NCBI GenBank assembly: GCA_030055615.1
Contig: JASFYN010000003.1
Location: 124,001-188,000, forward strand
From: Methanothermobacter sp.
GTDB taxonomy: Archaea > Methanobacteriota > Methanobacteria > Methanobacteriales > DSM-23052
Reading direction: 5' to 3'
DNA length: 64,000 nucleotides
Below are positions 1 to 64,000 of the stretch, in pieces (within the stretch, counting starts at the first letter, position 1; the number at the start of each line of letters is the position of its first letter). Made by a program: the position numbers and the translations under genes. The notes beneath the pieces were generated by a model. The model did not search any database. It saw nothing but the letters and a program-made list of their open reading frames with translations, and had not been told where the DNA came from.

Positions 1-14
1 AAAAAAGGATATTG

Positions 15-875
15 TTAATATTCAATGTAGTGGAACTTCTTCTCGATTAGGAAAACTATGAAGAACCCGATGATAGCTATTATAACTGCGAAGATCAACG
101 AAGGTGTTGATTGTATGATGGACATTTTACTATATGGGAGTCTCAGGGTTCCTATCATTAAGCCTACAAGGAATGCCATTGTCACGGCCTCATGGTTCCT
201 GAGGAGATAGTCAAGGAACCTGGAAAAGCTTATGATCCCGATAGCCGCGCCTCCGATGAATGTTATAATATCTGGGATTGAGAACTTGGCAAGAGCTCTG
301 AGCATGTATTCATACTGGTTAAGGAGTAATAACATGAAAGCTCCTGAAATCCCTGGTAGTATCATCGCACATATGGCAATAGCCCCTGAAATGAATATTA
401 TGGGTAGGCTATGGTTTGCCTGGATAGGATTTAAGCCCACAAAGAAAAAGGCAAACAAGAATCCCATGATAGCTGAGATGAGATTTTTTAATGAAAAACC
501 ATCTATTCTATTGAAGACTAAATAAGCTGAGGCTAATATAAGCCCTAGGAAGAATGAGTAAGTGTATGCCACATAATGGGTTATGAGGAACGATATAATC
601 CTTGATATTGTTAAAATGGCCGTTCCTATCCCGAGAAGGAGTGGTATGAATAATTCGAAGTCTATTTCTTTTTTAGCCAATTTTATGGAAGATTCAAACT
701 CGGCTTTGAGGAGGGGTTTTAGGAATCTGAATCTGATTTTACTTATAGCATGGACTAATCTTTCATATATTCCGGTTATAAGTGCCATTGTCCCCCCTGA
801 GACTCCTGGGATCGTATCAGCTGTGCCCATGAGAAAACCCCTCAAAAATATTCCAATGAAACTTGCAATCCCCAT
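15..875 (-). CDS. DUF368 polyprenyl-phosphate carrier-like membrane protein
   Basis: A 286-residue polytopic membrane protein of the DUF368 family. The family signature is near the N-terminus (GTADTIPGVSGGT, about residues 17-29), and a second similar patch follows mid-protein (ILPGISGAFMLL), the two-repeat layout of the family. Bacterial DUF368 members (PopT) return undecaprenyl phosphate across the cytoplasmic membrane. By analogy this protein could recycle the lipid carrier used for pseudomurein or glycan assembly, which is inference. The ATG start follows AGGAGGTTAAAAT, a strong ribosome site. It is divergent from nothing nearby; the antiporter upstream on the same strand has its own start signals. 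The family call is firm, the substrate is not. Confidence 0.88.
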   Translation of the reverse strand: MGIASFIGIFLRGFLMGTADTIPGVSGGTMALITGIYERLVHAISKIRFRFLKPLLKAEFESSIKLAKKEIDFELFIPLLLGIGTAILTISRIISFLITHYVAYTYSFFLGLILASAYLVFNRIDGFSLKNLISAIMGFLFAFFFVGLNPIQANHSLPIIFISGAIAICAMILPGISGAFMLLLLNQYEYMLRALAKFSIPDIITFIGGAAIGIISFSRFLDYLLRNHEAVTMAFLVGLMIGTLRLPYSKMSIIQSTPSLIFAVIIAIIGFFIVFLIEKKFHYIEY

Positions 876-978
876 ATTTTAACCTCCTCAACATTATAAG
901 GTTACACCATGCCAATAATATGTAGGTAAGCTGCAACCCCCTTTTACAATAATTCTCCACATAATATTATACTTTTTT

Positions 979-2178
979 TTATCCGATCTTTTCGACTTCA
1001 AGGAACCTTTCACCTGCAATTCTAACCGTCAAAGCGCCAAGGGGTGCTGTGAATATTATTGACAGTACAGCCATGGCCAATATCAATTCCCCGTGGGCCA
1101 CCCCCATGGATAATGGTATTGCACCTATGGCGGCTTGTACTGTCGCCTTTGGTATATATGCGAATATGCAGAATATCCTTTCCTTTAAATTTAATTGCGT
1201 GCCCAAAAGTGATATGTAGACGCCAAGGCTCCTCCCTAAAAGTCCTATGACAATAATCGCAATACCTATAAAACCGGCTTTTACGAGAAGGTTGAGGTCA
1301 ACTTGCGCGCCTACAAGGACAAAGAGGAGTATCTCGGCGAATATCCATATTTTATTAAATTTCTTTGACAATTTTAATCCAACTTCAGGCATTTTCTCCA
1401 ATATTACAAGGCCTATGACCATGACACCTACGAGTGCTGCGATAGGAATGTATGAATTGAGAATGTCTCCCATATTCTTAAGGAGGATTGCTGTCGCAAG
1501 GACTATGAGGGTCTTCTCACTATCTCTTATCTTGAATCTCTTGAAAACTTGGATGAGGAGAAAACCCATGACAACTCCTCCCAGTATACCTAAAAGTATA
1601 GATAAAGGTACTCCCAAAATTTCCTTCACGATATTTATCTCTTTTCCTGTGTAGATTCCAAGGAATATTGAAAATATTGTTATTGAAATGACATCATCTA
1701 TTGAAGCTCCTGTGAGGATTAATGTTGGTATGCCTTTGGCTGTTCCCATCCGCCGTTCAATAAATGATAACATTTGAGGGACTATAACTGCCGGAGAGAC
1801 AGCTGCTATGACAAATCCAAGTATACCAGCTTCTACTAAAGGCAGACCCAATAAAAGGGAAGCTATTATCATTATGGTGAAACCTTCAATGCAATCAGGG
1901 ATGAAGCTCATCTTAACTGCGGCCATCCCAGCCTTCCTAAGACTTTCAATGTTTATGCCGAAGCCAGCTCTTAACAAGATTATTATGAGGGCTATGATCC
2001 TAAGGTCGCCTGAAATGGCTAATATATTCTTCGAAATAAGATTTAAGCCATGGGGGCCTAATAGCATGCCAAGAAGGAGTATTCCTAGAAGTCCTGGTAA
2101 TTTGATTTTTTCGAATATTCTACCTAAAAGAAGTCCTAGGATGATAATAATAGCTACGCTAAATGCAACATACTCCAT
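979..2178 (-). CDS. CPA2-type cation:proton antiporter
   Basis: Membrane antiporter of the monovalent cation:proton antiporter-2 / NhaP-like class, with about 12 hydrophobic segments and no soluble C-terminal TrkA domain. Family features visible are the N-terminal LPGLLGILLLGMLLGPHGL stretch and a GASIDDVISI motif mid-protein, which carries the paired acidic residues typical of ion-binding helices. The start is set at an internal ATG: GGAGGT lies 7 nt upstream of it, whereas the ATG 78 nt further out adds 26 residues with no ribosome site and charged, Cys-containing sequence. The resulting 399 residues is the usual family length. It probably exchanges Na+ or K+ for H+ in pH or sodium homeostasis; the ion cannot be read from sequence. 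Confidence 0.87.
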   Translation of the reverse strand: MEYVAFSVAIIIILGLLLGRIFEKIKLPGLLGILLLGMLLGPHGLNLISKNILAISGDLRIIALIIILLRAGFGINIESLRKAGMAAVKMSFIPDCIEGFTIMIIASLLLGLPLVEAGILGFVIAAVSPAVIVPQMLSFIERRMGTAKGIPTLILTGASIDDVISITIFSIFLGIYTGKEINIVKEILGVPLSILLGILGGVVMGFLLIQVFKRFKIRDSEKTLIVLATAILLKNMGDILNSYIPIAALVGVMVIGLVILEKMPEVGLKLSKKFNKIWIFAEILLFVLVGAQVDLNLLVKAGFIGIAIIVIGLLGRSLGVYISLLGTQLNLKERIFCIFAYIPKATVQAAIGAIPLSMGVAHGELILAMAVLSIIFTAPLGALTVRIAGERFLEVEKIG

Positions 2179-2358
2179 TGATAGAACCTCCATGCTCTCT
2201 TTTTGAAAGCAGGAGTCATCAGCTAAAAAATAGCAGTTAAAGGTGGACTCCATCACCTTTCTGATACATCATATCTACCATAAGATAATATATAAAGTTT
2301 ATGGGGGGGATCGTTTCAATTCCCATGGGGGTGAAAATTTTTGGTTGTGGGGGGAACA

Positions 2359-2384
2359 TTTAAATAGGATTTAGGTTCACCTAA
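2359..2384 (+). promoter_or_regulatory. feoAB promoter with DtxR-type operator
   Basis: A TATA-like TTTAAATA (2359-2366) is followed 4 nt later by the perfect inverted repeat TTAGGT-TC-ACCTAA (2371-2384). TTAGG/CCTAA half-sites are typical of DtxR/IdeR/MntR-family metal-dependent repressors. The repeat lies between the TATA box and the expected transcription start, so a bound repressor would block initiation of the iron-uptake genes. No DtxR gene lies in this window, so the regulator is inferred. Confidence 0.6.
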
Positions 2385-2399
2385 TACTGAGGTTGTGTG

Positions 2400-2654
2400 A
2401 TGATCACCTTAAAAAACCTTAAAACAGGAAAAAAAGCCATAGTACGGGAGATAAGAGGGGGAATTGGCCTACAAAGGCGGCTAGAATCTCTTAACATAAG
2501 GGTTGGGAAGAAGATCCGGAAAGTATCATCTTTACCATTCCACGGCCCTATAATCATTGAAGTTGACAGGTGCAAAATAGCCATAGGCCAAGGCATGGCA
2601 GGTAAAATCCTAGTGGAGGTAATAGATGAAAATACTCCTCATGGGAAATCCTAA
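2400..2654 (+). CDS. feoA: FeoA ferrous iron transport accessory protein
   Basis: Small SH3-fold protein of 84 residues that assists FeoB in Fe(II) uptake. The family pattern is clear: an N-terminal LKNLKTGKKA strand, the central RLESLNIRVGKKI segment and the C-terminal CKIAIGQGMAGKILVE. ATG at 2400 is preferred to the in-frame GTG just before it because GAGGT sits 6 nt upstream of the ATG but only 3 nt from the GTG. It overlaps feoB by 29 nt, so the two are translationally coupled. Expression is probably controlled by the DtxR-type operator in its promoter. Confidence 0.93.
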   Translation: MITLKNLKTGKKAIVREIRGGIGLQRRLESLNIRVGKKIRKVSSLPFHGPIIIEVDRCKIAIGQGMAGKILVEVIDENTPHGKS

Positions 2655-4353
2655 CGTTGGCAAAAGTGTTGTCTTTTCAAGATTAACAGGCGCAAATGTT
2701 GTAGCATCCAACTATCCAGGCACAACAGTGGAGTACACCCGCGGAACCCTAAAATTAAAAGGAGAAAAAATTGAGGTAATAGACGTCCCAGGCACATACT
2801 CTCTCACCCCCTTCTGCAAGGCCGAAGAAGTTGCAAGAGACATGTTCCTCAAAGAAAACCCAGACCTAATATTAAATGTGCTGGATTCAACAAACCTAGA
2901 ACGCAACCTCTACCTCACACTCCAAATACTGGAAAAAAAGATACCTACAATAATCGTCCTAAACATGTGGGACCTCGCAAAAAGAAAAGGAATCCACTTA
3001 AACATTAAAAAACTTGAAAAAAGCTTAGGAGTACCTGTAATACCAGTGACTGCAGTGAGTGGAGAAGGAATAATACAATTAGTAAAATGCATAGAAAAAA
3101 TCCTAGAAAAAAAAGAAGAATACACCCCGAATATCAAGAAAATGGATGACGAGGAAAAATGGAAATTCATAGGCAAACTACTACTAGATATCCAGAAAAT
3201 AGAACACAAACACCCATCAATACTAGAAAGACTCGAAGAAGCTTCTGTGCACCCCATTTTTGGCCTTCTAATAGCCTTATTAGTAGCATATCTCACCCTA
3301 CAATTTATAATAGGAGTCGGCGAACTCCTAACCCAGAAAATCTTCGACCCATTCTTCTACAACTACTACGGACCATTCATAACCAAGAACATAGGATTAA
3401 ACCTTCCAAGAGGGCCCATCCATGACATACTAATAGGCACAGGCTACAACTACATGGAATCCTTCGGACTCTTAACAACAGGAATCTACGTACCACTAGC
3501 AGTCGTACTACCATACGTATCACTCTTCTATCTAGCATTAGGCTTCTTAGAGGATCTCGGATACCTTCCAAGGCTCGCAGTCCTAGCAGATAACATAATG
3601 CACAAACTAGGATTGCACGGAGCCTCCATAATTTCACTCATACTAGGCCTCGGATGTAACGTACCCGGAGTCCTTGCCACCAGAATACTAGAAGATGAAA
3701 GGGAAAGGTTCATAGCATTAACCCTATTATCAATATCAGTACCATGCATGGCCCAGACAGCAGTAATAATAGGACTACTAGGCCCCTATGGTATAAAATA
3801 CATTGCAATGGTATACGGGACCCTAATAACAATTTATATAACAGCAGGTTACATTCTAAACAAGATCATGAAAGGGGAAAGTCCAGAAATATTCCTGGAA
3901 ATACCACCATACAAGATACCCCATGCCGGGACGCTACTTAAAAAAACATGGATACGCATAAGAGGATTCCTACTAGAGGCCATCCCCTTCGTCTTTCTCG
4001 GAATACTAATAGTAAACCTATTATATGTTATGGGTATAATGAAAATCTTGACAGGCATCCTTGCACCAATATTCTCAAACATCCTAGGCTTGCCAAGGGA
4101 AGCCGCGGCAACACTAATAATAGGATTCTTAAGAAAAGATATCGCCACAGGCTTGCTAGCACCACTCCACCTCAGCCCAGAACAACTAGTAGTTGCCACA
4201 ACCGTCTTAGCGATTTACTTCCCATGTATTGCAACATTCATAGTCCTCTCAAAAGAGATAGGAATCAAAGGCATGATAAAAATAGGAATATTAATGGTGA
4301 TCCTAGCATTCCTTGTAGGTGGAACACAACATTTAATCCTACAAAAAATATAA
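2626..4353 (+). CDS. feoB: FeoB ferrous iron transporter
   Basis: Fe(II) uptake permease with a fused G-protein domain, 575 residues. The N-terminal GTPase shows G1 GNPNVGKS (7-14), G3 DVPG (53-56) and G4 NMWD (about 113-116). The FeoB membrane core follows with the Gate-motif cysteines in ILGLGCNVPG and VPCMAQT. It is shorter than the roughly 770-residue E. coli protein because the cytosolic linker and C-terminal tail are reduced, as in many archaeal FeoB proteins. It overlaps feoA and has its own GGAGGT ribosome site 6 nt before ATG. The product sits in the cytoplasmic membrane. A tRNA gene begins 11 nt after its stop codon. Confidence 0.96.
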   Translation: MKILLMGNPNVGKSVVFSRLTGANVVASNYPGTTVEYTRGTLKLKGEKIEVIDVPGTYSLTPFCKAEEVARDMFLKENPDLILNVLDSTNLERNLYLTLQILEKKIPTIIVLNMWDLAKRKGIHLNIKKLEKSLGVPVIPVTAVSGEGIIQLVKCIEKILEKKEEYTPNIKKMDDEEKWKFIGKLLLDIQKIEHKHPSILERLEEASVHPIFGLLIALLVAYLTLQFIIGVGELLTQKIFDPFFYNYYGPFITKNIGLNLPRGPIHDILIGTGYNYMESFGLLTTGIYVPLAVVLPYVSLFYLALGFLEDLGYLPRLAVLADNIMHKLGLHGASIISLILGLGCNVPGVLATRILEDERERFIALTLLSISVPCMAQTAVIIGLLGPYGIKYIAMVYGTLITIYITAGYILNKIMKGESPEIFLEIPPYKIPHAGTLLKKTWIRIRGFLLEAIPFVFLGILIVNLLYVMGIMKILTGILAPIFSNILGLPREAAATLIIGFLRKDIATGLLAPLHLSPEQLVVATTVLAIYFPCIATFIVLSKEIGIKGMIKIGILMVILAFLVGGTQHLILQKI

Positions 4354-4364
4354 TACAATTACAG

Positions 4365-4437
4365 GGGCCGGTGGTCTAGGGGTTAGGATACCTCGCTCAC
4401 AACGAGGTGGTCGCGAGTTCGAATCTCGCCCGGCCCA
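4365..4437 (+). tRNA. tRNA-Val (CAC)
   Basis: A complete 73-nt cloverleaf without encoded CCA. The acceptor stem is GGGCCGG/CCGGCCC with discriminator A, the anticodon stem is CCTCG/CGAGG with loop CTCACAA giving anticodon CAC (codon GUG, valine), and the T arm is GCGAG-TTCGAAT-CTCGC. There is no intron. The very GC-rich stems in AT-rich DNA fit a thermophile. The convergent MFS gene ends 2 nt after the tRNA. Confidence 0.96.
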
Positions 4438-4438
4438 C

Positions 4439-5581
4439 TCATAAACTCTTTTCTATCCTGAAAAGTAAAGGAATAGCTAAAAGTTGCATTATAACAGAAA
4501 AAACGACCAAGGCTAACAACGAGATTTCATAGAGTATGCCCATAATGAGGCTGCCAAGGAACCATGAAAAACCAAATAATAAATTGAAGATGCCATAAGC
4601 GGATCCCCGCTTATCAGATGGGATTATCCTCGCTATAGCAGCTCTCATAATAGACTCTTGGGCGCCCATGCCAACACCCCATAATATAACACCAAAAACA
4701 GCCACCAGAACCCCACCAAGGAATGCCAAAGGAGCGAATAACGAAGATAATATAACAGATACAATCATAACCCTGAAACCATAATAATCGAAAAATTTCC
4801 CAAATAATAATGCTGAAAGAGCATCCACAAGCATCGCAAGGGCATACAACACCGGTATCATGAAATCACTAAATAGCATCACATTCTTAAAATGGTATCC
4901 AATAAGGGGAAAATCAGCATAACCAGCACCTATAAGACATACAACACCAAGATACAACCAGAAGACCAAACTAGGAGACCTCAAGGGCTCTGCTCTCCCA
5001 ACCTCCAATTTTTGTGGGCTTGGAAACAGAAAATATGCCACAGTTAATGTTAAAATGGCAAAAACCGCGGGCACTCCAAGGAATATGAAACCTGTCCTAT
5101 AACCTCCTTTAAAGTATAATACAAGAAAGACCATCAAAGGCCCCAATATAGCCCCTATCTGGTCGAGGGCCTCATGAATGCCAAAACCCCACCCATGACC
5201 TACCTGGCTTGTAGCATATGACAACATAACATCCCTAGCCGGTGTCCTGAAACCCTTCCCTATCCTTTCAAGGATTATCAATAGAATCGCTAACTGCCAA
5301 CTAAAGGCTAATGCAAGCAATGGGACAACCACCAAATTCATAATATAGCCTGTGAATGTGATGAACCAATAACGACGAGTCTTATCAGCAATATACCCTG
5401 AGAAAAGTCGTATAATATAACCTGAAAGTTCTCCCAGGCCACTGGCAAAACCTACCATCGTGGCGCTCGCACCTAACATTAAAAGGAATGGTCCTGTTAT
5501 ACCCCTTGCACCCTCATATGTCATATCGGCAAAAAGACTAACCAATCCAAGAAGTATTATAAATTTACCCGCCCTCTTCAT
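4439..5581 (-). CDS. MFS transporter
   Basis: A 380-residue major facilitator superfamily permease with about 12 membrane segments. The loop between segments 2 and 3 reads SGYIADKTRR, the MFS motif A position, and ERIGKGFRTPARD is a conserved cytoplasmic loop of this archaeal and bacterial subgroup. ATG follows GGAGG by 7 nt, and a TATA-like CATATAAAAG lies further upstream. The substrate is unknown; relatives are usually annotated as drug or metabolite exporters. It ends almost at the tRNA-Val gene, leaving no room for a terminator between the two convergent units. Confidence 0.88.
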   Translation of the reverse strand: MKRAGKFIILLGLVSLFADMTYEGARGITGPFLLMLGASATMVGFASGLGELSGYIIRLFSGYIADKTRRYWFITFTGYIMNLVVVPLLALAFSWQLAILLIILERIGKGFRTPARDVMLSYATSQVGHGWGFGIHEALDQIGAILGPLMVFLVLYFKGGYRTGFIFLGVPAVFAILTLTVAYFLFPSPQKLEVGRAEPLRSPSLVFWLYLGVVCLIGAGYADFPLIGYHFKNVMLFSDFMIPVLYALAMLVDALSALLFGKFFDYYGFRVMIVSVILSSLFAPLAFLGGVLVAVFGVILWGVGMGAQESIMRAAIARIIPSDKRGSAYGIFNLLFGFSWFLGSLIMGILYEISLLALVVFSVIMQLLAIPLLFRIEKSL

Positions 5582-5833
5582 AGCTTATCCTCCAAATTTC
5601 ACTAGCTAACTTTTATATGCCCTTAAAAATTTTAAAAATTTCCCCCAGATACTCCAACATGGTAATCCTCCACGGCCCTTAACACCTCCACATCAAACTT
5701 TGGGAAGACGAAAGCCCAAAAAAAAGTTTAGACATTAAGGAGGATGATAAAAATCCATTGTGTAGGGTTCGTTTAAAGGAAGTTCTCAATTATCATTTTC
5801 ATGTAGGGTTCCTTGATGCTGGAACAAGTGTGT

Positions 5834-6523
5834 TCATATTAGTAGGACAGCTATTATTCCCGAAAGGAATATTCCATCGAAGGTCCCAGCCCCTCCTATA
5901 CTTGCTATTGGAGCGCCTAAATCTTTTATTTTATGAAGGTTTAAGATGTCAGCTCCTATCAGGGCCCCCATAGTCCCTGAAATGTATGCGACCACAACTG
6001 GATTCTCTCCACCAATGGTTAGTGCTGTTATCGCCGCTGCAAGTGGTGGTATGAAAGCAGGAATAGCTATCCCAAGTCCTTTTATGGGCCGTGCAAATAT
6101 TTTACATACTATAGTAACTATCATTATCGCGATCATAGAGTTGAATATGAGTTGCGGATTATTAGATAAGCGTAAAAGTTCATATACCACTATTATGATG
6201 GGTATTATAGCCCCTCCAAGGTTTACTGCGAGTACTGTTTTTTTCATACCATGGTATGGTATCCTATAATTTATCCCGAAAAATCTTATCTCCCTTATCT
6301 CTTCTACTTCACTTATCCACTCTTTTATGGGGATGTTTATACCACTTCCAATCAGTGACAACCAAAAAAGGGAATATGCTAATGCTGGTGGTATTCCAAG
6401 GCGTGTGAATGCTATCATCACACTCCCAGCAAAAACTAGGAAAAAGAATGGTAAAAATAATAATAATAGTATGAAAAGGAATAATGATGGGCCCCTATGA
6501 TGGAACCCATGATATTTGTTCAT
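5834..6523 (-). CDS. DUF1614 family membrane protein
   Basis: Polytopic membrane protein of about 229 residues. It has an N-terminal hydrophobic hairpin, a short polar loop (IKEWISEVEEIREIRFF) and then four or five hydrophobic segments rich in Gly and Ala, with a conserved-looking GTMGALIGADILNL stretch near the C-terminus, which matches the DUF1614 family. Function is unknown. The start is placed at the second Met because GGAG lies 9 nt upstream; an ATG 18 nt earlier is possible. The toroid-like gene lies just upstream on the same strand, 11-30 nt away, so the two are probably cotranscribed. Confidence 0.72.
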   Translation of the reverse strand: MNKYHGFHHRGPSLFLFILLLLFLPFFFLVFAGSVMIAFTRLGIPPALAYSLFWLSLIGSGINIPIKEWISEVEEIREIRFFGINYRIPYHGMKKTVLAVNLGGAIIPIIIVVYELLRLSNNPQLIFNSMIAIMIVTIVCKIFARPIKGLGIAIPAFIPPLAAAITALTIGGENPVVVAYISGTMGALIGADILNLHKIKDLGAPIASIGGAGTFDGIFLSGIIAVLLI

Positions 6524-6552
6524 TGTTTTATTCTCCGTCATGCCCTTTTATT

Positions 6553-7320
6553 CTACAATTCCATAGATTTTATAATATAGAGGGCCTTGTAAGTGTATTC
6601 TAATTCAGATATACCAAGATATGATGATCTCCTGAATCCACCGTCACTGTTTTGTAATGATAATACAAATCTTAAAATATTATCTTTGTTTTCAAATTTA
6701 AGGTTTAGTATTTCGCTTATCCTAAAACCTGCATATACTGTTTCTATATATGGTGGGTAGGAGATGGGTGTGAAAGACCATAATCCATTATCTTCACAAT
6801 CTTTAAGATAATCTCTTATATCCTTTTTATTGGGTTTGTATTTGTGGGCTTTTAAAATTTCAAGGGCATATTGTGTGTTTATTATATCTGATCCATATTT
6901 TCCAAAGCCCCCATCAGGATTTTGTTGCGATATGATCCAATCCACGATATCATCTAATATTATATCATGCATTCTAAGCACTGAATCTATATAATAGGTT
7001 ATTTCGAGTTGGGATCTCTGATAGGTCCCCTCTAATCTCTTGATAAACCTTTCAGGTATCCTATAGTTTCTATCATATTCTTTGAGTATACTGCACCTGT
7101 AAAATAATCCTTGGGCGGCGAATGATCCTCTTCTATGGACTTCTTCAAGCCATTTAAGGGTCTTTTCGAAATTCTCCGGTTCCTCGCCGAGTAACTGAAA
7201 ACTCTTAATGGCATAGTATGTATTCTTCGAATCAGGGAGCCCCTCATATAAAGTATATCCCCCATCCTCGTGACTCCTATCCCTTATAAAATCCAGGACC
7301 CTATCCTCCAACCTGGGCAC
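6553..7320 (-). CDS. Prenyltransferase/squalene-oxidase repeat protein
   Basis: A 255-residue soluble protein made of alpha-alpha toroid repeats. The repeats show the QN/Q-x-DGGFG pattern of prenyltransferase beta subunits and terpene cyclases: EDGGYTLYEG near the N-terminus, SQQNPDGGFGKYGSDI in the middle and SLQNSDGGFRRSSYLG near the C-terminus. I do not see the zinc-ligand set of protein prenyltransferases or the DxDD motif of cyclases, so enzymatic activity is doubtful and a binding role is possible. The GTG start follows GGGGTGAATC. It is divergent from the DHH gene and probably cotranscribed with DUF1614. Confidence 0.7.
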   Translation of the reverse strand: MPRLEDRVLDFIRDRSHEDGGYTLYEGLPDSKNTYYAIKSFQLLGEEPENFEKTLKWLEEVHRRGSFAAQGLFYRCSILKEYDRNYRIPERFIKRLEGTYQRSQLEITYYIDSVLRMHDIILDDIVDWIISQQNPDGGFGKYGSDIINTQYALEILKAHKYKPNKKDIRDYLKDCEDNGLWSFTPISYPPYIETVYAGFRISEILNLKFENKDNILRFVLSLQNSDGGFRRSSYLGISELEYTYKALYIIKSMEL

Positions 7321-7371
7321 TATGATTCACCCCGGGTCTCAAAGTTACAACAAAAATTCTAATAAGTACAC

Positions 7372-7382
7372 CCTATATATAA
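7372..7382 (+). promoter_or_regulatory. TATA box of the DHH gene
   Basis: CTATATATAAG is a good archaeal TATA element in the 100-nt divergent gap. Transcription would start about 25 nt downstream (near 7403-7408). This argues against the in-frame GTG at 7383 as the start of the DHH gene and favours an ATG at 7416 or 7431. Confidence 0.6.
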
Positions 7383-7415
7383 GTGGGGTGGATATTCATT
7401 ACATATGATTCTAAC

Positions 7416-9611
7416 ATGGATGATGATTCTATGATCAGGAAATGCAGCGAATGTAAAGGTAAGGGTTACAAGGTTAAAAGTTACAAAATCTGTGAGGCCT
7501 GTCACGGTACAGGCTTCCAATCAACCGAGGATATAAGCAAACATATTAAAGGACTCCCCGAAAGTGCAAAACAAAAGTTTCACCTAGAAGATACACAGGA
7601 GGTGCCTTGTCCAGTATGTAAAGGCAAAGGAGAAATCGAAGTTAGAGAAAGATGCAGTGCATGTGATGGTAAAGGAGAAATAAACATATGCCCCAAATGT
7701 GGTAAAATAATCGAAGGAACAAGCAAATATTGTCCAAACTGCCAGAAAAAAGATAAAGTTTACATATTACATCCGGCCTGCACCATAGAAGACCTTCAAA
7801 GGGACAAAATATACAAGGGTAAAATAACAAGAATAGAAGATTATGGTGTCTTTGTAAGTTTGAACAATAAAGTATGGGGGCTGATGCGCGGTCTATTCCC
7901 AGATTACAAGATAGGGGACGAAGTACTCGTGAAAGTAGCCCAGATAAACCATTACAAGGGAGAAGTCGACCTCCTACCAGCCTCCATAAGCAGCTCCTAT
8001 GAAGTTGTTAAAATAAAAAAGGACATTCCAAGAACCAGGATAGCGAAAATTGACAACAAGAGCCTTGGGAAGACCATACGTATCGTTGGAGAGGTCATAC
8101 AAATCCAACAGACAACAGGGCCCACAATCTTCATAATATCTGATGAGACAGGAACAACCTCAGTAGCTGCATTTGACGAACCAGGTATAAGAGCCTACCC
8201 CCACATACAAGTAGGCCACATAGTAGAGGTTATAGGGGAAGTTAACCAACACGGTGGAAGAATACAGATAGAATCAGAAATAATAGAACGCCTTATAGGT
8301 AAAGAAGCCTCGGAGGCTCGGAGGTTAATCGATGAGGCCATAGATCAGAGGGCGGAACCCAAGAAGACAGACCTACTCATTGAAAGCGAAATCCTAGAAA
8401 GGTTAAGACCCAGGATGATAGAAGCTGCTAAAGCCATAAGAAGGGCCATATTCGATGGTAGATCAATCCTCGTAAGGCATCATGCCGATGCCGATGGTAT
8501 CTGTGCTGGTGTGGCAATAGAAAAGGCTGTCATACCACTCCTCAAGGAGTTAAATCCGAACATAGAAGCAGAATGGCACTACTTCAAGAGAAAACCGAGC
8601 AAAGCCCCATTTTATGAATTAGAAGATGTTGTGAAGGATTTAACATATGCACTTGAAGATATGGAAAGATTCGGGCAAAAACTTCCCCTAATAGTATTAT
8701 TAGATAATGGGTCCACCGAAGAGGATATACTAGCTCTCTTAAAAGCCAAAATATATGATATCGAAATCGTGGTAATAGACCACCACTATCCCGGAGAAGT
8801 AACTGATGGGAGAGTGGAAGTAGATGATTATGTTGATGTACATGTGAATCCCTACCTTGTCGGAGGGGATTCCCAACTTACGGCGGGCGCTCTCTCAGTT
8901 GAAATAGCCAAGATGATAAACCCAGAAATAGAAGAACGCATATTGCACCTACCAGGCATAGCAGTGGTAGGAGACCATGCAGATTCCCCGGAAGCAGAAA
9001 AATACATAGAACTCGCAAAATCAAAAGGGTACACAAGAGAAGACCTAGAGAAGATCGCAGCTTGCATAGACTTCGAAGCATTCTACCTAAGGTTCATGAA
9101 TGGCCGGGGGATAATAGACACAATACTAGGCTTGGGAAGCCTCGACAAACATAAAAAACTCGTTGAAGCACTCTACAAAGAATATGAAAAGAGGGTGAAA
9201 TCACAGCTAAGAGCCGCCCTACCACACGTAAAATCAAAAAAACTGCCAAATGGCATACTACTCAACGTATTAGACGTGGAAAAATACTCCCATCGTTTCA
9301 CATTCCCAGCCCCAGGTAAAACCTGCGGTTTCGTACATGATTATGTGGTGCAAAAGCACGGAGAAGACAAACCCATAATAACATTAGCCTATGGACCCGA
9401 TTTTAGCGTGATAAGAGCCACTGATGCAGTCCATGAAAACTTCGGATTCAACCTAAATAAGATAGTATGGGAACTCGCCGAAGAAATACCAGAGGCGGCC
9501 ATTGACGGTGGCGGCCATGAATGTGCAGGTTCCCTCAAATACGTGGAAGGCCTCTCAAAGAAGGTTCTTGAAAGATTCGCCGAGAAAATAGCAAAACTAG
9601 GTAGAAAGTAG
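7416..9611 (+). CDS. DnaJ-zinc/S1/OB/DHH phosphoesterase (RecJ-like)
   Basis: Large archaeal DHH-family protein of 731 residues. Domains in order: a DnaJ-type zinc finger with CxxCxGxG repeats (about 8-100, plus a CPKCGK...CPNCQ ribbon), an S1 RNA-binding domain (about 133-192), an OB-fold (about 212-295), a DHH domain with DADG (about 355) and DHH (about 454), and a DHHA1 domain with GGGH (about 697). The phosphoesterase motifs are intact, so a Mn-dependent single-strand nuclease is likely; the zinc, S1 and OB parts suggest nucleic-acid binding. It belongs to the archaeal RecJ-like class, but whether DNA or RNA is the substrate is unknown. The TATA box at 7372 makes the GTG at 7383 unlikely; ATG 7431 is an alternative. 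The 3' end overlaps nth by 15 nt. Confidence 0.87.
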
Positions 9612-10217
9612 CCTATAGTATCTACAATATTCCCTTATTGGACATTCATCATGTCTAGGACTTATGGGCTTGCAAATGTCCTGTCCAAATTGTACGAAAA
9701 GATCATTAAGTTCAATCCAATACTCCTTCGGGACTATCTCCCTCAACCTTTTTTCGGTCTCCTCTGGAGTCTTTGTATCAACAAGGCCCAACCTATTACT
9801 TATACGGTGAACATGGGTATCAACTGGTATGGCAGCCTTCCCATACGCGTATACAAGTACGCAATTCGCAGTCTTCCTACCCACCCCAGGCAACTCTAAT
9901 AAATCCTCTAATTTGCTGGGCACTCTACCATTATACTCTTCCAATATAATCCTTGAGACTTCTTTTATTCTTCTAGCCTTCACCCTATAAAATCCAGCCG
10001 GCCTTATAAGCTGTTCTATCCTTTCAACTGGCGCCTCTGCAATATCTTTTACTGTTGGATATTCTTGGAATAGTCTATTACTGGCCTCATCAGTATTCTC
10101 ATCCCTTGTACGCTGCGACAATATGGTCCTTATAAGAACCCTATAAGGGTCTCTATCCTCGAATACGCGCAGATTATAAAACTTTCTAAGAATCTTGATT
10201 ATCTTAACTATCTTCAT
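9597..10217 (-). CDS. nth: Endonuclease III-type DNA glycosylase/AP lyase
   Basis: Base-excision repair enzyme of the HhH-GPD family, 206 residues. The helix-hairpin-helix LPGVGRKTA carries the catalytic Lys115, and VDTHVHR carries the catalytic Asp133. The C-terminal cluster motif reads C182-X6-H189-X2-C192-X5-C198, so the second of the four usual 4Fe-4S cysteines is a histidine (codon CAT). The rest of the spacing is canonical, so a 3Cys/1His cluster or an altered metal site is possible. It overlaps the upstream GTPase gene by ATGA and is the last gene of the valS-aroA-GTPase-nth run. It probably removes oxidised pyrimidines. Confidence 0.94.
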
Positions 10218-10660
10218 GAAATTTTTCCTAAGAGTATTTTAAGACCCTCTAGGAGTCCCGCATTCTCGGTCGCTATTGTGGGTATAACATCAACTCCCCT
10301 ACTTATTTCAAGGGTGGAATCATCCAAATCCTGTTTATTCGCAAATACAACATAAGGTATATTCGCATCTTCTAATGAGTCCATTATACGCTCTTCTACA
10401 GCTGTAACACCCCTACTATTATCAACCACTATTATAGCCCCGTCCAGGCCATTTGCTATTATCTCCAACATGAACCTGAACCTTTCATGACCTGGTGTGG
10501 CGAAAAGATGTATCTTTTCACCATCTAAGGTTATGTTACCATAATCAAGGGCTACTGTAATCCCATTGTATTCAACCTTCACGATCTTTTCACATAACTT
10601 TTCTAGGGTTGTTGTCTTCCCAGAATCATAATCTCCAAATATTACAATCTTTTTACCCAT
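10214..10660 (-). CDS. Small Ras/Srp102-like GTPase
   Basis: A 148-residue single-domain P-loop GTPase. It shows G1 GDYDSGKTT (9-17), a G3-like ATPGHERF in which the usual DxxG Asp is replaced, and G4 NKQD. This is the archaeal/bacterial COG2229-type group related to MglA and the signal-recognition receptor beta subunit. There is no lipidation or membrane segment. It overlaps aroA by 8 nt upstream and nth by 4 nt downstream, so it is made from the same message. Its role is unknown. The C-terminal half of the 391-residue fusion at 43903-45078 is a related GTPase. Confidence 0.85.
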
Positions 10661-11936
10661 TTTCGCACACCTCTAATCTGCAACCCAAACTTGCCAGAAT
10701 ATTAATAAAATCTGGAAATGATACCTTATATGCTTCAGCATCTTTTATTCTCAAACCTGCCTTGAGGCCTATGAGTGTGAATGCCATTACAAGACGATGA
10801 TCACCATGGGAATATACTGTATCCCCAGTTATCTTGCCACCTTTTATGATCATACCATCCCTTTTCTCCTCTACTGGCACTCCCAAGCGTGAAAGTTCCA
10901 TTGTACAAGTTTTTATTCTGTCAGTCTCTTTGAAACGGGCATGTTCCACTCCATGTATCCTGGTCGTGCCCTCTGCAAGGGCTCCTAGGACGGCCACTGT
11001 AGGTAGTAGATCAGGACTATCATGTAAGTCGACCTCTACACCCTGTAGTCTACCATCACATTCTATTTTAACACTCTCTTGTCCCCTATGGATGGTGGCC
11101 CCCATATCCTCTAGCACATCCAATATTATTTTATCCCCTTGTTTCGAATCCTTTGGAAGGTTTCTGATTGTGAGTTCCCCGCCAACGGCAGCGACTGCAC
11201 CCAAGAGATATGATGCAGATGAATAATCACCCTCCACTTGATAATCCTTGCCAGTATACTCTCCAGGTTCAACATAGAATATTCTCTCTTCCGGGTTAAA
11301 TTCTACCATGACATTAAATTTTCTCATAACATCTAATGTCATATCCACGTATGGTTTTGAAATGAAATCCCCTTCAATTTTAAGTTCCACACCATACTCT
11401 GATAATGGCGCCGCTATAAGTATAGAGGATATAAACTGTGAACTCACACCACCAGAGATGCTAGTCTTACCACCCTTAAATCCCCCTTTTACTATGATTG
11501 GTGGCCTCCCATTCATCCTAGATGATACCGCTTCAACCCCAAGTGGTCTGAGGGCATCCAAAAGATCCTGCATTGGACGTGAACGAAGAGACTCATCACC
11601 AGTAAGGATAGTGTAATTTTCTGCCAATCCAGCGACCGAAGTTAATATACGCAAGCTCGTGCCAGAATTTTTAAGATCTAAAACATCATCCGGCGTGCTT
11701 GGCCGCCCATCCACGCCCTCTATTATCCATTCTCCTTTTTTCTCTTCTATTTTGGCCCCGAATTTCTTGCAAGCATGGGCCGAGGCCAGTGTATCCTCGG
11801 CTTCTAGTGGATTGTATAGGGTTGATGCGCCCCTTGCAAGTGATGCTATTATGATGCTGCGATGGGTGTAACTCTTAGAGGGTGGTGCATCCACCATACC
11901 ATAGATCCTAGGGGATTTCCGGATTTTAAGCTCCAT
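10653..11936 (-). CDS. aroA: 3-phosphoshikimate 1-carboxyvinyltransferase (EPSP synthase)
   Basis: Shikimate-pathway enzyme joining shikimate-3-phosphate and PEP, 427 residues, the normal length. Diagnostic motifs are PPSKSYTHR near the N-terminus (the PEP/S3P lysine and arginine), [10 protein letters not shown], and the [14 protein letters not shown] loop. The C-terminal KETDRIKT segment is also present. ATG lies 6 nt after the valS stop codon and the gene overlaps the GTPase downstream, so it is an internal operon gene. The enzyme is cytoplasmic and needed for aromatic amino-acid synthesis. Confidence 0.97.
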
Positions 11937-11942
11937 ATATGG

Positions 11943-14561
11943 TCACGGTACAATCTCTAATATTATATCATCTAGGTGTATTATCTCCACTTTTTCTCCT
12001 GTGGCGCCAAGGGCCTCCTTTTTAATCTTAAAGTATTCTCTTGTTAATTTGTGGCCTTCGATTTCTATCATACCATAAGTTTCTAGCCTTTCATATATTT
12101 CCTCTGGGTCCGCGGATTCTATGAATGCTAGTATCTTAGGGGCGTCAGCCCTGAACTTAGGGCCTATCTTCTCCATTACTGGTTTGAGTTCTTTTACATG
12201 TTCTTTTATCTTTGGTTTGCCTATTATAAGCTCCAGTTTTTGTATATTCATTGTGCCTTTGATGTCGTTTAGGTAGTCTTTTATTGTATCGTAGAGGTTT
12301 TCTGTTGTGTAGATGTTCACTTTTTCTAGTGGAGCGTTCAATGGTATCCTATTGGATGATTTGAACCTCCTTAGGGCGCCTATGATCTCTACTGCAAGGT
12401 CCCCTTTGGCTTCTATTTCATCACTGATATATTCCTCCTGGACACTTGGCCACTCTTTTGTATGTATTGATCCAGTGGCTATGTGTTGGTGGATCTCTTC
12501 TGTGAAGTGTGGCGCCATTGGAGCTAATAACCTTAATGATGTTTCAAGGACCTTGTTTAATGTCCATTGAGCTGCTCTTTTCGATTCGGGGTCATCATTG
12601 GAATATAGGCGGTATTTGACCGCTTCTATGTATTCGTCACAGAATTGGTGCCAGATGAACATTTGTATACTATTTATGGCCTTTGCGAAATTGTAATCTT
12701 CAAGGGCCCTTGTAACTTCTTTTATTAGCCTGTTGAGCTTCGATAGTATCCACTGGTCTAGTGGTTTGGGTTTTTCTTTCACATCTTCAAGGTGGAAGCT
12801 TATGAACCTGAATGCGTTCCAGAATTTCCTGAGGAACTTATAAGCGTACTTCACATCTTTCCAAGCAAATGGAACATCCGAGCCAGGGACACTATTTGAG
12901 GCCCATAATCGGAGTGCGTCAGCACCATAATCTTCTAGGACTTCTTCTGGTGTTATAACATTGCCCCTTGATTTGCTCATTTTATGCCCGTCCTCACCGA
13001 ACACCATACCATTTATTATGATCTCATGGAATGGTTTTTGGCCTGTGAGGGCCTTACATCTTAGTATGGTGTAGAATGCCCATGTTCGTATTATGTCATG
13101 TCCCTGCGGCCTTAAAGTTGCTGGGAATAGCTTTTTATATTCTGGTTTTGGCCAGCCAGCAACTGCTAGTGGCGATATTGAACTGTCCATCCATGTGTCT
13201 AGTACATCCTCTTCTCCGATGAATTCTTCGCTGCCGCATTCGCATTTGAAGTCTGGTTTGGTTTGGGTGGGGTCTACTGGTAGCATTTCCTCTGTTGCTA
13301 GGTGTGTTTTGCCACATTTTTTACAGTACCATACTGGTATTGGTGTTGCGAATACTCTCTGTCTTGAGATGCACCAGTCCCAGTCCATGGACCCGGTCCA
13401 GTTTAATAGTCTTGTCTTCATATGTTCTGGTATCCATTTCATTTCCTCTGCAGCTTCTATGACATCATCTATGAGCTTTTTCACAGCTACGAACCATTGT
13501 TTCTTTACTAGGATTTCGATGGGTGTTTTGCACCTCCAGCAGACGCCGAGGTTCTGTTTTATCCTCTCTTGTTTTATAAGGTGGCCCTCGGCTTTGAGGT
13601 CTTCTATTATCTTCTCTTTACACTCTTTTATGCTGAGGCCGCTGTATTTGCCTGCTGCTTCTGTCATTTGTCCTTTTTCGTCTATGGCCTCTATTATATC
13701 CAGGTTGTGGCGGTTGACCCATGTTACGTCTGTTTTATCACCGAATGTACATATCATAACTGCTCCTGTCCCAAATTCCGGGTCAACGTCCTCGTCCTCT
13801 ATTATCTCGACCTTGTGGTTGAATATGGGGACTTGGACGCTTTTACCCTTCAGATTAGCGTATCTTTCATCCTCTGGGTGTACTGCGACTGCTACACAAG
13901 CTGCTAAAAGTTCAGGTCTTGTAGTGGCTATCTCGAGGTAACCTGAATCTTCTAGTGGGAATTTTAGATAGTTTAGGTTTGTTTCATTTTCTATATATTC
14001 TACTTCTGCAAATGCTATGGCTGTCTCGCACCTTGGACACCAATTAACCGGGTGCACACCCCTATAGATCAGACCATCCCTATACATTTTAAGAAATGAT
14101 AATTGTGTTTTTTTCATGTACTCTGGTGTCATTGTTACGAATTCTGTGCTCCAGTCCTGGCTGAAACCTAATCTTTTCATCTGGCTTTTCATCCGCTTTA
14201 TGTTCTCTGTTGTGAGTTCTATGCAAAGTTCCCTGAATTCCTCCCTGGGTATGTCACCCTTCCTTATATTATAGGTTTCTTCAACCTTTACTTCGGTTGG
14301 GAGCCCATGACAATCCCACCCCTGTGGGAATAACACATCATATCCCCTCATCCTCTTGAAACGGGCGATTATATCCATGTAAACCCAATTCAAGACATGG
14401 CCCATGTGTATAGACCCAGTTGGATAAGGTGGTGGTGTGTCAATTATATACTGGGGTCTTGTCTCATCACCCTTAAACTTGTATAATCCTTGTTCTTCCC
14501 ATTTGTTTTGCCATTTAGTTTCATTCCTATGATCATAATCCTTGGGTATTTCACTGCCCAT
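11943..14561 (-). CDS. valS: Valyl-tRNA synthetase
   Basis: Class Ia aminoacyl-tRNA synthetase, 872 residues, full length. The HIGH motif is HMGH (52-55) and the KMSKS motif starts at Lys527. The editing CP1 domain and paired zinc-type cysteines (CWRC; CKKCG...CECG) lie between them, and the C-terminal part is the anticodon-binding helical domain. The ATG start is preceded by GGGGGT at 9 nt. It heads an apparent operon with aroA, a GTPase and nth. The gene for a cognate tRNA-Val(CAC) lies about 7.5 kb away in this window. Confidence 0.97.
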
Positions 14562-14683
14562 GTCAATATACCCCCATGGAACCCGGGTAGTATTTTTGGA
14601 AAAGTTTTATTAGAATTAGTATACTAAATAATATATCCCTTACTAAATAAGCTAACTTCCCTAATATTTTATGGTGGATATTA

Positions 14684-15037
14684 ATGGAACTTATATGGTT
14701 TTATATAGCGGTCTTCCTCGCGATAAGCGACGAGCTGCACACAAGAATACTCTGGACAACCTTCACAGACTTTTATATAATATTAGCCGGTATTATAAGG
14801 GAGACCGTCCACTCCAACATACAATTATGGCTCATACACGAAGGCCTAGAAGCATTGTTCCACTTCATAATCCTTTCATTTGTCTTCCTATCAGTTGAAA
14901 TAGGATTCCTAGCAGCTCTAATACACCTAATAGTAGATGTATATCACCAGATCACAGGCCTAGAACATGGTTGGCTCTACCATAGAGCCCTACACTTCAC
15001 GATAGAATCATTCTTCTTCATCCTAATATTATCATGA
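14684..15037 (+). CDS. Small histidine-bearing membrane protein
   Basis: A 117-residue hydrophobic protein with three or four membrane segments. Histidines recur at segment edges ([33 protein letters not shown]) together with an early acidic SDELHTR, a pattern that could bind metal or heme, though this is only a visual impression. I do not recognise the family. ATG is chosen because GGTGG lies 6 nt upstream; an overlapping frame opening at 14671 is a shadow. It is divergent from valS across a roughly 120-nt AT-rich gap. Confidence 0.55.
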
Positions 15038-15059
15038 AAGATAATTCCAAATCATTAGG

Positions 15060-15743
15060 ATGACCAGATCATTATGCGATAGCCAAGATGAATGTACAGA
15101 AACCCAAAAAGAAGCTGTGAAATACAATGAAGGGCCGCTACTTATAATAGCCGGGCCTGGGACGGGTAAAACTCGTGTAATCATCGAAAAAGTGGCCTAT
15201 CTTATAAAAAGGGAAAAGGTAGACCCTGAAAGCATACTTGTTATAACATTTACTGAAAAGGCTGCTGAGGAGCTTAAAAATCGTTTAACAAAATGTGTGG
15301 GTTTAGATGTTGAAAAAATGCAAGTTTCCACTATCCACTCATTCTGCAGCAAGATATTGCATGAATACAGAGAATATCATGATCTTGGCGCGGATTTTGA
15401 AATCCTAAATGAAGAAACTCAATTCATTTTTATAAGAGCCCATTTTACGGAGTTAAAACTCAATATGATATGCACCGCACTAGGATACTTCGTAGCCCCC
15501 TATGATATCCTACCCGAAGAAATATACAGGCCACAAGGTTACATCGACGACATATACTTATCTTCACTAATCCTGGGAAAAATAGCAGAAAAAAACGGCT
15601 ACGAACTCCTAGAAGAATACTGGAGAGGTGAAGAAGACCTCAAATCAGTCATCAGAGAATGTCAAAAACGTTCAAAGAAAATACTGGGTAAAGACACGGA
15701 AAAGATACTCTCATATGTCGGACTCGGAAAAACTTTAAATTGA
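15060..15743 (+). CDS. Chimeric UvrD N-terminus fused to DUF1232 domain
   Basis: A 227-residue open frame with two unrelated halves. Residues 1-125 or so match the start of a UvrD/Rep superfamily-1 helicase: Q-motif ETQKEAV, Walker A GPGTGKT, motif Ia ITFTEKAAEEL and motif Ib STIHSFC. Then helicase similarity stops, and from about residue 135 the sequence matches DUF1232/YkvA membrane proteins (ALGYFVAPYDILPEE...GYIDDIYLSSLIL). Motifs II to VI are absent, so helicase activity is not expected. This looks like an in-frame deletion product joining two genes, though a genuine fusion cannot be excluded. The GAF-domain gene follows 12 nt downstream. Confidence 0.65.
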   Translation: MTRSLCDSQDECTETQKEAVKYNEGPLLIIAGPGTGKTRVIIEKVAYLIKREKVDPESILVITFTEKAAEELKNRLTKCVGLDVEKMQVSTIHSFCSKILHEYREYHDLGADFEILNEETQFIFIRAHFTELKLNMICTALGYFVAPYDILPEEIYRPQGYIDDIYLSSLILGKIAEKNGYELLEEYWRGEEDLKSVIRECQKRSKKILGKDTEKILSYVGLGKTLN

Positions 15744-15755
15744 TGGGATCCTGCA

Positions 15756-16274
15756 ATGTATAGGATAAAGATAGTAACTGAAAAAATTAAAGGAGCATCC
15801 ACGGTTAAAGAAGCAGCCCAGATAATATTCGATGAACTTAGAATACTAACAGATAGCAAATATTGCTACGTGACATACATAGACCCAAAAAATGGTGACA
15901 GCGTTGCTATAGTATTTTCAAAGGTTACAAGTGAATGTAATTATTACGAGAGTATAGGGGAGGCGCGGTTTAAACGCCCGAAAAATGGAAAGTATGGAGG
16001 ATTACTAGGATATTCCATGGACACTGGCAAATCATTCTTCACCAACGACCCTGAAAACCACCCAACAGCTCATGGAATACCAGAAGGCCACAAGATCATC
16101 CGAAGATTTTTATCAGTGGCCGTGAAATCCAATAATAGGGTTTTGGGCCAGATAGTCCTCGGAAACCCCCAGAGGGATTACACAAGGGATGATCTTAAAG
16201 TTTCAATGGAAGTTGGAGAAGCCTATGCTACCATACTCCAAGGGTTTTATGATGGCAGAATACCACTAAAATAG
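15756..16274 (+). CDS. Stand-alone GAF domain protein
   Basis: A 172-residue single GAF domain. Hallmarks are the central GLLGYSMDTGKSFFTNDP and HPTAHGIPEGHKIIRRFL segments and VLGQIVLGNP...DYTRDDL, which recur in GAF modules of bacterial and methanogen sensor kinases. No kinase, PAS or output domain is attached, so it may sense a ligand and act on a partner protein. It is 12 nt from the chimeric gene upstream and convergent with the ArsC-like gene. Confidence 0.8.
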   Translation: MYRIKIVTEKIKGASTVKEAAQIIFDELRILTDSKYCYVTYIDPKNGDSVAIVFSKVTSECNYYESIGEARFKRPKNGKYGGLLGYSMDTGKSFFTNDPENHPTAHGIPEGHKIIRRFLSVAVKSNNRVLGQIVLGNPQRDYTRDDLKVSMEVGEAYATILQGFYDGRIPLK

Positions 16275-16277
16275 TCT

Positions 16278-16676
16278 CTAATGTTCTATCATATTTTGGG
16301 GTTTTAGTTCTTTTCTGATCCATTCCTGGATATCATCTCTGATTCTGCGTAATGTTTCAATATTTGCATTTTTAGGATCTGGGAATCTGACATGGATGTA
16401 CTTTTCAGCTTCTGGTAATACTGGACATTTATCTTCACAGAGAGTTACTATTATATCGAATTTTTTTCCTTGAAACTCTTTAAGACTTTTTGGTTTGTGG
16501 CCTTTCATGCTTATGCCAATTTCTTCCATAACTTTAACTACAGAAGGGTTTATAGGCTTTGGTTCGGCTCCACCACTATAAACTTCATAATATTCACCAT
16601 ACATGTTCTTGAGGAAGGCTTCAGCCATCTGGGATCTTCCAGAATTATTCCAACAAACAAAAAGCACCTTCTTCAC
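16278..16676 (-). CDS. ArsC-type/low-molecular-weight phosphatase-fold protein
   Basis: A 132-residue protein of the low-molecular-weight tyrosine phosphatase / thioredoxin-coupled arsenate reductase fold. The active-site loop is CWNNSGRS (the CX5R motif) at residues 8-15, and a second cysteine pair is in TLCEDKCPVLP, the position of the resolving cysteines in ArsC. FPDPKN holds the general-acid Asp. Arsenate reductase is the better guess because of the cysteine pair, but no ars permease or regulator is adjacent. Confidence 0.8.
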   Translation of the reverse strand: MKKVLFVCWNNSGRSQMAEAFLKNMYGEYYEVYSGGAEPKPINPSVVKVMEEIGISMKGHKPKSLKEFQGKKFDIIVTLCEDKCPVLPEAEKYIHVRFPDPKNANIETLRRIRDDIQEWIRKELKPQNMIEH

Positions 16677-16918
16677 AACTTTACCTCCTACCAGCTCCCA
16701 ATATCCCCCCTAAGGGAGGACACCTTTATCCTAAAATTTTTTATTTTAAATGATATACCACTTACTTCAGGGCAAAAGGCCGTCAAATTTATCAATGAAA
16801 GATCCCCCACACTAATGAAAAATGAAAGCCAAAAATTATTTATTTCATAAACATTCATTTATTGTTCGTTAATGTGGTAGCCAAAAACACACTTATAAAT
16901 AAAGGGGGGAGGTTCTTT

Positions 16919-18070
16919 TTGTATTGTCCGAAATGTGGAGCTGAAAATCCTGATACTTCAAATTTTTGTATAAGTTGTGGAGCGCCTTTAAAACCGAAAA
17001 TAGAGAGTGAAAGTACATTTAAGAGTGGTTTTATAAATAGAATACCTGGTTTTAGGTCGGGCACCCCTTGGAAGATGGTTGTAGCATCTTTTGGATATTT
17101 ATTGATAACAGTTTTAGCAATTTATGCCATTGGTTGTCTTTTAATTAATGCAGATGCCACTGTGACAGTGAATGCAGCATATACAGCAGATAGTATCACT
17201 GGTAATTATTTTCCAACTTATAGTAGGTTTATTATAACGAACGTCACAGTAAAAAATAATGGTAATAATCCTCTAACTATCTCTTCAACCGATTTCAGTT
17301 TACTCAGTAACGGTGAATATATAGGTTATTTAAACTTTTATGGCCATGGCACTGATGTACCCGAGAACGTTCAAATACCCCCAGGGGAAAATAAAAGCTT
17401 CTTATTAGTCTTCGACGTTGAAGACAAGGACCCTGAAATTCTAGAATATAATAGTTTGTGGGATCCTTTTTCAGAGCCGGAAACCAGTGGCATGGGACCA
17501 GTAAATATAATACCCAACCCCAACTCCTATGCAAATTATGAAGTGAAAGGCAAAGTCAACGAGAAATCCTATCAGATGGATGTTAATATTACCTATAAAA
17601 GTACAACAAACGGGCAAATAGAAGAAAACATAAAAAGAAGTGGTGAAACAATATGGTTAACTGGATCAGTATACCGAGAGCCTATTCAGAGCCAATCTTG
17701 GGCATTTGATCCTGAGACTTTCGAAGATGAAAATGGAACATATTCATCTTACATATTCCTACCTAGAGGCTTCGTAGAAGGGGATTCAGTACCAATTAAA
17801 GGATCAGAAGGTGAAAACGTGGGAGAAGAGACCGTAACAGGCTCCAAGACAATAAATATCATGGGTAAAAAGATCGAATGCTGGGTAACCACCGCCAAAG
17901 AGGAAGAAGAAGGCATTAAACTTCAAATCACAAGATATTATGATAAGACAACAGGATTATTACTAAAAGAAGTGTATAAAGAGGAAGGCAGCGCCTACGG
18001 AGTCAGCTACACAGATTCCAATACCATGCAACTTACCAGTACAAACATCCCATTAATCGGAATTTCTTAA
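16919..18070 (+). CDS. Zinc-ribbon membrane-anchored protein
   Basis: A 383-residue protein with three parts: an N-terminal zinc ribbon (CPKCGAENPDTSNFCISCG), a linker, one transmembrane helix at about residues 53-73, and an extracytoplasmic beta-rich region of roughly 300 residues rich in Asn, Thr and Ser with N-glycosylation sequons. The start is a TTG because GGGGGAGGT lies 6 nt before it and the ribbon then begins at residue 2; an upstream ATG has no ribosome site. The topology puts the ribbon inside the cell. Function is unknown. Confidence 0.72.
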   Translation: MYCPKCGAENPDTSNFCISCGAPLKPKIESESTFKSGFINRIPGFRSGTPWKMVVASFGYLLITVLAIYAIGCLLINADATVTVNAAYTADSITGNYFPTYSRFIITNVTVKNNGNNPLTISSTDFSLLSNGEYIGYLNFYGHGTDVPENVQIPPGENKSFLLVFDVEDKDPEILEYNSLWDPFSEPETSGMGPVNIIPNPNSYANYEVKGKVNEKSYQMDVNITYKSTTNGQIEENIKRSGETIWLTGSVYREPIQSQSWAFDPETFEDENGTYSSYIFLPRGFVEGDSVPIKGSEGENVGEETVTGSKTINIMGKKIECWVTTAKEEEEGIKLQITRYYDKTTGLLLKEVYKEEGSAYGVSYTDSNTMQLTSTNIPLIGIS

Positions 18071-18626
18071 AACGGATCACAAATAATAATGATGGTGACA
18101 AGGGCTATTCCCCCAACACAAAGAAAAGCACTCACTCTAATAAAATAAGACATTAAAAGGTGATTTAATTCAAAATATGCGTCCAATCTAGGTTTATCCA
18201 AAAGCGAACATTTAAAATATAAAGTTTTTTGACCCCATAATCGATGACCACAAATGGAGGATGACACAGAAGCTATCAAAGCAAATAGCTGATGAAAATG
18301 TGGGAAATGGAAATTAGCAGCTAAAACCAGAAAAAGATAATATACCCCAAATACTTGTCAAATCTTCCTTTTTTGTGAAAATGAACCATAAGGGGAGAAC
18401 TTATATATTTAATATACCCACTTACTATTCCTTGAATTCTTGTAATGCTACTCTCTTCACCCCCAGAATCCAAACAAAAAGAACTTAAACATTCTATGTT
18501 AAGTAGAAACTATCCCCACAACATTTTGTAAAAAGTGAAACATCCTATAAGAGCATGAAAAACCCCCCCAAACTGAAGATTGATCCGCCCATAATACTCT
18601 CCTTTTATAAAATAACGTGATGTCCC
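18071..18626. other. 556-nt non-coding gap
   Basis: No convincing gene is seen. At 18255-18340 three frames together read like a decayed short gene (ATG after GGAGG, then AIK, ADEN and KWKLAAKTRKR in different frames). A minus-strand frame at 18067-18153 would give a hydrophobic peptide but has no ribosome site. Confidence 0.4.
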
Positions 18627-20009
18627 ATGAAAAGGAACAAAAAAACAAAAAAGAATGAAACAAAAGGTGTTACAATCATCACAGGAGACCCTAAAAAGGC
18701 CATCTGGAAACTCTCAGGCCATCTTATCATAGCAATGCTCCTAATGTCAACCTACAATTTAGTAGATGCCATATGGGTTTCGGGCTTGGGAGGTAACGCT
18801 CTCGCGGCTATTGGGTTTGTCACACCCCTTTATATGATACTCGTAGGCTTATCAAATGGTCTTGGAGCCGGCGCAGCATCTTCCATCTCAAGGTGTATAG
18901 GGGCCGGTGACAAGAAAAAAATGAACAACAGTGCAATACATGTCATAATAATCACCATCATCATCTCAATTATTATAACGGGAATACTTGAGTTCTTCTT
19001 GGTGGATCTGCTTTTAATTTTAGGTTCTAAAGACGCTTTTAACCTTTCTGTTGTATATGGTCGTATAGTCTTCGCTGGTACACTTTTCATGTTATTTAAC
19101 GGTTCTGCCTATGGGATCTTAAGGGGTGAAGGTGATACCCAACGTACAATGTATGCTATGATAGTCTCATCCATAATCAACATGATACTTGACCCAATAC
19201 TCATCTACCTACTAGGATTAGGGATTGCTGGTGCGGCTTGGGCGACATTAGCATCACAGTTTATCGTATCAGCCGTCATATTATACTGGTTCTTCCAAAA
19301 AAAGGACACATTCACAAGATTATCATGGAAGTATTACAAAGCCGATCTTATGGTTGCGAAATCTATTCTAGAGGTTGCATTGCCTGCCAGTGTAGAATTT
19401 CTGGTAATATCTGGTGGTGTTGCAATCTTGAACATAATACTTGTCACAGTGGCTGGGACAGATGCTGTGGCAGTCTATTCTGCTGGTTGGAGGATCGTCA
19501 TGATAGGACTAGTCCCTATCATATCAATTGGCACAGGTACCATTACAGTTGCTGGTGTGGCATATGGCGCCAGAAAATACGATAATCTCTCAGAAGCCCA
19601 CGATTATTCCACAAAATTAGGCATCCTCATAGCAACGATCATGAGCATCTTAACATTCATCCTTGCACCATATATTTCAATTATATTCACATATTCCCCG
19701 AAGATGAGCCACTTAGCCCCGGTAATAACAGAATTTCTTAGGGTCATGTGCCTATTTTATATTTTCATGCCCCCAGGGCTTATGTCAAATTCAATATTCC
19801 AAGGGGTGGGAAAAGGCATGACCTCCCTAATATTAACTGTAATAAGACAATTACTCTTCATAGTCATATTCGCGTATATTCTCGCCATTATTTTTAATTT
19901 CGGACAAAGAGGCGCCTGGTGGGGTATAGTCATAGGGGACATTATAGGAAGCTCGATAGCATACTTATGGGCCCGTATTTACATAAACAGACTACAGAGA
20001 CACCTATAA
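18627..20009 (+). CDS. MATE family multidrug/Na+ efflux protein
   Basis: A 460-residue MATE transporter with 12 membrane segments in two six-helix repeats and a basic cytoplasmic N-terminus. Family motifs include LGGNALAAIGFVTPL in repeat 1 and ILRGEGDTQRTMYAMI at its end. It probably exports cationic compounds in exchange for Na+ or H+. The last 119 nt of the gene plus 4 nt beyond recur 2588 nt downstream with 3 mismatches in 123. No ribosome site is visible close to the ATG, which may be leaderless. Confidence 0.9.
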   Translation: MKRNKKTKKNETKGVTIITGDPKKAIWKLSGHLIIAMLLMSTYNLVDAIWVSGLGGNALAAIGFVTPLYMILVGLSNGLGAGAASSISRCIGAGDKKKMNNSAIHVIIITIIISIIITGILEFFLVDLLLILGSKDAFNLSVVYGRIVFAGTLFMLFNGSAYGILRGEGDTQRTMYAMIVSSIINMILDPILIYLLGLGIAGAAWATLASQFIVSAVILYWFFQKKDTFTRLSWKYYKADLMVAKSILEVALPASVEFLVISGGVAILNIILVTVAGTDAVAVYSAGWRIVMIGLVPIISIGTGTITVAGVAYGARKYDNLSEAHDYSTKLGILIATIMSILTFILAPYISIIFTYSPKMSHLAPVITEFLRVMCLFYIFMPPGLMSNSIFQGVGKGMTSLILTVIRQLLFIVIFAYILAIIFNFGQRGAWWGIVIGDIIGSSIAYLWARIYINRLQRHL

Positions 20010-20013
20010 GACC
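19891..20013 (+). repeat. Direct repeat copy A (MATE 3' end)
   Basis: This 123-bp tail of the intact MATE gene matches 22479-22601 at 120 of 123 positions with a constant offset of 2588 bp. Similarity weakens sharply just past both copies but a trace (ATTCAG, AAATTAG) persists downstream. Confidence 0.9.
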
Positions 20014-20626
20014 ATCCCCTATTCAGAAAGAAAGTATAAATTAGTAAATTGATGATGGAGAGATCTTTTGCGGATGAAATTCCCAATATTTTATGAAGGA
20101 AACGAAAGCACGCATTTATAATAGGACCAATTAATAACTGCATTACTTGGACAAGTCGCCTTTACGTTCTGATAGTTTATAAGGTCCCTCAAAAATTGCA
20201 TTCCCCCCTTTTTTCGAAATTTAAAGAAAGACCCACCACTACAATTTTTTCAAGCTTTTGGAACTTTTAAATCAAACATTTTTAAATTATTGAAGCCCCA
20301 TGAAGGCTAAAGTTGTAAGATTTTGAGAAAAAAGGCTACTTCCGGAAAAACAACGAAACATCCATTTTATTGTTTGCAAAGTTTACATTGCCCACATCTC
20401 GCAACCCTTTTGAATTGGAACAAATTTTTCCGATTTGTAATAACGATTTCTATTTGAAGAGGTAAAACAAATTGAAAAAACAAGCATGATACAAAAAACC
20501 CGTTTAGCAACATTAGACTGTTACTGTATTTTGGTAAGTATTATTAGATAATTTAGATAATCATTCCACCAAATGGAATCATCATCAAATCAAAATCTTA
20601 GAGAAGATTTTGTGGGGATTGAAAGT
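20010..20626. other. 617-nt AT-rich gap with hairpins
   Basis: No gene is supported. Two perfect inverted repeats lie near its right end: ATTCCA-N5-TGGAAT (20563-20579) and CAAAATCTT-AGAG-AAGATTTTG (20591-20612), the second just before the broken flavoprotein gene. A minus-strand patch near 20380-20420 encodes a short CGQCKLCK stretch ending in a stop, perhaps a gene remnant. Confidence 0.45.
20591..20612. promoter_or_regulatory. Perfect 9-bp hairpin before PPOX remnant
   Basis: CAAAATCTT and AAGATTTTG flank the loop AGAG. It could be an operator or an RNA stem-loop in the leader of the following pseudogene; a T-run terminator pattern is absent. Confidence 0.4.
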
Positions 20627-21038
20627 GTGAAAAAGCACGAAATAACAAAATAACGAAAATCCCATCACTTATCCTGCAACTCTTGACGAAAACAAGTCAA
20701 GAGTTAGAGTAATAAAAATATATCGAGCAGATGAAAACGGTATCATATTCCACGCCCTAAGTTTCAAGGATCTATACAAACAATTACATAGAAATCCCTA
20801 CATAGAAATGTGCTTCGTAGATTCCAAAGGGAAAACACAAGTACGAGTAAATGGAAAAGCAGAACCAATAGAAAGCCAAATGTTAAAAGAAGAAATGGTA
20901 GAAAAAAGAAGTTTTTTAAAACCATGGATACAAGAAAAAGGATGGAATTTATTAAAAGTTTTCAAGATAACAAATGCTAAAGCCACTGTTTGGACCATAG
21001 AAACGAACTTCCAACCAAAAAAATACATCAAATTATAA
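20627..21038 (+). pseudogene. PPOX-type FMN-binding flavoprotein, frameshifted
   Basis: A pyridoxamine-5'-phosphate-oxidase-like split-barrel protein. The GTG at 20627 opens KKHEITK and meets a TAA at 20651-20653. The frame two bases away then continues without stops from about 20652 to 21038, reading NENPITYPATLDENKSRVRV, then FHALSFKDLYKQLHRNPYIEM, MCFVDSKGKTQVRVNGKAEP and a C-terminal PPKKY-like QPKKYIKL. This order is that of small archaeal PPOX flavoproteins, so a small indel near codon 9 has broken the gene. The rest is well preserved, so the lesion may be recent or a sequencing error. GGGG lies 10 nt before the GTG. The intact part alone has an ATG at 20808. Confidence 0.62.
20678..20705. 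repeat. 10-bp inverted repeat inside PPOX remnant
   Basis: AACTCTTGAC and GTCAAGAGTT flank an 8-nt spacer. It lies within the coding part and may be chance, but it is the third perfect dyad within 150 nt. Confidence 0.4.
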
Positions 21039-21826
21039 AGTAGAAAATTAGATATTGAAACCTCTATAATTTTTATTTGTATTTTTGTTGATAAAGCGTT
21101 AGCATGCCTGGTCGATCAAAAGTATTCTTAAACATCCTTTCTACTACTTCATTTTCCGCTTTAACTTTTTGCAGTTAATTCTCAATGAAAAAGATCAACA
21201 CACTGTTCAAATTTTCCTTTTCCAATTTCTATCACACATTCTCACCGATTAATTCCCTCATGAATTTTGCTGTCCATTCAGACCGTTGTGGGTAGCAGTA
21301 CTCTCTCATTCTATTGGATGTTATAATCGTAACGGGTAAATATGTTCGATAGTTAGGTGAAACTGCGTGCCAATGTTCCTTCCTTTTACACTTATTTCTA
21401 CCGTGCTCACTTCATGGAAGGCCACAAAAGCTTATGATTATGAATAAATAAATAAAGGGAGTTCACTGCGAAAATGAACTAAATGAAGATTGTCTGATTC
21501 ATATTATGGCTGTAAACGAAATAAAGTCGATTTGTCGCCTTCTAACTGTCTAACTGAATGATGTTTTGATGAATTCTATTCTTCCTGAAAGTTTAAGATG
21601 AGGTCTTCTAATTTTTCACCAGATCATAGAGGTTTGCAGAAGCACGGCTTATTGGTGGAATATGTTAAGTTTAAATAGAGATTAACTCAAATTAATTTTA
21701 TAATATATAAACTTGATTTTATTTTAGTATTTAATAGTTGCTAATTATGATTAAACAAAAAATTTTATATACAATTTATGATTAACATGTCCGAGTGTAC
21801 TACATATTAAAAAATGGAGGTTTAGT
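21039..21826. other. 788-nt gap with decayed minus-strand coding remnants
   Basis: No intact gene. On the minus strand, long stop-free stretches occur in different frames: about 21440-21325 (ending EHIYPLRL), 21395-21250 (HWHAVSPNYRTYLPVTI, REYCYPQRSEW) and 21180-21080 (KAENEVVERMFKNTFDRP). They look like one gene broken by frameshifts, loosely reminiscent of a DDE transposase, but I cannot name the family. The last 130 nt hold the promoter of the secreted protein: TATA-like TTTTATATA about 21763-21771 and GGAGGT at 21816. Confidence 0.4.
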
Positions 21827-22465
21827 ATGAAAAGGACAGTTGGTTTAATTATGGCCGTCTTTGTAGCAATGGTTATTGCCGGAATGGGACAGACAGCTGC
21901 AACCGAGGATATAAGTGTTGGAGAACTACCAAGAGGGGACTCAGGTGACTTTGTCGTAACATCGGCACCCGCAGATGGCGTTTACTACACCATTGATGGT
22001 TCCATCCCGACAGCCAATAGTACAAGGTACACATCTCCGATTGTCCTCAACGGGACACTGAACATAAAGTACATGATAATCAAAAACGGCACAGTGAAAT
22101 ACGGCATAATAAACCACGTCCTAACAGGAAACATCACCAATAGAACATACCCCAAACTGATATTCAACCAGACACCAATCATAGAACTTGTAAATGGTAC
22201 ATACTATCAGATAGGCAACGGCAACATAACACTCTACAACGGGACAATTGCCCTGACAGGAAACACAATCCTGAAATACTTCAAAAACAGCACAAACACA
22301 ACAATGATGGGCATAATCAAAAACACACCTGCAATAGTTGTCAATAAGATCAAATGGATGAAGGTCAAGTTTAAGAGATGGTACAGAAAAGGCGGTAAGT
22401 GGAGATACTACTGGACCTACAGATGGGTAAAAAGGATTTACCAGGAACTTCAGGCCACAGCCTGA
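21827..22465 (+). CDS. Secreted protein with chitobiase C-terminal-like repeats
   Basis: A 212-residue exported protein. It has a Sec signal peptide (basic start, hydrophobic core, cleavage near TAATED). Then comes a module matching the chitobiase/beta-hexosaminidase C-terminal family (VYYTIDGSIPTANSTRYTSPI), partly echoed by GTYYQIGNGNITLYNGTIALTG. About ten Asn-X-Ser/Thr sequons suggest glycosylation. The last 40 residues switch to a basic, aromatic tail (WMKVKFKRWYRKGGKWRYYW) that could bind wall polymer or DNA. GGAGGT sits 6 nt before ATG. It lies between the two MATE tail repeats, so it may have arrived with the rearrangement. Confidence 0.72.
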   Translation: MKRTVGLIMAVFVAMVIAGMGQTAATEDISVGELPRGDSGDFVVTSAPADGVYYTIDGSIPTANSTRYTSPIVLNGTLNIKYMIIKNGTVKYGIINHVLTGNITNRTYPKLIFNQTPIIELVNGTYYQIGNGNITLYNGTIALTGNTILKYFKNSTNTTMMGIIKNTPAIVVNKIKWMKVKFKRWYRKGGKWRYYWTYRWVKRIYQELQATA

Positions 22466-22478
22466 GTTCCACAAATTT

Positions 22479-22597
22479 TTTTTAATTTCGGACAAAAAGG
22501 TGCCTGGTGGGGTATAGTCATAGGGGACATTATAGGAAGCTCGATAGCATACTTATGGGCCCGTATTTACATAAACAGACTACAAAGACACCTATAA
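22479..22597 (+). pseudogene. MATE C-terminal fragment (direct repeat copy B)
   Basis: Encodes only the last 38 residues of a MATE protein (FNFGQKGAWWGIVIGDIIG through the terminal LQRHL and stop), 14 nt after the secreted-protein gene. It matches 19891-20013 at 120 of 123 positions (repeat extends to 22601). There is no start or upstream homology, so it is a remnant of a duplicated or replaced paralogue. A constant 2588-bp offset means no indels inside the repeat. Confidence 0.88.
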
Positions 22598-22601
22598 GAC
22601 C

Positions 22602-23069
22602 CTCCCCCACCATTCAGGAACATGACTACAAAAAAACTTGATAACTCGGGGATGGTAAAATTAGCAAATGAAAAATCCCCCTCAAACAATTTATCTTCAT
22701 CCACAATATGGTACCATAAGGCCACCTTTTTATCTAGTTTAATGCGTTCCATACCCCTAGAATATGGATCCTTTAATTAAAAAGAGAATTTACAGAGTGA
22801 AGTTGATATTCTTGGGACGTGACAGAAATCTGTGAATACGAAATAGATGAAAGCTTAAAAGAGTGTTACTGGCGGGTAAAACGCCGATATTCCTAAAAAG
22901 ATAAAAGTCAACACATTAATGAAGACTTCCTGCGAAATTATCTTCATACCCTATTATCGCCTCTTTTTTTGATGGTTATTGAAGGATTATTTAAAAAGTT
23001 TAGGTTCTGGGGTTCTAGAATCTAGTTGAGAAGGTGACTGCAAAAAAATAGAATAATAAAATGGAAAAA
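22602..23069. other. 468-nt non-coding gap
   Basis: No gene is supported. The first part is weakly similar to the sequence after the intact MATE gene. It ends at the 3' end of the CobN-like gene. Confidence 0.4.
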
Positions 23070-26000
23070 TTAAATCTTTCCAGGCCCTGCAAGGAAATAT
23101 CCTGCTCCTACTAATGCTACTAGGATTATAACACCAACAATTGCATATACTGGGAGTCCTCTTGGCGTTCCAGCGGTTCCACTAGATTTACTGACTTCAT
23201 AGACTTTTCCTGTTCCAGGACCTGCATCAGATCCTGCAATTGCACCAGCTGCTCCAACTATCCCCCCCATGGAGCCTGCACTTGCTTGGCTTCCCGTTCC
23301 TGGGCTTCCTATGTAACCTGGTGTCGGACCTCCTACATGGCCAACAGAACCTGGAGATCCTGGCTGTCCAGGCACTCCTGGTGTTCCTGGCTGACTTGGG
23401 ATTCCTGGGGATCCCGTTGGCGCGAATGCACCATTCATTGTAGCACCGTAAAGTCTTGCCTTAACCGCTTCTAAAAGGTTGGGGTTTATGTATTGCATGG
23501 CCCATTGCATCATTGCTATGTTTCCACAGCTGCAGTCGCAGCAAGAAACGCCATAATTTGATATTAGAGAAGCCCATGTGTTTGCAACAAGACTTAATGT
23601 GCCAGTGTCAGTTTGCCAGTATCCTTTGTGGGCCATTGTAAGAAGCTTACCTGTAATGTCTATCATTGAGTAGGCATTACTGCCTGTTGAAAGCCAATTC
23701 GCCACACCAATATTGTATTTATCCTTTATGTAAATGTCGACTATGTTGTTCCACATTTCATTGGTAATTGCGTCTGTTCTTAGCACTTTCCAGCCTACCA
23801 TGTTATCTATGAACTGACCGGAAATATATGATGCTCCTGCCGGTCCTTGGGCCATCATTTCTTTGATCCATTGTGGGTTAAAGAGTTTTGTTTGGAGGTC
23901 GCGGTTTATGAATTTTGCTAATGTTTCTACTGCTGGTTTGGAGGCTTCTATCTGATTTAGTATGAATAGCTGTGGTGTTTTGCCCCTTATTTTTTCTACC
24001 GCGATGCTGAAACCCCCTAGGAATTCATAGTTGTGGTCTAGGTCGAGTATTCCTCTCACGTTTGTTGATCTCGAATGATAGATTCCTTGGACGTCTGCGA
24101 GTCTCATTTGGAATACTTCTCCTAATGGTGTTCCTTGTTCGTCTTCTCTGTAGGCGTATTGCATGTCATGTATGTAATAATCTGCAAGTTCGAGACGATC
24201 ATTCCATGTCCATGCTAGTTGTGGCCCTTCACGCACGCTTTTGGCTCCCCATTCTCCTATTGGCGGCCCGAATATTCGTGTTATGGCCATTTTACTTGCT
24301 TCATCTGCTGGTACTCCTGCTTCTAATAGTTTTCTGGTGTCCTCTAACCAATGCTGGGCAATATAGTTCATTTCTAATGGTTCATCTCCGGGGTTGAATA
24401 AGCCCGCCTTTTTTATTGTTTCCATTGAGGCGTCCAGTGCCATTTTCAGTTCTTTTGCCATGGTTTCGTTGGCTATTTTGGCAAGTAGAGTGTTATAGGA
24501 TGTTGCGAGGGCTGTTCTGAATGCTCTGTCGAGTAGTTGAACGCATTGTGGGAATATCTCCCTGAATATTCCTGATATTGTTACGATTGTATCTATTCGG
24601 GGTCTTCCGAGTTCTTTTAGTGGTATGGCTTTAATGCCAATGACATTTCCACTGTGTTGTGCTTGTTGTTGATATATTGGTTCGAGTCCGAGTAGGTGGA
24701 GTATGAATCCTATGGTTCCTCCGTTGTCTCTTTGAGTTTCTGTAGCCCATAATATTACTCCAAGTTGTTCTGGTGTTGTTTCATAGGCCTTCAGCGCTTC
24801 TTCGGCCATCTTTTTGCCGTTGAGATATGCGTCCCAGTATGGGAGTTTTTGCGGATCTAAGCCGTAAAGGTTTCCTCCTGTTGGTAGCGCATCCGGTGTT
24901 CTCACAGGATCGTTACCAAGGCTTGGAGGTATGTATCCACCGTTTAATGCTCTTATAAGCATTTCACGTTCTCTCTTTGGGCTTATACTTATATTATGGG
25001 TGTATTCGTATATTTTCTGCAATCCTTGGGTTTCAGTTTCTGTGAGATTTCTTCCGATGGTTTTTTGTATTTCTTCTATCACCTTTTCTGGTTCCGTTCC
25101 CGTGTAGAATTTTTCTATGATATCTGTTAGGTTCAGTGGGAGTGTTTGGATGGCTTTGGCTGGACTGATGAACTGGTTCTGGCCTATCCCTATGCAATTT
25201 ATTTTCTCCGCCATTGTAGTGGCAAGGGCTGTAACCTGTTCTAATGTCCAGTCTCTTCCAAAAACATGTAATCCTAATGGTGTAGTGGTACTTTGAAGTT
25301 CTATGATGTAGTCATGGAGGCTGTCAACCATTTCTTCGGGTGAACCATTGAGGTCTATGAAAGTGTTCAATTGAAGTTTCAATGCAAATTCTTTTATCAT
25401 TTCAAAGAGCTGTTGTTTCTGTGTTTCTTCCGTGCTTGCCATGTATCTTTCTGTTAATGCTTTAAGCGCTAAAAGATCATCGTTTAAAGTGTTGAGTGCA
25501 AATGGTTGGGTTAAGTGGCTGATAATAACTGCTAATCCTCTCCTTTTGGCGTGTAATGCTTCACCAACACCATCCATGGTATAAATGTAAATTGATGGCA
25601 TAGCCCCTATGCAAATGTCCGGATAATCTGCGCTGGAAAGTGCTAAATCTTTTCCAGGTAACCATTCATACGTCCCATGTCTTCCAAGGTGTATTACCGC
25701 GTCCGCCTTGAATTCTTCTTGTAAGTACGCATAGAATGCGAGATACTGATATGGTGGCGGTACAACAATACTATGATATAAAATACTGGCGTCTGTGTAG
25801 CCTCTTTGAGGTTGAGGACCTAAGAAGATGTTGCCCAGTATCATCCCTGGTATTATGAAGTATTTTGTGCCATTCTTTTCTATTGTCATAATATTTCCTG
25901 GTGGAGGTCCCCATCCTGAAAGTCCAGGAATCCTTAATGTTATGAAGGAATTCTTGATAGCTTGTAGTTCGCCTAATTTGTCATTGCCCTGTAATATGTC

Positions 26001-27830
26001 CTTCAGAACCTCGTATGCTTTTTCTAAGAGTATTGTCGCATTCGATAATTGTTCCTTGGTTAGTGTTGATTTCATTTGATCAATGGTTGAAACCATTTTC
26101 TTGTACCAATTGTCAATTATAGTATTTGCAGTGTCTATGAATTCTGCTGTTCTGCTTTTTGTGAGTATTTCCTTTGCTATGCATTCTATGTAACCAAATG
26201 GTCCTTCTTCCATTTCCTTTCTGGTGATTTCTGGCAATTTTTGGTACCAGGCCATGAATTTGTCAACAGGATATAATGTTGCGTTTTCTGCGAGTTTTTC
26301 TAATTCTCCTGGGGCCCATGCTGCAATGTTTACACCTTTTGTTATGAGCATTTCAACAAGTTCATCAAGGCTTGTTGGTATCCCTGTTATGTTGTATCCA
26401 TTTTCTTTTAGTAGGTTAAGGATTGTGAGTATGGATTCTGGCCCGTTGAGTGAATCTGCACTTGCAATATTCTGTTTTCCTGGCGGATAATTATAGTAGA
26501 TTAATGCAACCTTCTTTTGGGAATTTGGAAGGTATCTGAGTTTTATCCAATTCTTCACAGTCTCTGCGAGTCTAGCTCCTCTTTCTTCTATGGGTTTGGT
26601 TAAGGATAAAGCGAGACCGGTATCTGGACATGTTATAGTTTCTGTTGTGGCCACTATTATCGGCGCTATTTGGCCTTGGGTTTCTTTGAGGGCTATGGTA
26701 TTGGCCGTGGACCAGTCGCCACCTTCTGATATATTCCATGTGTTTTCGTTTTTGGAGGATGTTATAGGTTGGAATACCAATATGTTATATGTTTCAAGGA
26801 GTTTATCGATGGCTAGTCTGGAAGTTTCTCCTCCGACAAGCCATGTGAAATTTATTATCACGTCAACGCGACTTTTATTTGTTTTATTGTCAATGAAATA
26901 TTCGTTCACGCCTTGGAGCGTGTTCACGCCACTTACAGGGTTTCCTTGGGCAAATAGTACCATGACATTGAATCCGCGATTTTCCAGCTCTTCTATGAGT
27001 TTATCGAATAATTTTAAGTCTCCTTTTTCCCATGTGGTTGACATCCATGCTACTATACCAACTCCTGGCACTTCAGGTTTAAAATATAGGTTGCTGTATT
27101 CTGTGAAGTTTGTGTAAAGCTTGCCATCTCTATAAAGTGCGTATTGTGATACTGGTACTGGTTTATTGTATGTGAACCCTTTTTCTGGGTATACTGTTGC
27201 CAGTATGTAACGGAACATCTGTTCGCGATTTTCGATGGATGCTGTTTCTGTACACCAATATTTACGCACTTCAAGTAGTGAATATAAACTGGGATATGTT
27301 CGTTGAAGGCCTGCGATAAGTTGTAGTGGAGTGCTCGAATAACTTATTGCTGTGTAAATTTGTTGTATTTGTTGATCTGTAAGTGCTGTTCCGTTCCTAT
27401 CCACGAATCTTGTGCCATTTATGTTCGTGAGGCGCACAATCGGGAAGCAATAGTATGGAGCAGGTTCTGCTATCACCGTTTTCCCTTGGAGCTTGCCTGT
27501 GGCATTCAAATTTAAGATTGTATCTGATAATGCCCCTTGTTGAAGATTATTAAGGTAGATTATATGACTCCATTCTATGAGCTTTGGTATTTCACTAAGG
27601 TTCTGGTTCGCTTGTGAAACGCTCCTGATCTGGAATTTCACATTGGGATAATCCTTGGATACTCTTTCTGCAGGTATTTGGTATTGTCCAGCGCTAGTAT
27701 CCCAAGATATCACTAAAAAATGTACTTCAGTCGAATTAGTGTCATTTGTTGCGTTATCAGCTGCAGATACTGTCCCAGTCAAAACTAATAAAACTATAGA
27801 TGCCAAGACTAGAATCACTTGTCTGTCCAC
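23070..27830 (-). CDS. Surface-anchored CobN/BchH-like chelatase subunit
   Basis: A 1586-residue CobN/magnesium-chelatase H family protein with export and anchor signals. Residues 1-24 form a Sec signal peptide (VILVLASIVLLVLTGTVSA). The CobN body spans roughly 30-1460 and includes VIHLGRHGTYEWLPGK (about 712-728), MDGVGEALHAKRRGLAVIISHL, ALPTGGNLYGLDP and a Cys cluster CCDCSCGN near 1430. A collagen-like Gly-Pro linker (about 1472-1545) and a transmembrane helix (about 1560-1582) end the protein. Numerous N-X-S/T sequons fit an extracellular body. The start is GTG with GGAGGTGA upstream. The role is unknown: methanogens insert Co and Ni by small CbiX/CfbA chelatases in the cytoplasm, so metal or tetrapyrrole capture at the surface is a guess. 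Confidence 0.88.
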   Translation of the reverse strand: MDRQVILVLASIVLLVLTGTVSAADNATNDTNSTEVHFLVISWDTSAGQYQIPAERVSKDYPNVKFQIRSVSQANQNLSEIPKLIEWSHIIYLNNLQQGALSDTILNLNATGKLQGKTVIAEPAPYYCFPIVRLTNINGTRFVDRNGTALTDQQIQQIYTAISYSSTPLQLIAGLQRTYPSLYSLLEVRKYWCTETASIENREQMFRYILATVYPEKGFTYNKPVPVSQYALYRDGKLYTNFTEYSNLYFKPEVPGVGIVAWMSTTWEKGDLKLFDKLIEELENRGFNVMVLFAQGNPVSGVNTLQGVNEYFIDNKTNKSRVDVIINFTWLVGGETSRLAIDKLLETYNILVFQPITSSKNENTWNISEGGDWSTANTIALKETQGQIAPIIVATTETITCPDTGLALSLTKPIEERGARLAETVKNWIKLRYLPNSQKKVALIYYNYPPGKQNIASADSLNGPESILTILNLLKENGYNITGIPTSLDELVEMLITKGVNIAAWAPGELEKLAENATLYPVDKFMAWYQKLPEITRKEMEEGPFGYIECIAKEILTKSRTAEFIDTANTIIDNWYKKMVSTIDQMKSTLTKEQLSNATILLEKAYEVLKDILQGNDKLGELQAIKNSFITLRIPGLSGWGPPPGNIMTIEKNGTKYFIIPGMILGNIFLGPQPQRGYTDASILYHSIVVPPPYQYLAFYAYLQEEFKADAVIHLGRHGTYEWLPGKDLALSSADYPDICIGAMPSIYIYTMDGVGEALHAKRRGLAVIISHLTQPFALNTLNDDLLALKALTERYMASTEETQKQQLFEMIKEFALKLQLNTFIDLNGSPEEMVDSLHDYIIELQSTTTPLGLHVFGRDWTLEQVTALATTMAEKINCIGIGQNQFISPAKAIQTLPLNLTDIIEKFYTGTEPEKVIEEIQKTIGRNLTETETQGLQKIYEYTHNISISPKREREMLIRALNGGYIPPSLGNDPVRTPDALPTGGNLYGLDPQKLPYWDAYLNGKKMAEEALKAYETTPEQLGVILWATETQRDNGGTIGFILHLLGLEPIYQQQAQHSGNVIGIKAIPLKELGRPRIDTIVTISGIFREIFPQCVQLLDRAFRTALATSYNTLLAKIANETMAKELKMALDASMETIKKAGLFNPGDEPLEMNYIAQHWLEDTRKLLEAGVPADEASKMAITRIFGPPIGEWGAKSVREGPQLAWTWNDRLELADYYIHDMQYAYREDEQGTPLGEVFQMRLADVQGIYHSRSTNVRGILDLDHNYEFLGGFSIAVEKIRGKTPQLFILNQIEASKPAVETLAKFINRDLQTKLFNPQWIKEMMAQGPAGASYISGQFIDNMVGWKVLRTDAITNEMWNNIVDIYIKDKYNIGVANWLSTGSNAYSMIDITGKLLTMAHKGYWQTDTGTLSLVANTWASLISNYGVSCCDCSCGNIAMMQWAMQYINPNLLEAVKARLYGATMNGAFAPTGSPGIPSQPGTPGVPGQPGSPGSVGHVGGPTPGYIGSPGTGSQASAGSMGGIVGAAGAIAGSDAGPGTGKVYEVSKSSGTAGTPRGLPVYAIVGVIILVALVGAGYFLAGPGKI
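23230..23420 (-). repeat. Collagen-like Gly-Pro repeat region
   Basis: Within the CobN-like gene, imperfect G-x-P/P-G triplets (GTPGVPGQPGSPGSVG) encode a flexible stalk between the chelatase body and the membrane anchor. Confidence 0.75.
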
Positions 27831-27931
27831 TTTCCTTCACCTCCTTTCTAACTCTCGTTAAAATTGAAAACATAATTATCATATAAAATTATTTATTACA
27901 AAACATCCAAGAATCCAAATATAAGTAATAA

Positions 27932-27958
27932 CATATGGGAATATAATACTCCCATATG
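27932..27958. promoter_or_regulatory. 27-bp dyad upstream of CobN-like gene
   Basis: Perfect 9-bp arms CATATGGGA and TCCCATATG flank the 9-nt spacer ATATAATAC. It lies about 100 bp before the GTG start and upstream of a minus-strand TATA-like TTTTATATGA near 27880-27890. The size and symmetry fit a dimeric transcription factor site. Confidence 0.55.
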
Positions 27959-28138
27959 GAAAACTAAAAAAATCCTTAAAAATGAAATCGACATATTACC
28001 GATACCATTCCTAGAAATGGGAAACTGAGTCGCATTGAACTTCCTAAATGAACTCTACAAAAATAGGAGAAAGTCACAGTTTTCAACTGATTGTTGAAAA
28101 AATCCACATCAAAGAAGTCTTAAAAGACACCACCTGCT

Positions 28139-28225
28139 TTAGAATCTTCTCTTGAACCTGTGAACCAAAAAAAAGAAAACGGCCAGAAAAACCACTATGA
28201 GAATTATTTGAAGTTGATCTATCAT
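28139..28225 (-). CDS. Possible 28-residue membrane peptide
   Basis: A short frame with one hydrophobic helix (LQIILIVVFLAVFFFL) and a basic end (HRFKRRF). This is a plausible single-pass micropeptide oriented N-out/C-in. G6 lies immediately before ATG, too close for ideal ribosome binding, and no clear TATA box is seen, so this may be chance. Confidence 0.3.
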   Translation of the reverse strand: MIDQLQIILIVVFLAVFFFLVHRFKRRF

Positions 28226-28514
28226 CCCCCCTGATAATGGCTTTCAGTACTGTGCCATCTAAGATCTGCCTTTAAGCCCCTTTGAAATTCATGTGATCAT
28301 GGAAAATCTGAAAAACCCCGGCTTTTTATTTGATCCCATAAAAAGTCGCTTAATAATAATCTATTTTGAGCCGATAGTTTCTTTTATCCCCCTGGAAAAT
28401 GAAAAAACGAGCTACAATTAAATTTGTAATATTTGAAGCAAAATAATAAGCCCGCTAAAAGAAGTGAAAAGTAAACCCCATGCAGATTTTTATCATGTGA
28501 AATTTTGCATCCCC

Positions 28515-29099
28515 CTACTTATGAAATTTTTTCAGCAGTTTTTTCAGATAATAACTACTGTATATAACTCCCGCAGGATTGTGAGAAAGTATTCTATCTT
28601 TAACAATTAATGTTGTTGTTGCAGCATCTGAATATTTCTGGAAAAGAATATCATGTCCAATGCATAAACCCACAATAATGTTTAATTCTGTCCCGGCCTC
28701 GTTTAAAATTTTTGCTTGTCCTATTGGATTGCACATAGCCTCCCTTGTATCCTTTCTGATCTTCTTTAATCTAAATACGCTCTTATCTATTCCGCAAACC
28801 TTGCAACAAACTGAATGAACAATAAAGTATTGAGATAAGATTTCATCCAATACCTTTGCTTCTCTTTCCAGGCCAATACAGAAAGCAATACCTAAATTTT
28901 TATAATCCATGAGCTTACAGAATTCTATAATCTCTTCTAACCTTGTCTTTTCCATGTAATAGGTAGATTCTAAATGAGAAGATATTCTACTTATTTTTAA
29001 GTTTTCCCCTTTATATTCTTTCATTACTTCTTTTTCTATATTCTTTTCACAATTTTTTCCTGTGCGGCAAAGCTTTTCATCACAAAGAGAACATTTCAT
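28515..29099 (-). CDS. DUF1847 cysteine-rich protein
   Basis: A 194-residue DUF1847 protein. The N-terminus holds CSLCDEKLC and more cysteines follow (VHSVCCKVCGID, EAMCNPIGQA, VGLCIGHD), in positions typical of the family; together they could bind a metal or iron-sulfur cluster. ATG is chosen over an upstream GTG because GGGTG lies 6 nt before it. Function is unknown. It has no close co-oriented neighbours. Confidence 0.85.
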   Translation of the reverse strand: MKCSLCDEKLCRTGKNCEKNIEKEVMKEYKGENLKISRISSHLESTYYMEKTRLEEIIEFCKLMDYKNLGIAFCIGLEREAKVLDEILSQYFIVHSVCCKVCGIDKSVFRLKKIRKDTREAMCNPIGQAKILNEAGTELNIIVGLCIGHDILFQKYSDAATTTLIVKDRILSHNPAGVIYSSYYLKKLLKKFHK

Positions 29100-29305
29100 G
29101 ACTAACACCCAGACAATTTAAGCTATATGAACCAATTTTAATTAAAATGTTAAAAATAAGCGCAATTTTTTATGCAACATAATGGACTGGCAGGACATTG
29201 GCAATTTCGTTATATTTACCTATAACGAAGTAACACTTTTTTGTCAAACACATTAAAGAAAAAGTTCCATCCAAATAAAATAAAAATAATAAAATGAAGA
29301 ATGTT

Positions 29306-29551
29306 CTAGTCCTCGGGCATTTCTATTTCTAGGTGTGCGAGGCTCCTTGCGATGACTATGGTTGCAATAACAGCAAGTATGGTGACAATAATTGCATAGA
29401 CAAACAACCCAGTAAGAGCATTCCCAGCCTTAAAAAACAATTGTATTAATGCTTTGATGGCCTCATTCCATGCTAGAGCTGCTATAAGTCCAAAAGCTGT
29501 TGTTATAAGAGTCGCCATTGTCTTAATAATCTCTTTTTTTATTTCACTCAT
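29306..29551 (-). CDS. DUF5654 small membrane protein
   Basis: An 81-residue protein matching DUF5654: EIIKTMATLITTAFGLIAALAWNEAI, then a second hydrophobic segment (VYAIIVTILAVIATIVIARS). Two membrane helices with a short loop are predicted. The ribosome site GGGGGGTGAT is strong. Function is unknown; the family is common in methanogens. Confidence 0.82.
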   Translation of the reverse strand: MSEIKKEIIKTMATLITTAFGLIAALAWNEAIKALIQLFFKAGNALTGLFVYAIIVTILAVIATIVIARSLAHLEIEMPED

Positions 29552-29898
29552 CTAATCACCCCCCTCAATTTTAAACGCTTGGAGCATATCTCCCAATAAT
29601 AAATTCAGATTTTCAAGAATAAATACTTTTAAAAAATACGCTCTCTAAAAACTTTTAAAAGTCATCTACAAAGTTTTATTCATCCACAAAAAATGTGATG
29701 ATCAATATAATAGGTAGAAAACATTCCAATAAGACTATAAGTGTGTAAATTTCAACCTTACAACAATACACATTGAATTAATAAAATTTTGACCTGTATT
29801 TGGAATATAAGAGAAATTTATGCTACGCAATACTAAAATTAATATCAAAATAAAAAGATAAATAATAATACCTTAAATTATAAGTAGGTGCTTTTTTC
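29552..29898. other. 347-nt divergent promoter region
   Basis: AT-rich spacer between DUF5654 and DUF763. It contains a TATA-like TTAAATTATAAG near 29874-29885 for the plus-strand gene and the palindrome ACTTTTAAAAGT near 29650. No gene seen. Confidence 0.45.
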
Positions 29899-30996
29899 AT
29901 GAGGAGAACAGGTCATGCTAATTTGCCACTTCATGGTGGACATGCTCCAAGATGGCTCTTTAAACGGATGGTGAGACTCGCCAAGGCCATAACCTCTATC
30001 ATAATAGACGAATATGGTACCCAAGAATTCCTATCACGAATTTCTGATCCATTCTGGTTCCAATCCTTTTCGTGTATCCTAGGCTTTGACTGGCACTCTT
30101 CCGGAACCACCACAACTACCTGCGCAGCCCTAAAACATGCCATCAACCCAATGGAACATGGCATTTTAGTGGCCGGCGGAAAAGGTAAAGCCTCAAGGAA
30201 AACACCCATCGAATTAAGAGGTGCTGAAAAATTCTTTAACCTCGAAGCCCAGGATTTGATACGTACAAGTCGTCTAGTGGCAAAAGTCGACAACACATGC
30301 ATACAAGACTCATACCAATTATACCATCATACCTTCATAGTAGACGAAAACGGAGAATGGAGCGTAATCCAACAAGGATTCAACAAGAAGAGAAGATATG
30401 CACGACGCTATCACTGGTCAAGCCAAAAACTAGACGATTTTGTTGAAAACCCCCACACAGGTATCACAAGTTCTATCAGGGAAGGAAAAGTTCTGAACAT
30501 GACAGCCACTAAGAGCAGAAATGCAAGAAACATAAGCTTAGAAATAGTATGTGATGGCCCAGAACACTTAAAAAGATACATTACAGGGCAAACAACACTC
30601 TACAATTATAGTATACTCGAAATGCCACCAAACCATGAAATACGGCGGATAAACCTATCAGAAGCAGACTTTCAAATATTACAAAGGGCCTATGAAATAC
30701 AACCAGAAAATTACGAAACCCTTATCCTGATTAGGGGTATGGGTCCCAAGAAGATAAGGGCTTTGGCACTCCTTTCAGACCTTATATATGGTGAGCCTCC
30801 AAGTTGGGAGGATCCTGTAAAGTACACCTTCGCCCATGGTGGCAAGGACGGCCACCCATACCCAGTAGAAAAGAAAGTATATGATAATACGATTCAATTC
30901 CTCGAGGAAGCGGTTAATGAATCAAAATTAGACAAGGAGGATAAACTGCGAGCGCTCAAATCCCTAGAATATTTCATATCCAAAGGATCAGCATGA
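29899..30996 (+). CDS. DUF763 family protein
   Basis: A 365-residue DUF763 protein, found across archaea and some bacteria. Conserved-looking parts are the N-terminal RTGHANLPLHGGHAPRWLF, a middle GGKGKASRKTP and YQLYHHTFIVDENGEWSVIQQG, and a C-terminal ILIRGMGPKKIRALALLSDLIYG with a helix-hairpin-helix look. The mix suggests nucleic-acid contact, but no activity is established to my knowledge. ATG follows GGTG by 8 nt. Confidence 0.88.
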   Translation: MRRTGHANLPLHGGHAPRWLFKRMVRLAKAITSIIIDEYGTQEFLSRISDPFWFQSFSCILGFDWHSSGTTTTTCAALKHAINPMEHGILVAGGKGKASRKTPIELRGAEKFFNLEAQDLIRTSRLVAKVDNTCIQDSYQLYHHTFIVDENGEWSVIQQGFNKKRRYARRYHWSSQKLDDFVENPHTGITSSIREGKVLNMTATKSRNARNISLEIVCDGPEHLKRYITGQTTLYNYSILEMPPNHEIRRINLSEADFQILQRAYEIQPENYETLILIRGMGPKKIRALALLSDLIYGEPPSWEDPVKYTFAHGGKDGHPYPVEKKVYDNTIQFLEEAVNESKLDKEDKLRALKSLEYFISKGSA

Positions 30997-31074
30997 ATCC
31001 TAAGTTCCTGCTTCTTCAATGTAATGAGACTTATAAGCTAGGGGGATCTATCAGATAAAGGGAGGATGATTTGG

Positions 31075-31410
31075 ATGGGGACAAGTATAAAATTGATTTT
31101 TTATTTCATCCTTGGTGGTGTTGTTGTAAGTTTAACCACATACTTCGGAAGTAAAGAGAAGGGCGTTTTAGCGGCTTTTATTGCCATGTTCCCATCTGTA
31201 ACAGTTCTCACATTGTCCACGATTTATCTGGAGGCTGGTATGCGACCTGTACTATCATATCTTAAAGGTTTGCTCCTTCTAACCCCTATTTGGATTTTAT
31301 ACCTTATTTGCCTGGTTTATATGGTTCCTAGGCATGGTTTCTGGCCAGCTTTAGCCTCTGGAGTGGCCCTATATCTTATCCTAGCCTGGCTGATAACATT
31401 CGGATTCTAA
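31075..31410 (+). CDS. DUF3147/GlpM-like membrane protein
   Basis: An 111-residue protein with four hydrophobic segments. TTYFGSKEKGVLAAFIAMFPSVT followed by LTLSTIYLEAG matches the DUF3147/GlpM-like group. The second ATG is used because GGAGG is 9 nt upstream of it, whereas it abuts the first. Function is unknown. It is convergent with the next gene, with 4 nt between stops. Confidence 0.72.
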   Translation: MGTSIKLIFYFILGGVVVSLTTYFGSKEKGVLAAFIAMFPSVTVLTLSTIYLEAGMRPVLSYLKGLLLLTPIWILYLICLVYMVPRHGFWPALASGVALYLILAWLITFGF

Positions 31411-31414
31411 GGAG

Positions 31415-31759
31415 TTATACTCCACCTACTTCTAAAAGTTCGAAAAATTCTTTTATGATCTCCCTTGTTATAGGGTCTATACTTTTTGTAGGACCCGTTT
31501 GGGGTTTGTATATCCGGGCTTCATCTCTCTTGGATGCGTTTATGACTATTTTTTCCTCCCCCCAGTGGCGTGATGGGTCTATAACCAAAATATCAAGTTT
31601 CTCATAATATTCAATGTTCACGAAACCGCCGCATCTCCCAGGATATATTATGGTGGTCCTTAGTGGAACTTCTACTATTCTGCATGCCTCTAGAAAATCA
31701 GTGAAAGGTTCACCTTCCCTTATAGCCTTCCGGACGGCCTTTATTATTTTGGTTTTCAT
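31415..31759 (-). CDS. Conserved hypothetical protein
   Basis: A 114-residue soluble protein, not recognised. It is compact and mixed alpha/beta with a single patch RTTIIYPGRCGGFVNIEYYE and an SRHWGEEKIVINASKRDEAR segment. Coding character is good (ordered charge and hydrophobic pattern). It stands alone, convergent with DUF3147. Confidence 0.6.
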   Translation of the reverse strand: MKTKIIKAVRKAIREGEPFTDFLEACRIVEVPLRTTIIYPGRCGGFVNIEYYEKLDILVIDPSRHWGEEKIVINASKRDEARIYKPQTGPTKSIDPITREIIKEFFELLEVGGV

Positions 31760-31792
31760 GTGACTTTTACCTCATTTCATGAATCATATTTC

Positions 31793-31830
31793 TTTTTGCA
31801 TTTTATAGAGTAGAATTTTTTGCATTTTAT
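31793..31830. repeat. 14-bp direct repeat
   Basis: TTTTTGCATTTTAT occurs twice, starting 24 bp apart, in the gap before the ChlI-like gene. It could be a binding site on one face of the helix or simple AT-rich chance. Confidence 0.4.
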
Positions 31831-31938
31831 TAAAACCACACAAATTGTATTACTATTTCCCATTCTTATATTTAAACTGTTAATACTTTGTTGGGTGTTT
31901 ATATACATCATCTCCTTAATATCCTAATGGTGATGCTC

Positions 31939-32721
31939 ATGAAATTTTCAGTGTTCCCTTTTACGGCCATTGTTGGACAAGACCATCTCAAAATGGCCCT
32001 TATACTAAACGCAATTGACCCTACAATAGGTGGAGTGCTAATAAAAGGTGATAAAGGCACTGGGAAATCCACTGCCGTAAGGGCATTCGCAGAACTACTA
32101 CCAGCAAGAGAAGTAGTTGATGGCTGCCCATTCAACTGCAACCCAAAGGAACATTTTCTCTGCCAAGAATGTAAAACAATCCTCGAATATGAAGGCCACT
32201 TACCCACAACAAAAAGGAGAATGTCAATAGTCGAACTCCCGGTCTCGGCCACAGAAGACATGGTAGTAGGATCACTAGACATCAAAAAAGCCCTGCAAGA
32301 AGGTGTGAAAGCCCTCGAACCTGGTATACTAGCACGAGCAAATGGTAACATACTCTACATCGACGAAGTAAACCTCCTAGACGACCATGTTGTGAATGTT
32401 TTGTTGGATGCAGCCGCAATGGGGGTTAACATTATCGAAAGGGAAGGAGTTTCGGTTTCCCACCCCTCAAGGTTCATATTGGTTGGTACAATGAACCCAG
32501 AGGAAGGAGACCTAAGACCACAGATACTTGACAGGTTCGGGCTCTGTGTAGAGGTTAAGGCCTTAACAGATCCCCAAGAAAGGCTCAAAATAATAAAGTA
32601 TAGGATGGAATTTGATGAAAACCCAATAAAGTTCCAAGAAAAGTTCCAGAAAAAACAAAAAAAGCTACAAAAGAAGATAATAGCGGCTAAAAATTGGAAA
32701 AAGAAGCCAAAAAAGCAATAA
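31939..32721 (+). pseudogene. ChlI/BchI-type AAA+ ATPase, C-terminally truncated
   Basis: Magnesium/cobalt-chelatase ATPase subunit. It has [13 protein letters not shown], Walker [10 protein letters not shown], a Cys-rich insert [16 protein letters not shown], Walker [11 protein letters not shown] and sensor [20 protein letters not shown]. Homology runs to QKKIIAAK, then ends in NWKKKPKKQ and stop; the lid domain that should follow is missing, leaving 260 of the usual 320 or more residues. The next frame begins homology to CobN at the same point, so one deletion probably removed the ChlI end and a CobN start. ATG follows GGTGAT; a TATA-like TTTATATACA lies at about 31897-31906. The ATPase core is intact, so residual function is possible. 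Confidence 0.75.
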
Positions 32722-34046
32722 AAAACATCCTAGAAGATAGAACACCAGAATATCTGCCAAAAGATTACATAAAATGGGTGGAAAAACTTTCAAAGTCCAT
32801 TGATTTCTCATCAGAGAGCACTTCACTCATAAAAGCCCTAAATGCCGAATACATAAGACCAAACAGAGGAAGCGACCCTATAAAAGATCCCGAAACATAC
32901 CCAACAGGTTATAGTATGTTCGCATTCGACCCAATGAAAATACCAACAGTATTATCAGAAAAAAGGGGCCGAAAGGCCGCGCAATTCCTAATCAAAGAAT
33001 ACCTTCAAGAATATAAAGAATACCCAGAAACTATAGGGATAATATTATGGGGATTTGAAACACTAAAAACCGGCGGAGACACAATATCAATGATACTAGA
33101 ACTCCTAGGACTCCGTATAACAAGAAAATACGGTCCTTGGGTCAAAAAGTTCGAGGTAATCCCATTAGAAGAACTTGGAAGACCCAGAATTGACGTTTTA
33201 GTGAACATTTGCGGAATATTCAGGGACACACTAGGCACCCAAATAGACCTACTAAACAGAGCATTCAAAAAGGTGGCAGAACTCAAAGAGCCAGAAGACA
33301 TGAACTACATAAGAAAACATTACCTCAAAGACGGATCCCTCGCAAGGATATTCGGGCCTTCACCAAGTGAATATGCCACTAACTTGCCACAGCTCATTGA
33401 AAACAGTTCCTGGGACAGGGAAGAAGAACTAACAGATGCTTACAGGGATTGCATGTCCTATGCATATCTTCCAGATGGTATAAAAAAAGAAAATAAAACC
33501 TTGCAAAAACTCTTGGCCCGTGTCGACATCGTAACCCAAGAAAGAGATAACATTGAATATGAGGTTACAGACCTCGACCATTACTATGAATTCCTCGGAG
33601 GACTTTCAAGTTCCGTCAAAGCACTTAAAGGGGAGGAAGCAAGTATAAAAGTCATAGATTCGACCGAAGAAGAAATATACGTTGAAGACCTTGAAAAGAC
33701 AATTGAAAGGGCCGCCAGAACCCGCATACTCAACCCCAAATGGTTAAACGGCATGCTAAAACATGACTTCCACGGTGCAAAACACATAAAGGACAGAATC
33801 GAAAATCTACTTGGATTTTCAGCCACCACACAAAAAGTCGAAAACTGGGTATATGAAAACGTAGCAGATAGACTAATACTTGACCCTCAGATGAGAAAAA
33901 GACTACTAGAAAACAATCCATTCGCCACCATAGAAATAGGTGAAATATTACTTGAAACTGAGAGAAGAGGTTATTGGAAAACCTCAAAAGAAAAAATCCA
34001 AAAAATAAAAGAAATAATACTCTCAATAGAATACGAACTTGAGTAA
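32694..34046 (+). pseudogene. CobN/BchH C-terminal half, N-terminally truncated
   Basis: About 450 residues corresponding to the C-terminal region of CobN. It aligns with the giant CobN of this window (IRPNRGSDPIKDPETYPTG versus IPPSLGNDPVRTPDALPTG; PLEELGRPRIDVLVNICGIFRD versus PLKELGRPRIDTIVTISGIFRE; DLDHYYEFLGG versus DLDHNYEFLGG). The first 900 or so residues of a CobN, including IHLGRHGTYEW, are missing. Its frame opens at TTG 32694 right after a TAA and overlaps the truncated ChlI by 28 nt in another frame. It has no signal peptide, so this was a cytosolic type. It may still be translated. Confidence 0.75.
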
Positions 34047-34404
34047 ACCCATACAAAAGATAGGCTTCTATCATTCAAAAAAGACTAGAGGCCTCTTGAA
34101 CAGCCTACACCCCCCCATTTAGGGCTACATTACAACCAAATTTCAATTTATAGTCTCCCCATTAAGAACATTTTTTTACTCCCCAAAGATATTAAGATTT
34201 AACCAATCACTACCATATCATCCTTTGAAAGGGGGATCTTCCGACCGCAGAAAAAAAAGATGAATATTAAGGATTATCCTCATATATTATATAAGAGTAT
34301 GAATAGTATGTAGAGTAGCATCCTCCCCACTTTTCTAGCTGGATAAGGTCTCGGATCATCAAGGGGGGATGAAATTTTCAATGGTATTAGAAGAGGATGT
34401 TGAA
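34047..34404. other. 358-nt promoter region before MurT-like gene
   Basis: No gene. A TATA element CATATATTATATAAG at 34281-34295 would start transcription near 34315, leaving a leader of about 90 nt. It covers the alternative starts of the next gene. Confidence 0.5.
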
Positions 34405-35820
34405 ATGACATTTAAATGTATTACAGCACGCATAGCAGGAAAATTGGCTCTTTCCATGGTCAAATTTGGAAAGGGTATGGGTAGGAGTTTCCCAGGTTAT
34501 TTATTCCTTAAAATAGGTGGACTTGATTGTCTAAGAGAACTTTCAAAAAGGTCAAGGATCGGTAACATACTCATAACCGGGACGAATGGTAAAACAACCA
34601 CCACAAAAATGTTATGCTTACTCTTAAAAAAGGATTCTTCAGTCTCATGCAACTTTGACAGTAACACGATAAATGCTGTTGCAACAGGACTTTTAAAAAA
34701 AGAATCTGACCTGGGAGTGTTTGAATATGGTATCAGAACGTCTAAATATTCGGTTCCAGATACAGTCTGTGAATACGTGGATCCCATTGGTGTTATTTAC
34801 ACAACAATCTCTAGGGAGCATTCAATGGTCGCCGGGGAGAAAAACCCATTCAAAGAATACTTCAAAGCCAAAAAATTGCTTTCAGCCCCAATGAAAAAAG
34901 GTGTTATAATCTGTAATGCTGATGACCCAAGAACGGCCTCCATTGGAATGGAAAAAGAAAAAGACGTCCAAGTAACCTATTATGGTTTTGAAGTGGGCTT
35001 GGAGGATGAAACACCACTAAGCGCACCAGTCCATTGTCCTATATGCGACGAAAAACTAGAATACTCAAAAAGGTACCTGAACCATCGGGGAATATACAAG
35101 TGCAAATGTGGATTTTCAAGGCCAGAACCACACGTCAAATTAACAAGATTATCCAAAAAGGGCAAAAAATGGGAAATAGAAATTACCAGTGAAACACACA
35201 ATTATACAAGCCAAAAAATGATATCATCAAAATTTAAATTAGAAGTTCCAAATTTTGGCATGCACAATTTCTACAATTTCCTCTGCGCCTCCGCAGCCTA
35301 TATAACATTCACACCCCACCCAGAAAATATAAAAGAAACAATAATAAAAACGGCCCTGGAACTTGAAAAGTTCACCTTGCCACCTGGAAGATTCGAAATC
35401 TTCAAATTAGATGACAAGACCGTGGGGATAGGCCAGGGAGACAATGGGGATGCGCTAAAAGCCAATCTCCAAGTTCATCCATCAGATGAGATGACACTTA
35501 TCTATACAACACCAGACAAAGACGAAGATGAAATATTCCAGGATCACCTAAGAGTTATCAAATCCGCAGAGCCTAGGAAAGTCCATGTTTTCCCTGGGAG
35601 AGAATCAACCTCCGCCGCGAGAAACTATTATAAGACCATTAAAGAATATTTCGACGCCAGTTTCCACCCGATTTCAAACAAGGACATGGACAAGAAAATA
35701 GATGAAATCCTCAAAATCATAAATGAGTCATCTACAGAATCCATCATGGTCAGCGGTTGCGGACCAGAACACCTACTCTGGGAGCGATTAAAATCAAAAT
35801 TTAAATCAACCTTTACTTAA
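34405..35820 (+). CDS. MurT-like Mur ligase with zinc ribbon (DUF1727)
   Basis: A roughly 471-residue ATP-dependent Mur ligase of the MurT class. The ATP loop is GTNGKTTTTK, followed by the Mur-ligase core. A Cys4 ribbon (CPICDE...CKCG) is inserted in the central domain, the hallmark of MurT, and the C-terminal part matches DUF1727. In bacteria MurT works with the amidotransferase GatD to amidate lipid II glutamate. No gatD is adjacent, so a role in pseudomurein peptide assembly or modification is inferred. The third ATG is preferred because GAGG lies 8 nt upstream and it matches where MurT proteins begin; ATG 34369 and 34381 are alternatives. Confidence 0.8.
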   Translation: MTFKCITARIAGKLALSMVKFGKGMGRSFPGYLFLKIGGLDCLRELSKRSRIGNILITGTNGKTTTTKMLCLLLKKDSSVSCNFDSNTINAVATGLLKKESDLGVFEYGIRTSKYSVPDTVCEYVDPIGVIYTTISREHSMVAGEKNPFKEYFKAKKLLSAPMKKGVIICNADDPRTASIGMEKEKDVQVTYYGFEVGLEDETPLSAPVHCPICDEKLEYSKRYLNHRGIYKCKCGFSRPEPHVKLTRLSKKGKKWEIEITSETHNYTSQKMISSKFKLEVPNFGMHNFYNFLCASAAYITFTPHPENIKETIIKTALELEKFTLPPGRFEIFKLDDKTVGIGQGDNGDALKANLQVHPSDEMTLIYTTPDKDEDEIFQDHLRVIKSAEPRKVHVFPGRESTSAARNYYKTIKEYFDASFHPISNKDMDKKIDEILKIINESSTESIMVSGCGPEHLLWERLKSKFKSTFT

Positions 35821-35852
35821 GGCTGCGGCCTTAAATTTGTTAAAAAAAAGCT

Positions 35853-36158
35853 TTATTGAAGGTTTATTGTTGGGCGGAGTAATATCTCTAGATGCTTATA
35901 AAAATGTGTTCTATCAACTATTTCTTTGAGTGAATGTTCTTTCAGTTTTAGTGACGCTGTAGAAGCTCCATTACATTTAAGGTCGCATCCTTCACATCCG
36001 AAACTTGTAGGATCTGGGAACAGAAAATAACATGGTAATTTCATGTCAACATTCAATTCTTTGACTGTTAATCCCTTGTTGACCAATTCCTTTAATTCTT
36101 CTTTCATTTGTGGATGCTTCACAAAAATGTCATATAATATTTTTCCTATTTTTGTCAT
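35853..36158 (-). CDS. Small Cys-rich hypothetical protein
   Basis: A 101-residue soluble protein, not recognised. The motif CEGCDLKC (CX2CX3C) near the middle could bind Zn or Fe. ATG is preferred to an upstream GTG because GGGTG is 6 nt before it. It is convergent with the MurT-like gene. Confidence 0.55.
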   Translation of the reverse strand: MTKIGKILYDIFVKHPQMKEELKELVNKGLTVKELNVDMKLPCYFLFPDPTSFGCEGCDLKCNGASTASLKLKEHSLKEIVDRTHFYKHLEILLRPTINLQ

Positions 36159-36612
36159 GCTTTTCACCCTTCCAGCTAATTATGGTGGAAAATCCGTTAT
36201 AAATCCCAATCATTTATTATATTCCACATTACATATAAACATGTCCTCAGTTTTCCTCAACAGAAAATTGGAGAAAAGCAAGATATTTCTTCGATTTATA
36301 ATAGCGAATATTAGCACGCTCACGTTCCATAAGGGGTGCCAGTATACGAGGCAAATCATCTTACGCGATTGGTAAATAAAATAATTTTATCCACATTCAA
36401 TTTTCTATAATCTAAAATAATCATGAATTTCGCCCTCTTTTTTAATCCCAAAAACCTATAATGTTTCTAATTCCAATAGAGTATTTGCAAACAAGAAAGG
36501 ATAAATATATATTAGCCTAAATCCAAATTGGCTAATAATATAAGCCAGTTAGATAAAACTTATTATGGTATACCCGACTACCAGTATTTCCTTTGAAAGG
36601 AGGCATGGAACA
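36159..36612. other. 454-nt region with metG promoter
   Basis: Its left part is AT-rich without a supported gene. The metG TATA box, dyad and leader lie at its right end. Confidence 0.45.
36503..36537 (+). promoter_or_regulatory. metG promoter with inverted repeat
   Basis: TATA-like AAATATAT (36503-36510) is followed by the perfect dyad TATTAGCC-N12-GGCTAATA (36510-36517 and 36530-36537). The right arm overlaps the expected transcription start, so it could be an operator controlling the metG group. A leader of about 75 nt follows. Confidence 0.5.
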
Positions 36613-38571
36613 TTGAAAATATTCATCACTTGTGCACTTCCATATGCAAATGGTCCAACGCACCTCGGACATCTAAGATCAACATATATACCAGCAGATA
36701 TATACGCCCGCTACAATAGGATGAAAGGAAGGAAAGTCCTATTCGTATGTGCAACAGATGAACACGGGACACCAATAGCTGTCAAAGCCGAGAAAGAATC
36801 AAAAGACCCACTAGATGTGGCGACCCATTATTATAAGATGATCCGCCGGGATCTTGAAGCATGTGACATATCATTTGATAATTTTTCACGTACAAGCAAT
36901 CCCTTACATCATAAGATAGCCCAGAAGTTTTTCCTAAAGCTCTATGAAAAAGATTTCATCTATGAAAAGGATATAAAACAATTATATTGTAGTGAATGTC
37001 AACGTTTTCTCCCTGACAGGTACGTTGAAGGTGAATGTCCATACTGCGGGGCAGAGGGGGCTCGGGGAGATCACTGCGAAGCCTGCGGCAGACACCTTGA
37101 ACCCCTACAATTAGTCAACCCCAAGTGCATGATATGCAGCTCAGAACCAGAAGTTAGAAAATCTAGACATTATTTTTTCAGGTTAAGCAAATTCCAAGAT
37201 AAGATTCTCAAATGGATAAAAGCAAATAAGAACCTACCTGCAAATGTTAGAAACTATGCATTACAATGGGTCAAAGAAGGCCTAAAAGATTGGATACTCA
37301 CAAGGGACATGGAATGGGGCATACCAGTCCCTCTCAAAGAAGCCAAGGGGAAAATAATCTACGTTTGGGGGGAAGCATTCCTAGGCTATATTTCATCAGC
37401 AGTTGAATGGAGCGAAAAAACAGGCAAAGACTGGAAAGAGTATTGGGATGACACAGTAGTACACTTCATAGGCAAGGATATAATCTATCATCATGCGATT
37501 TTCTGGCCTGCACTCCTAATGGCATATGGTTGCAAACTCCCAGACAATATAATAGCAGGAGAATACCTTTCACTCGAAGGTAAGAAGATGTCCACGAGCA
37601 AAAATTGGGTTATCTGGACATCAGAATTCTTGGAAAGGTTTGAAAGCGACATCCTAAGATATTATCTTACAATAAACGCTCCCTTGACAAGAGATACTGA
37701 TTTCTCATGGGAAGACTTCCAAAGAAGGGTGAATGACGAACTAGCAGATATACTAGGTAACTTTCTACATCGTACATTCTCATTTACCAACAGGTTTTAC
37801 AATAGTAGGATACCTGAAGCCAACCTAGAAGATGAAGACATCAAAATCATAGAGGATATAAAGAAGGCTAAAGAAGACATTGAAAATGCTATCGAAAGAT
37901 TCAATTTCAGGGAAGGACTTGTAAAGATAATAGGCTTAGCAAAGAAGGGTAACAAATACTTCAACGACCAGGAGCCATGGAAGACCATCAAAGAAGACCC
38001 TGATAGGGCTGCTGCCTGTATATTCACTTGTAACCAATTAGCCAAGGCGATAGGCTCGTTCTTAAAACCATACATGCCCAGGAAATCCGCCAAGATACTA
38101 GAGATACTCAATTTAGAGGATGCTTCATGGGAGGACGCCACCACCCCAATAAAAGCCGGCCATGAAATCAGAAAAGCCAGACCATTATTTGCCAAGATCC
38201 AAGAAAAAGTCATAGAAGAGGAAAAGCGCAAACTCCACCAGAAAACAAAAACCCGGGAAAATGTTAGCATAGAGGATTTCGAAAAATTAGACCTCAGAGT
38301 AGGGAGGATATTAAAAGCTTCCAAAATAAAAGGCTCAGACAAACTATTAAAATTGAAAGTTGATTTAAATGATAAGAAAATCCAAGTAGTGGCTGGCATA
38401 GGATCAAAATATTCACCGAGTGAACTCCCAGGAAAAAAAGTTATAGTACTAGCCAATATAAGACCTACAAGATTATTCGGCACGAAATCTGAGGGCATGA
38501 TACTCGCAACAGAAGAAAAAATGGGACTACTAACAGTAGAAGATGGTAAAATAGGTGAAAGAATAAAATAA
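36613..38571 (+). CDS. metG: Methionyl-tRNA synthetase
   Basis: Class Ia synthetase, 652 residues. HIGH is HLGH (17-20) and KMSKS is KMSTS at about 325. Four zinc knuckle pairs are present (CSEC, CPYC, CEAC, CMIC), as in the MetG1 type. The C-terminal tRNA-binding domain ([11 protein letters not shown] onward) is fused, allowing dimerisation. The start is a TTG: AAGGAGG lies 9 nt upstream and the protein then begins with [13 protein letters not shown]; an upstream in-frame ATG adds 16 unlikely residues. It leads a plus-strand group with DUF530, a double-HTH protein and the MraY-like gene. Confidence 0.96.
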
Positions 38572-38599
38572 ACCCCCCAAAGATAAGTTTGTATCGTTG

Positions 38600-40162
38600 A
38601 TGAAAATGGAGGAACCAGCCCTCATAGCAAAATCTGAAAAATTCCTAGAAAGTATAAAAATCCAGAAGATAAACCCAGACGATCTTATAGACCCCAAACG
38701 TTTCATCGAAACATACACCCATTTAAGATCCAATCTAAAAAAACTCCAAAAAATAAAAAAGAAGATGGAACTAAAAGGATTCAAAACACCATACCGTTCA
38801 ATGGCGATATATGGCCCTCCACTAAAGGGGGAATTGAAAGCAGAGGACCTCCATGACATAAAAAGACAAACACGATATTTTAGGATGAAAGCTTCGCTTA
38901 AAAAGAACATCCTGGACAGGGTAAATTCTGCGATAGCATCCCATAGGATAGCATTAGGCCATCTAGAAGAACACGGCACTTTAACTTGTGAAATATGCAG
39001 AAAAACTTTCAGGCTTGGCGAATTATCAGAAGATGAATTTAAAGAATGTGAATGTGGCTCCAGCCTCCAAGTAAAATTCGAAGAGGGAAATATAAAACGC
39101 CTTGAAATAATACCATATCTTCCACTTTCAGGAGACTATATGGTCAAGATTTCCCAATTGACCCCATGGGCCAGGGAGTCCTTCAAAGAGATTATAAGAC
39201 TCCTAAAGAATGAGAGAAGTGGAACCATAACCTCGGCGACCATGATCATTAAGGTCCAAGAATCCGGGCGCTGGGTCAGAAAAAAGATGACTATCGAAGA
39301 CATCGACCACGTCGACTATGAAGAGAAATTAAAACAAGAATACGGACCCCATGCGAGGATAGAATTCATACAATTTCACCGCAGAAAATCCACAATAATC
39401 AATGATAGACACATTAGAACAGCGCTGGCACTAGGCTATTCCGGGTTTATCCAAGATTTTCTGGCTAAAATAGAAGATGAAATCCTTAAAAAAAGATTAA
39501 AAAAACCTCATATAATTAAAAGATATGATGAAATACATGAAGAGGCTGGGAAATATTCGCCACCATTTGTAAGAGAAGGCAAAGAGCTTGAAGAAATCCG
39601 AAAAAGAAGACTTGAAGACCTTCTTATCCAAGAAGGTCTGGCAGATGAAAATGGAAATCTGAAACCAGATCTTCAATCGGACCTAGAAATGAGAGAGAAA
39701 ATAATGAATATTTTCTCAAGAATCCCCACAACCCTAATATTATGGGATATAGCACGTTATTATCTTACAACATCCCATGACAGGAGAAGTAAGTATGCAG
39801 GCCCATTCCCAGGTTTAGGCCCAGTTTTGGACCGTAAACAGGTTAAAGCATTCAACAAGATGGACAGTGAAGCTGTTAAACTCCTCAGAGAACATGGTGA
39901 GAAAATATTCTATATAAAAAATCTCCAAAAATTATTATTAAGAAAATTTGAGATAGAAGAAAAAATAAAAGGCTTACACATGAAAATTAATCCAAAGGCC
40001 TTTGGAGCCGCTCTAATCAACTTAGAATCTGGTATAGATGAGAAAACATGTGCTAGTATATTTTCTGTGACATTAGACGAGTTAAAAAGAGAAAAGGAGA
40101 ATATAAAGGCTCTTAGAAAACCTGCAGACAAGGCTAGGCTCTTCATGGAAATGATTAAATAA
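38600..40162 (+). CDS. DUF530 family protein
   Basis: A 520-residue methanogen-restricted DUF530 protein, rich in charged helices. It has a zinc-ribbon-like CEIC...CECG near residue 130 and long coiled-coil-prone stretches near both ends. It lies 28 nt after metG on the same strand, a neighbourhood hint that it could touch tRNA or translation, but function is unknown. ATG is used; a TTG lies just before it. No strong ribosome site is visible. Confidence 0.82.
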   Translation: MKMEEPALIAKSEKFLESIKIQKINPDDLIDPKRFIETYTHLRSNLKKLQKIKKKMELKGFKTPYRSMAIYGPPLKGELKAEDLHDIKRQTRYFRMKASLKKNILDRVNSAIASHRIALGHLEEHGTLTCEICRKTFRLGELSEDEFKECECGSSLQVKFEEGNIKRLEIIPYLPLSGDYMVKISQLTPWARESFKEIIRLLKNERSGTITSATMIIKVQESGRWVRKKMTIEDIDHVDYEEKLKQEYGPHARIEFIQFHRRKSTIINDRHIRTALALGYSGFIQDFLAKIEDEILKKRLKKPHIIKRYDEIHEEAGKYSPPFVREGKELEEIRKRRLEDLLIQEGLADENGNLKPDLQSDLEMREKIMNIFSRIPTTLILWDIARYYLTTSHDRRSKYAGPFPGLGPVLDRKQVKAFNKMDSEAVKLLREHGEKIFYIKNLQKLLLRKFEIEEKIKGLHMKINPKAFGAALINLESGIDEKTCASIFSVTLDELKREKENIKALRKPADKARLFMEMIK

Positions 40163-40234
40163 AAAACGCCCTTAAAATTGCTACAAAATACGATGGATCC
40201 TACCTATTATTAAAATAAGAAGAAAGTGATCATA

Positions 40235-40687
40235 TTGGCTAGAAAAATACATATAAACCAGCCATTAACCTCACGTAGAATAATAGAAGTCCTTGAAAAA
40301 AACCCTGACCTTGAAAAGATCACATGCCCACCCAGTCTATATGATAGAATTTCCCCAAAGTACCTCAAAGCCCTCAAAAAATTAGGAATAAAAGTAGAAC
40401 CTAAAAGAAGGCGTAAATATGCTGAAAAGGACGTGAAAATGATCAGGAAACTTATAAGCGAAGGTAAAACCCCAAAAGAAATAGCAAGTATAACAAAGAT
40501 ACCCATCAAAACCATATACTACCTCAAAGGGGACATGAAACTCAAAAGGGGCCCAAAGCCCAAATATGATAAAATCACAAGAAGGCGCGTGCAGAAAATG
40601 GCAAAAAAGGGTATGCCCGCGAAAAAAATAGCTGAAAAATTTAATATACCCTTAAGGACAGTCTATTATATAATCAAAAAGGGGTGA
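40235..40687 (+). CDS. Double helix-turn-helix DNA-binding protein
   Basis: A basic protein of 150 residues with two resolvase/Hin-type HTH units: SEGKTPKEIASITKIPIKTI and KKGMPAKKIAEKFNIPLRTV, both followed by YYLK or YYIIK. Two tandem HTHs in one chain suggest binding to a repeated or bent site. The start is TTG, chosen because GTGATC sits just upstream; GTG 40226 is an alternative. It is 6 nt before the MraY-like gene. Confidence 0.7.
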   Translation: MARKIHINQPLTSRRIIEVLEKNPDLEKITCPPSLYDRISPKYLKALKKLGIKVEPKRRRKYAEKDVKMIRKLISEGKTPKEIASITKIPIKTIYYLKGDMKLKRGPKPKYDKITRRRVQKMAKKGMPAKKIAEKFNIPLRTVYYIIKKG

Positions 40688-40693
40688 TCCCAG

Positions 40694-41656
40694 TTGCTAC
40701 CAGTTGAATTTAACACTATCATAACAGTATCTATTATTTGTTTCACAGTGGCATTTTCATCAACCTATTTTGTAATGCCAAGATTAATAAAAAAGCTAAG
40801 GAATGCTAACATAGTCGGGAAAGACATCCACAAGATCTCTAAGCCAATGGTCGCTGAAATGGGTGGTATCGGAATACTATTCGGGTTTATAATAGGAATG
40901 TTCATAGCAATTTGCACATTCCCAAAACTCCACTATGAACTCATAGTAACCCTACTTGTTATTATACTAGTCGGCCTTGTGGGCATGGTAGACGACCTTG
41001 TAAGACTCTCATCAAAAGAAAAACTATTCCTCCTATTCTTGGCAGGACTCCCACTTATATGGGTAGCCCCTCCTAACGTAGGTATACTATATCTTATAAG
41101 TATGCCAATAGCAGTTTCCATCGCCTCAAACCTCACCAACATGCTAGCTGGTTTGAATGGGATCGAATCAGGACTAGGATCTATAGCCATGATATCACTC
41201 ACAGCATCCTGTATAATAATGGGAAAATATGATGTTTCACTTATTACGATGACAATGTTAGGTTCTCTTTTGGCCTTTTTAATATACAATCGGTACCCTT
41301 CGCGTGTATTCCCAGGAGATGTTGGTACACTTATAATAGGGGCATGTATAGCTGCTGTGGCATTCATAGGACGTATAAAGAGCATAGCATTCATCGTATT
41401 ATTACCGAATATAATAGATTCCATTTTAAAATTCTATAGCGCGGGTGTAATGGAGAGGCATCAACACACTCCTACAATGGTGACAGAAGATGGTAAACTT
41501 GTAGTCCCACCAGGAGGGTTCAATTCGCTTATAAGATGGATCCTTAGAAGGCCCATGAAGGAAAAACATGTTGTACTCATCGTATGGTTTATAGGAATAT
41601 TATTCGGTTCCCTTGGGATACTATTAGCCTTTATATTACCCCTTGACCCGATATAG
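40694..41656 (+). CDS. MraY/WecA-type phospho-sugar transferase
   Basis: A 320-residue glycosyltransferase family 4 membrane enzyme with about 10 helices. Catalytic motifs are GMVDDLVRLSSK (the DD pair), GLNGIESGLG and FPGDVGTL. Such enzymes move a sugar phosphate from a UDP-sugar to a polyprenyl phosphate, starting pseudomurein, N-glycan or wall polysaccharide synthesis. The TTG start follows GGGGTGATCC. Its 3' end overlaps the convergent TPR gene by 21 nt. Confidence 0.9.
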   Translation: MLPVEFNTIITVSIICFTVAFSSTYFVMPRLIKKLRNANIVGKDIHKISKPMVAEMGGIGILFGFIIGMFIAICTFPKLHYELIVTLLVIILVGLVGMVDDLVRLSSKEKLFLLFLAGLPLIWVAPPNVGILYLISMPIAVSIASNLTNMLAGLNGIESGLGSIAMISLTASCIIMGKYDVSLITMTMLGSLLAFLIYNRYPSRVFPGDVGTLIIGACIAAVAFIGRIKSIAFIVLLPNIIDSILKFYSAGVMERHQHTPTMVTEDGKLVVPPGGFNSLIRWILRRPMKEKHVVLIVWFIGILFGSLGILLAFILPLDPI

Positions 41657-42526
41657 TAACCTACAAATATCCACAACAACTTTAGAAGCCTTAGAATCGT
41701 CTGAATCCCTAAATAATTCAATTGCACTTTTAAAATTCTCTAAAGCCTCTTCTTCGTTTCCTTTGATGAAATATATGACGCCTAGGAAAACATTCACAAT
41801 CCCAAGTGACATCTTATCATCTCTTTTATCGAATATCTCCGCAGCCCGTTCAAAATAATTGAATGCATCATCATAATTCTTATCTTCGAATGAACGGCTT
41901 CCAAGGCTTAGGAGGATGGAAGCTTCACCCAATTCATCATTTATTGCCGTAGCTATATCCAGAGCCTCTTTTAATTCTTCAATGGTACCCCCAGGGGGTT
42001 CATATACTGATTCTAGACGTCCAAGTAGTGTTCTCAACTTTGGTAGTATCTTGTCAATATCAACTTCTAACTTTTCAGGTTCAGGAACCTTAGAGGTTTC
42101 CTCAAGTTTTTTATGCAATTCAGCCATTTCTATGGCTTCTTTCATCTTCTCGACTTCGCTTATCTTCTCTTTCATCTCGGCTTTGCGGGGTGATTTAATT
42201 GAAGAATAAACTTTGAATGCCTCCTTAAAATATTCAATAGCAATACCCATCTCTCTCTTATCTAGGTAAACATCACCCATAAAATCGAGTACAATAGCTT
42301 CAAGTTCTTTATCATCCAGTTCAACAGCTACTTTAAACGCTTTTTCAAGATATTCCATAGCATTTTCATGTTCACCCTTATCAAGGTAATATCCTGCTAT
42401 TGATAACAAAATATCGAACTCTTCCTCCCATAATTCCCGGAGACGGTGGATATAATCCTCTAATGACCTTCTCCTTTCAAATAGGTCAAATAAACCCAAT
42501 ATTAATATCATTCTACTTTCCAACAT
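41636..42526 (-). CDS. TPR repeat protein
   Basis: A 296-residue helical repeat protein with at least five tetratricopeptide units, such as AGYYLDKGEHENAMEYLEKA, GDVYLDKREMGIAIEYFKEA, and GVIYFIKGNEEEALENFKSA. A charged linker (KVPEPEKLEVDIDK) separates two TPR blocks. It is probably a scaffold for the products of the operon above it. Its first ATG overlaps the upstream KaiC-like gene by 14 nt; an ATG 15 nt later avoids this. Last gene of the Roadblock/KaiC operon. Confidence 0.85.
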   Translation of the reverse strand: MLESRMILILGLFDLFERRRSLEDYIHRLRELWEEEFDILLSIAGYYLDKGEHENAMEYLEKAFKVAVELDDKELEAIVLDFMGDVYLDKREMGIAIEYFKEAFKVYSSIKSPRKAEMKEKISEVEKMKEAIEMAELHKKLEETSKVPEPEKLEVDIDKILPKLRTLLGRLESVYEPPGGTIEELKEALDIATAINDELGEASILLSLGSRSFEDKNYDDAFNYFERAAEIFDKRDDKMSLGIVNVFLGVIYFIKGNEEEALENFKSAIELFRDSDDSKASKVVVDICRLLYRVKG

Positions 42527-43187
42527 GTAATCCCTTATCTGTTATGGTGTATTGGGCAGATTTTTTACCTGCTGAAGATTCTATCTTGATTTTTTCCCCA
42601 TCTAAACATAATTTTAAATCAGCTAAATCCATCAAAGAAGTTTCAATCTGAGGTTCAACAGTCCCTGTTGTATGCACCACAACCCCCACACCCCTAGCTT
42701 CACTTATACGACTCTTATAAGCTTTAACAAGCCTTAACACTAAACTTGGAGGGTTAAATGCGAATATCATTGTAAGAGAGTCCAATATAGCCCTAAACTT
42801 GGATGATTTCCTAAATAATGAACGTGTACCCACACCAACTTTCACCATAAAATCAGTAAGATTTTGGACTGATGAAAACTTTAATGTCTCTGAATCTTCA
42901 ACCTTAACACCAGCCAACCGGGTTAAAAGATCTATTATGTAAACATCACCATTTTGAATATATGGTCGCAGAAACCAATTAAATTCCATCATCCTCTGCT
43001 CAAGTTGCCTTGAACCATAATCAGCAACTATATACAAGCATGGTTCGCCACCTTCAAGGCCCGAATAAAGAAACTGATAGCAGAATATGGACTTACCTAC
43101 TTTAGGGGGGCCATAAAGTAATATAAGATTCCCAGGTGCCACATCCTCAAGAAGATCATCCAAAACATTCGCTTCCTGGCCCTTCAT
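42513..43187 (-). CDS. KaiC/RadA-like ATPase, paralogue 1
   Basis: A 224-residue single-domain RecA-fold ATPase. Walker A is GPPKVGKS, and a Walker-B-like strand ends in ILDSLT. It shares with its upstream neighbour the segment SSVxNxTDxMVKxGxxxR, so the two are in-paralogues. Single-domain KaiC proteins include ArlH/FlaH, the archaellum assembly ATPase. The start ATG is chosen 9 nt inside a GTG frame because TGTGAT precedes it. Fourth gene of the operon. Confidence 0.82.
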   Translation of the reverse strand: MKGQEANVLDDLLEDVAPGNLILLYGPPKVGKSIFCYQFLYSGLEGGEPCLYIVADYGSRQLEQRMMEFNWFLRPYIQNGDVYIIDLLTRLAGVKVEDSETLKFSSVQNLTDFMVKVGVGTRSLFRKSSKFRAILDSLTMIFAFNPPSLVLRLVKAYKSRISEARGVGVVVHTTGTVEPQIETSLMDLADLKLCLDGEKIKIESSAGKKSAQYTITDKGLHVGK

Positions 43188-43202
43188 GAATATCACACAA
43201 AT

Positions 43203-43901
43203 TTAGTCAACTATTATACCCCTAGAGGTTATATCATAATGGGCTTTTACCTTACCACTTCCGATCATGGCCTCTATGGTGAGTTTCTCCCCATCAAGGT
43301 GAATTATATTATCTACTATGGCTTTTAACATGTTCTCGACCCTGGAAGAAGCTGAACCTTCAGTGTAAGTTACAATTGCTGTTCCTCCACTCTCTTTTAT
43401 ACGCATTATATAGACTGTGAGCACCCTTACAATCAAAACTTCGTCATTGAATGCCATGAGGGTTGTTAACGAATCAAGAACTGATCTGTAACGGGGCGAG
43501 TTTGATGTTATCTGGCGTATGGCCATTCCCAATTTTACCATGATATCTGTGGGATTATGTACAGATGATAAAAAATAGTTAGGTTTACTTTCAACTTCCA
43601 CGCCTGCAATTGTTGATATGGCATCTATGAAATAAAAACTTTCATTTTCTATGTATTCAGAGAGGTTCCAACCGAAATTGGCTATATTTCTTTCAATGTC
43701 CTTCAGGCCATAATCTGTGCTGATATAAAGGCATGGTTCATTATTAAGAAGGCCCTCATATGCAAATTGATAAGAGAATACAGATTTCCCAACCTTTGGA
43801 GGACCGTAGACGAGTGTAACAGTGTTCTCTGCAAATGATCCGCTTCCTTCACTTACAAGTTCATCTAAACCGGGAATACCTGATGGGATCCTTATAATCA
43901 A
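43203..43901 (-). CDS. KaiC/RadA-like ATPase, paralogue 2
   Basis: A 232-residue RecA-fold ATPase starting with the usual IRIPSGIPGLDELV. Walker A is GPPKVGKS and the Walker-B-like strand ends in VLDSLT. The start is TTG because GGTGAT lies just upstream and this removes overlap with the preceding gene (1-nt gap). It is paralogous to the gene that follows. It could form hetero-oligomers with that protein and with the KaiC-like half of the GTPase fusion, which is inference. Confidence 0.82.
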   Translation of the reverse strand: MIIRIPSGIPGLDELVSEGSGSFAENTVTLVYGPPKVGKSVFSYQFAYEGLLNNEPCLYISTDYGLKDIERNIANFGWNLSEYIENESFYFIDAISTIAGVEVESKPNYFLSSVHNPTDIMVKLGMAIRQITSNSPRYRSVLDSLTTLMAFNDEVLIVRVLTVYIMRIKESGGTAIVTYTEGSASSRVENMLKAIVDNIIHLDGEKLTIEAMIGSGKVKAHYDITSRGIIVD

Positions 43902-43902
43902 T

Positions 43903-45078
43903 TTAATCACCATAGAGTAATCCTAGGAGGGCGTCAAGGGCATCAGTGACTCCTTTCCCTTCTGTTACTATCGCTGGTATGATGGGGATGTCCTTGCCAA
44001 GTTTCATCTTTTCACGTATTTCTTCGGGTGAAAGTGCCCCTGGCAAGTCTTGTTTATTCGCGACTAAAACTTTTGGTATCGCCTCTGCTTTTGCCTTCCT
44101 TATCATTTCTTTGGCCCTTGCAAATGTTTGTGGGGCTGTTGAGTCAACGATTATAAAAGCACCAACTGATTCCCTGCCTAGAACATCTAATAGTAAGTCA
44201 AATCGTTCCTGGCCTGGTGTGCCGAATACATCAGCTATAAAACCTTTATATTCAAGATGTCCTATATCTAATGCTATCGTGGTTGGAAAAGCCGATAAAG
44301 CCTTCCTATCAACTGAAACAGACTTCTTTGATATTTTCTTCACGAAAGTCGATTTACCTGCATTGTATGGGCCGGTGACTAATATCTTCGGTATGTATAC
44401 TTTAACTCCTCCTGGTTGCACCACAAAGAATAGTACCATAGTATCTGATGGTTTGGACCATGAAGAATGGGCTACCATGAAACCTTGGCCTATTATAACC
44501 CTTTCTTCTATTGTTTTGATCTCAACTACACAATCCATGGATTTTTTAAGATTTTGGATTAAATCGTGGTTATAATCCCATTTTGTGAAGAGATAAATTA
44601 GGCTAGTATTATATTTTTTGCCATGTGAATTCCATTTTTTTATGATGTTTATTGTCTCATTTTCTCCAAGATAATCTATCAGGGTTGAAAGGTTATTTAT
44701 GATACCTATACCATCGGGCACGTCCTCTATAGCTTCTAGTATCACTTCTTCTATCTGTGAATAGTCCTCGATGGAATATTTGGCATCTGATGGTAATCCT
44801 ATGAACGGTGAAGTTCCATCAACAAAGAAAGCTTGGGTATCTTTTAAGAATTTTTCAAGGTCCCAACCATAGGATTTGAACTCATATATTATCGTTTCAG
44901 GTTCGGCTACATTCGTGAATATGAAACCCTTATCTCCATCTCTTAATCTCCCATTTAGCATCTGATAGCCAAATGCTTCATAATCCACTCCAGGAACGGC
45001 GGAGAACATTAGAGAGGCGTTATCGATTATACCGCCACCGAGTATGTCGTCAAGTTTAGGGATGTAAGTCTTTTTCAT
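43903..45078 (-). CDS. Degenerate KaiC-like domain fused to small GTPase
   Basis: A 391-residue two-domain protein. Residues 1 to about 225 resemble a KaiC domain ([22 protein letters not shown]) but the Walker A position reads [10 protein letters not shown], without GK(S/T), so this half should not bind ATP. Residues from about 230 form a Ras-like GTPase: [17 protein letters not shown] and NKQD. ATG is used because GGAG lies 8 nt upstream; 2 nt separate it from the Roadblock gene. With a Roadblock protein next door, it recalls MglA-MglB, with the dead KaiC half perhaps joining the active paralogues. Confidence 0.85.
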
Positions 45079-45080
45079 CT

Positions 45081-45458
45081 TCACATCTCCTTGAGTATTT
45101 CTTCAACCTGACTTGCCCTAGTTTCCATTTCAACGAGTAAAAGACCCAATTGGGCGTTTGGTTCTGCGAGTGCCGTTAATATAGCCTTCTCACCCGCAGG
45201 TTTTAAGATTATTATACCCTTCTCGGTCCTTACGGTGATCTCATCCACCGCACCAGTGTTCATCTGGCTAGAAGCAGCTTCTGCAGCTCCCATGATAGTG
45301 GAACATAAAGCTGAGAAGATTCTCGCATCCACGTCTGGGGGTGTGCGTGCATTTATAAGAAGACCTTCCTTGGACACTATCCCTGATGCTCTTATCTGTC
45401 CAACTTGCATAAAACTCGAAAGAACATCATCTAATTTTTCTTTTTTTGTTTTAGTCAT
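45081..45458 (-). CDS. Roadblock/LC7 (MglB-like) protein
   Basis: A 125-residue Roadblock/LC7 domain: [17 protein letters not shown], the central helix [14 protein letters not shown] and the [19 protein letters not shown] end. Such proteins bind and regulate small GTPases (MglB activates MglA). It is followed 2 nt later by the GTPase fusion, its likely partner. The start is the ATG after GGGTGGATCT. A TATA box TTATATATAA at 45490-45499 gives the operon its own promoter. Confidence 0.88.
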
Positions 45459-45489
45459 AGATCCACCCAACAAGAAATTTATTATCTAC

Positions 45490-45499
45490 TTATATATAA
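45490..45499 (-). promoter_or_regulatory. TATA box of the Roadblock/KaiC operon
   Basis: TTATATATAA on the minus strand, 31 nt before the Roadblock ATG; a start near 45466 would give a very short leader. Confidence 0.55.
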
Positions 45500-45604
45500 C
45501 CTCATATGTGAAATCCCCCACACACTGAGGGGTTCTATACTTACCCCATTCTGAAATATAATAAATTGTTTATAATCTTATCATACTAGTGGTTTTCGAT
45601 TTTT

Positions 45605-46096
45605 TTATACCCATTTCACATCTGATGTTGTGAACATGTAATTGTATGAGAAGGCTGGATTATAAAAACCATTAGTCATATTCTCTGTTTTAAATGTTGA
45701 ACAAATGTTTCTCCGCATGTAATAATTTATCCTGTCTCCTAAAGAATTTCTACAATCTTCTGGGATTTCCCTTTTTAGATGAGCATATACTATAAGCCTA
45801 ATTTTATATTTTCCATAAGTTTCATTATATCCCTCTTTTATAGCCTCCATTTTAATTATCTGGACAGAAGACGGTTGTAAAAGGATATTCTTCCTTGTCG
45901 TATATTCATGATAAGCATCCCAGGAATAAAGTGCAAGTTCATCCATGTTAGCTCCTTGGATAGCACCATCCCTTGCAGCTGCAAGAGCAATATCCAATTC
46001 CAGATTATCAATTAAAAAATAGGATACCAGAAAAAGTGTTGGAATAATAAAACCCAAAATAAGAATATACTCCCCTGTTATCTGGCCTCTATCCAT
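45605..46096 (-). CDS. Class III signal peptide pilin-like protein
   Basis: A 163-residue type IV pilin-like protein. The N-terminus MDRG|QITGEYILILGF has the archaeal class III pattern: short basic leader, Gly before a Gln at +1, Glu at +5, then a long hydrophobic helix. The globular part has two cysteines and several N-glycosylation sequons. It should be processed by an EppA-type peptidase. It starts 1 nt after the preceding pilin-like gene and lies 146 nt upstream of the Roadblock operon. Confidence 0.75.
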   Translation of the reverse strand: MDRGQITGEYILILGFIIPTLFLVSYFLIDNLELDIALAAARDGAIQGANMDELALYSWDAYHEYTTRKNILLQPSSVQIIKMEAIKEGYNETYGKYKIRLIVYAHLKREIPEDCRNSLGDRINYYMRRNICSTFKTENMTNGFYNPAFSYNYMFTTSDVKWV

Positions 46097-46097
46097 C

Positions 46098-46541
46098 CTA
46101 CCTTTCCTCTGTTATCATTATAATAATCCTATGGTCCTTTTTAAAATTCTTAATCTTGTAAGTGAAGCCAGGTCTCAATATGATATTTCTGGGATTCCCA
46201 TTATGATCAACTATCACACAAGGGTAAATTGAGGACATACCATACCTCCCATTAACCATGCCATACACTCCACTAGAGTTGACCCATAACTGATAACGTG
46301 AACCATGGATACTATCAGGGGCCGCGAAGATCACCTCATGTCCTGGGCCACCAGCCAATACAAGATTAACCTTACCAGCCAATTCGTCCATTAAAACCCT
46401 TAAATCAGTTAAAATTCTTTCCTCGTTAGCATAATCTATCCTATAGGAGGCCATACTCATCAAATATAATATTATAAAGGACAAGTAAAGGAATGAGATC
46501 AAGAAATCCGTTGTAAAAATTCCTCTTTCACATTCTATCAT
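46098..46541 (-). CDS. Pilin-like minor subunit
   Basis: A 147-residue protein with an N-terminal ERGIFTTDFLISFLYLSF helix, the size and layout of a pseudopilin but without the class III Gln. The rest is beta-rich (GSRYQLWVNSSGVYG) with a basic C-terminus. GAGGGTGG precedes the ATG. It probably pairs with the class III pilin-like protein encoded 1 nt downstream. Confidence 0.62.
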   Translation of the reverse strand: MIECERGIFTTDFLISFLYLSFIILYLMSMASYRIDYANEERILTDLRVLMDELAGKVNLVLAGGPGHEVIFAAPDSIHGSRYQLWVNSSGVYGMVNGRYGMSSIYPCVIVDHNGNPRNIILRPGFTYKIKNFKKDHRIIIMITEER

Positions 46542-46643
46542 AGAACCACCCTCTAGTATGATAAAATTATAAAATGTTAATATAATTTTTCCTTATGATT
46601 TTATAATAGAGTCTCCTAGAATATATCATAGCGGGGAGTGAAA

Positions 46644-47120
46644 ATGTATAAGATAGTATTATTTAGTGGAGGCCCTTACAGATTCGAGGAATTCGAAGAA
46701 TATGTGGAGGATATTGGAGGTCTAGTGCTTAAAAAGGATCGTTTTAATGTGAGCAGAGGAGAATACTTCCTAGCAGAGGAAATTAAAGCTCTAACAATAA
46801 TACCCGAAGAAGAAGAGGAACAACTAAAGACGATCGTAAATAGGATAAAAGGGTTCATCCAAGAATTACCATTTGACGAGAACAAAAAAAGGAAAATACT
46901 ACTATGCATACTCCTACATGACTCATTGACTAGGAACCCCCAATGGATGGAAAAAGAGGAAATAGAAGAAAAACTAGTATGCCCTTGTGAAATTAAATTT
47001 TGTGAAAATTCGCCAGAATGCTTCATTGACTTGCCAGAGGTCCTAGATGCAATGGTGGAAATGGAACTATTAGAAAAGAGAGATAATAAAGGCACAGCCG
47101 AATATAGGATAATCATCTAA
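46644..47120 (+). CDS. Conserved hypothetical Cys-containing protein
   Basis: A 158-residue soluble protein, not recognised. It opens with a Rossmann-like strand KIVLFSGGPYRFEEFEEYVE, has an acidic helical middle, and carries CPCEIKFCENSPEC, which could form a metal site. ATG is chosen because GGGGAG lies 5 nt upstream. It is followed 27 nt later by a TIGR00304-type membrane protein. Confidence 0.6.
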   Translation: MYKIVLFSGGPYRFEEFEEYVEDIGGLVLKKDRFNVSRGEYFLAEEIKALTIIPEEEEEQLKTIVNRIKGFIQELPFDENKKRKILLCILLHDSLTRNPQWMEKEEIEEKLVCPCEIKFCENSPECFIDLPEVLDAMVEMELLEKRDNKGTAEYRIII

Positions 47121-47147
47121 AGTTCAATAGGGGAGGCCTGATAAAAG

Positions 47148-47399
47148 TTGAACACAAATTCATTGATAATAGTTGGGATAATACTCATAATCCTTGGTAT
47201 TTTCCTAGTATTCGCTGGTAGCATCATAAGCATATTTAAGACAAAGGAAGGTGCAGAGGTTAAAACAGGTGGAGTTATAATGATAGGACCCATCCCCATA
47301 ATATTCGGAAGTGACAGGGGGATGGCTATCATAGGCTTCCTAATGGCCATAATCTTAATGATAGTGGCTTACATACTATTTTATAGGAGTATAATTTAA
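47148..47399 (+). CDS. TIGR00304/DUF131 small membrane protein
   Basis: An 83-residue protein with two hydrophobic helices and the conserved GGVIMIGPIPIIFGSDR between them, the signature of this archaeal family. The TTG start follows GGAGG by 11 nt. Function unknown. Confidence 0.75.
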   Translation: MNTNSLIIVGIILIILGIFLVFAGSIISIFKTKEGAEVKTGGVIMIGPIPIIFGSDRGMAIIGFLMAIILMIVAYILFYRSII

Positions 47400-47414
47400 C
47401 ATTAGGGGGTTTTT

Positions 47415-48173
47415 ATGAAGGGGAAGGTGTTTTTTATTGGTGGAGGGCCTGGAGATCCAGAACTTTTAACTTTAAAGGCTGTTAAGATAATTAAAAATTC
47501 TGATATTATAATATATGCAGGTTCCCTTGTGAACAAGAAGATTCTAGATTTTGCGCCTGATTCTAGTGAGATCTATGATAGCTCATCTATGACATTAGAT
47601 GAGATAATAGATATCATGGTGGATGGTGCTGCTTCTGGGAAGATTATTGCCAGGATACATACTGGTGACCCTTCAATTTATGGGGCTATAATGGAGCAGA
47701 TGAGGGAACTTAAAAAGAGAAGAATTCCCTTCGAGATTATACCAGGGGTGAGTTCACTTTTCGCTGCTGCAGCCGCTTTAAAAACAGAATTAACTGTGCC
47801 CGGGGTTTCTCAGACTGTTATAATCACAAGACCTTCTGGTAGGACGCCAGTACCCCCCAAAGAGGATCTAGGAGGTCTTGCAAGTCATAATTCTACTATG
47901 TGTATATTCCTTGGGGTTCATAAAATTGAGGAAGTTGTTAAAAGTTTAAGAGAACATTATAGGGATGATACACCAGTAGCAGTGGTTAAAAGGGCTTCAT
48001 GGGATGATGAGGAGATAATAAGGGGTAAACTCTCTGATATAAAAGATAAAGTAAAGAAAAGTAATATTCAGAAGACCGCTATCATCATAGTAGGTGATGT
48101 TCTCGAACCTGGAGATTTTGAAACTTCGAAACTATATGATCCTACCTTCAGCCATGGATATCGTATAGCCTAG
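47415..48173 (+). CDS. cbiF: Cobalt-precorrin-4 C11-methyltransferase
   Basis: Cobamide-biosynthesis methyltransferase, 252 residues. The SAM-binding loop [18 protein letters not shown] is followed by IYAGSLV, the [12 protein letters not shown] motif and [10 protein letters not shown], all typical of CbiF/CobM. It methylates C11 of cobalt-precorrin-4 in the anaerobic route that methanogens use. ATG follows AGGGGGT. It is convergent with nikR, overlapping it by 4 nt, next to a metal transporter. Confidence 0.95.
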
Positions 48174-48553
48174 ATTATTATAAGTTCAAGGTGTTCCATC
48201 TTCCCACAATTTCGAAATCTAGATGTGAGTTCTTTTATTTTTTCGGCTTCACCTTCTAGGATGAAGATTTCAAGGCAATTCTTGTTTTTCAAGTGACTGT
48301 GGATCTGTGTATTTATGATGCTCTCATAGTCATGTTTGATCTCGTTAACCTTATCTTCAACTTCCCTTTTGTGTATTAAGAAAAGCACGCCATTAACTTC
48401 GCCTTTTATATCCATTTGTTTCCTTTTCTCATCTATTAACATCCTAGCGGCTGTTCTTATAATATCTGAGCGGCTTGAAAATCCCATCTCATCCTTCAAG
48501 GCGTCTATTTCCTCTAGGAGTTTTTCGTTTATCGAAATGCTGATCACGCTCAT
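48170..48553 (-). CDS. nikR: NikR-type nickel-responsive regulator
   Basis: A 127-residue ribbon-helix-helix regulator with a C-terminal ACT-like metal domain. The RHH part is [20 protein letters not shown]...SRSDIIRTA. The metal signature is [14 protein letters not shown]-x7-C, matching the His, His, His, Cys nickel ligands of NikR. ATG is favoured; a TTG lies 6 nt further out. It is divergent from znuA-like, sharing an AT-rich 108-nt promoter region, so nickel control of that transporter is plausible. Confidence 0.88.
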
Positions 48554-48661
48554 AACCAAAATTATTTTAATAAACCTTTAAAAAAATTATCATAAAAATT
48601 ATTAAACTATTTTTGTATTATTAATAAATTTTTTAAGGGTGAAACCAATAAAAGTCTAGCG

Positions 48662-49516
48662 ATGAAAAAAACCAGAATATCCATCCTACTGATAATTGCC
48701 ATCATAATATGCGCCTTATTATATACAACAAGTAGAACGGAAGAAACAAGCTCCGAAGAAAAAATAGTCGTGGCAGCCTCAATAATGCCCCAAAAAGAAT
48801 TCATAGAAGCAGTAGGCGGAGACAAAGTAGAAGTTATAGTAATGGTACCTCCAAGAGCAGACCCACACACATACGAACCCCAACCAGGCCAATTAAGAGA
48901 ATTATCAAAGGCAAAAATCTACTTCCAAATAGGCTCAGGTATAGAATTCGAAAAAACATGGATGACAAGACTAAAAGAACTAAACCCAAACATGAAGATA
49001 GTAAATTGCTCAAAGGGCATAAAACTCATGAAAGAAGACCCACACGTATGGACATCACCACGAAACGCCATCATAATAGTCGAAAACATTTACAAAGCCC
49101 TCATAGAGGAAGACCCAAACCACAAAGACTATTATGCCAAAAACAAGGACAAATACATCTCAAAGCTCAAAAAATTAGATGAACAATTCAACCAAACCCT
49201 CAAAGAAAAACAAAAAATAATATTAGTATACCATCCCGCCTGGACCTACCTCTGCAAAGACTACAACATAAAACAGATAACAATAGAAAAAGAAGGCAAA
49301 GAACCACCACCTCAAACACTCACAAAAATCATACAAGAAGCCAAAAAAAACAATATAAAAATCATGATAGTATCACCACAATCCAACAAACAAAGCGCCC
49401 AAACCATAGCAGATGAAATAGGCGCAGAAATAGTCATCATAGACCCACTCGCAGAAAACTACATAGAAAACATGCAAAAAATGCTACAAACCCTCAAAAG
49501 TATCAATGGATGGTAG
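48662..49516 (+). CDS. znuA: Znu/Tro-type metal-binding protein
   Basis: Cluster A-I solute-binding protein for a metal ABC transporter, 284 residues. It has an N-terminal signal or anchor helix. The metal ligands visible are PHTYEP, DPHVWTSP and VYHPAW, with an acidic residue near IIDPLAENY. It lacks the long His-rich loop of Gram-negative ZnuA. Zinc is the default guess, but nikR next door makes Ni, Co or Mn possible. It overlaps the ATPase gene by the last codons region. Confidence 0.9.
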   Translation: MKKTRISILLIIAIIICALLYTTSRTEETSSEEKIVVAASIMPQKEFIEAVGGDKVEVIVMVPPRADPHTYEPQPGQLRELSKAKIYFQIGSGIEFEKTWMTRLKELNPNMKIVNCSKGIKLMKEDPHVWTSPRNAIIIVENIYKALIEEDPNHKDYYAKNKDKYISKLKKLDEQFNQTLKEKQKIILVYHPAWTYLCKDYNIKQITIEKEGKEPPPQTLTKIIQEAKKNNIKIMIVSPQSNKQSAQTIADEIGAEIVIIDPLAENYIENMQKMLQTLKSINGW

Positions 49517-49517
49517 A

Positions 49518-50261
49518 ATGGACAAAGCAGTCAAAATTAAAAAACTATACTACAAAATAGATAACAAGACAATATTAGAAAATATAAACCTTGAAATTTA
49601 CAAAAACGAATTCCTAGCTATCATAGGCCCTAACGGCGGCGGTAAAACAACCCTACTAAAGATGATTATAGGCCTCCTAAAACCAACCAGCGGAAAAATC
49701 AGGGTATTCGGCCTTAAACCCGAAGAAGCAAGGGAAAAAATAGGCTATCTCCCACAAAGACGCCACTTTGACATGGATTTCCCAATAAATGTCTTTGAAA
49801 CAGTGCTCATGGGATGCTACCACGCCCCACTCAAAAATTACACCCAAGAAGACAGAGAAAAAGTGGAAAAATGGCTTGAAAAGTTGGATATAATCCATCT
49901 AAAGGATGAAAGATTAGACAATCTCTCAGGGGGGCAATTGCAGCGGGTATTCCTTGCAAGAGCCCTTGTAAGAGAGGGCGAACTCCTACTATTAGATGAG
50001 CCAACAAGTAGTGTGGATCCTCTATTCCAAGAAAGATTCTACGAGTTACTAGATGAACTTAAACAGAAAATGGCTATTGTAATGGTATCTCATGATATAG
50101 GGATGGTCGCAACCCATGTCGACAGAATCGCATGCTTAAACCAAAGATTATTCGCCCACGGACCCCCAAGAGAGGCCTTAGAATCTATTGAAGATGTCTA
50201 TAAGTGTCCAGTAGAACTAATAGCCCATGGGATACCCCACAGAGTTTTGAGAAAACATTAA
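49518..50261 (+). CDS. znuC: Znu/Tro-type ABC ATPase
   Basis: ATP-binding subunit of the metal transporter, 247 residues. Walker A is GPNGGGKTT, the Q-loop LPQRR, the signature LSGGQLQR and Walker [10 protein letters not shown], followed by the switch His in MVSHD. The ATG 1 nt after the znuA stop is chosen because GGATGGT precedes it; an ATG 12 nt earlier overlaps znuA. Confidence 0.94.
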
Positions 50262-50271
50262 AGTGACAATT

Positions 50272-51060
50272 ATGCTAGGTCTTGAATACCAGTTCATGCA
50301 AAACGCCTTCATGGCAGCAATACTCGTTAGCATAGCCTGTGGGGTGGTTGGCACCTATATCGTGATTAAAAGGATAGTATCCTTAAGTGGGGGTATATCC
50401 CACGCAGCATTTGGTGGTATTGGCCTCGGTTATTTCCTCGGCATAAACCCAGTAATCACAGCAATACCATTTAGTGTCATGGCAGCTTTCCTCATAGGAG
50501 TCACCACTAGAAAAGTTAAAATTAGTGAAGATACTGCTATTGGGATACTATGGTCAGTTGGAATGTCCCTTGGTGTAATATTTATAAGTTTGACCCCTGG
50601 TTATGCCAGCGACCTATTCAATTATCTTTTTGGTAACATACTAACGGTTACCAGGAAAGATATTTGGATGATGTTAGTATTGGACTTGATTATAATATCA
50701 AATGTGCTTTTATTTAATAGGGAATTCACTGCCATATCCTTTGATGAGGAATTTTCACAAGTTATAGGGGTTCCGGTAAACTTTTTCTATCTTTTACTAT
50801 TAATGCTCGTAGCTTTAAGTGTGGTGATCCTTATAAAAGTGGTTGGTATAATCCTCGTGATAGCACTACTCACAATCCCAGCCGTAATCGCAAGACAGTT
50901 CACTTTCAAAATCCCTCAGATGATGATCCTATCATCCATAATCGGGATAACATTCACACTAACAGGATTATGGCTTTCATACATCCTCGATGTATCCTCC
51001 GGGGCCACGATAGTGATAATATTAGCAATATTTTTCATCATCACCTATATTTTAAGATAA
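50272..51060 (+). CDS. znuB: Znu/Tro-type ABC permease
   Basis: Membrane subunit of the metal transporter, 262 residues with eight or nine helices. The family patch [18 protein letters not shown] is near the N-terminus and [22 protein letters not shown] near the C-terminus. ATG is used; a GTG frame opens 9 nt earlier. It is the last gene of znuACB and is convergent with rpiA. Confidence 0.92.
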
Positions 51061-51114
51061 TAGAATAAGCATGTAAATGGAATATTGATCCTCTCCATGC
51101 AAAATATGCTCCTT

Positions 51115-51777
51115 TTAGAGTTCTATTATCCCATCCATTGTACCTACTATTACCCTGTCAACACCCCTAGAAAATATACCGTTCTCTAAGACTCCTGGGA
51201 TATTGTTTATCTCATATTCCAATTTTGATGGATTGTCAATAGACCCAAAATCCGCATCAATAATGAAATTCCCATTATCAGTGATCAAAGGCCCATTTTT
51301 TGCATCAGACATTCTAATTTTGACCTTGGCTCCCATGGAATTTAATTCTTCACATACAAGACGAAAGGATGCTGGTATAACCTCTACTGGTACTGGCCTT
51401 TCGAGCTTATCTTTAAGTTTAGAATCATCCACTATAACAATAAATTCACTTGCCGAATAGTCTATTATCTTTTCCTTTGTATGGGCTGCTCCACCACCCT
51501 TAAGGAGGTTAAGGTCCTTGTCAACTTCATCAGCCCCGTCAACAGCAACATCGACATCATGTTGTGTTATACTAGTAATGGGGATATCCCAATCCCTTGC
51601 AAGGAATAATGATTGATAAGAAGTGGGCACTGCCAATATATCCAATTCTTCCTTTTGTATGCGCATACCAACTCTTTCTATGAAATATCGTGCCGTGGAG
51701 CCTGTGCCGAGGCCGACAACTTGCCCGTCTTTTATCTCTTCGGCGACTTTATATGCGACCATTTTTTTCAAATTCAT
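51115..51777 (-). CDS. rpiA: Ribose-5-phosphate isomerase A
   Basis: Pentose-phosphate enzyme interconverting ribose-5-P and ribulose-5-P, 220 residues. GLGTGSTARYFI, the catalytic-site VDGADEVDKDLNLLKGGGAAHTKEK and the SRGVDRVIVG end are typical of RpiA. GGGGAGAT precedes the ATG. UPF0179 and egsA lie immediately upstream on the same strand. Confidence 0.96.
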   Translation of the reverse strand: MNLKKMVAYKVAEEIKDGQVVGLGTGSTARYFIERVGMRIQKEELDILAVPTSYQSLFLARDWDIPITSITQHDVDVAVDGADEVDKDLNLLKGGGAAHTKEKIIDYSASEFIVIVDDSKLKDKLERPVPVEVIPASFRLVCEELNSMGAKVKIRMSDAKNGPLITDNGNFIIDADFGSIDNPSKLEYEINNIPGVLENGIFSRGVDRVIVGTMDGIIEL

Positions 51778-51791
51778 TAAAATCTCCCCTA

Positions 51792-52232
51792 CTACTTCTT
51801 GGAAATGATTTCAAGGAGAACTTTGTTTAATTTGTAGCCTTTTTTGCATTCATCGACCTTGCCAAAATTTTTCAGGATCTTACATTTATCCGAGGCTTTT
51901 ATACCCTCCGGGAAGCATAAACTCCTCATATCACATTTTTCATCACATTCAGGGGTTTCAAATAATATTACAGACCCCTCAAAGGCCTTTTTAGCACCTA
52001 TTAATGCTTTTATCTTAGCTTTCTCAATCTCAACAACCTTTACTTTTCTGTTTTCATGTATTGGACAAGTATGCTCAATATCTTTCACTTCTTTTATCCT
52101 GTAGATTCTGCCCGTTTCGAGGGGGTCGATACACACGGATTTATATCTACAATCTTCACAAGCCTTTGCAGGTTCATAATACATGAAGTTTAATCCTTTT
52201 TTTGCAAGTTTTTCCCCTATTAGTGTTATCAA
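51792..52232 (-). CDS. UPF0179 cysteine-rich protein
   Basis: A 146-residue UPF0179 protein, an archaeal family of unknown function. Cysteines fall in pairs (CEDCRYKSVC, CDEKCDMRSLC, CKILK...CKKG), suggesting zinc or Fe-S binding. The start is TTG with AGTGAT just upstream; the gene abuts egsA with no gap. It is likely cotranscribed with egsA and rpiA. Confidence 0.85.
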   Translation of the reverse strand: MITLIGEKLAKKGLNFMYYEPAKACEDCRYKSVCIDPLETGRIYRIKEVKDIEHTCPIHENRKVKVVEIEKAKIKALIGAKKAFEGSVILFETPECDEKCDMRSLCFPEGIKASDKCKILKNFGKVDECKKGYKLNKVLLEIISKK

Positions 52233-53285
52233 TTATATCACTTCCGTTTTTTTCGCGAGTTTCTCAGCCGCCTCCCTTGTAAGCCCTCTATCCCCTAGGA
52301 TAGTATATCTTTCCTTGCGGATGGTATGGGCTTTTGTAAGGGCCTCTATTATATACTCTGGTTCTATGCCGAGTTCATAGGCTGTTGTAGGTGCGTGCAT
52401 TTTTTTGAGAGCGTCTTTTATGAACCTCCAGTCCCCCCCATGGAGGTGCATCATCATTATTGTGCCAACACCACATTGTTCACCATGCAATGCCGGTTTA
52501 GGGGCTATATTGTCAAGTGCATGACTAAATTTATGCTCGGAGCCGCTTGCAGGTCTGCTGCTACCTGCTATACTTATAGCTATACCACTACTTATAAGAG
52601 ATTTGACAACAAGGCGCGCACTCCTTTCAAGACCCTCTTTTATAGCATCAGCAGATTTGATGATCATCTTAGCTGTCATAAGTGAAAGTGCCGCTGCGGA
52701 TTCACTATACCTTTCATTAAGGAGTCTATGTGCAAGTTTCCAGTCTAATATGGCTGTATAATTAGATACTATGTCAGCACAACCCGAGGCAAGGAGCCTA
52801 AATGGTGCTTTAATTATTATATCAGTATCTGCTATGATCCCAATGGGTGAAGTTGCCTTCATGGAAACCGATCCTCTTTCACCGTCGCGAATCGAGGCTC
52901 TGGGGGATGCTATACCATCATGTGAAGCTGCGGTGGGTACACTTATGAAGGACAAACCTGCAAGGGTTGCTGCCATCTTGGCAACATCTATAACTTTACC
53001 ACCACCTACACCTAATACAAGAGAGATATCATCGAGGTTTTCCTTGACCATCATAACAGATTCCATGGAAGCCTCTCTCACCTTCATATACTCGGCTTCG
53101 AAATCCTCAGCTTTAAGACTACCTATAACATCCTTACCAGCTATCTTAAAAGTCTTATAGCCTGTGACAACCATCACCTTACCTTTAAATCTGAGATCTT
53201 TACATATAATCCCTGTATTTTTTATCACACCAGGACCTGTGTGTATCTCCCTTGGCAACTCTATCTTCCTAGGATTCATCTCCAT
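52233..53285 (-). CDS. egsA: sn-Glycerol-1-phosphate dehydrogenase
   Basis: NAD(P)H enzyme making the glycerol-1-phosphate backbone of archaeal lipids, 350 residues, full length. It has the [12 protein letters not shown] nucleotide loop, [16 protein letters not shown] and HGEQCGVGT segments, with the His and Asp zinc ligands of the iron-alcohol-dehydrogenase fold. The second ATG-class codon is used: a TATA-like TTATTTTAT ends 26 nt upstream, so the message is probably leaderless. This gene is a strong archaeal marker. Confidence 0.95.
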
Positions 53286-53428
53286 CACAAACAACAGCTT
53301 TAAGTAGTGAGATAAAATAATCTTTCACCATTGAAAATCTTTATTTACTGATAAAAATATTTTTGGAGAAAAAAATATAGGATTTCCTAGGACTCCCCAT
53401 ATTAATCCCATTAGAATGGTGGATGAAA

Positions 53429-54829
53429 ATGATAGATTTCAGTGAATGGTTCCATAATATCCTGGAAGAAGCAGAAATAATCGACTCAAGATATCCCATC
53501 AAAGGTATGAATGTATGGTTACCCTATGGTTTCCAGTTACGAAAGCACACCTTGGAAATCCTCCGAAACATCCTAGACCGGGATCACCAGGAAACCCTAT
53601 TCCCACTTTTAATACCTGAGGATCAACTTGAAAAAGAATCAATCCATGTAAAAGGTTTCGAGGATGAAGTCTACTGGATAACACACGGAGGACTTACAAG
53701 GTTAAACAAGAAATTAGCCCTAAGACCCACCAGTGAAACAGCAATGTACCCAATGTTTTCGTTATGGATAAGATCCCACACAGACCTCCCATTGAAAATC
53801 TACCAGATAGTTAACACTTTCAGGTATGAGACAAAACACACAAGGCCACTTATACGTGTAAGGGAAATCACAACATTCAAAGAAGCCCACACAGTACATG
53901 AAACAATGGAAGAAGCCGAAGAGCAAGTCCAAGAGGCCATCAGACTCTACAAGGAGTTCTTCGACACCCTAGCAATACCATATATTATAACAAAAAGACC
54001 ACCATGGGACAAATTCCCAGGATCTGATTATACAATAGCATTTGACACACTACTACCAGATGGTAAAACATTACAAATAGCAACTGTACACAACCTCGGC
54101 CAAACCTTCTCCAAAACCTTTAATATAAAATTTGAAACACCCACAGGCGAACACGAATACGCATACCAAACTTGTTACGGATTATCTGACAGGATCATAG
54201 CATCTATAATAGCCGTTCATGGAGACGAATCAGGCCTGCGCCTACCACCAGAAGTCGCACCATACCAGATAATTATAGTACCAATAATCTTCAAAGAGGA
54301 AGCAGAAGAGGTTATGAAAGCTTGTGAAAAAATTAAAAACAGATTAGAAAATGCTGGTTTCCGAGTGAAACTAGATGATAGGGATATAAGGGCTGGGAGA
54401 AAATATTATGAATGGGAGATGAAAGGAGCGCCACTTCGAATAGAAATCGGACCAAGAGACCTTAAAAAGAACATGATAGTGGTGGCAAGGCGGGACACCA
54501 AAGAAAAAATTGAAATAAAAACAGAAGACCTAGAAGAAGAAATAGATAAAATACTCCATGATATTACGAGGAGGTTAGGAGAAGAAGCATGGGCAAAAAT
54601 GCAAAATAATATAAGAACAGCCACCAACCTCAAAGAAGCGAAAAAAATAATAAATGAAAAGAAAGGTATAATCTCATTCCCTTGGTGTGGAGATGAAAAA
54701 TGCGGGAAAAATATAGAAGAAGAAATAAGAGTAGACATACTCGGAATAACCAAAGCTGAAAAGAAAAGTTCTTGTATAAATTGTGGAAAAGAGGCCGACC
54801 ATAAAGCTTTCCTAGCTAAAACATACTAA
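53429..54829 (+). CDS. proS: Prolyl-tRNA synthetase (archaeal type)
   Basis: Class II synthetase, 466 residues, the archaeal/eukaryotic short type without the bacterial insertion editing domain. Motif 2 ([17 protein letters not shown]) and motif 3 ([13 protein letters not shown] context) are clear, and the C-terminal zinc-binding domain has WCGDEKCG...CINCG ending in the family KTY. ATG is chosen because GGTGG is 6 nt upstream. Confidence 0.97.
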
Positions 54830-54842
54830 TGGAGAGTATAAC

Positions 54843-55523
54843 ATGAACTTGAGGGCTCTGATCCTAATCGGTCTTATAATAGTCTTTGCAGGAAGCCTAG
54901 GATTCCTCTGTTACCTCCAACAAGGGGGTATAACCCTCAAGGAAGCATACGATGAAGGAAACATTAACATAACCCAGATAACCCCAGCGGGTACAATCCC
55001 ACATCAAGTACTTATTTCCACCAATAGTGAAAAACCGGTAAAAGTGGAAAAAGGGACAATTTTGACCAACCCAGGATCAGAAGATCTTGTAATCGCAAGA
55101 GACGAAATAATACCCCCAAAGGGTAACAGTACAATACCAGCCTATTGCATAGAACCAGAACAAAGCGCCATAAAAGGAAGCCGCTTAAACGTGTCAGATA
55201 AAGCCCCAAAGATGATACAAGAAGTCATAGAATCATCAAACCCGGAAAATCCCTCAGAAGCGTTTAACACTCAATTAAAAATCTGGTTACTGGCAAGAGG
55301 ATCCAACTTTGACATATACAGTGGAGAAGTCTATTACACAGTAAGGGCAAACAACATGTATTTCTATCAATTCAGGGAAAACCTCTCATTTACAAAAGCA
55401 GAGCTCATGGCAAAATTCAACCTCACCGAAGAACAGATAAATTCCATAAACATAAACAGCACAATCCTTTCACATGGCAAAAACTGGCTGGACAAGATCA
55501 TGGAATTCCTCGGACTAAAATAA
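54843..55523 (+). CDS. Membrane-anchored hypothetical protein
   Basis: A 226-residue protein with one N-terminal hydrophobic helix (LILIGLIIVFAGSLGFLCYL) and a large extracytoplasmic part with several N-glycosylation sequons near the C-terminus. VEKGTILTNPGSEDLVIARDE suggests a beta-sandwich. I do not recognise the family. It lies 13 nt after proS and 22 nt before cofC, so it is probably cotranscribed. GGAG precedes the ATG. Confidence 0.6.
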   Translation: MNLRALILIGLIIVFAGSLGFLCYLQQGGITLKEAYDEGNINITQITPAGTIPHQVLISTNSEKPVKVEKGTILTNPGSEDLVIARDEIIPPKGNSTIPAYCIEPEQSAIKGSRLNVSDKAPKMIQEVIESSNPENPSEAFNTQLKIWLLARGSNFDIYSGEVYYTVRANNMYFYQFRENLSFTKAELMAKFNLTEEQINSININSTILSHGKNWLDKIMEFLGLK

Positions 55524-55545
55524 AAACTAGAAAGGGACCAAAAAC

Positions 55546-56223
55546 ATGAAAATTTATGGAATCATCCCTGTCTCACCATTCGCACATGCAAAGACAAGAC
55601 TCTCACCAACACTATCACCATCAGAAAGAAAAAACCTCCTAAAAGTAATGCTAAAAGACGTTACAAAAAGTCTGAAAAAAAATGTAGATGAAGTACTTGT
55701 CATAAGCGCCGACAAAGAAGTTCTCCACTTCGCCAATGAACTAAAAGTACAAACATTCAAAGAAAAAGGCCAAACAGACCTCAACGGAGCCCTGGAACAA
55801 GCAATCAAATGGTGCGAATCTAAATGCGATAAAGTCATGATAGTACCCTCAGACGTGCCACTAATCGGTAAAGCCAACCTAGAAGGCTTAATAAAAGACG
55901 CCGAAAAATATGACATGATAATAGCCCCTTCCAAGGGTGGTGGAACAAACGCCCTCCTATTCCCCCCAGGGACTATAAAATTGCGCTTCGGAGACTGCAG
56001 CTTCTTCGAACATATGAAAGAGGCCAAAAAACTAAAACTTTCCATCAAAATCCATGATTCATTCTACCTATCCCTAGATGTTAACACAGCAGAAGACCTC
56101 GGCGAAATAATACTCCATGGAAAAAACACTTACACAAAATCTTACTTGGAAGACCTTAAATTAAAGGTGAAACCATCCCGAGGCGCTGAAAGGCTCCAAA
56201 TAGAAAAAGAATCCAAAGGGTAA
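55546..56223 (+). CDS. cofC: 2-phospho-L-lactate guanylyltransferase
   Basis: Coenzyme F420 biosynthesis enzyme, 225 residues, activating 2-phospholactate (or phosphoenolpyruvate) with GTP. Nucleotidyltransferase features are IPVSPFAHAKTRLSP at the N-terminus, VPSDVPLI with the metal Asp, and the GGGTNALLFPP loop. AAGGGA precedes the ATG. It lies 4 nt before thiD. Confidence 0.93.
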   Translation: MKIYGIIPVSPFAHAKTRLSPTLSPSERKNLLKVMLKDVTKSLKKNVDEVLVISADKEVLHFANELKVQTFKEKGQTDLNGALEQAIKWCESKCDKVMIVPSDVPLIGKANLEGLIKDAEKYDMIIAPSKGGGTNALLFPPGTIKLRFGDCSFFEHMKEAKKLKLSIKIHDSFYLSLDVNTAEDLGEIILHGKNTYTKSYLEDLKLKVKPSRGAERLQIEKESKG

Positions 56224-56227
56224 TTTT

Positions 56228-56971
56228 ATGATCGCATTAACAATCGCAGGATTCGACCCATCCGCTGGTGCAGGCGTTCTAAACGATGTTAAAACATTTT
56301 CAGCCTTCAAAGTTTACGGAGCGGCCGCCATAACAGCCCTAACAGCCCAAAATCCAAATAGAGTTGCTGACATACACCCCATACCTCCAAGTTTCATAGA
56401 AGAACAAATAGACCTAATCATGGAATATCTACCCATAGAATACGCGAAAACAGGAATGCTATATTCGGAGGATATCATAAAAACAGTTGCCAATAAAATA
56501 CGAGAATACAAGCTCAAAACAGTCACAGACCCCGTGATGATAGCAGAATCAGGCTCACCACTAGCAACAAAAGGAATGATAAAAGCCTTTAAAAAACACC
56601 TACTCAAAGAATCCATACTAGTAACACCCAACTTACAAGAAGCCGAAGCACTATCCAATACAAAAATAAAAACAATTAAAGACGCTGAACGAGCCGCTGA
56701 AAAAATAGGCAAAAAATGCAATGTAATAATCACAGGAGGCCACCTAGAGGGCAAAAACATATTCTACGATGGTAAAATCAAAATATTCGAAGAAAAGTTA
56801 ATCAAGAGCAGGAACACCCATGGAAGCGGGTGCTCATTTTCAGCAGCTATAGTTGCCTACTTAACAAGAGGCTATAATCTAGAAGAGAGTGTAAAAATGG
56901 CTACAAGATTTGTAAAGGAAGCCATACGCCATGGCAAGTGGGGGACACTCAACCAATTCTGGAAACTATAA
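56228..56971 (+). CDS. thiD: Hydroxymethylpyrimidine (phosphomethylpyrimidine) kinase
   Basis: Thiamine pathway kinase, 247 residues. [18 protein letters not shown] at the N-terminus, [17 protein letters not shown] and the catalytic [12 protein letters not shown] end are the ThiD motifs. No ThiN or ThiE domain is fused at the C-terminus, unlike in many archaea. It is convergent with purA with a 6-nt overlap. Confidence 0.94.
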
Positions 56972-57988
56972 AAGTTCACTTCTTAAATCAATAGTATCCT
57001 CAAGATCTGGGCCAGTGGATATTATAGTCACCGGAACTCCTGTAGCATCCTCTATCTCCTCAATGAACCTTTTAGCATCACCTGAGAGCTTAGAATATTC
57101 ACGAACCCTTTCACATCTCGGATATAAACGATCAACACAAGTAACCGCTATCTGCGTTGTACCATTTATCATGCATGATTCCCTTGCCATGTCCATGTCA
57201 AAAAGGCCTATCCTCCTCCTCCTACCAGTAACAGTACCATACTCTTCCAAGCCCATCTTCTCGGCTTCTTCCTGGCTTATCTCCGTGGGAAACGGTCCTT
57301 TACCCACTCTAGTAGCATATGCTTTGAATACTGTTATAACTTCGTCTACACGTGTTGGTCCGACACCTACATCAGCTGCGGCTGTGCTTGCAGTGGTATC
57401 TTTACTAGTGACATAGGGGTAGGTTCCATAATAGAGTGAGAGGCCAAAGCCTTGTGAACCTTCAATGAAAACATCACCACCTTCGTCAAGTGTCTTGTTT
57501 ATTTCGAGGGGGACATCAGTCAAATATTCTTCTAATTCGGGTATTTCCTTTGCAAGTTTGGCTGTTCTCATGACCCTTTCTGCATTTGCAGGACCGCAAC
57601 CTGTACCTGTACTTCCTATCTTCTTTGACAAGTAATCGGATGATCTGTCCTGGATTTTATGTTTTTCTTCGATGATGGCACATCTATAATCTATAAATGT
57701 TCTTCCTCGGACGTCATATTTGCTCAGATTTTCCATTTCAGAAAGGAAAACTTCAGGATCTATTAATACACCAGCTCCAATTAGCAATTTAGCATCTCTA
57801 TGCACAAAGCCGGATGGTGTAAGTCTTAAGGCGTACTTTTCGCCTTTGAATTCTACTGAGTGCCCTGCGTTGGGTCCTACACCAGCCCTGGCGATTATGG
57901 ATGGCTTATCATGGTAACAAAGGTATGTTATACATTTTCCTTTACCTTCGTCACCCCATCCGCCACCTACTAGCACAGTACATGTCAT
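56966..57988 (-). CDS. purA: Adenylosuccinate synthetase
   Basis: Purine enzyme making adenylosuccinate from IMP, Asp and GTP. The N-terminal [11 protein letters not shown] loop and GPNAGHSV are diagnostic, as are the [10 protein letters not shown] and [19 protein letters not shown] segments. At 340 residues it is about 90 shorter than the bacterial enzyme, the archaeal short form. GGGAGATCAT precedes the ATG. Confidence 0.95.
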
Positions 57989-58158
57989 ATTTATGATCTC
58001 CCGATTTAGTTTTATTCTGCCTCTCTTATATAAGGGGGATAATTAATAAAAATTTTTTCATCATCCTATGATATTGAGAATATAATCTCTTGGCGGCGGA
58101 TTAGAACAAGGAAAAAGTTTATTCAAAAAAATAGAATCTAAGAAAAATAAAAAGGCTG

Positions 58159-58569
58159 TTAAACTTTTAGTGTTGTCTTGTATATGGCCGCACTTTCATC
58201 TCCACCTGAGAAGGGATCCTCGAATATCATTAGATCAACTTTTGCTGGTGTACCTGCATCTATGTATGAGTATGTGCTAAATTTAATAGCTTGACCTGAC
58301 TTTGCATTGTTAATGTTCCATGCGAGTGGGTCAGTTTGTATGACATTGCCTTCTGCATCATACCATTTAAGCACGATTTCGAGATAATCGAAATCCCTTG
58401 ATGGTGTTATTTTACCTTTTATGGTGTAGAAACCGTAACCTTCGGGGATTATTTCAAGATCTTCTACTTTTAGGTCGCCTCCGGATGAAGTACCTGTGTT
58501 TGATGTGCTGGTACATCCACACATAGCTACTGCAAGCACCACTAATAATATGGGTATGATTGCCCTCAT
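58159..58569 (-). CDS. Lipoprotein with FxLYD-like domain
   Basis: A 136-residue exported protein with a lipobox-like end to its signal peptide (AVAMCGC). The rest is one beta-sandwich resembling FxLYD domains (IKGKITPSRDFDYLEIVLKWYDAEGNV). GGAGGTGA precedes ATG by 8 nt. It lies 7 nt after a small membrane-protein gene. Function unknown. Confidence 0.7.
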   Translation of the reverse strand: MRAIIPILLVVLAVAMCGCTSTSNTGTSSGGDLKVEDLEIIPEGYGFYTIKGKITPSRDFDYLEIVLKWYDAEGNVIQTDPLAWNINNAKSGQAIKFSTYSYIDAGTPAKVDLMIFEDPFSGGDESAAIYKTTLKV

Positions 58570-58576
58570 TTCCTTT

Positions 58577-58894
58577 TCACCTCCTTATAATAGCCAGAAT
58601 ACCGCTTATACCTAAGAATATTGTCCCCGGGATTGCGAACGCTGATATGCTTATCAAGAGCCATATAGCACTTACAATCAAGATTATACCACCGTTTCTT
58701 GGGTTTTCACGCACATAAACGGCCCCTATTATACCAAGGATAGATGCCATTACTGCGCTTATACCAAGATATAGTGCCTCCGATGCGAACACTGAAAAAA
58801 AGATTGCAAAAAGTCCGCCAAGGAGACCGAAGATGCTCCCAATTATCCCGAGCACCATTTCAAGTATCCTAGAAGTTTGCACTTCTTCAACCAA
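58577..58894 (-). CDS. DUF4064-like small membrane protein
   Basis: A 105-residue protein with three or four hydrophobic segments (MVLGIIGSIFGLLGGLFAIF, then GISAVMASILGIIGAVYV, then a C-terminal pair). The TTG start is chosen because a near-perfect GGAGGGTGAT lies just upstream. It resembles DUF4064. It is probably cotranscribed with the lipoprotein gene. Confidence 0.6.
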   Translation of the reverse strand: MVEEVQTSRILEMVLGIIGSIFGLLGGLFAIFFSVFASEALYLGISAVMASILGIIGAVYVRENPRNGGIILIVSAIWLLISISAFAIPGTIFLGISGILAIIRR

Positions 58895-59200
58895 TTTTAT
58901 CACCCTCCACAATATCCATTATGTTGTACATACAAAATGTTGAAATATCTAATATATAAATATAACTATTATTAGATAAGAAAATTAACATAAATAAAAT
59001 GTAATCATTCTAATAATATTAATAATAGCCCATATAAAAGTAAGATGTAAGCATGAGAATTATGGTATTTAACAATCAATATACGAAATAAACTCCATTA
59101 GATATTCACTTAAAAAACTGAGAATAATAAAAAATGTTATAATATATATCCCAGCTATAAGAATATAAAAAAAGGAGATGATATTTCTAGAGAGGATACA
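58895..59200. other. 306-nt AT-rich divergent region
   Basis: Very AT-rich, with several TATA-like stretches (such as TATAATATATATCC near 59140). No gene seen. Confidence 0.4.
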
Positions 59201-59728
59201 ATGGATATATTAGCTCATATATTCATACCCCTTACAATAATATATTCCCTAAAAAAGAAACTTAACCCATACTATACTTTTATCCTAGCTTTCTTCGGCC
59301 TACTCCCAGACCTAGACAAAGTTATAGGATTGCCCGGTGTCCTACATTCCATCATCACGTTAACAATTATTATATTACCCCTTTTTATAATCGAAAAAAT
59401 CTTAAAAAATTCCTGGGCTTATACAAGTATAATAGCCCTCTTTATATTCTCCCACCTTCTACTAGACCTTCTAGACACCTCCCCCATATTCCCGTTCTAT
59501 CCATTCACCAATATTGGCCTAATAATAGAATTCCCCTTAAGAATATCATTTAATAGTCCCAGTTTCTCATTCATGGGCCCGCTCATACAAGTAACCTACA
59601 CCAGACTCGAAACGGGTTTTAACACATACAATGGGATCATATCAGGTTTTGGGATAGCCTCAGCGCTCCTTTTCATCACACTATTTATAATAACAAAAAA
59701 AAGTGAAAACGAACGCACAATACCATGA
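59201..59728 (+). CDS. YdjM-like membrane-bound metal-dependent hydrolase
   Basis: A 175-residue protein of the LexA-binding/YdjM (DUF457) family. Metal-ligand patterns are MDILAH, LLPDLDK, LHSI and SHLLLDLLD, set among five hydrophobic helices. Biochemical role is unclear; some members are called membrane-bound hydrolases. ATG follows AGAGGAT. Its end overlaps the upstream region of galE, whose start is placed at 59808. Confidence 0.75.
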   Translation: MDILAHIFIPLTIIYSLKKKLNPYYTFILAFFGLLPDLDKVIGLPGVLHSIITLTIIILPLFIIEKILKNSWAYTSIIALFIFSHLLLDLLDTSPIFPFYPFTNIGLIIEFPLRISFNSPSFSFMGPLIQVTYTRLETGFNTYNGIISGFGIASALLFITLFIITKKSENERTIP

Positions 59729-59807
59729 CAAGAGATCGATCCTACAATGTAGTGTGAAAATTTCCCACCCAAATTGTATAATAGGAGTACCCTCAAATAT
59801 CACTAAT

Positions 59808-60785
59808 ATGATATTCATTGTTGGTGGCGCAGGTTACATCGGATCCCATGTTAACAAATTTCTATCAAACAAAGGATATGAAACACTAATACTTGACAAT
59901 TTGAGTAAGGGACATGAAGAATTTGTTAAATGGGGGAAATTCATAAAAGGAGACCTTAAAAATAAAAGATTGCTCGATAAGATTTTCAAAGAATATGATA
60001 TAAGCGCAGTGATGCACTTCGCAGCCCTCACCGATGTAAGAGATTCCATCAAAGACCCAGGATCCTATTACAAAAACAATGTCAAGGATACATTGAATCT
60101 ACTAGATGCCATGCAGAAGAATAATATTAACAAATTCATCTTCTCATCAACCTGTGCAGTTTATGGAGATCCCATGGAAACTCCAATAACCGAAAACCAC
60201 CCATGCAATCCCATAAGCCCTTATGGCCGCTCCAAGCTCATGATAGAAAACATCCTAGAAGATTATAGTAACGCATATGATTTCAATTACGTCTCACTAA
60301 GATACTTCAATGCCGCCGGTGCAGACCCCCAAACCGAAATAGGGGAATGGCACGAACCAGAAACTCACCTAATACCAATAATATTAGATGTTGCAATCGG
60401 TAAAAGGGAAAATGTCCAAATCTTCGGCACAGATTACCCAACACCGGACGGCACATGTATAAGAGATTACATCCATGTAATGGACCTTGCAGATGCACAT
60501 TACAAGGCCCTCAGATTCCTAGAAAAGGATAAAAGTGAAATCTTCAACCTAGGCAATGGTGACGGATTCTCAGTAAAAGAGATTATAGAAACTTGCAGGG
60601 AAGTCACAGGAGAAGAAATAAGCACAATAAAATCGGATAGAAGACCAGGAGACCCCCCAATATTGATCGGAAGTTCAGAAAAGGCCAGAAAGATCCTCAA
60701 ATGGAAGCCAGAATTCACTGACATAAAAAATATAATCAAAACAGCATGGAAATGGCACCAGAAACTTAACAAAGAAATTATTTAG
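59808..60785 (+). CDS. galE: UDP-glucose 4-epimerase
   Basis: Extended short-chain dehydrogenase, 325 residues. VGGAGYIGSH is the NAD loop, SSTCAVYGDP and YGRSK hold the catalytic Ser and Tyr-x3-Lys, and RYFNAAGADP is the GalE-specific sequence. The start is the ATG at the NAD loop; a TATA-like TTGTATAATAGG about 25-35 nt upstream suggests a nearly leaderless message, and an upstream 35-codon extension is not coding-like. It supplies UDP-galactose for glycans. Its 3' end overlaps the convergent MFS gene by 8 nt. Confidence 0.94.
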   Translation: MIFIVGGAGYIGSHVNKFLSNKGYETLILDNLSKGHEEFVKWGKFIKGDLKNKRLLDKIFKEYDISAVMHFAALTDVRDSIKDPGSYYKNNVKDTLNLLDAMQKNNINKFIFSSTCAVYGDPMETPITENHPCNPISPYGRSKLMIENILEDYSNAYDFNYVSLRYFNAAGADPQTEIGEWHEPETHLIPIILDVAIGKRENVQIFGTDYPTPDGTCIRDYIHVMDLADAHYKALRFLEKDKSEIFNLGNGDGFSVKEIIETCREVTGEEISTIKSDRRPGDPPILIGSSEKARKILKWKPEFTDIKNIIKTAWKWHQKLNKEII

Positions 60786-62121
60786 CCTTCAATGTTAACA
60801 GGAGCCCTACCACCAAAAGTAAGATGAAAAATAAAAATGAGACAACCATAAGAACCCGGAAAGATCCATTATTAACTATAGATTCCCCTCCAAGATATAC
60901 ATTAACAAGAAGAACTATTAAACCCATGCCAATAAGTTGACCTAACACCCTAAATGTTACAAGAGTCGCCGATGCCACTCCCCAAAATCTTTTTTCCACA
61001 GACCCCATGATAAGTTTACTATTCGGGATCGAAAAGAATGCAAAACCCACACCCATAAAAACCAAACCAATGACAATCCAATAAAGAAAACTTGAAAATG
61101 AAAAAATAAGCATAGCCAAAATTATTACAAGCAAACCTATCGCGGCAATTATCCTCGGACTCATTCTATCTGAAAATTTCCCAGCCACAGGGGACACCAA
61201 TGCTATGAGAAAGGCCTGTATTGAGAGTATAACACCAGTCCTCCAAGGACCCAAACCATGAAAATATTGAAGATACAAACTCAAAAGGAAAACCACAGGA
61301 TACCCCGCGAAATAGCTTATAAAAGTTGTGAGACCATTCCATGTGAAATTCCTATTCCCCAACAATTCTAAGTCAAATAATGGACTATTACATCCACACT
61401 CATACTTATAGAGAAAGTATGACAGCAAAATTCCCACAACAAAAAGTGAAAAACCATAAAAGAAAATGATTGATGAAAAACCCACCAAAACAAAAATCAG
61501 AGAAAGAGCCATTAAAAAAGCGCCTAGAAAATCAAATTCTTCACTTTCAGCCTCTCTACATTCAAATCTTATCCTACCAGTGGCATAAGTGCACAGAACA
61601 CCCAATGGCACGTTAAAATAGAAAATACTCCTCCAACCAAAATATTGCGTCAAAAAACCTCCAAGGGTAGGGCCGAAAAATAATCCAAAATATGTTCCAG
61701 TGGCAGCCCATCCAAGAGCATAACCCCTATCAACTGGTGGGAAAACAGAATATATAATAGCTGAAATATTACTAAAAATCATAGCCCCCCCAACACCTTG
61801 AATAACCCTAAGAAATAGAAGCATTTCCGGAGAAACAGAAAATCCAGCGAATATGGAAGAAACCGTGAAAATTATAATACCAAACTGGAATACCCTCCTC
61901 CTACCATAAATATCAGCAAGACGGCCCATAGGGATAAGTAGAACACCCACAGTAAGTAAATAGATAGTAGGCACCCATGCAAGTATAAAAGGATCCATCC
62001 CAAGATCAGAACCCAAAGTTGGAAGGGCCACATTTATGGATGAAGCCACAAAAGGTGTTAAAAAAGATGCCAATATAGCCATGATAAGAGCATATGACCG
62101 AATATCCTCGACAATCCTCAT
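60778..62121 (-). CDS. DHA2 family MFS permease (14 TMS)
   Basis: A 447-residue EmrB/QacA-type drug:H+ antiporter. The DHA2 signatures LPTLGSDL...WVPTIYLLTV, MGRLADIYGRRR (motif A) and LGPTLGGFLTQYFGWRSIF (motif C region) are present, with 14 predicted helices. No ribosome site is seen. A TATA-like element in the 52-nt gap lies about 22 nt upstream, so a leaderless message is likely. It is divergent from the ribokinase-AAA gene. Confidence 0.9.
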   Translation of the reverse strand: MRIVEDIRSYALIMAILASFLTPFVASSINVALPTLGSDLGMDPFILAWVPTIYLLTVGVLLIPMGRLADIYGRRRVFQFGIIIFTVSSIFAGFSVSPEMLLFLRVIQGVGGAMIFSNISAIIYSVFPPVDRGYALGWAATGTYFGLFFGPTLGGFLTQYFGWRSIFYFNVPLGVLCTYATGRIRFECREAESEEFDFLGAFLMALSLIFVLVGFSSIIFFYGFSLFVVGILLSYFLYKYECGCNSPLFDLELLGNRNFTWNGLTTFISYFAGYPVVFLLSLYLQYFHGLGPWRTGVILSIQAFLIALVSPVAGKFSDRMSPRIIAAIGLLVIILAMLIFSFSSFLYWIVIGLVFMGVGFAFFSIPNSKLIMGSVEKRFWGVASATLVTFRVLGQLIGMGLIVLLVNVYLGGESIVNNGSFRVLMVVSFLFFILLLVVGLLLTLKAK

Positions 62122-62142
62122 ATAAGGTAACTTCTATAAAAG

Positions 62143-62153
62143 CTATTATATGA
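62143..62153. promoter_or_regulatory. Shared TATA region of divergent leaderless genes
   Basis: CTATTATATGA in a 52-nt gap is about 21 nt from the ATG of the plus-strand gene and about 22 nt from that of the DHA2 gene. Both lack ribosome sites. Confidence 0.45.
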
Positions 62154-62173
62154 AATTTGATGAAACTCATAAC

Positions 62174-64000
62174 ATGAAAACCCTAGTAACAGGGGACGTC
62201 ACCATAGATTGGATACAATGGCCCATAAAATCCCATGAAATAGTTGATTATAGTGAAAACTGGAAAACACATCTAGGATTCCACAGAAAAGCTCTAGAAG
62301 GAGGGGCGCTCCTACTTGCTAAAATGCTGAAAGAACTGGTTCCAGGAGTTGAACACCCCCAGATATTGAGCAAACCTGAAAATACTAGTCCTGAAGAGTT
62401 CATACATTCATTCGCCGACCTAGAATTATACAATGGGAAATATCTCATAAAAAGTTTCCTGGGATACACAGGACCCGAAGAAGGACTCCCAAAATTGCCA
62501 TTCAAATTTAAAGACAAAAAAGCAGATATTATAGTGATAGATGATGCCGGCAACGGCTTCAGAGAACTAGAAGATAAATGGCCATCATCAATAATCGAAG
62601 ACAAGCCACTAATCATCCTCAAAATGTCAGCACCACTTTTTGAAGGCAAACTATGGCACCACCTCCAAGAAAACCACCAAGAAAATCTCGTAGTCATAAT
62701 CACAGTAGATGATCTCAGAGAAATGGGTGCCAATATAAGCCGAAGGCTTTCATGGGAACGCACAGCAGAAGACTTCATCTGGCAAATACACAATAATCCA
62801 CTACTAGCACAGCTTAAAGAATTGAAACACCTTATAGTAAGAATAAACCTAGAAGGTGCCATATACTACAAGGCCGGCTCTAAGTCCAAACTTTTCTACC
62901 ATCCACAATTATTCGAGGGTAACCTCAACGAACAATCTCCAGGTAAAATGCAAGGCCATGGATGCGCATTTACAGCAGCTTTCACAGCAACTCTACAAAA
63001 GGGGTTAGGAATCGAAAAGGGTATAATAGAGGGTATAAAAGCCTCCCAGAGATTACTGGATGAAGGTTTCGGTTCAAAACCGGATTATCCCACCAAAAAA
63101 ATATTCCATAATGGTGAGGAAGCCAACATAGGCAAGGTAGAAATACCACCACTTAAGAGATTAGAAGGGTGGACCATAGCCACTTCACCCCCACACTTCG
63201 ACATAAAATCAGTATCAGAGCATATAGTCATAGAAGGTTACAAGGGAAAAAGATATCCCTTGCCAATAGCACATTTCGGGAAGCTCATAACTGCTGATAG
63301 AACAGAGATAGAAGGATACCAGAGTATAAGAAATATAATGATAGAATACCTTAAAAATGAAAGAGTTGAAAGACCACTTTCTATAGGAGTGTTCGGGCCT
63401 CCAGGAGCCGGTAAATCATTCGCAGTATCCCAACTAGCCGCGAGCGTGGATCCGAAGAAAATAAAGACGCTCAATTTCAACATTTCACAATTTAGGGAAG
63501 AAAATGATCTTATAGACGCCTTCCATCAGATAAGAGACGCTGTATTAAAGGGTAAGGTACCGCAGGCTTTCTTCGACGAATTCGATTCCCCATATAACGG
63601 TAAAAAACTCGGATGGATAAAATATTTCTTAGCCCCAATGCAGGATGGAGAGTTCAGAGAAGGAGACACTACACACCCCCTGGGAAAATCAATACTAATA
63701 TTCGCTGGGGGTACAAGCAATACCTTCGAAGAATTCGAATCCCAAGACAAGAAACTCCTAAAAGAAGCTAAAGTCCGAGATTTCATAAGTAGACTCCGAG
63801 GTTATGTGAACATCATCGGTCCAGATCCCGTGGATAAAAAAGACAGATTCTATATATTGAGAAGAGCCATATTATTAAGATCATTATTTGAAAGGAAAAC
63901 CCCCCACCTTCTTGACAGCAGAGGCAAGCTAAGAATAGATCAAGGTGTGCTCAGAGCATTCCTCATGATACCATCCTATAAACATGGTGTAAGATCAATG
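62174..64000 (+). CDS. Ribokinase-like/AAA ATPase fusion (3' end missing)
   Basis: An open frame of 609 codons without a stop, cut by the window edge. The N-terminal domain (about 1-300) is ribokinase-like: it starts TLVTGDVTIDWIQWP and ends in GKMQGHGCAFTAAF (G261-F266), where the catalytic position is Cys as in ThiD rather than Asp as in PfkB. After a linker, an AAA ATPase follows with Walker A GPPGAGKS (408-415) and a Walker-B-like FFDEFD (466-471), and IFAGGTSNTF as a sensor region. The end (YKHGVRSM) recalls AAA proteins that carry a RyR domain further on, which is recollection only. It is divergent from a DHA2 pump. Function unknown; a stress or defence role is possible. Confidence 0.7.
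   Translation, partial: MKTLVTGDVTIDWIQWPIKSHEIVDYSENWKTHLGFHRKALEGGALLLAKMLKELVPGVEHPQILSKPENTSPEEFIHSFADLELYNGKYLIKSFLGYTGPEEGLPKLPFKFKDKKADIIVIDDAGNGFRELEDKWPSSIIEDKPLIILKMSAPLFEGKLWHHLQENHQENLVVIITVDDLREMGANISRRLSWERTAEDFIWQIHNNPLLAQLKELKHLIVRINLEGAIYYKAGSKSKLFYHPQLFEGNLNEQSPGKMQGHGCAFTAAFTATLQKGLGIEKGIIEGIKASQRLLDEGFGSKPDYPTKKIFHNGEEANIGKVEIPPLKRLEGWTIATSPPHFDIKSVSEHIVIEGYKGKRYPLPIAHFGKLITADRTEIEGYQSIRNIMIEYLKNERVERPLSIGVFGPPGAGKSFAVSQLAASVDPKKIKTLNFNISQFREENDLIDAFHQIRDAVLKGKVPQAFFDEFDSPYNGKKLGWIKYFLAPMQDGEFREGDTTHPLGKSILIFAGGTSNTFEEFESQDKKLLKEAKVRDFISRLRGYVNIIGPDPVDKKDRFYILRRAILLRSLFERKTPHLLDSRGKLRIDQGVLRAFLMIPSYKHGVRSM

Follow-up and report, generated by a model that had tools for sequence, protein, structure and literature searches.

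Five adjacent minus-strand genes of a Methanothermobacter sp. form one co-inherited cassette, and we consider it somewhat probable that this is a signalling cassette in which a Roadblock-regulated MglA-type GTPase is tethered to a KaiC assembly, with a TPR protein as output. The DNA analyzed, referred to here as the window, comprises 64,000 nt of contig JASFYN010000003.1 (assembly GCA_030055615.1, positions 124,001-188,000 of the forward strand). Running from 45458 to 41636 on its minus strand, open reading frames and Pfam matches define genes for a Roadblock/LC7 protein, a KaiC-GTPase fusion, two KaiC-like ATPases (KaiC2 and KaiC3) and a TPR protein (Table 1), in agreement with the first-pass annotation of this DNA, which had also described two pilin-like genes upstream on the same strand; both pilin ORFs were found where it placed them. 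Pfam/NCBIfam matches of the cassette proteins were far above the cut-offs. Likely true start codons, chosen from relatives and from the sequence (ATG 45458 for Roadblock, ATG 45078 for the fusion, TTG 43901 or ATG 43913 for KaiC2, GTG 43196 or ATG 43187 for KaiC3 and ATG 42511 for TPR), leave the five genes overlapping or about 1-15 nt apart, which is the spacing originally claimed. A TATA-like element (ttatatata, at about 45499-45491) and a ribosome-binding-type sequence (gggtgga) lie upstream of the Roadblock ATG, both here and in closely related genomes, which suggests that the cassette has its own promoter and is transcribed separately from the pilin genes. An Rfam search gave no match within the cassette. 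A reading as a defence system was rejected, as PADLOC returned nothing beyond a generic TPR model and weak matches of P-loop type.

Table 1. Features of the cassette region, in window coordinates.
Feature	Position	Strand	Basis
Roadblock/LC7 protein, 125 aa	45081..45458 (ORF to 45473)	-	PF03259, E=6e-23
KaiC-GTPase fusion, 391 aa: pseudo-KaiC (residues 1-~225) and MglA-type small GTPase (residues ~229-391)	43903..45078	-	PF06745, PF00025, TIGR00231
KaiC2, KaiC-like ATPase	43203..43901 (ORF to 43913)	-	PF06745, E=2e-33; motifs; PDB alignment
KaiC3, second KaiC-like ATPase	42513..43196	-	PF06745, E=2e-17; motifs
TPR protein, ~290 aa, last cassette gene	41636..42511 (ORF to 42526)	-	TPR_12, E=4e-23
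Leader between pilB and Roadblock, with TATA-like element	45459..45604	-	Sequence
pilB, pilin-like, class-III-like leader; neighbour outside the cassette	45605..46096	-	Match in 97/100 genomes of the order
pilA, pilin-like; neighbour outside the cassette	46098..46541	-	Leader, synteny
GT4, glycosyl transferase family 4; convergent flank at the other cassette edge	40694..41656	+	PF00953, E=3e-27

The N-terminal half of the fusion matched PF06745 (E=3.5e-16, residues 5-231), and its C-terminal half matched Arf, Ras and small-GTP domains (PF00025, 1e-12; TIGR00231, 5e-17; residues 231-385). In every aligned copy the KaiC half has lost the P-loop lysine of Walker A, the catalytic Glu pair and the Walker-B Asp, with S/CAxPGV(D/N) replacing the P-loop. 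The G domain motifs are invariant among the aligned fusions (G1, GPYNxGKS; G2, PTTIA; G4, NKQD), including G3, FGTPGQERF, in 10/10. A GTPGQ G3 and a Thr in G2 are marks of MglA groups 2-5 (PMC4316618), and the fusions share both, the invariant Thr of PTTIA standing in place of the intrinsic Arg of group 1. MglA-family GTPases have been reported in methanogens, and their genes are predominantly coupled to MglB (PMC4316618); the fusion adjoins a Roadblock/MglB homologue in all loci, well inside the four-gene distance used for family membership. The parallel with MglA/MglB proposed earlier is supported, with MglA-type motifs in the G domain and an MglB/Roadblock homologue beside it. However, the family as analyzed by Wuichet and Sogaard-Andersen (2014), who reported no conserved neighbours for its archaeal group 4, consists of single-domain proteins of up to 240 aa (PMC4316618), while this protein has 391 aa and a KaiC domain, and it is best described as an MglA-like fusion rather than as MglA. 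The G domain scored similarly to MglA, Arf and Rab structures. A structure model of the fusion recovered the KaiC fold (TMt 0.75 to PH0284) with a poor GTPase half, the overall pLDDT being only 59.

The Roadblock protein scored 80.8 bits against the Robl_LC7 model (cut-off 23), which places it in the superfamily, and fell far below the NCBIfam MglB equivalog cut-off; its closest solved chains are other prokaryotic Roadblock proteins, including CvnB5 of the conservon. Where MglB of groups 2-5 has Asp-Gly, it has an invariant Glu-Gly (SKEGLL), the D-to-E change being conservative. KaiC2 and KaiC3 are KaiC proteins by their PF06745 domains with intact Walker A (GPPKVGKS) and Walker B (LDS) motifs, but the catalytic Glu-Glu of active KaiC is replaced by Asp/Glu-Tyr in all KaiC2 and KaiC3 sequences (D-Y in KaiC2 of the window, with the same motif pattern in KaiC3). 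Assignment of the two KaiC genes as ArlH was rejected at 38.6 and 27.8 bits against an NCBIfam equivalog cut-off of 215.

The genes had been proposed at first pass to form a single system, with co-conservation across Methanobacteriales as the check, and in our main comparison set of 100 Methanobacteriales genomes they proved to be co-inherited and not scattered singly. The full-length fusion occurred in 18 of these genomes (19 copies) and a Roadblock orthologue in exactly the same 18, while full-length KaiC2 and KaiC3 were found in the 18 and in one more, G049. The cassette gene order was preserved in 18 other loci, one of which (G010) is without KaiC3, and since the identical order recurs in this way the layout is not due to chance. 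The Roadblock protein is 78-97% identical among all cassettes and the TPR protein is conserved at 36-87%. In addition to lacking KaiC3, G010 has a truncated pilB fused in frame to Roadblock, and in G049, whose assembly is fragmented, KaiC2 and KaiC3 lie beside pilB with Roadblock and the fusion absent; these two genomes indicate that not every cassette part is indispensable. The cassettes of G038, G071 and G078 carry an extra KaiC gene and/or a gene for a Cys-rich protein of 158-172 aa. No fusion turned up outside Methanobacteriales when 152 genomes of the phylum were searched by profile, and scanning 84,980 species with seed patterns, a method that needs exact peptides and which distant fusions would escape, gave six fusion loci, all Methanobacteriales by relationship. 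The class-level relative G100 encodes two Roadblock proteins, with the fusion absent. A stand-alone GTPase gene elsewhere in the window (10214-10660) has the distribution of the cassette plus G049 and G101.

A MetRS tree of 40 genomes has a branch (96/93) that parts the cassette-free genomes from the cassette-positive ones, which are joined on their side by two partial genomes and G100. One loss is the simplest account, because both families, like the other positive f3 lineages, have the cassette at one and the same site; it was probably present in the ancestor of Methanobacteriales and disappeared on the branch that led to most other genera of the order. As the cassette-free genomes are one clade, most of the co-absence can be put down to that one loss, and co-inheritance weighs less than the 18/18 count suggests. 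The dN/dS values of Roadblock and the fusion were alike and the lowest in the cassette (0.047-0.067), and those of KaiC2, KaiC3 and TPR were 0.14-0.18, about three times faster, with KaiC3 evolving faster than KaiC2. Within the fusion, dN/dS was 0.021 for the G domain and 0.074 for the dead KaiC domain, which is itself under strong purifying selection. This rate split would fit a core switch made of Roadblock and the fusion, with the other genes adapting to variable partners.

Small GTPases are known to use Roadblock dimers as platforms (PMC10933270), and in the model that we favour a dimer of the cassette's Roadblock protein would act as the regulatory platform, as GAP or GEF, for the MglA-type GTPase. 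The catalytically dead KaiC domain would tether this GTPase into a mixed assembly with KaiC2 and KaiC3, which are predicted to bind ATP but, with the catalytic Glu pair lost, are probably slow to hydrolyse it. KaiC subunits and GTPase could in this way sense each other's nucleotide state, and the TPR protein may serve as an adaptor carrying the output to a partner. We infer all of these protein contacts, along with the roles of Roadblock as regulator and of TPR as output and the co-assembly of the KaiC proteins. The Glu-Gly of the Roadblock protein, as against the Asp-Gly of groups 2-5 MglB partners, and the poorly modelled G domain both count against this model.

The first-pass annotation had gone on to propose a switch for a type IV pilus-like machine, and this part of it found no footing in the comparison. 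We consider it unlikely that the cassette is a GTPase or polarity switch serving the type IV pilus alone, with the two adjacent pilins as part of it. In favour of that reading, the pilins adjoin, in the same orientation, almost all cassettes for which sufficient flanking sequence is available, archaeal T4P loci have been reported to contain genes for KaiC ATPases and Roadblock proteins (arCOG02603) frequently (PMC4858521), and MglA stimulates T4P assembly in Myxococcus (PMC9481161). The two neighbours are themselves minor-pilin-like: neither pilA nor pilB matched a Pfam family, both have class-III-type leaders (G|x-x-x-x-D in pilA, G|Q-x-x-x-E in pilB), and they are probably minor pilins of a general pilus, as the same genome has a paralogue of each at the locus of a prepilin peptidase that weakly resembles EppA. 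However, pilB was matched in 97/100 Methanobacteriales genomes (in 79 of the 82 fusion-free ones), and the pilus ATPase had a strong match in 98/100, so that across this set the cassette is not co-inherited with either. In cassette-free genomes pilA-pilB occupies the same site, flanked by CobM-side genes on one side and by the GT4-HTH-DUF530-MetRS run on the other, with little or nothing before GT4; the pilB-GT4 distance is -4, 3, 24, 29, 54, 84 and 172 nt in seven such genomes, while two further ones have 334 and 384 nt and the window has 3948 nt. Since the pilins are kept at this site without the cassette and the pilus ATPase is near-universal, adjacency to pilins says little about function, and it is explained by inherited synteny, which embraces the whole neighbourhood (MetRS, DUF530, HTH and GT4 on one side; CobM, NikR and ZnuABC on the other). 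The separate TATA-like element of the cassette also argues against a dedicated pilus switch. Pilus control by the cassette is possible, with no backing from this comparison.

The same synteny of the flanks could be taken to mean that the five genes belong to at least two unrelated units held side by side through slow rearrangement, and the partial cassettes of G049 and G010 would agree with this. We regard it as improbable, given that flanks and pilins stay in place where all five genes are missing together, that the cassette genes overlap or have very short gaps, and that the ordered block is present twice in G078, where the second copy lies at the edge of a contig. A role in cell division or polarity is hinted at by another Roadblock protein (Roadblock-2) that the same genomes encode. 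It adjoins SepF in 9/9 loci examined, 8 of which continue with DUF2226 and MinD (the contig ends in the ninth); these neighbour families were confirmed by Pfam/NCBIfam in one of the nine loci. In such a network the GTPase switch would position machinery linked to the SepF/DUF2226/MinD neighbourhood, and MglA and MglB are indeed polarity proteins, but the link runs only via a paralogue at another locus with the opposite direction of transcription, and SepF and MinD are general genes; we give this reading little credence.

Like the MglA/MglB switch of Myxococcus and Thermus and like MglA groups 2-5, the cassette couples a small GTPase gene to a Roadblock gene (PMC4316618), but its GTPase has a dead KaiC domain as fusion partner, and two KaiC genes and a TPR gene belong to the same operon. 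The actinobacterial conservon (CvnA-D) is likewise a fixed small operon encoding a Roadblock protein and an MglA-type GTPase, with a histidine kinase and CvnC where the cassette has KaiC proteins and TPR. PF06745 domains, inactivated homologues and association with regulatory loci are shared with archaeal KaiC-like ATPases, including ArlH (PMC4858521); the cassette differs from ArlH in KaiC scores below the ArlH model cut-off and in the direct fusion of a KaiC domain to a small GTPase. Proximity of Roadblock proteins and KaiC ATPases to archaeal pilus loci has already been reported (PMC4858521). A Roadblock platform with a small GTPase also occurs in eukaryotic Ragulator/TRAPP and in the Roadblock-GTPase-TRAPPC3 sets of Asgard archaea (PMC10933270), neither of which has a counterpart of the KaiC components. 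We found no earlier description of a KaiC domain fused directly to MglA within a fixed cassette of five genes in the literature searched, which left out an mBio 2017 review of KaiC hubs. That study reportedly treats archaeal KaiC-like ATPases as signalling hubs, and Roadblock-GTPase pairs have been proposed as polarity switches. The operon unites the two in a small unit that is conserved and open to experiment, its GTPase being physically joined to a KaiC domain, and would make the question of what a KaiC hub switches on directly testable in Methanothermobacter-type thermophiles.

The Cys-rich protein (158-172 aa) is encoded in the cassettes of three lineages (g9, g16 and g18). It had no sequence match in Pfam, NCBIfam or PDB and no sequence-level relation to TRAPPC3, and a match to it in G091 looks like chance, being an unrelated metal-hydrolase-like ORF. 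The natural Foldseek neighbours of its low-confidence model (pLDDT 51) included Bet3/TRAPPC3, H-NOX and BcsD-type proteins, among them a Thorarchaeota TRAPPC3, at TM of about 0.4 and E of about 0.01 and ranked behind designed proteins. On this model the three lineages add a possible TRAPPC3/V4R-fold protein, a weak likeness to the Asgard sets. It is a long shot that the fuller cassette is a ligand-sensing GTPase complex, in which Roadblock, the GTPase and a ligand-binding Cys-rich protein of TRAPPC3/V4R fold would sit on a KaiC scaffold; if true, the Cys-rich-containing cassette would parallel the Roadblock-GTPase-TRAPPC3 set of Asgard archaea and eukaryotes.

Two genomes carry incomplete forms of the cassette, the five-gene Roadblock, KaiC-GTPase fusion, KaiC2, KaiC3 and TPR set. 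In G010, pilB, the pilin-like gene next to Roadblock, has lost its C-terminus together with the intergenic region and reads in frame into Roadblock, and KaiC3 is also absent from the cassette. In G049, on a 3.6-kb contig, pilB is followed by KaiC2, with neither Roadblock nor the fusion between them. A stand-alone small GTPase, confined to the cassette genomes, G049 and one further genome (G101), shows 35% identity with the G domain of the fusion, and its G3 motif is ATPGH in most copies. In three lineages a Cys-rich gene is inserted with KaiC3 on one side and TPR on the other; its product matched no known family, and modelling suggests, with low confidence, a possible TRAPPC3/H-NOX-like fold.

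Next to pilA, the other pilin-like gene, a gene for a 160-aa protein is conserved in position, its McrC/methanogenesis-marker-7 family match being limited to the N-terminal ~70 residues of the family. A run of SepF, DUF2226 and MinD genes is divergent from a second Roadblock gene; SepF adjoins it in nine loci of that orthologue, and the DUF2226 protein has a weakly DUF4388-like N-terminus.

Coordinates of the additional features
Feature	Location	Strand	Remark
Second Roadblock protein	G000:C2:189392-189658 (L123:11312-11668)		divergent from SepF/DUF2226/MinD
Cys-rich protein, 158-172 aa	L080:10625-11116; L081:3219-3695; L082:6034-6552		between KaiC3 and TPR
pilB-Roadblock in-frame ORF, 252 aa	L054:9888-10646	(-)	G010
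Partial cassette pilA-pilB-KaiC2-KaiC3	L106:792-3372		G049
160-aa protein	window 46638-47120	(+)	partial McrC/methanogenesis-marker-7 family match
Stand-alone small GTPase	window 10214-10660	(-)	
Fluoride riboswitch	window 2203-2266	(-)	RF01734
Na+/H+-exchanger-family gene	window 979-2256	(-)	

Elsewhere in the window, the fluoride riboswitch overlaps the 5' end of the Na+/H+-exchanger-family ORF and is therefore probably a leader element of that gene. In several genomes, methionyl-tRNA synthetase is apparently stop-interrupted or in two ORFs (loci L145, L146, L152, L153, L156 and L067).
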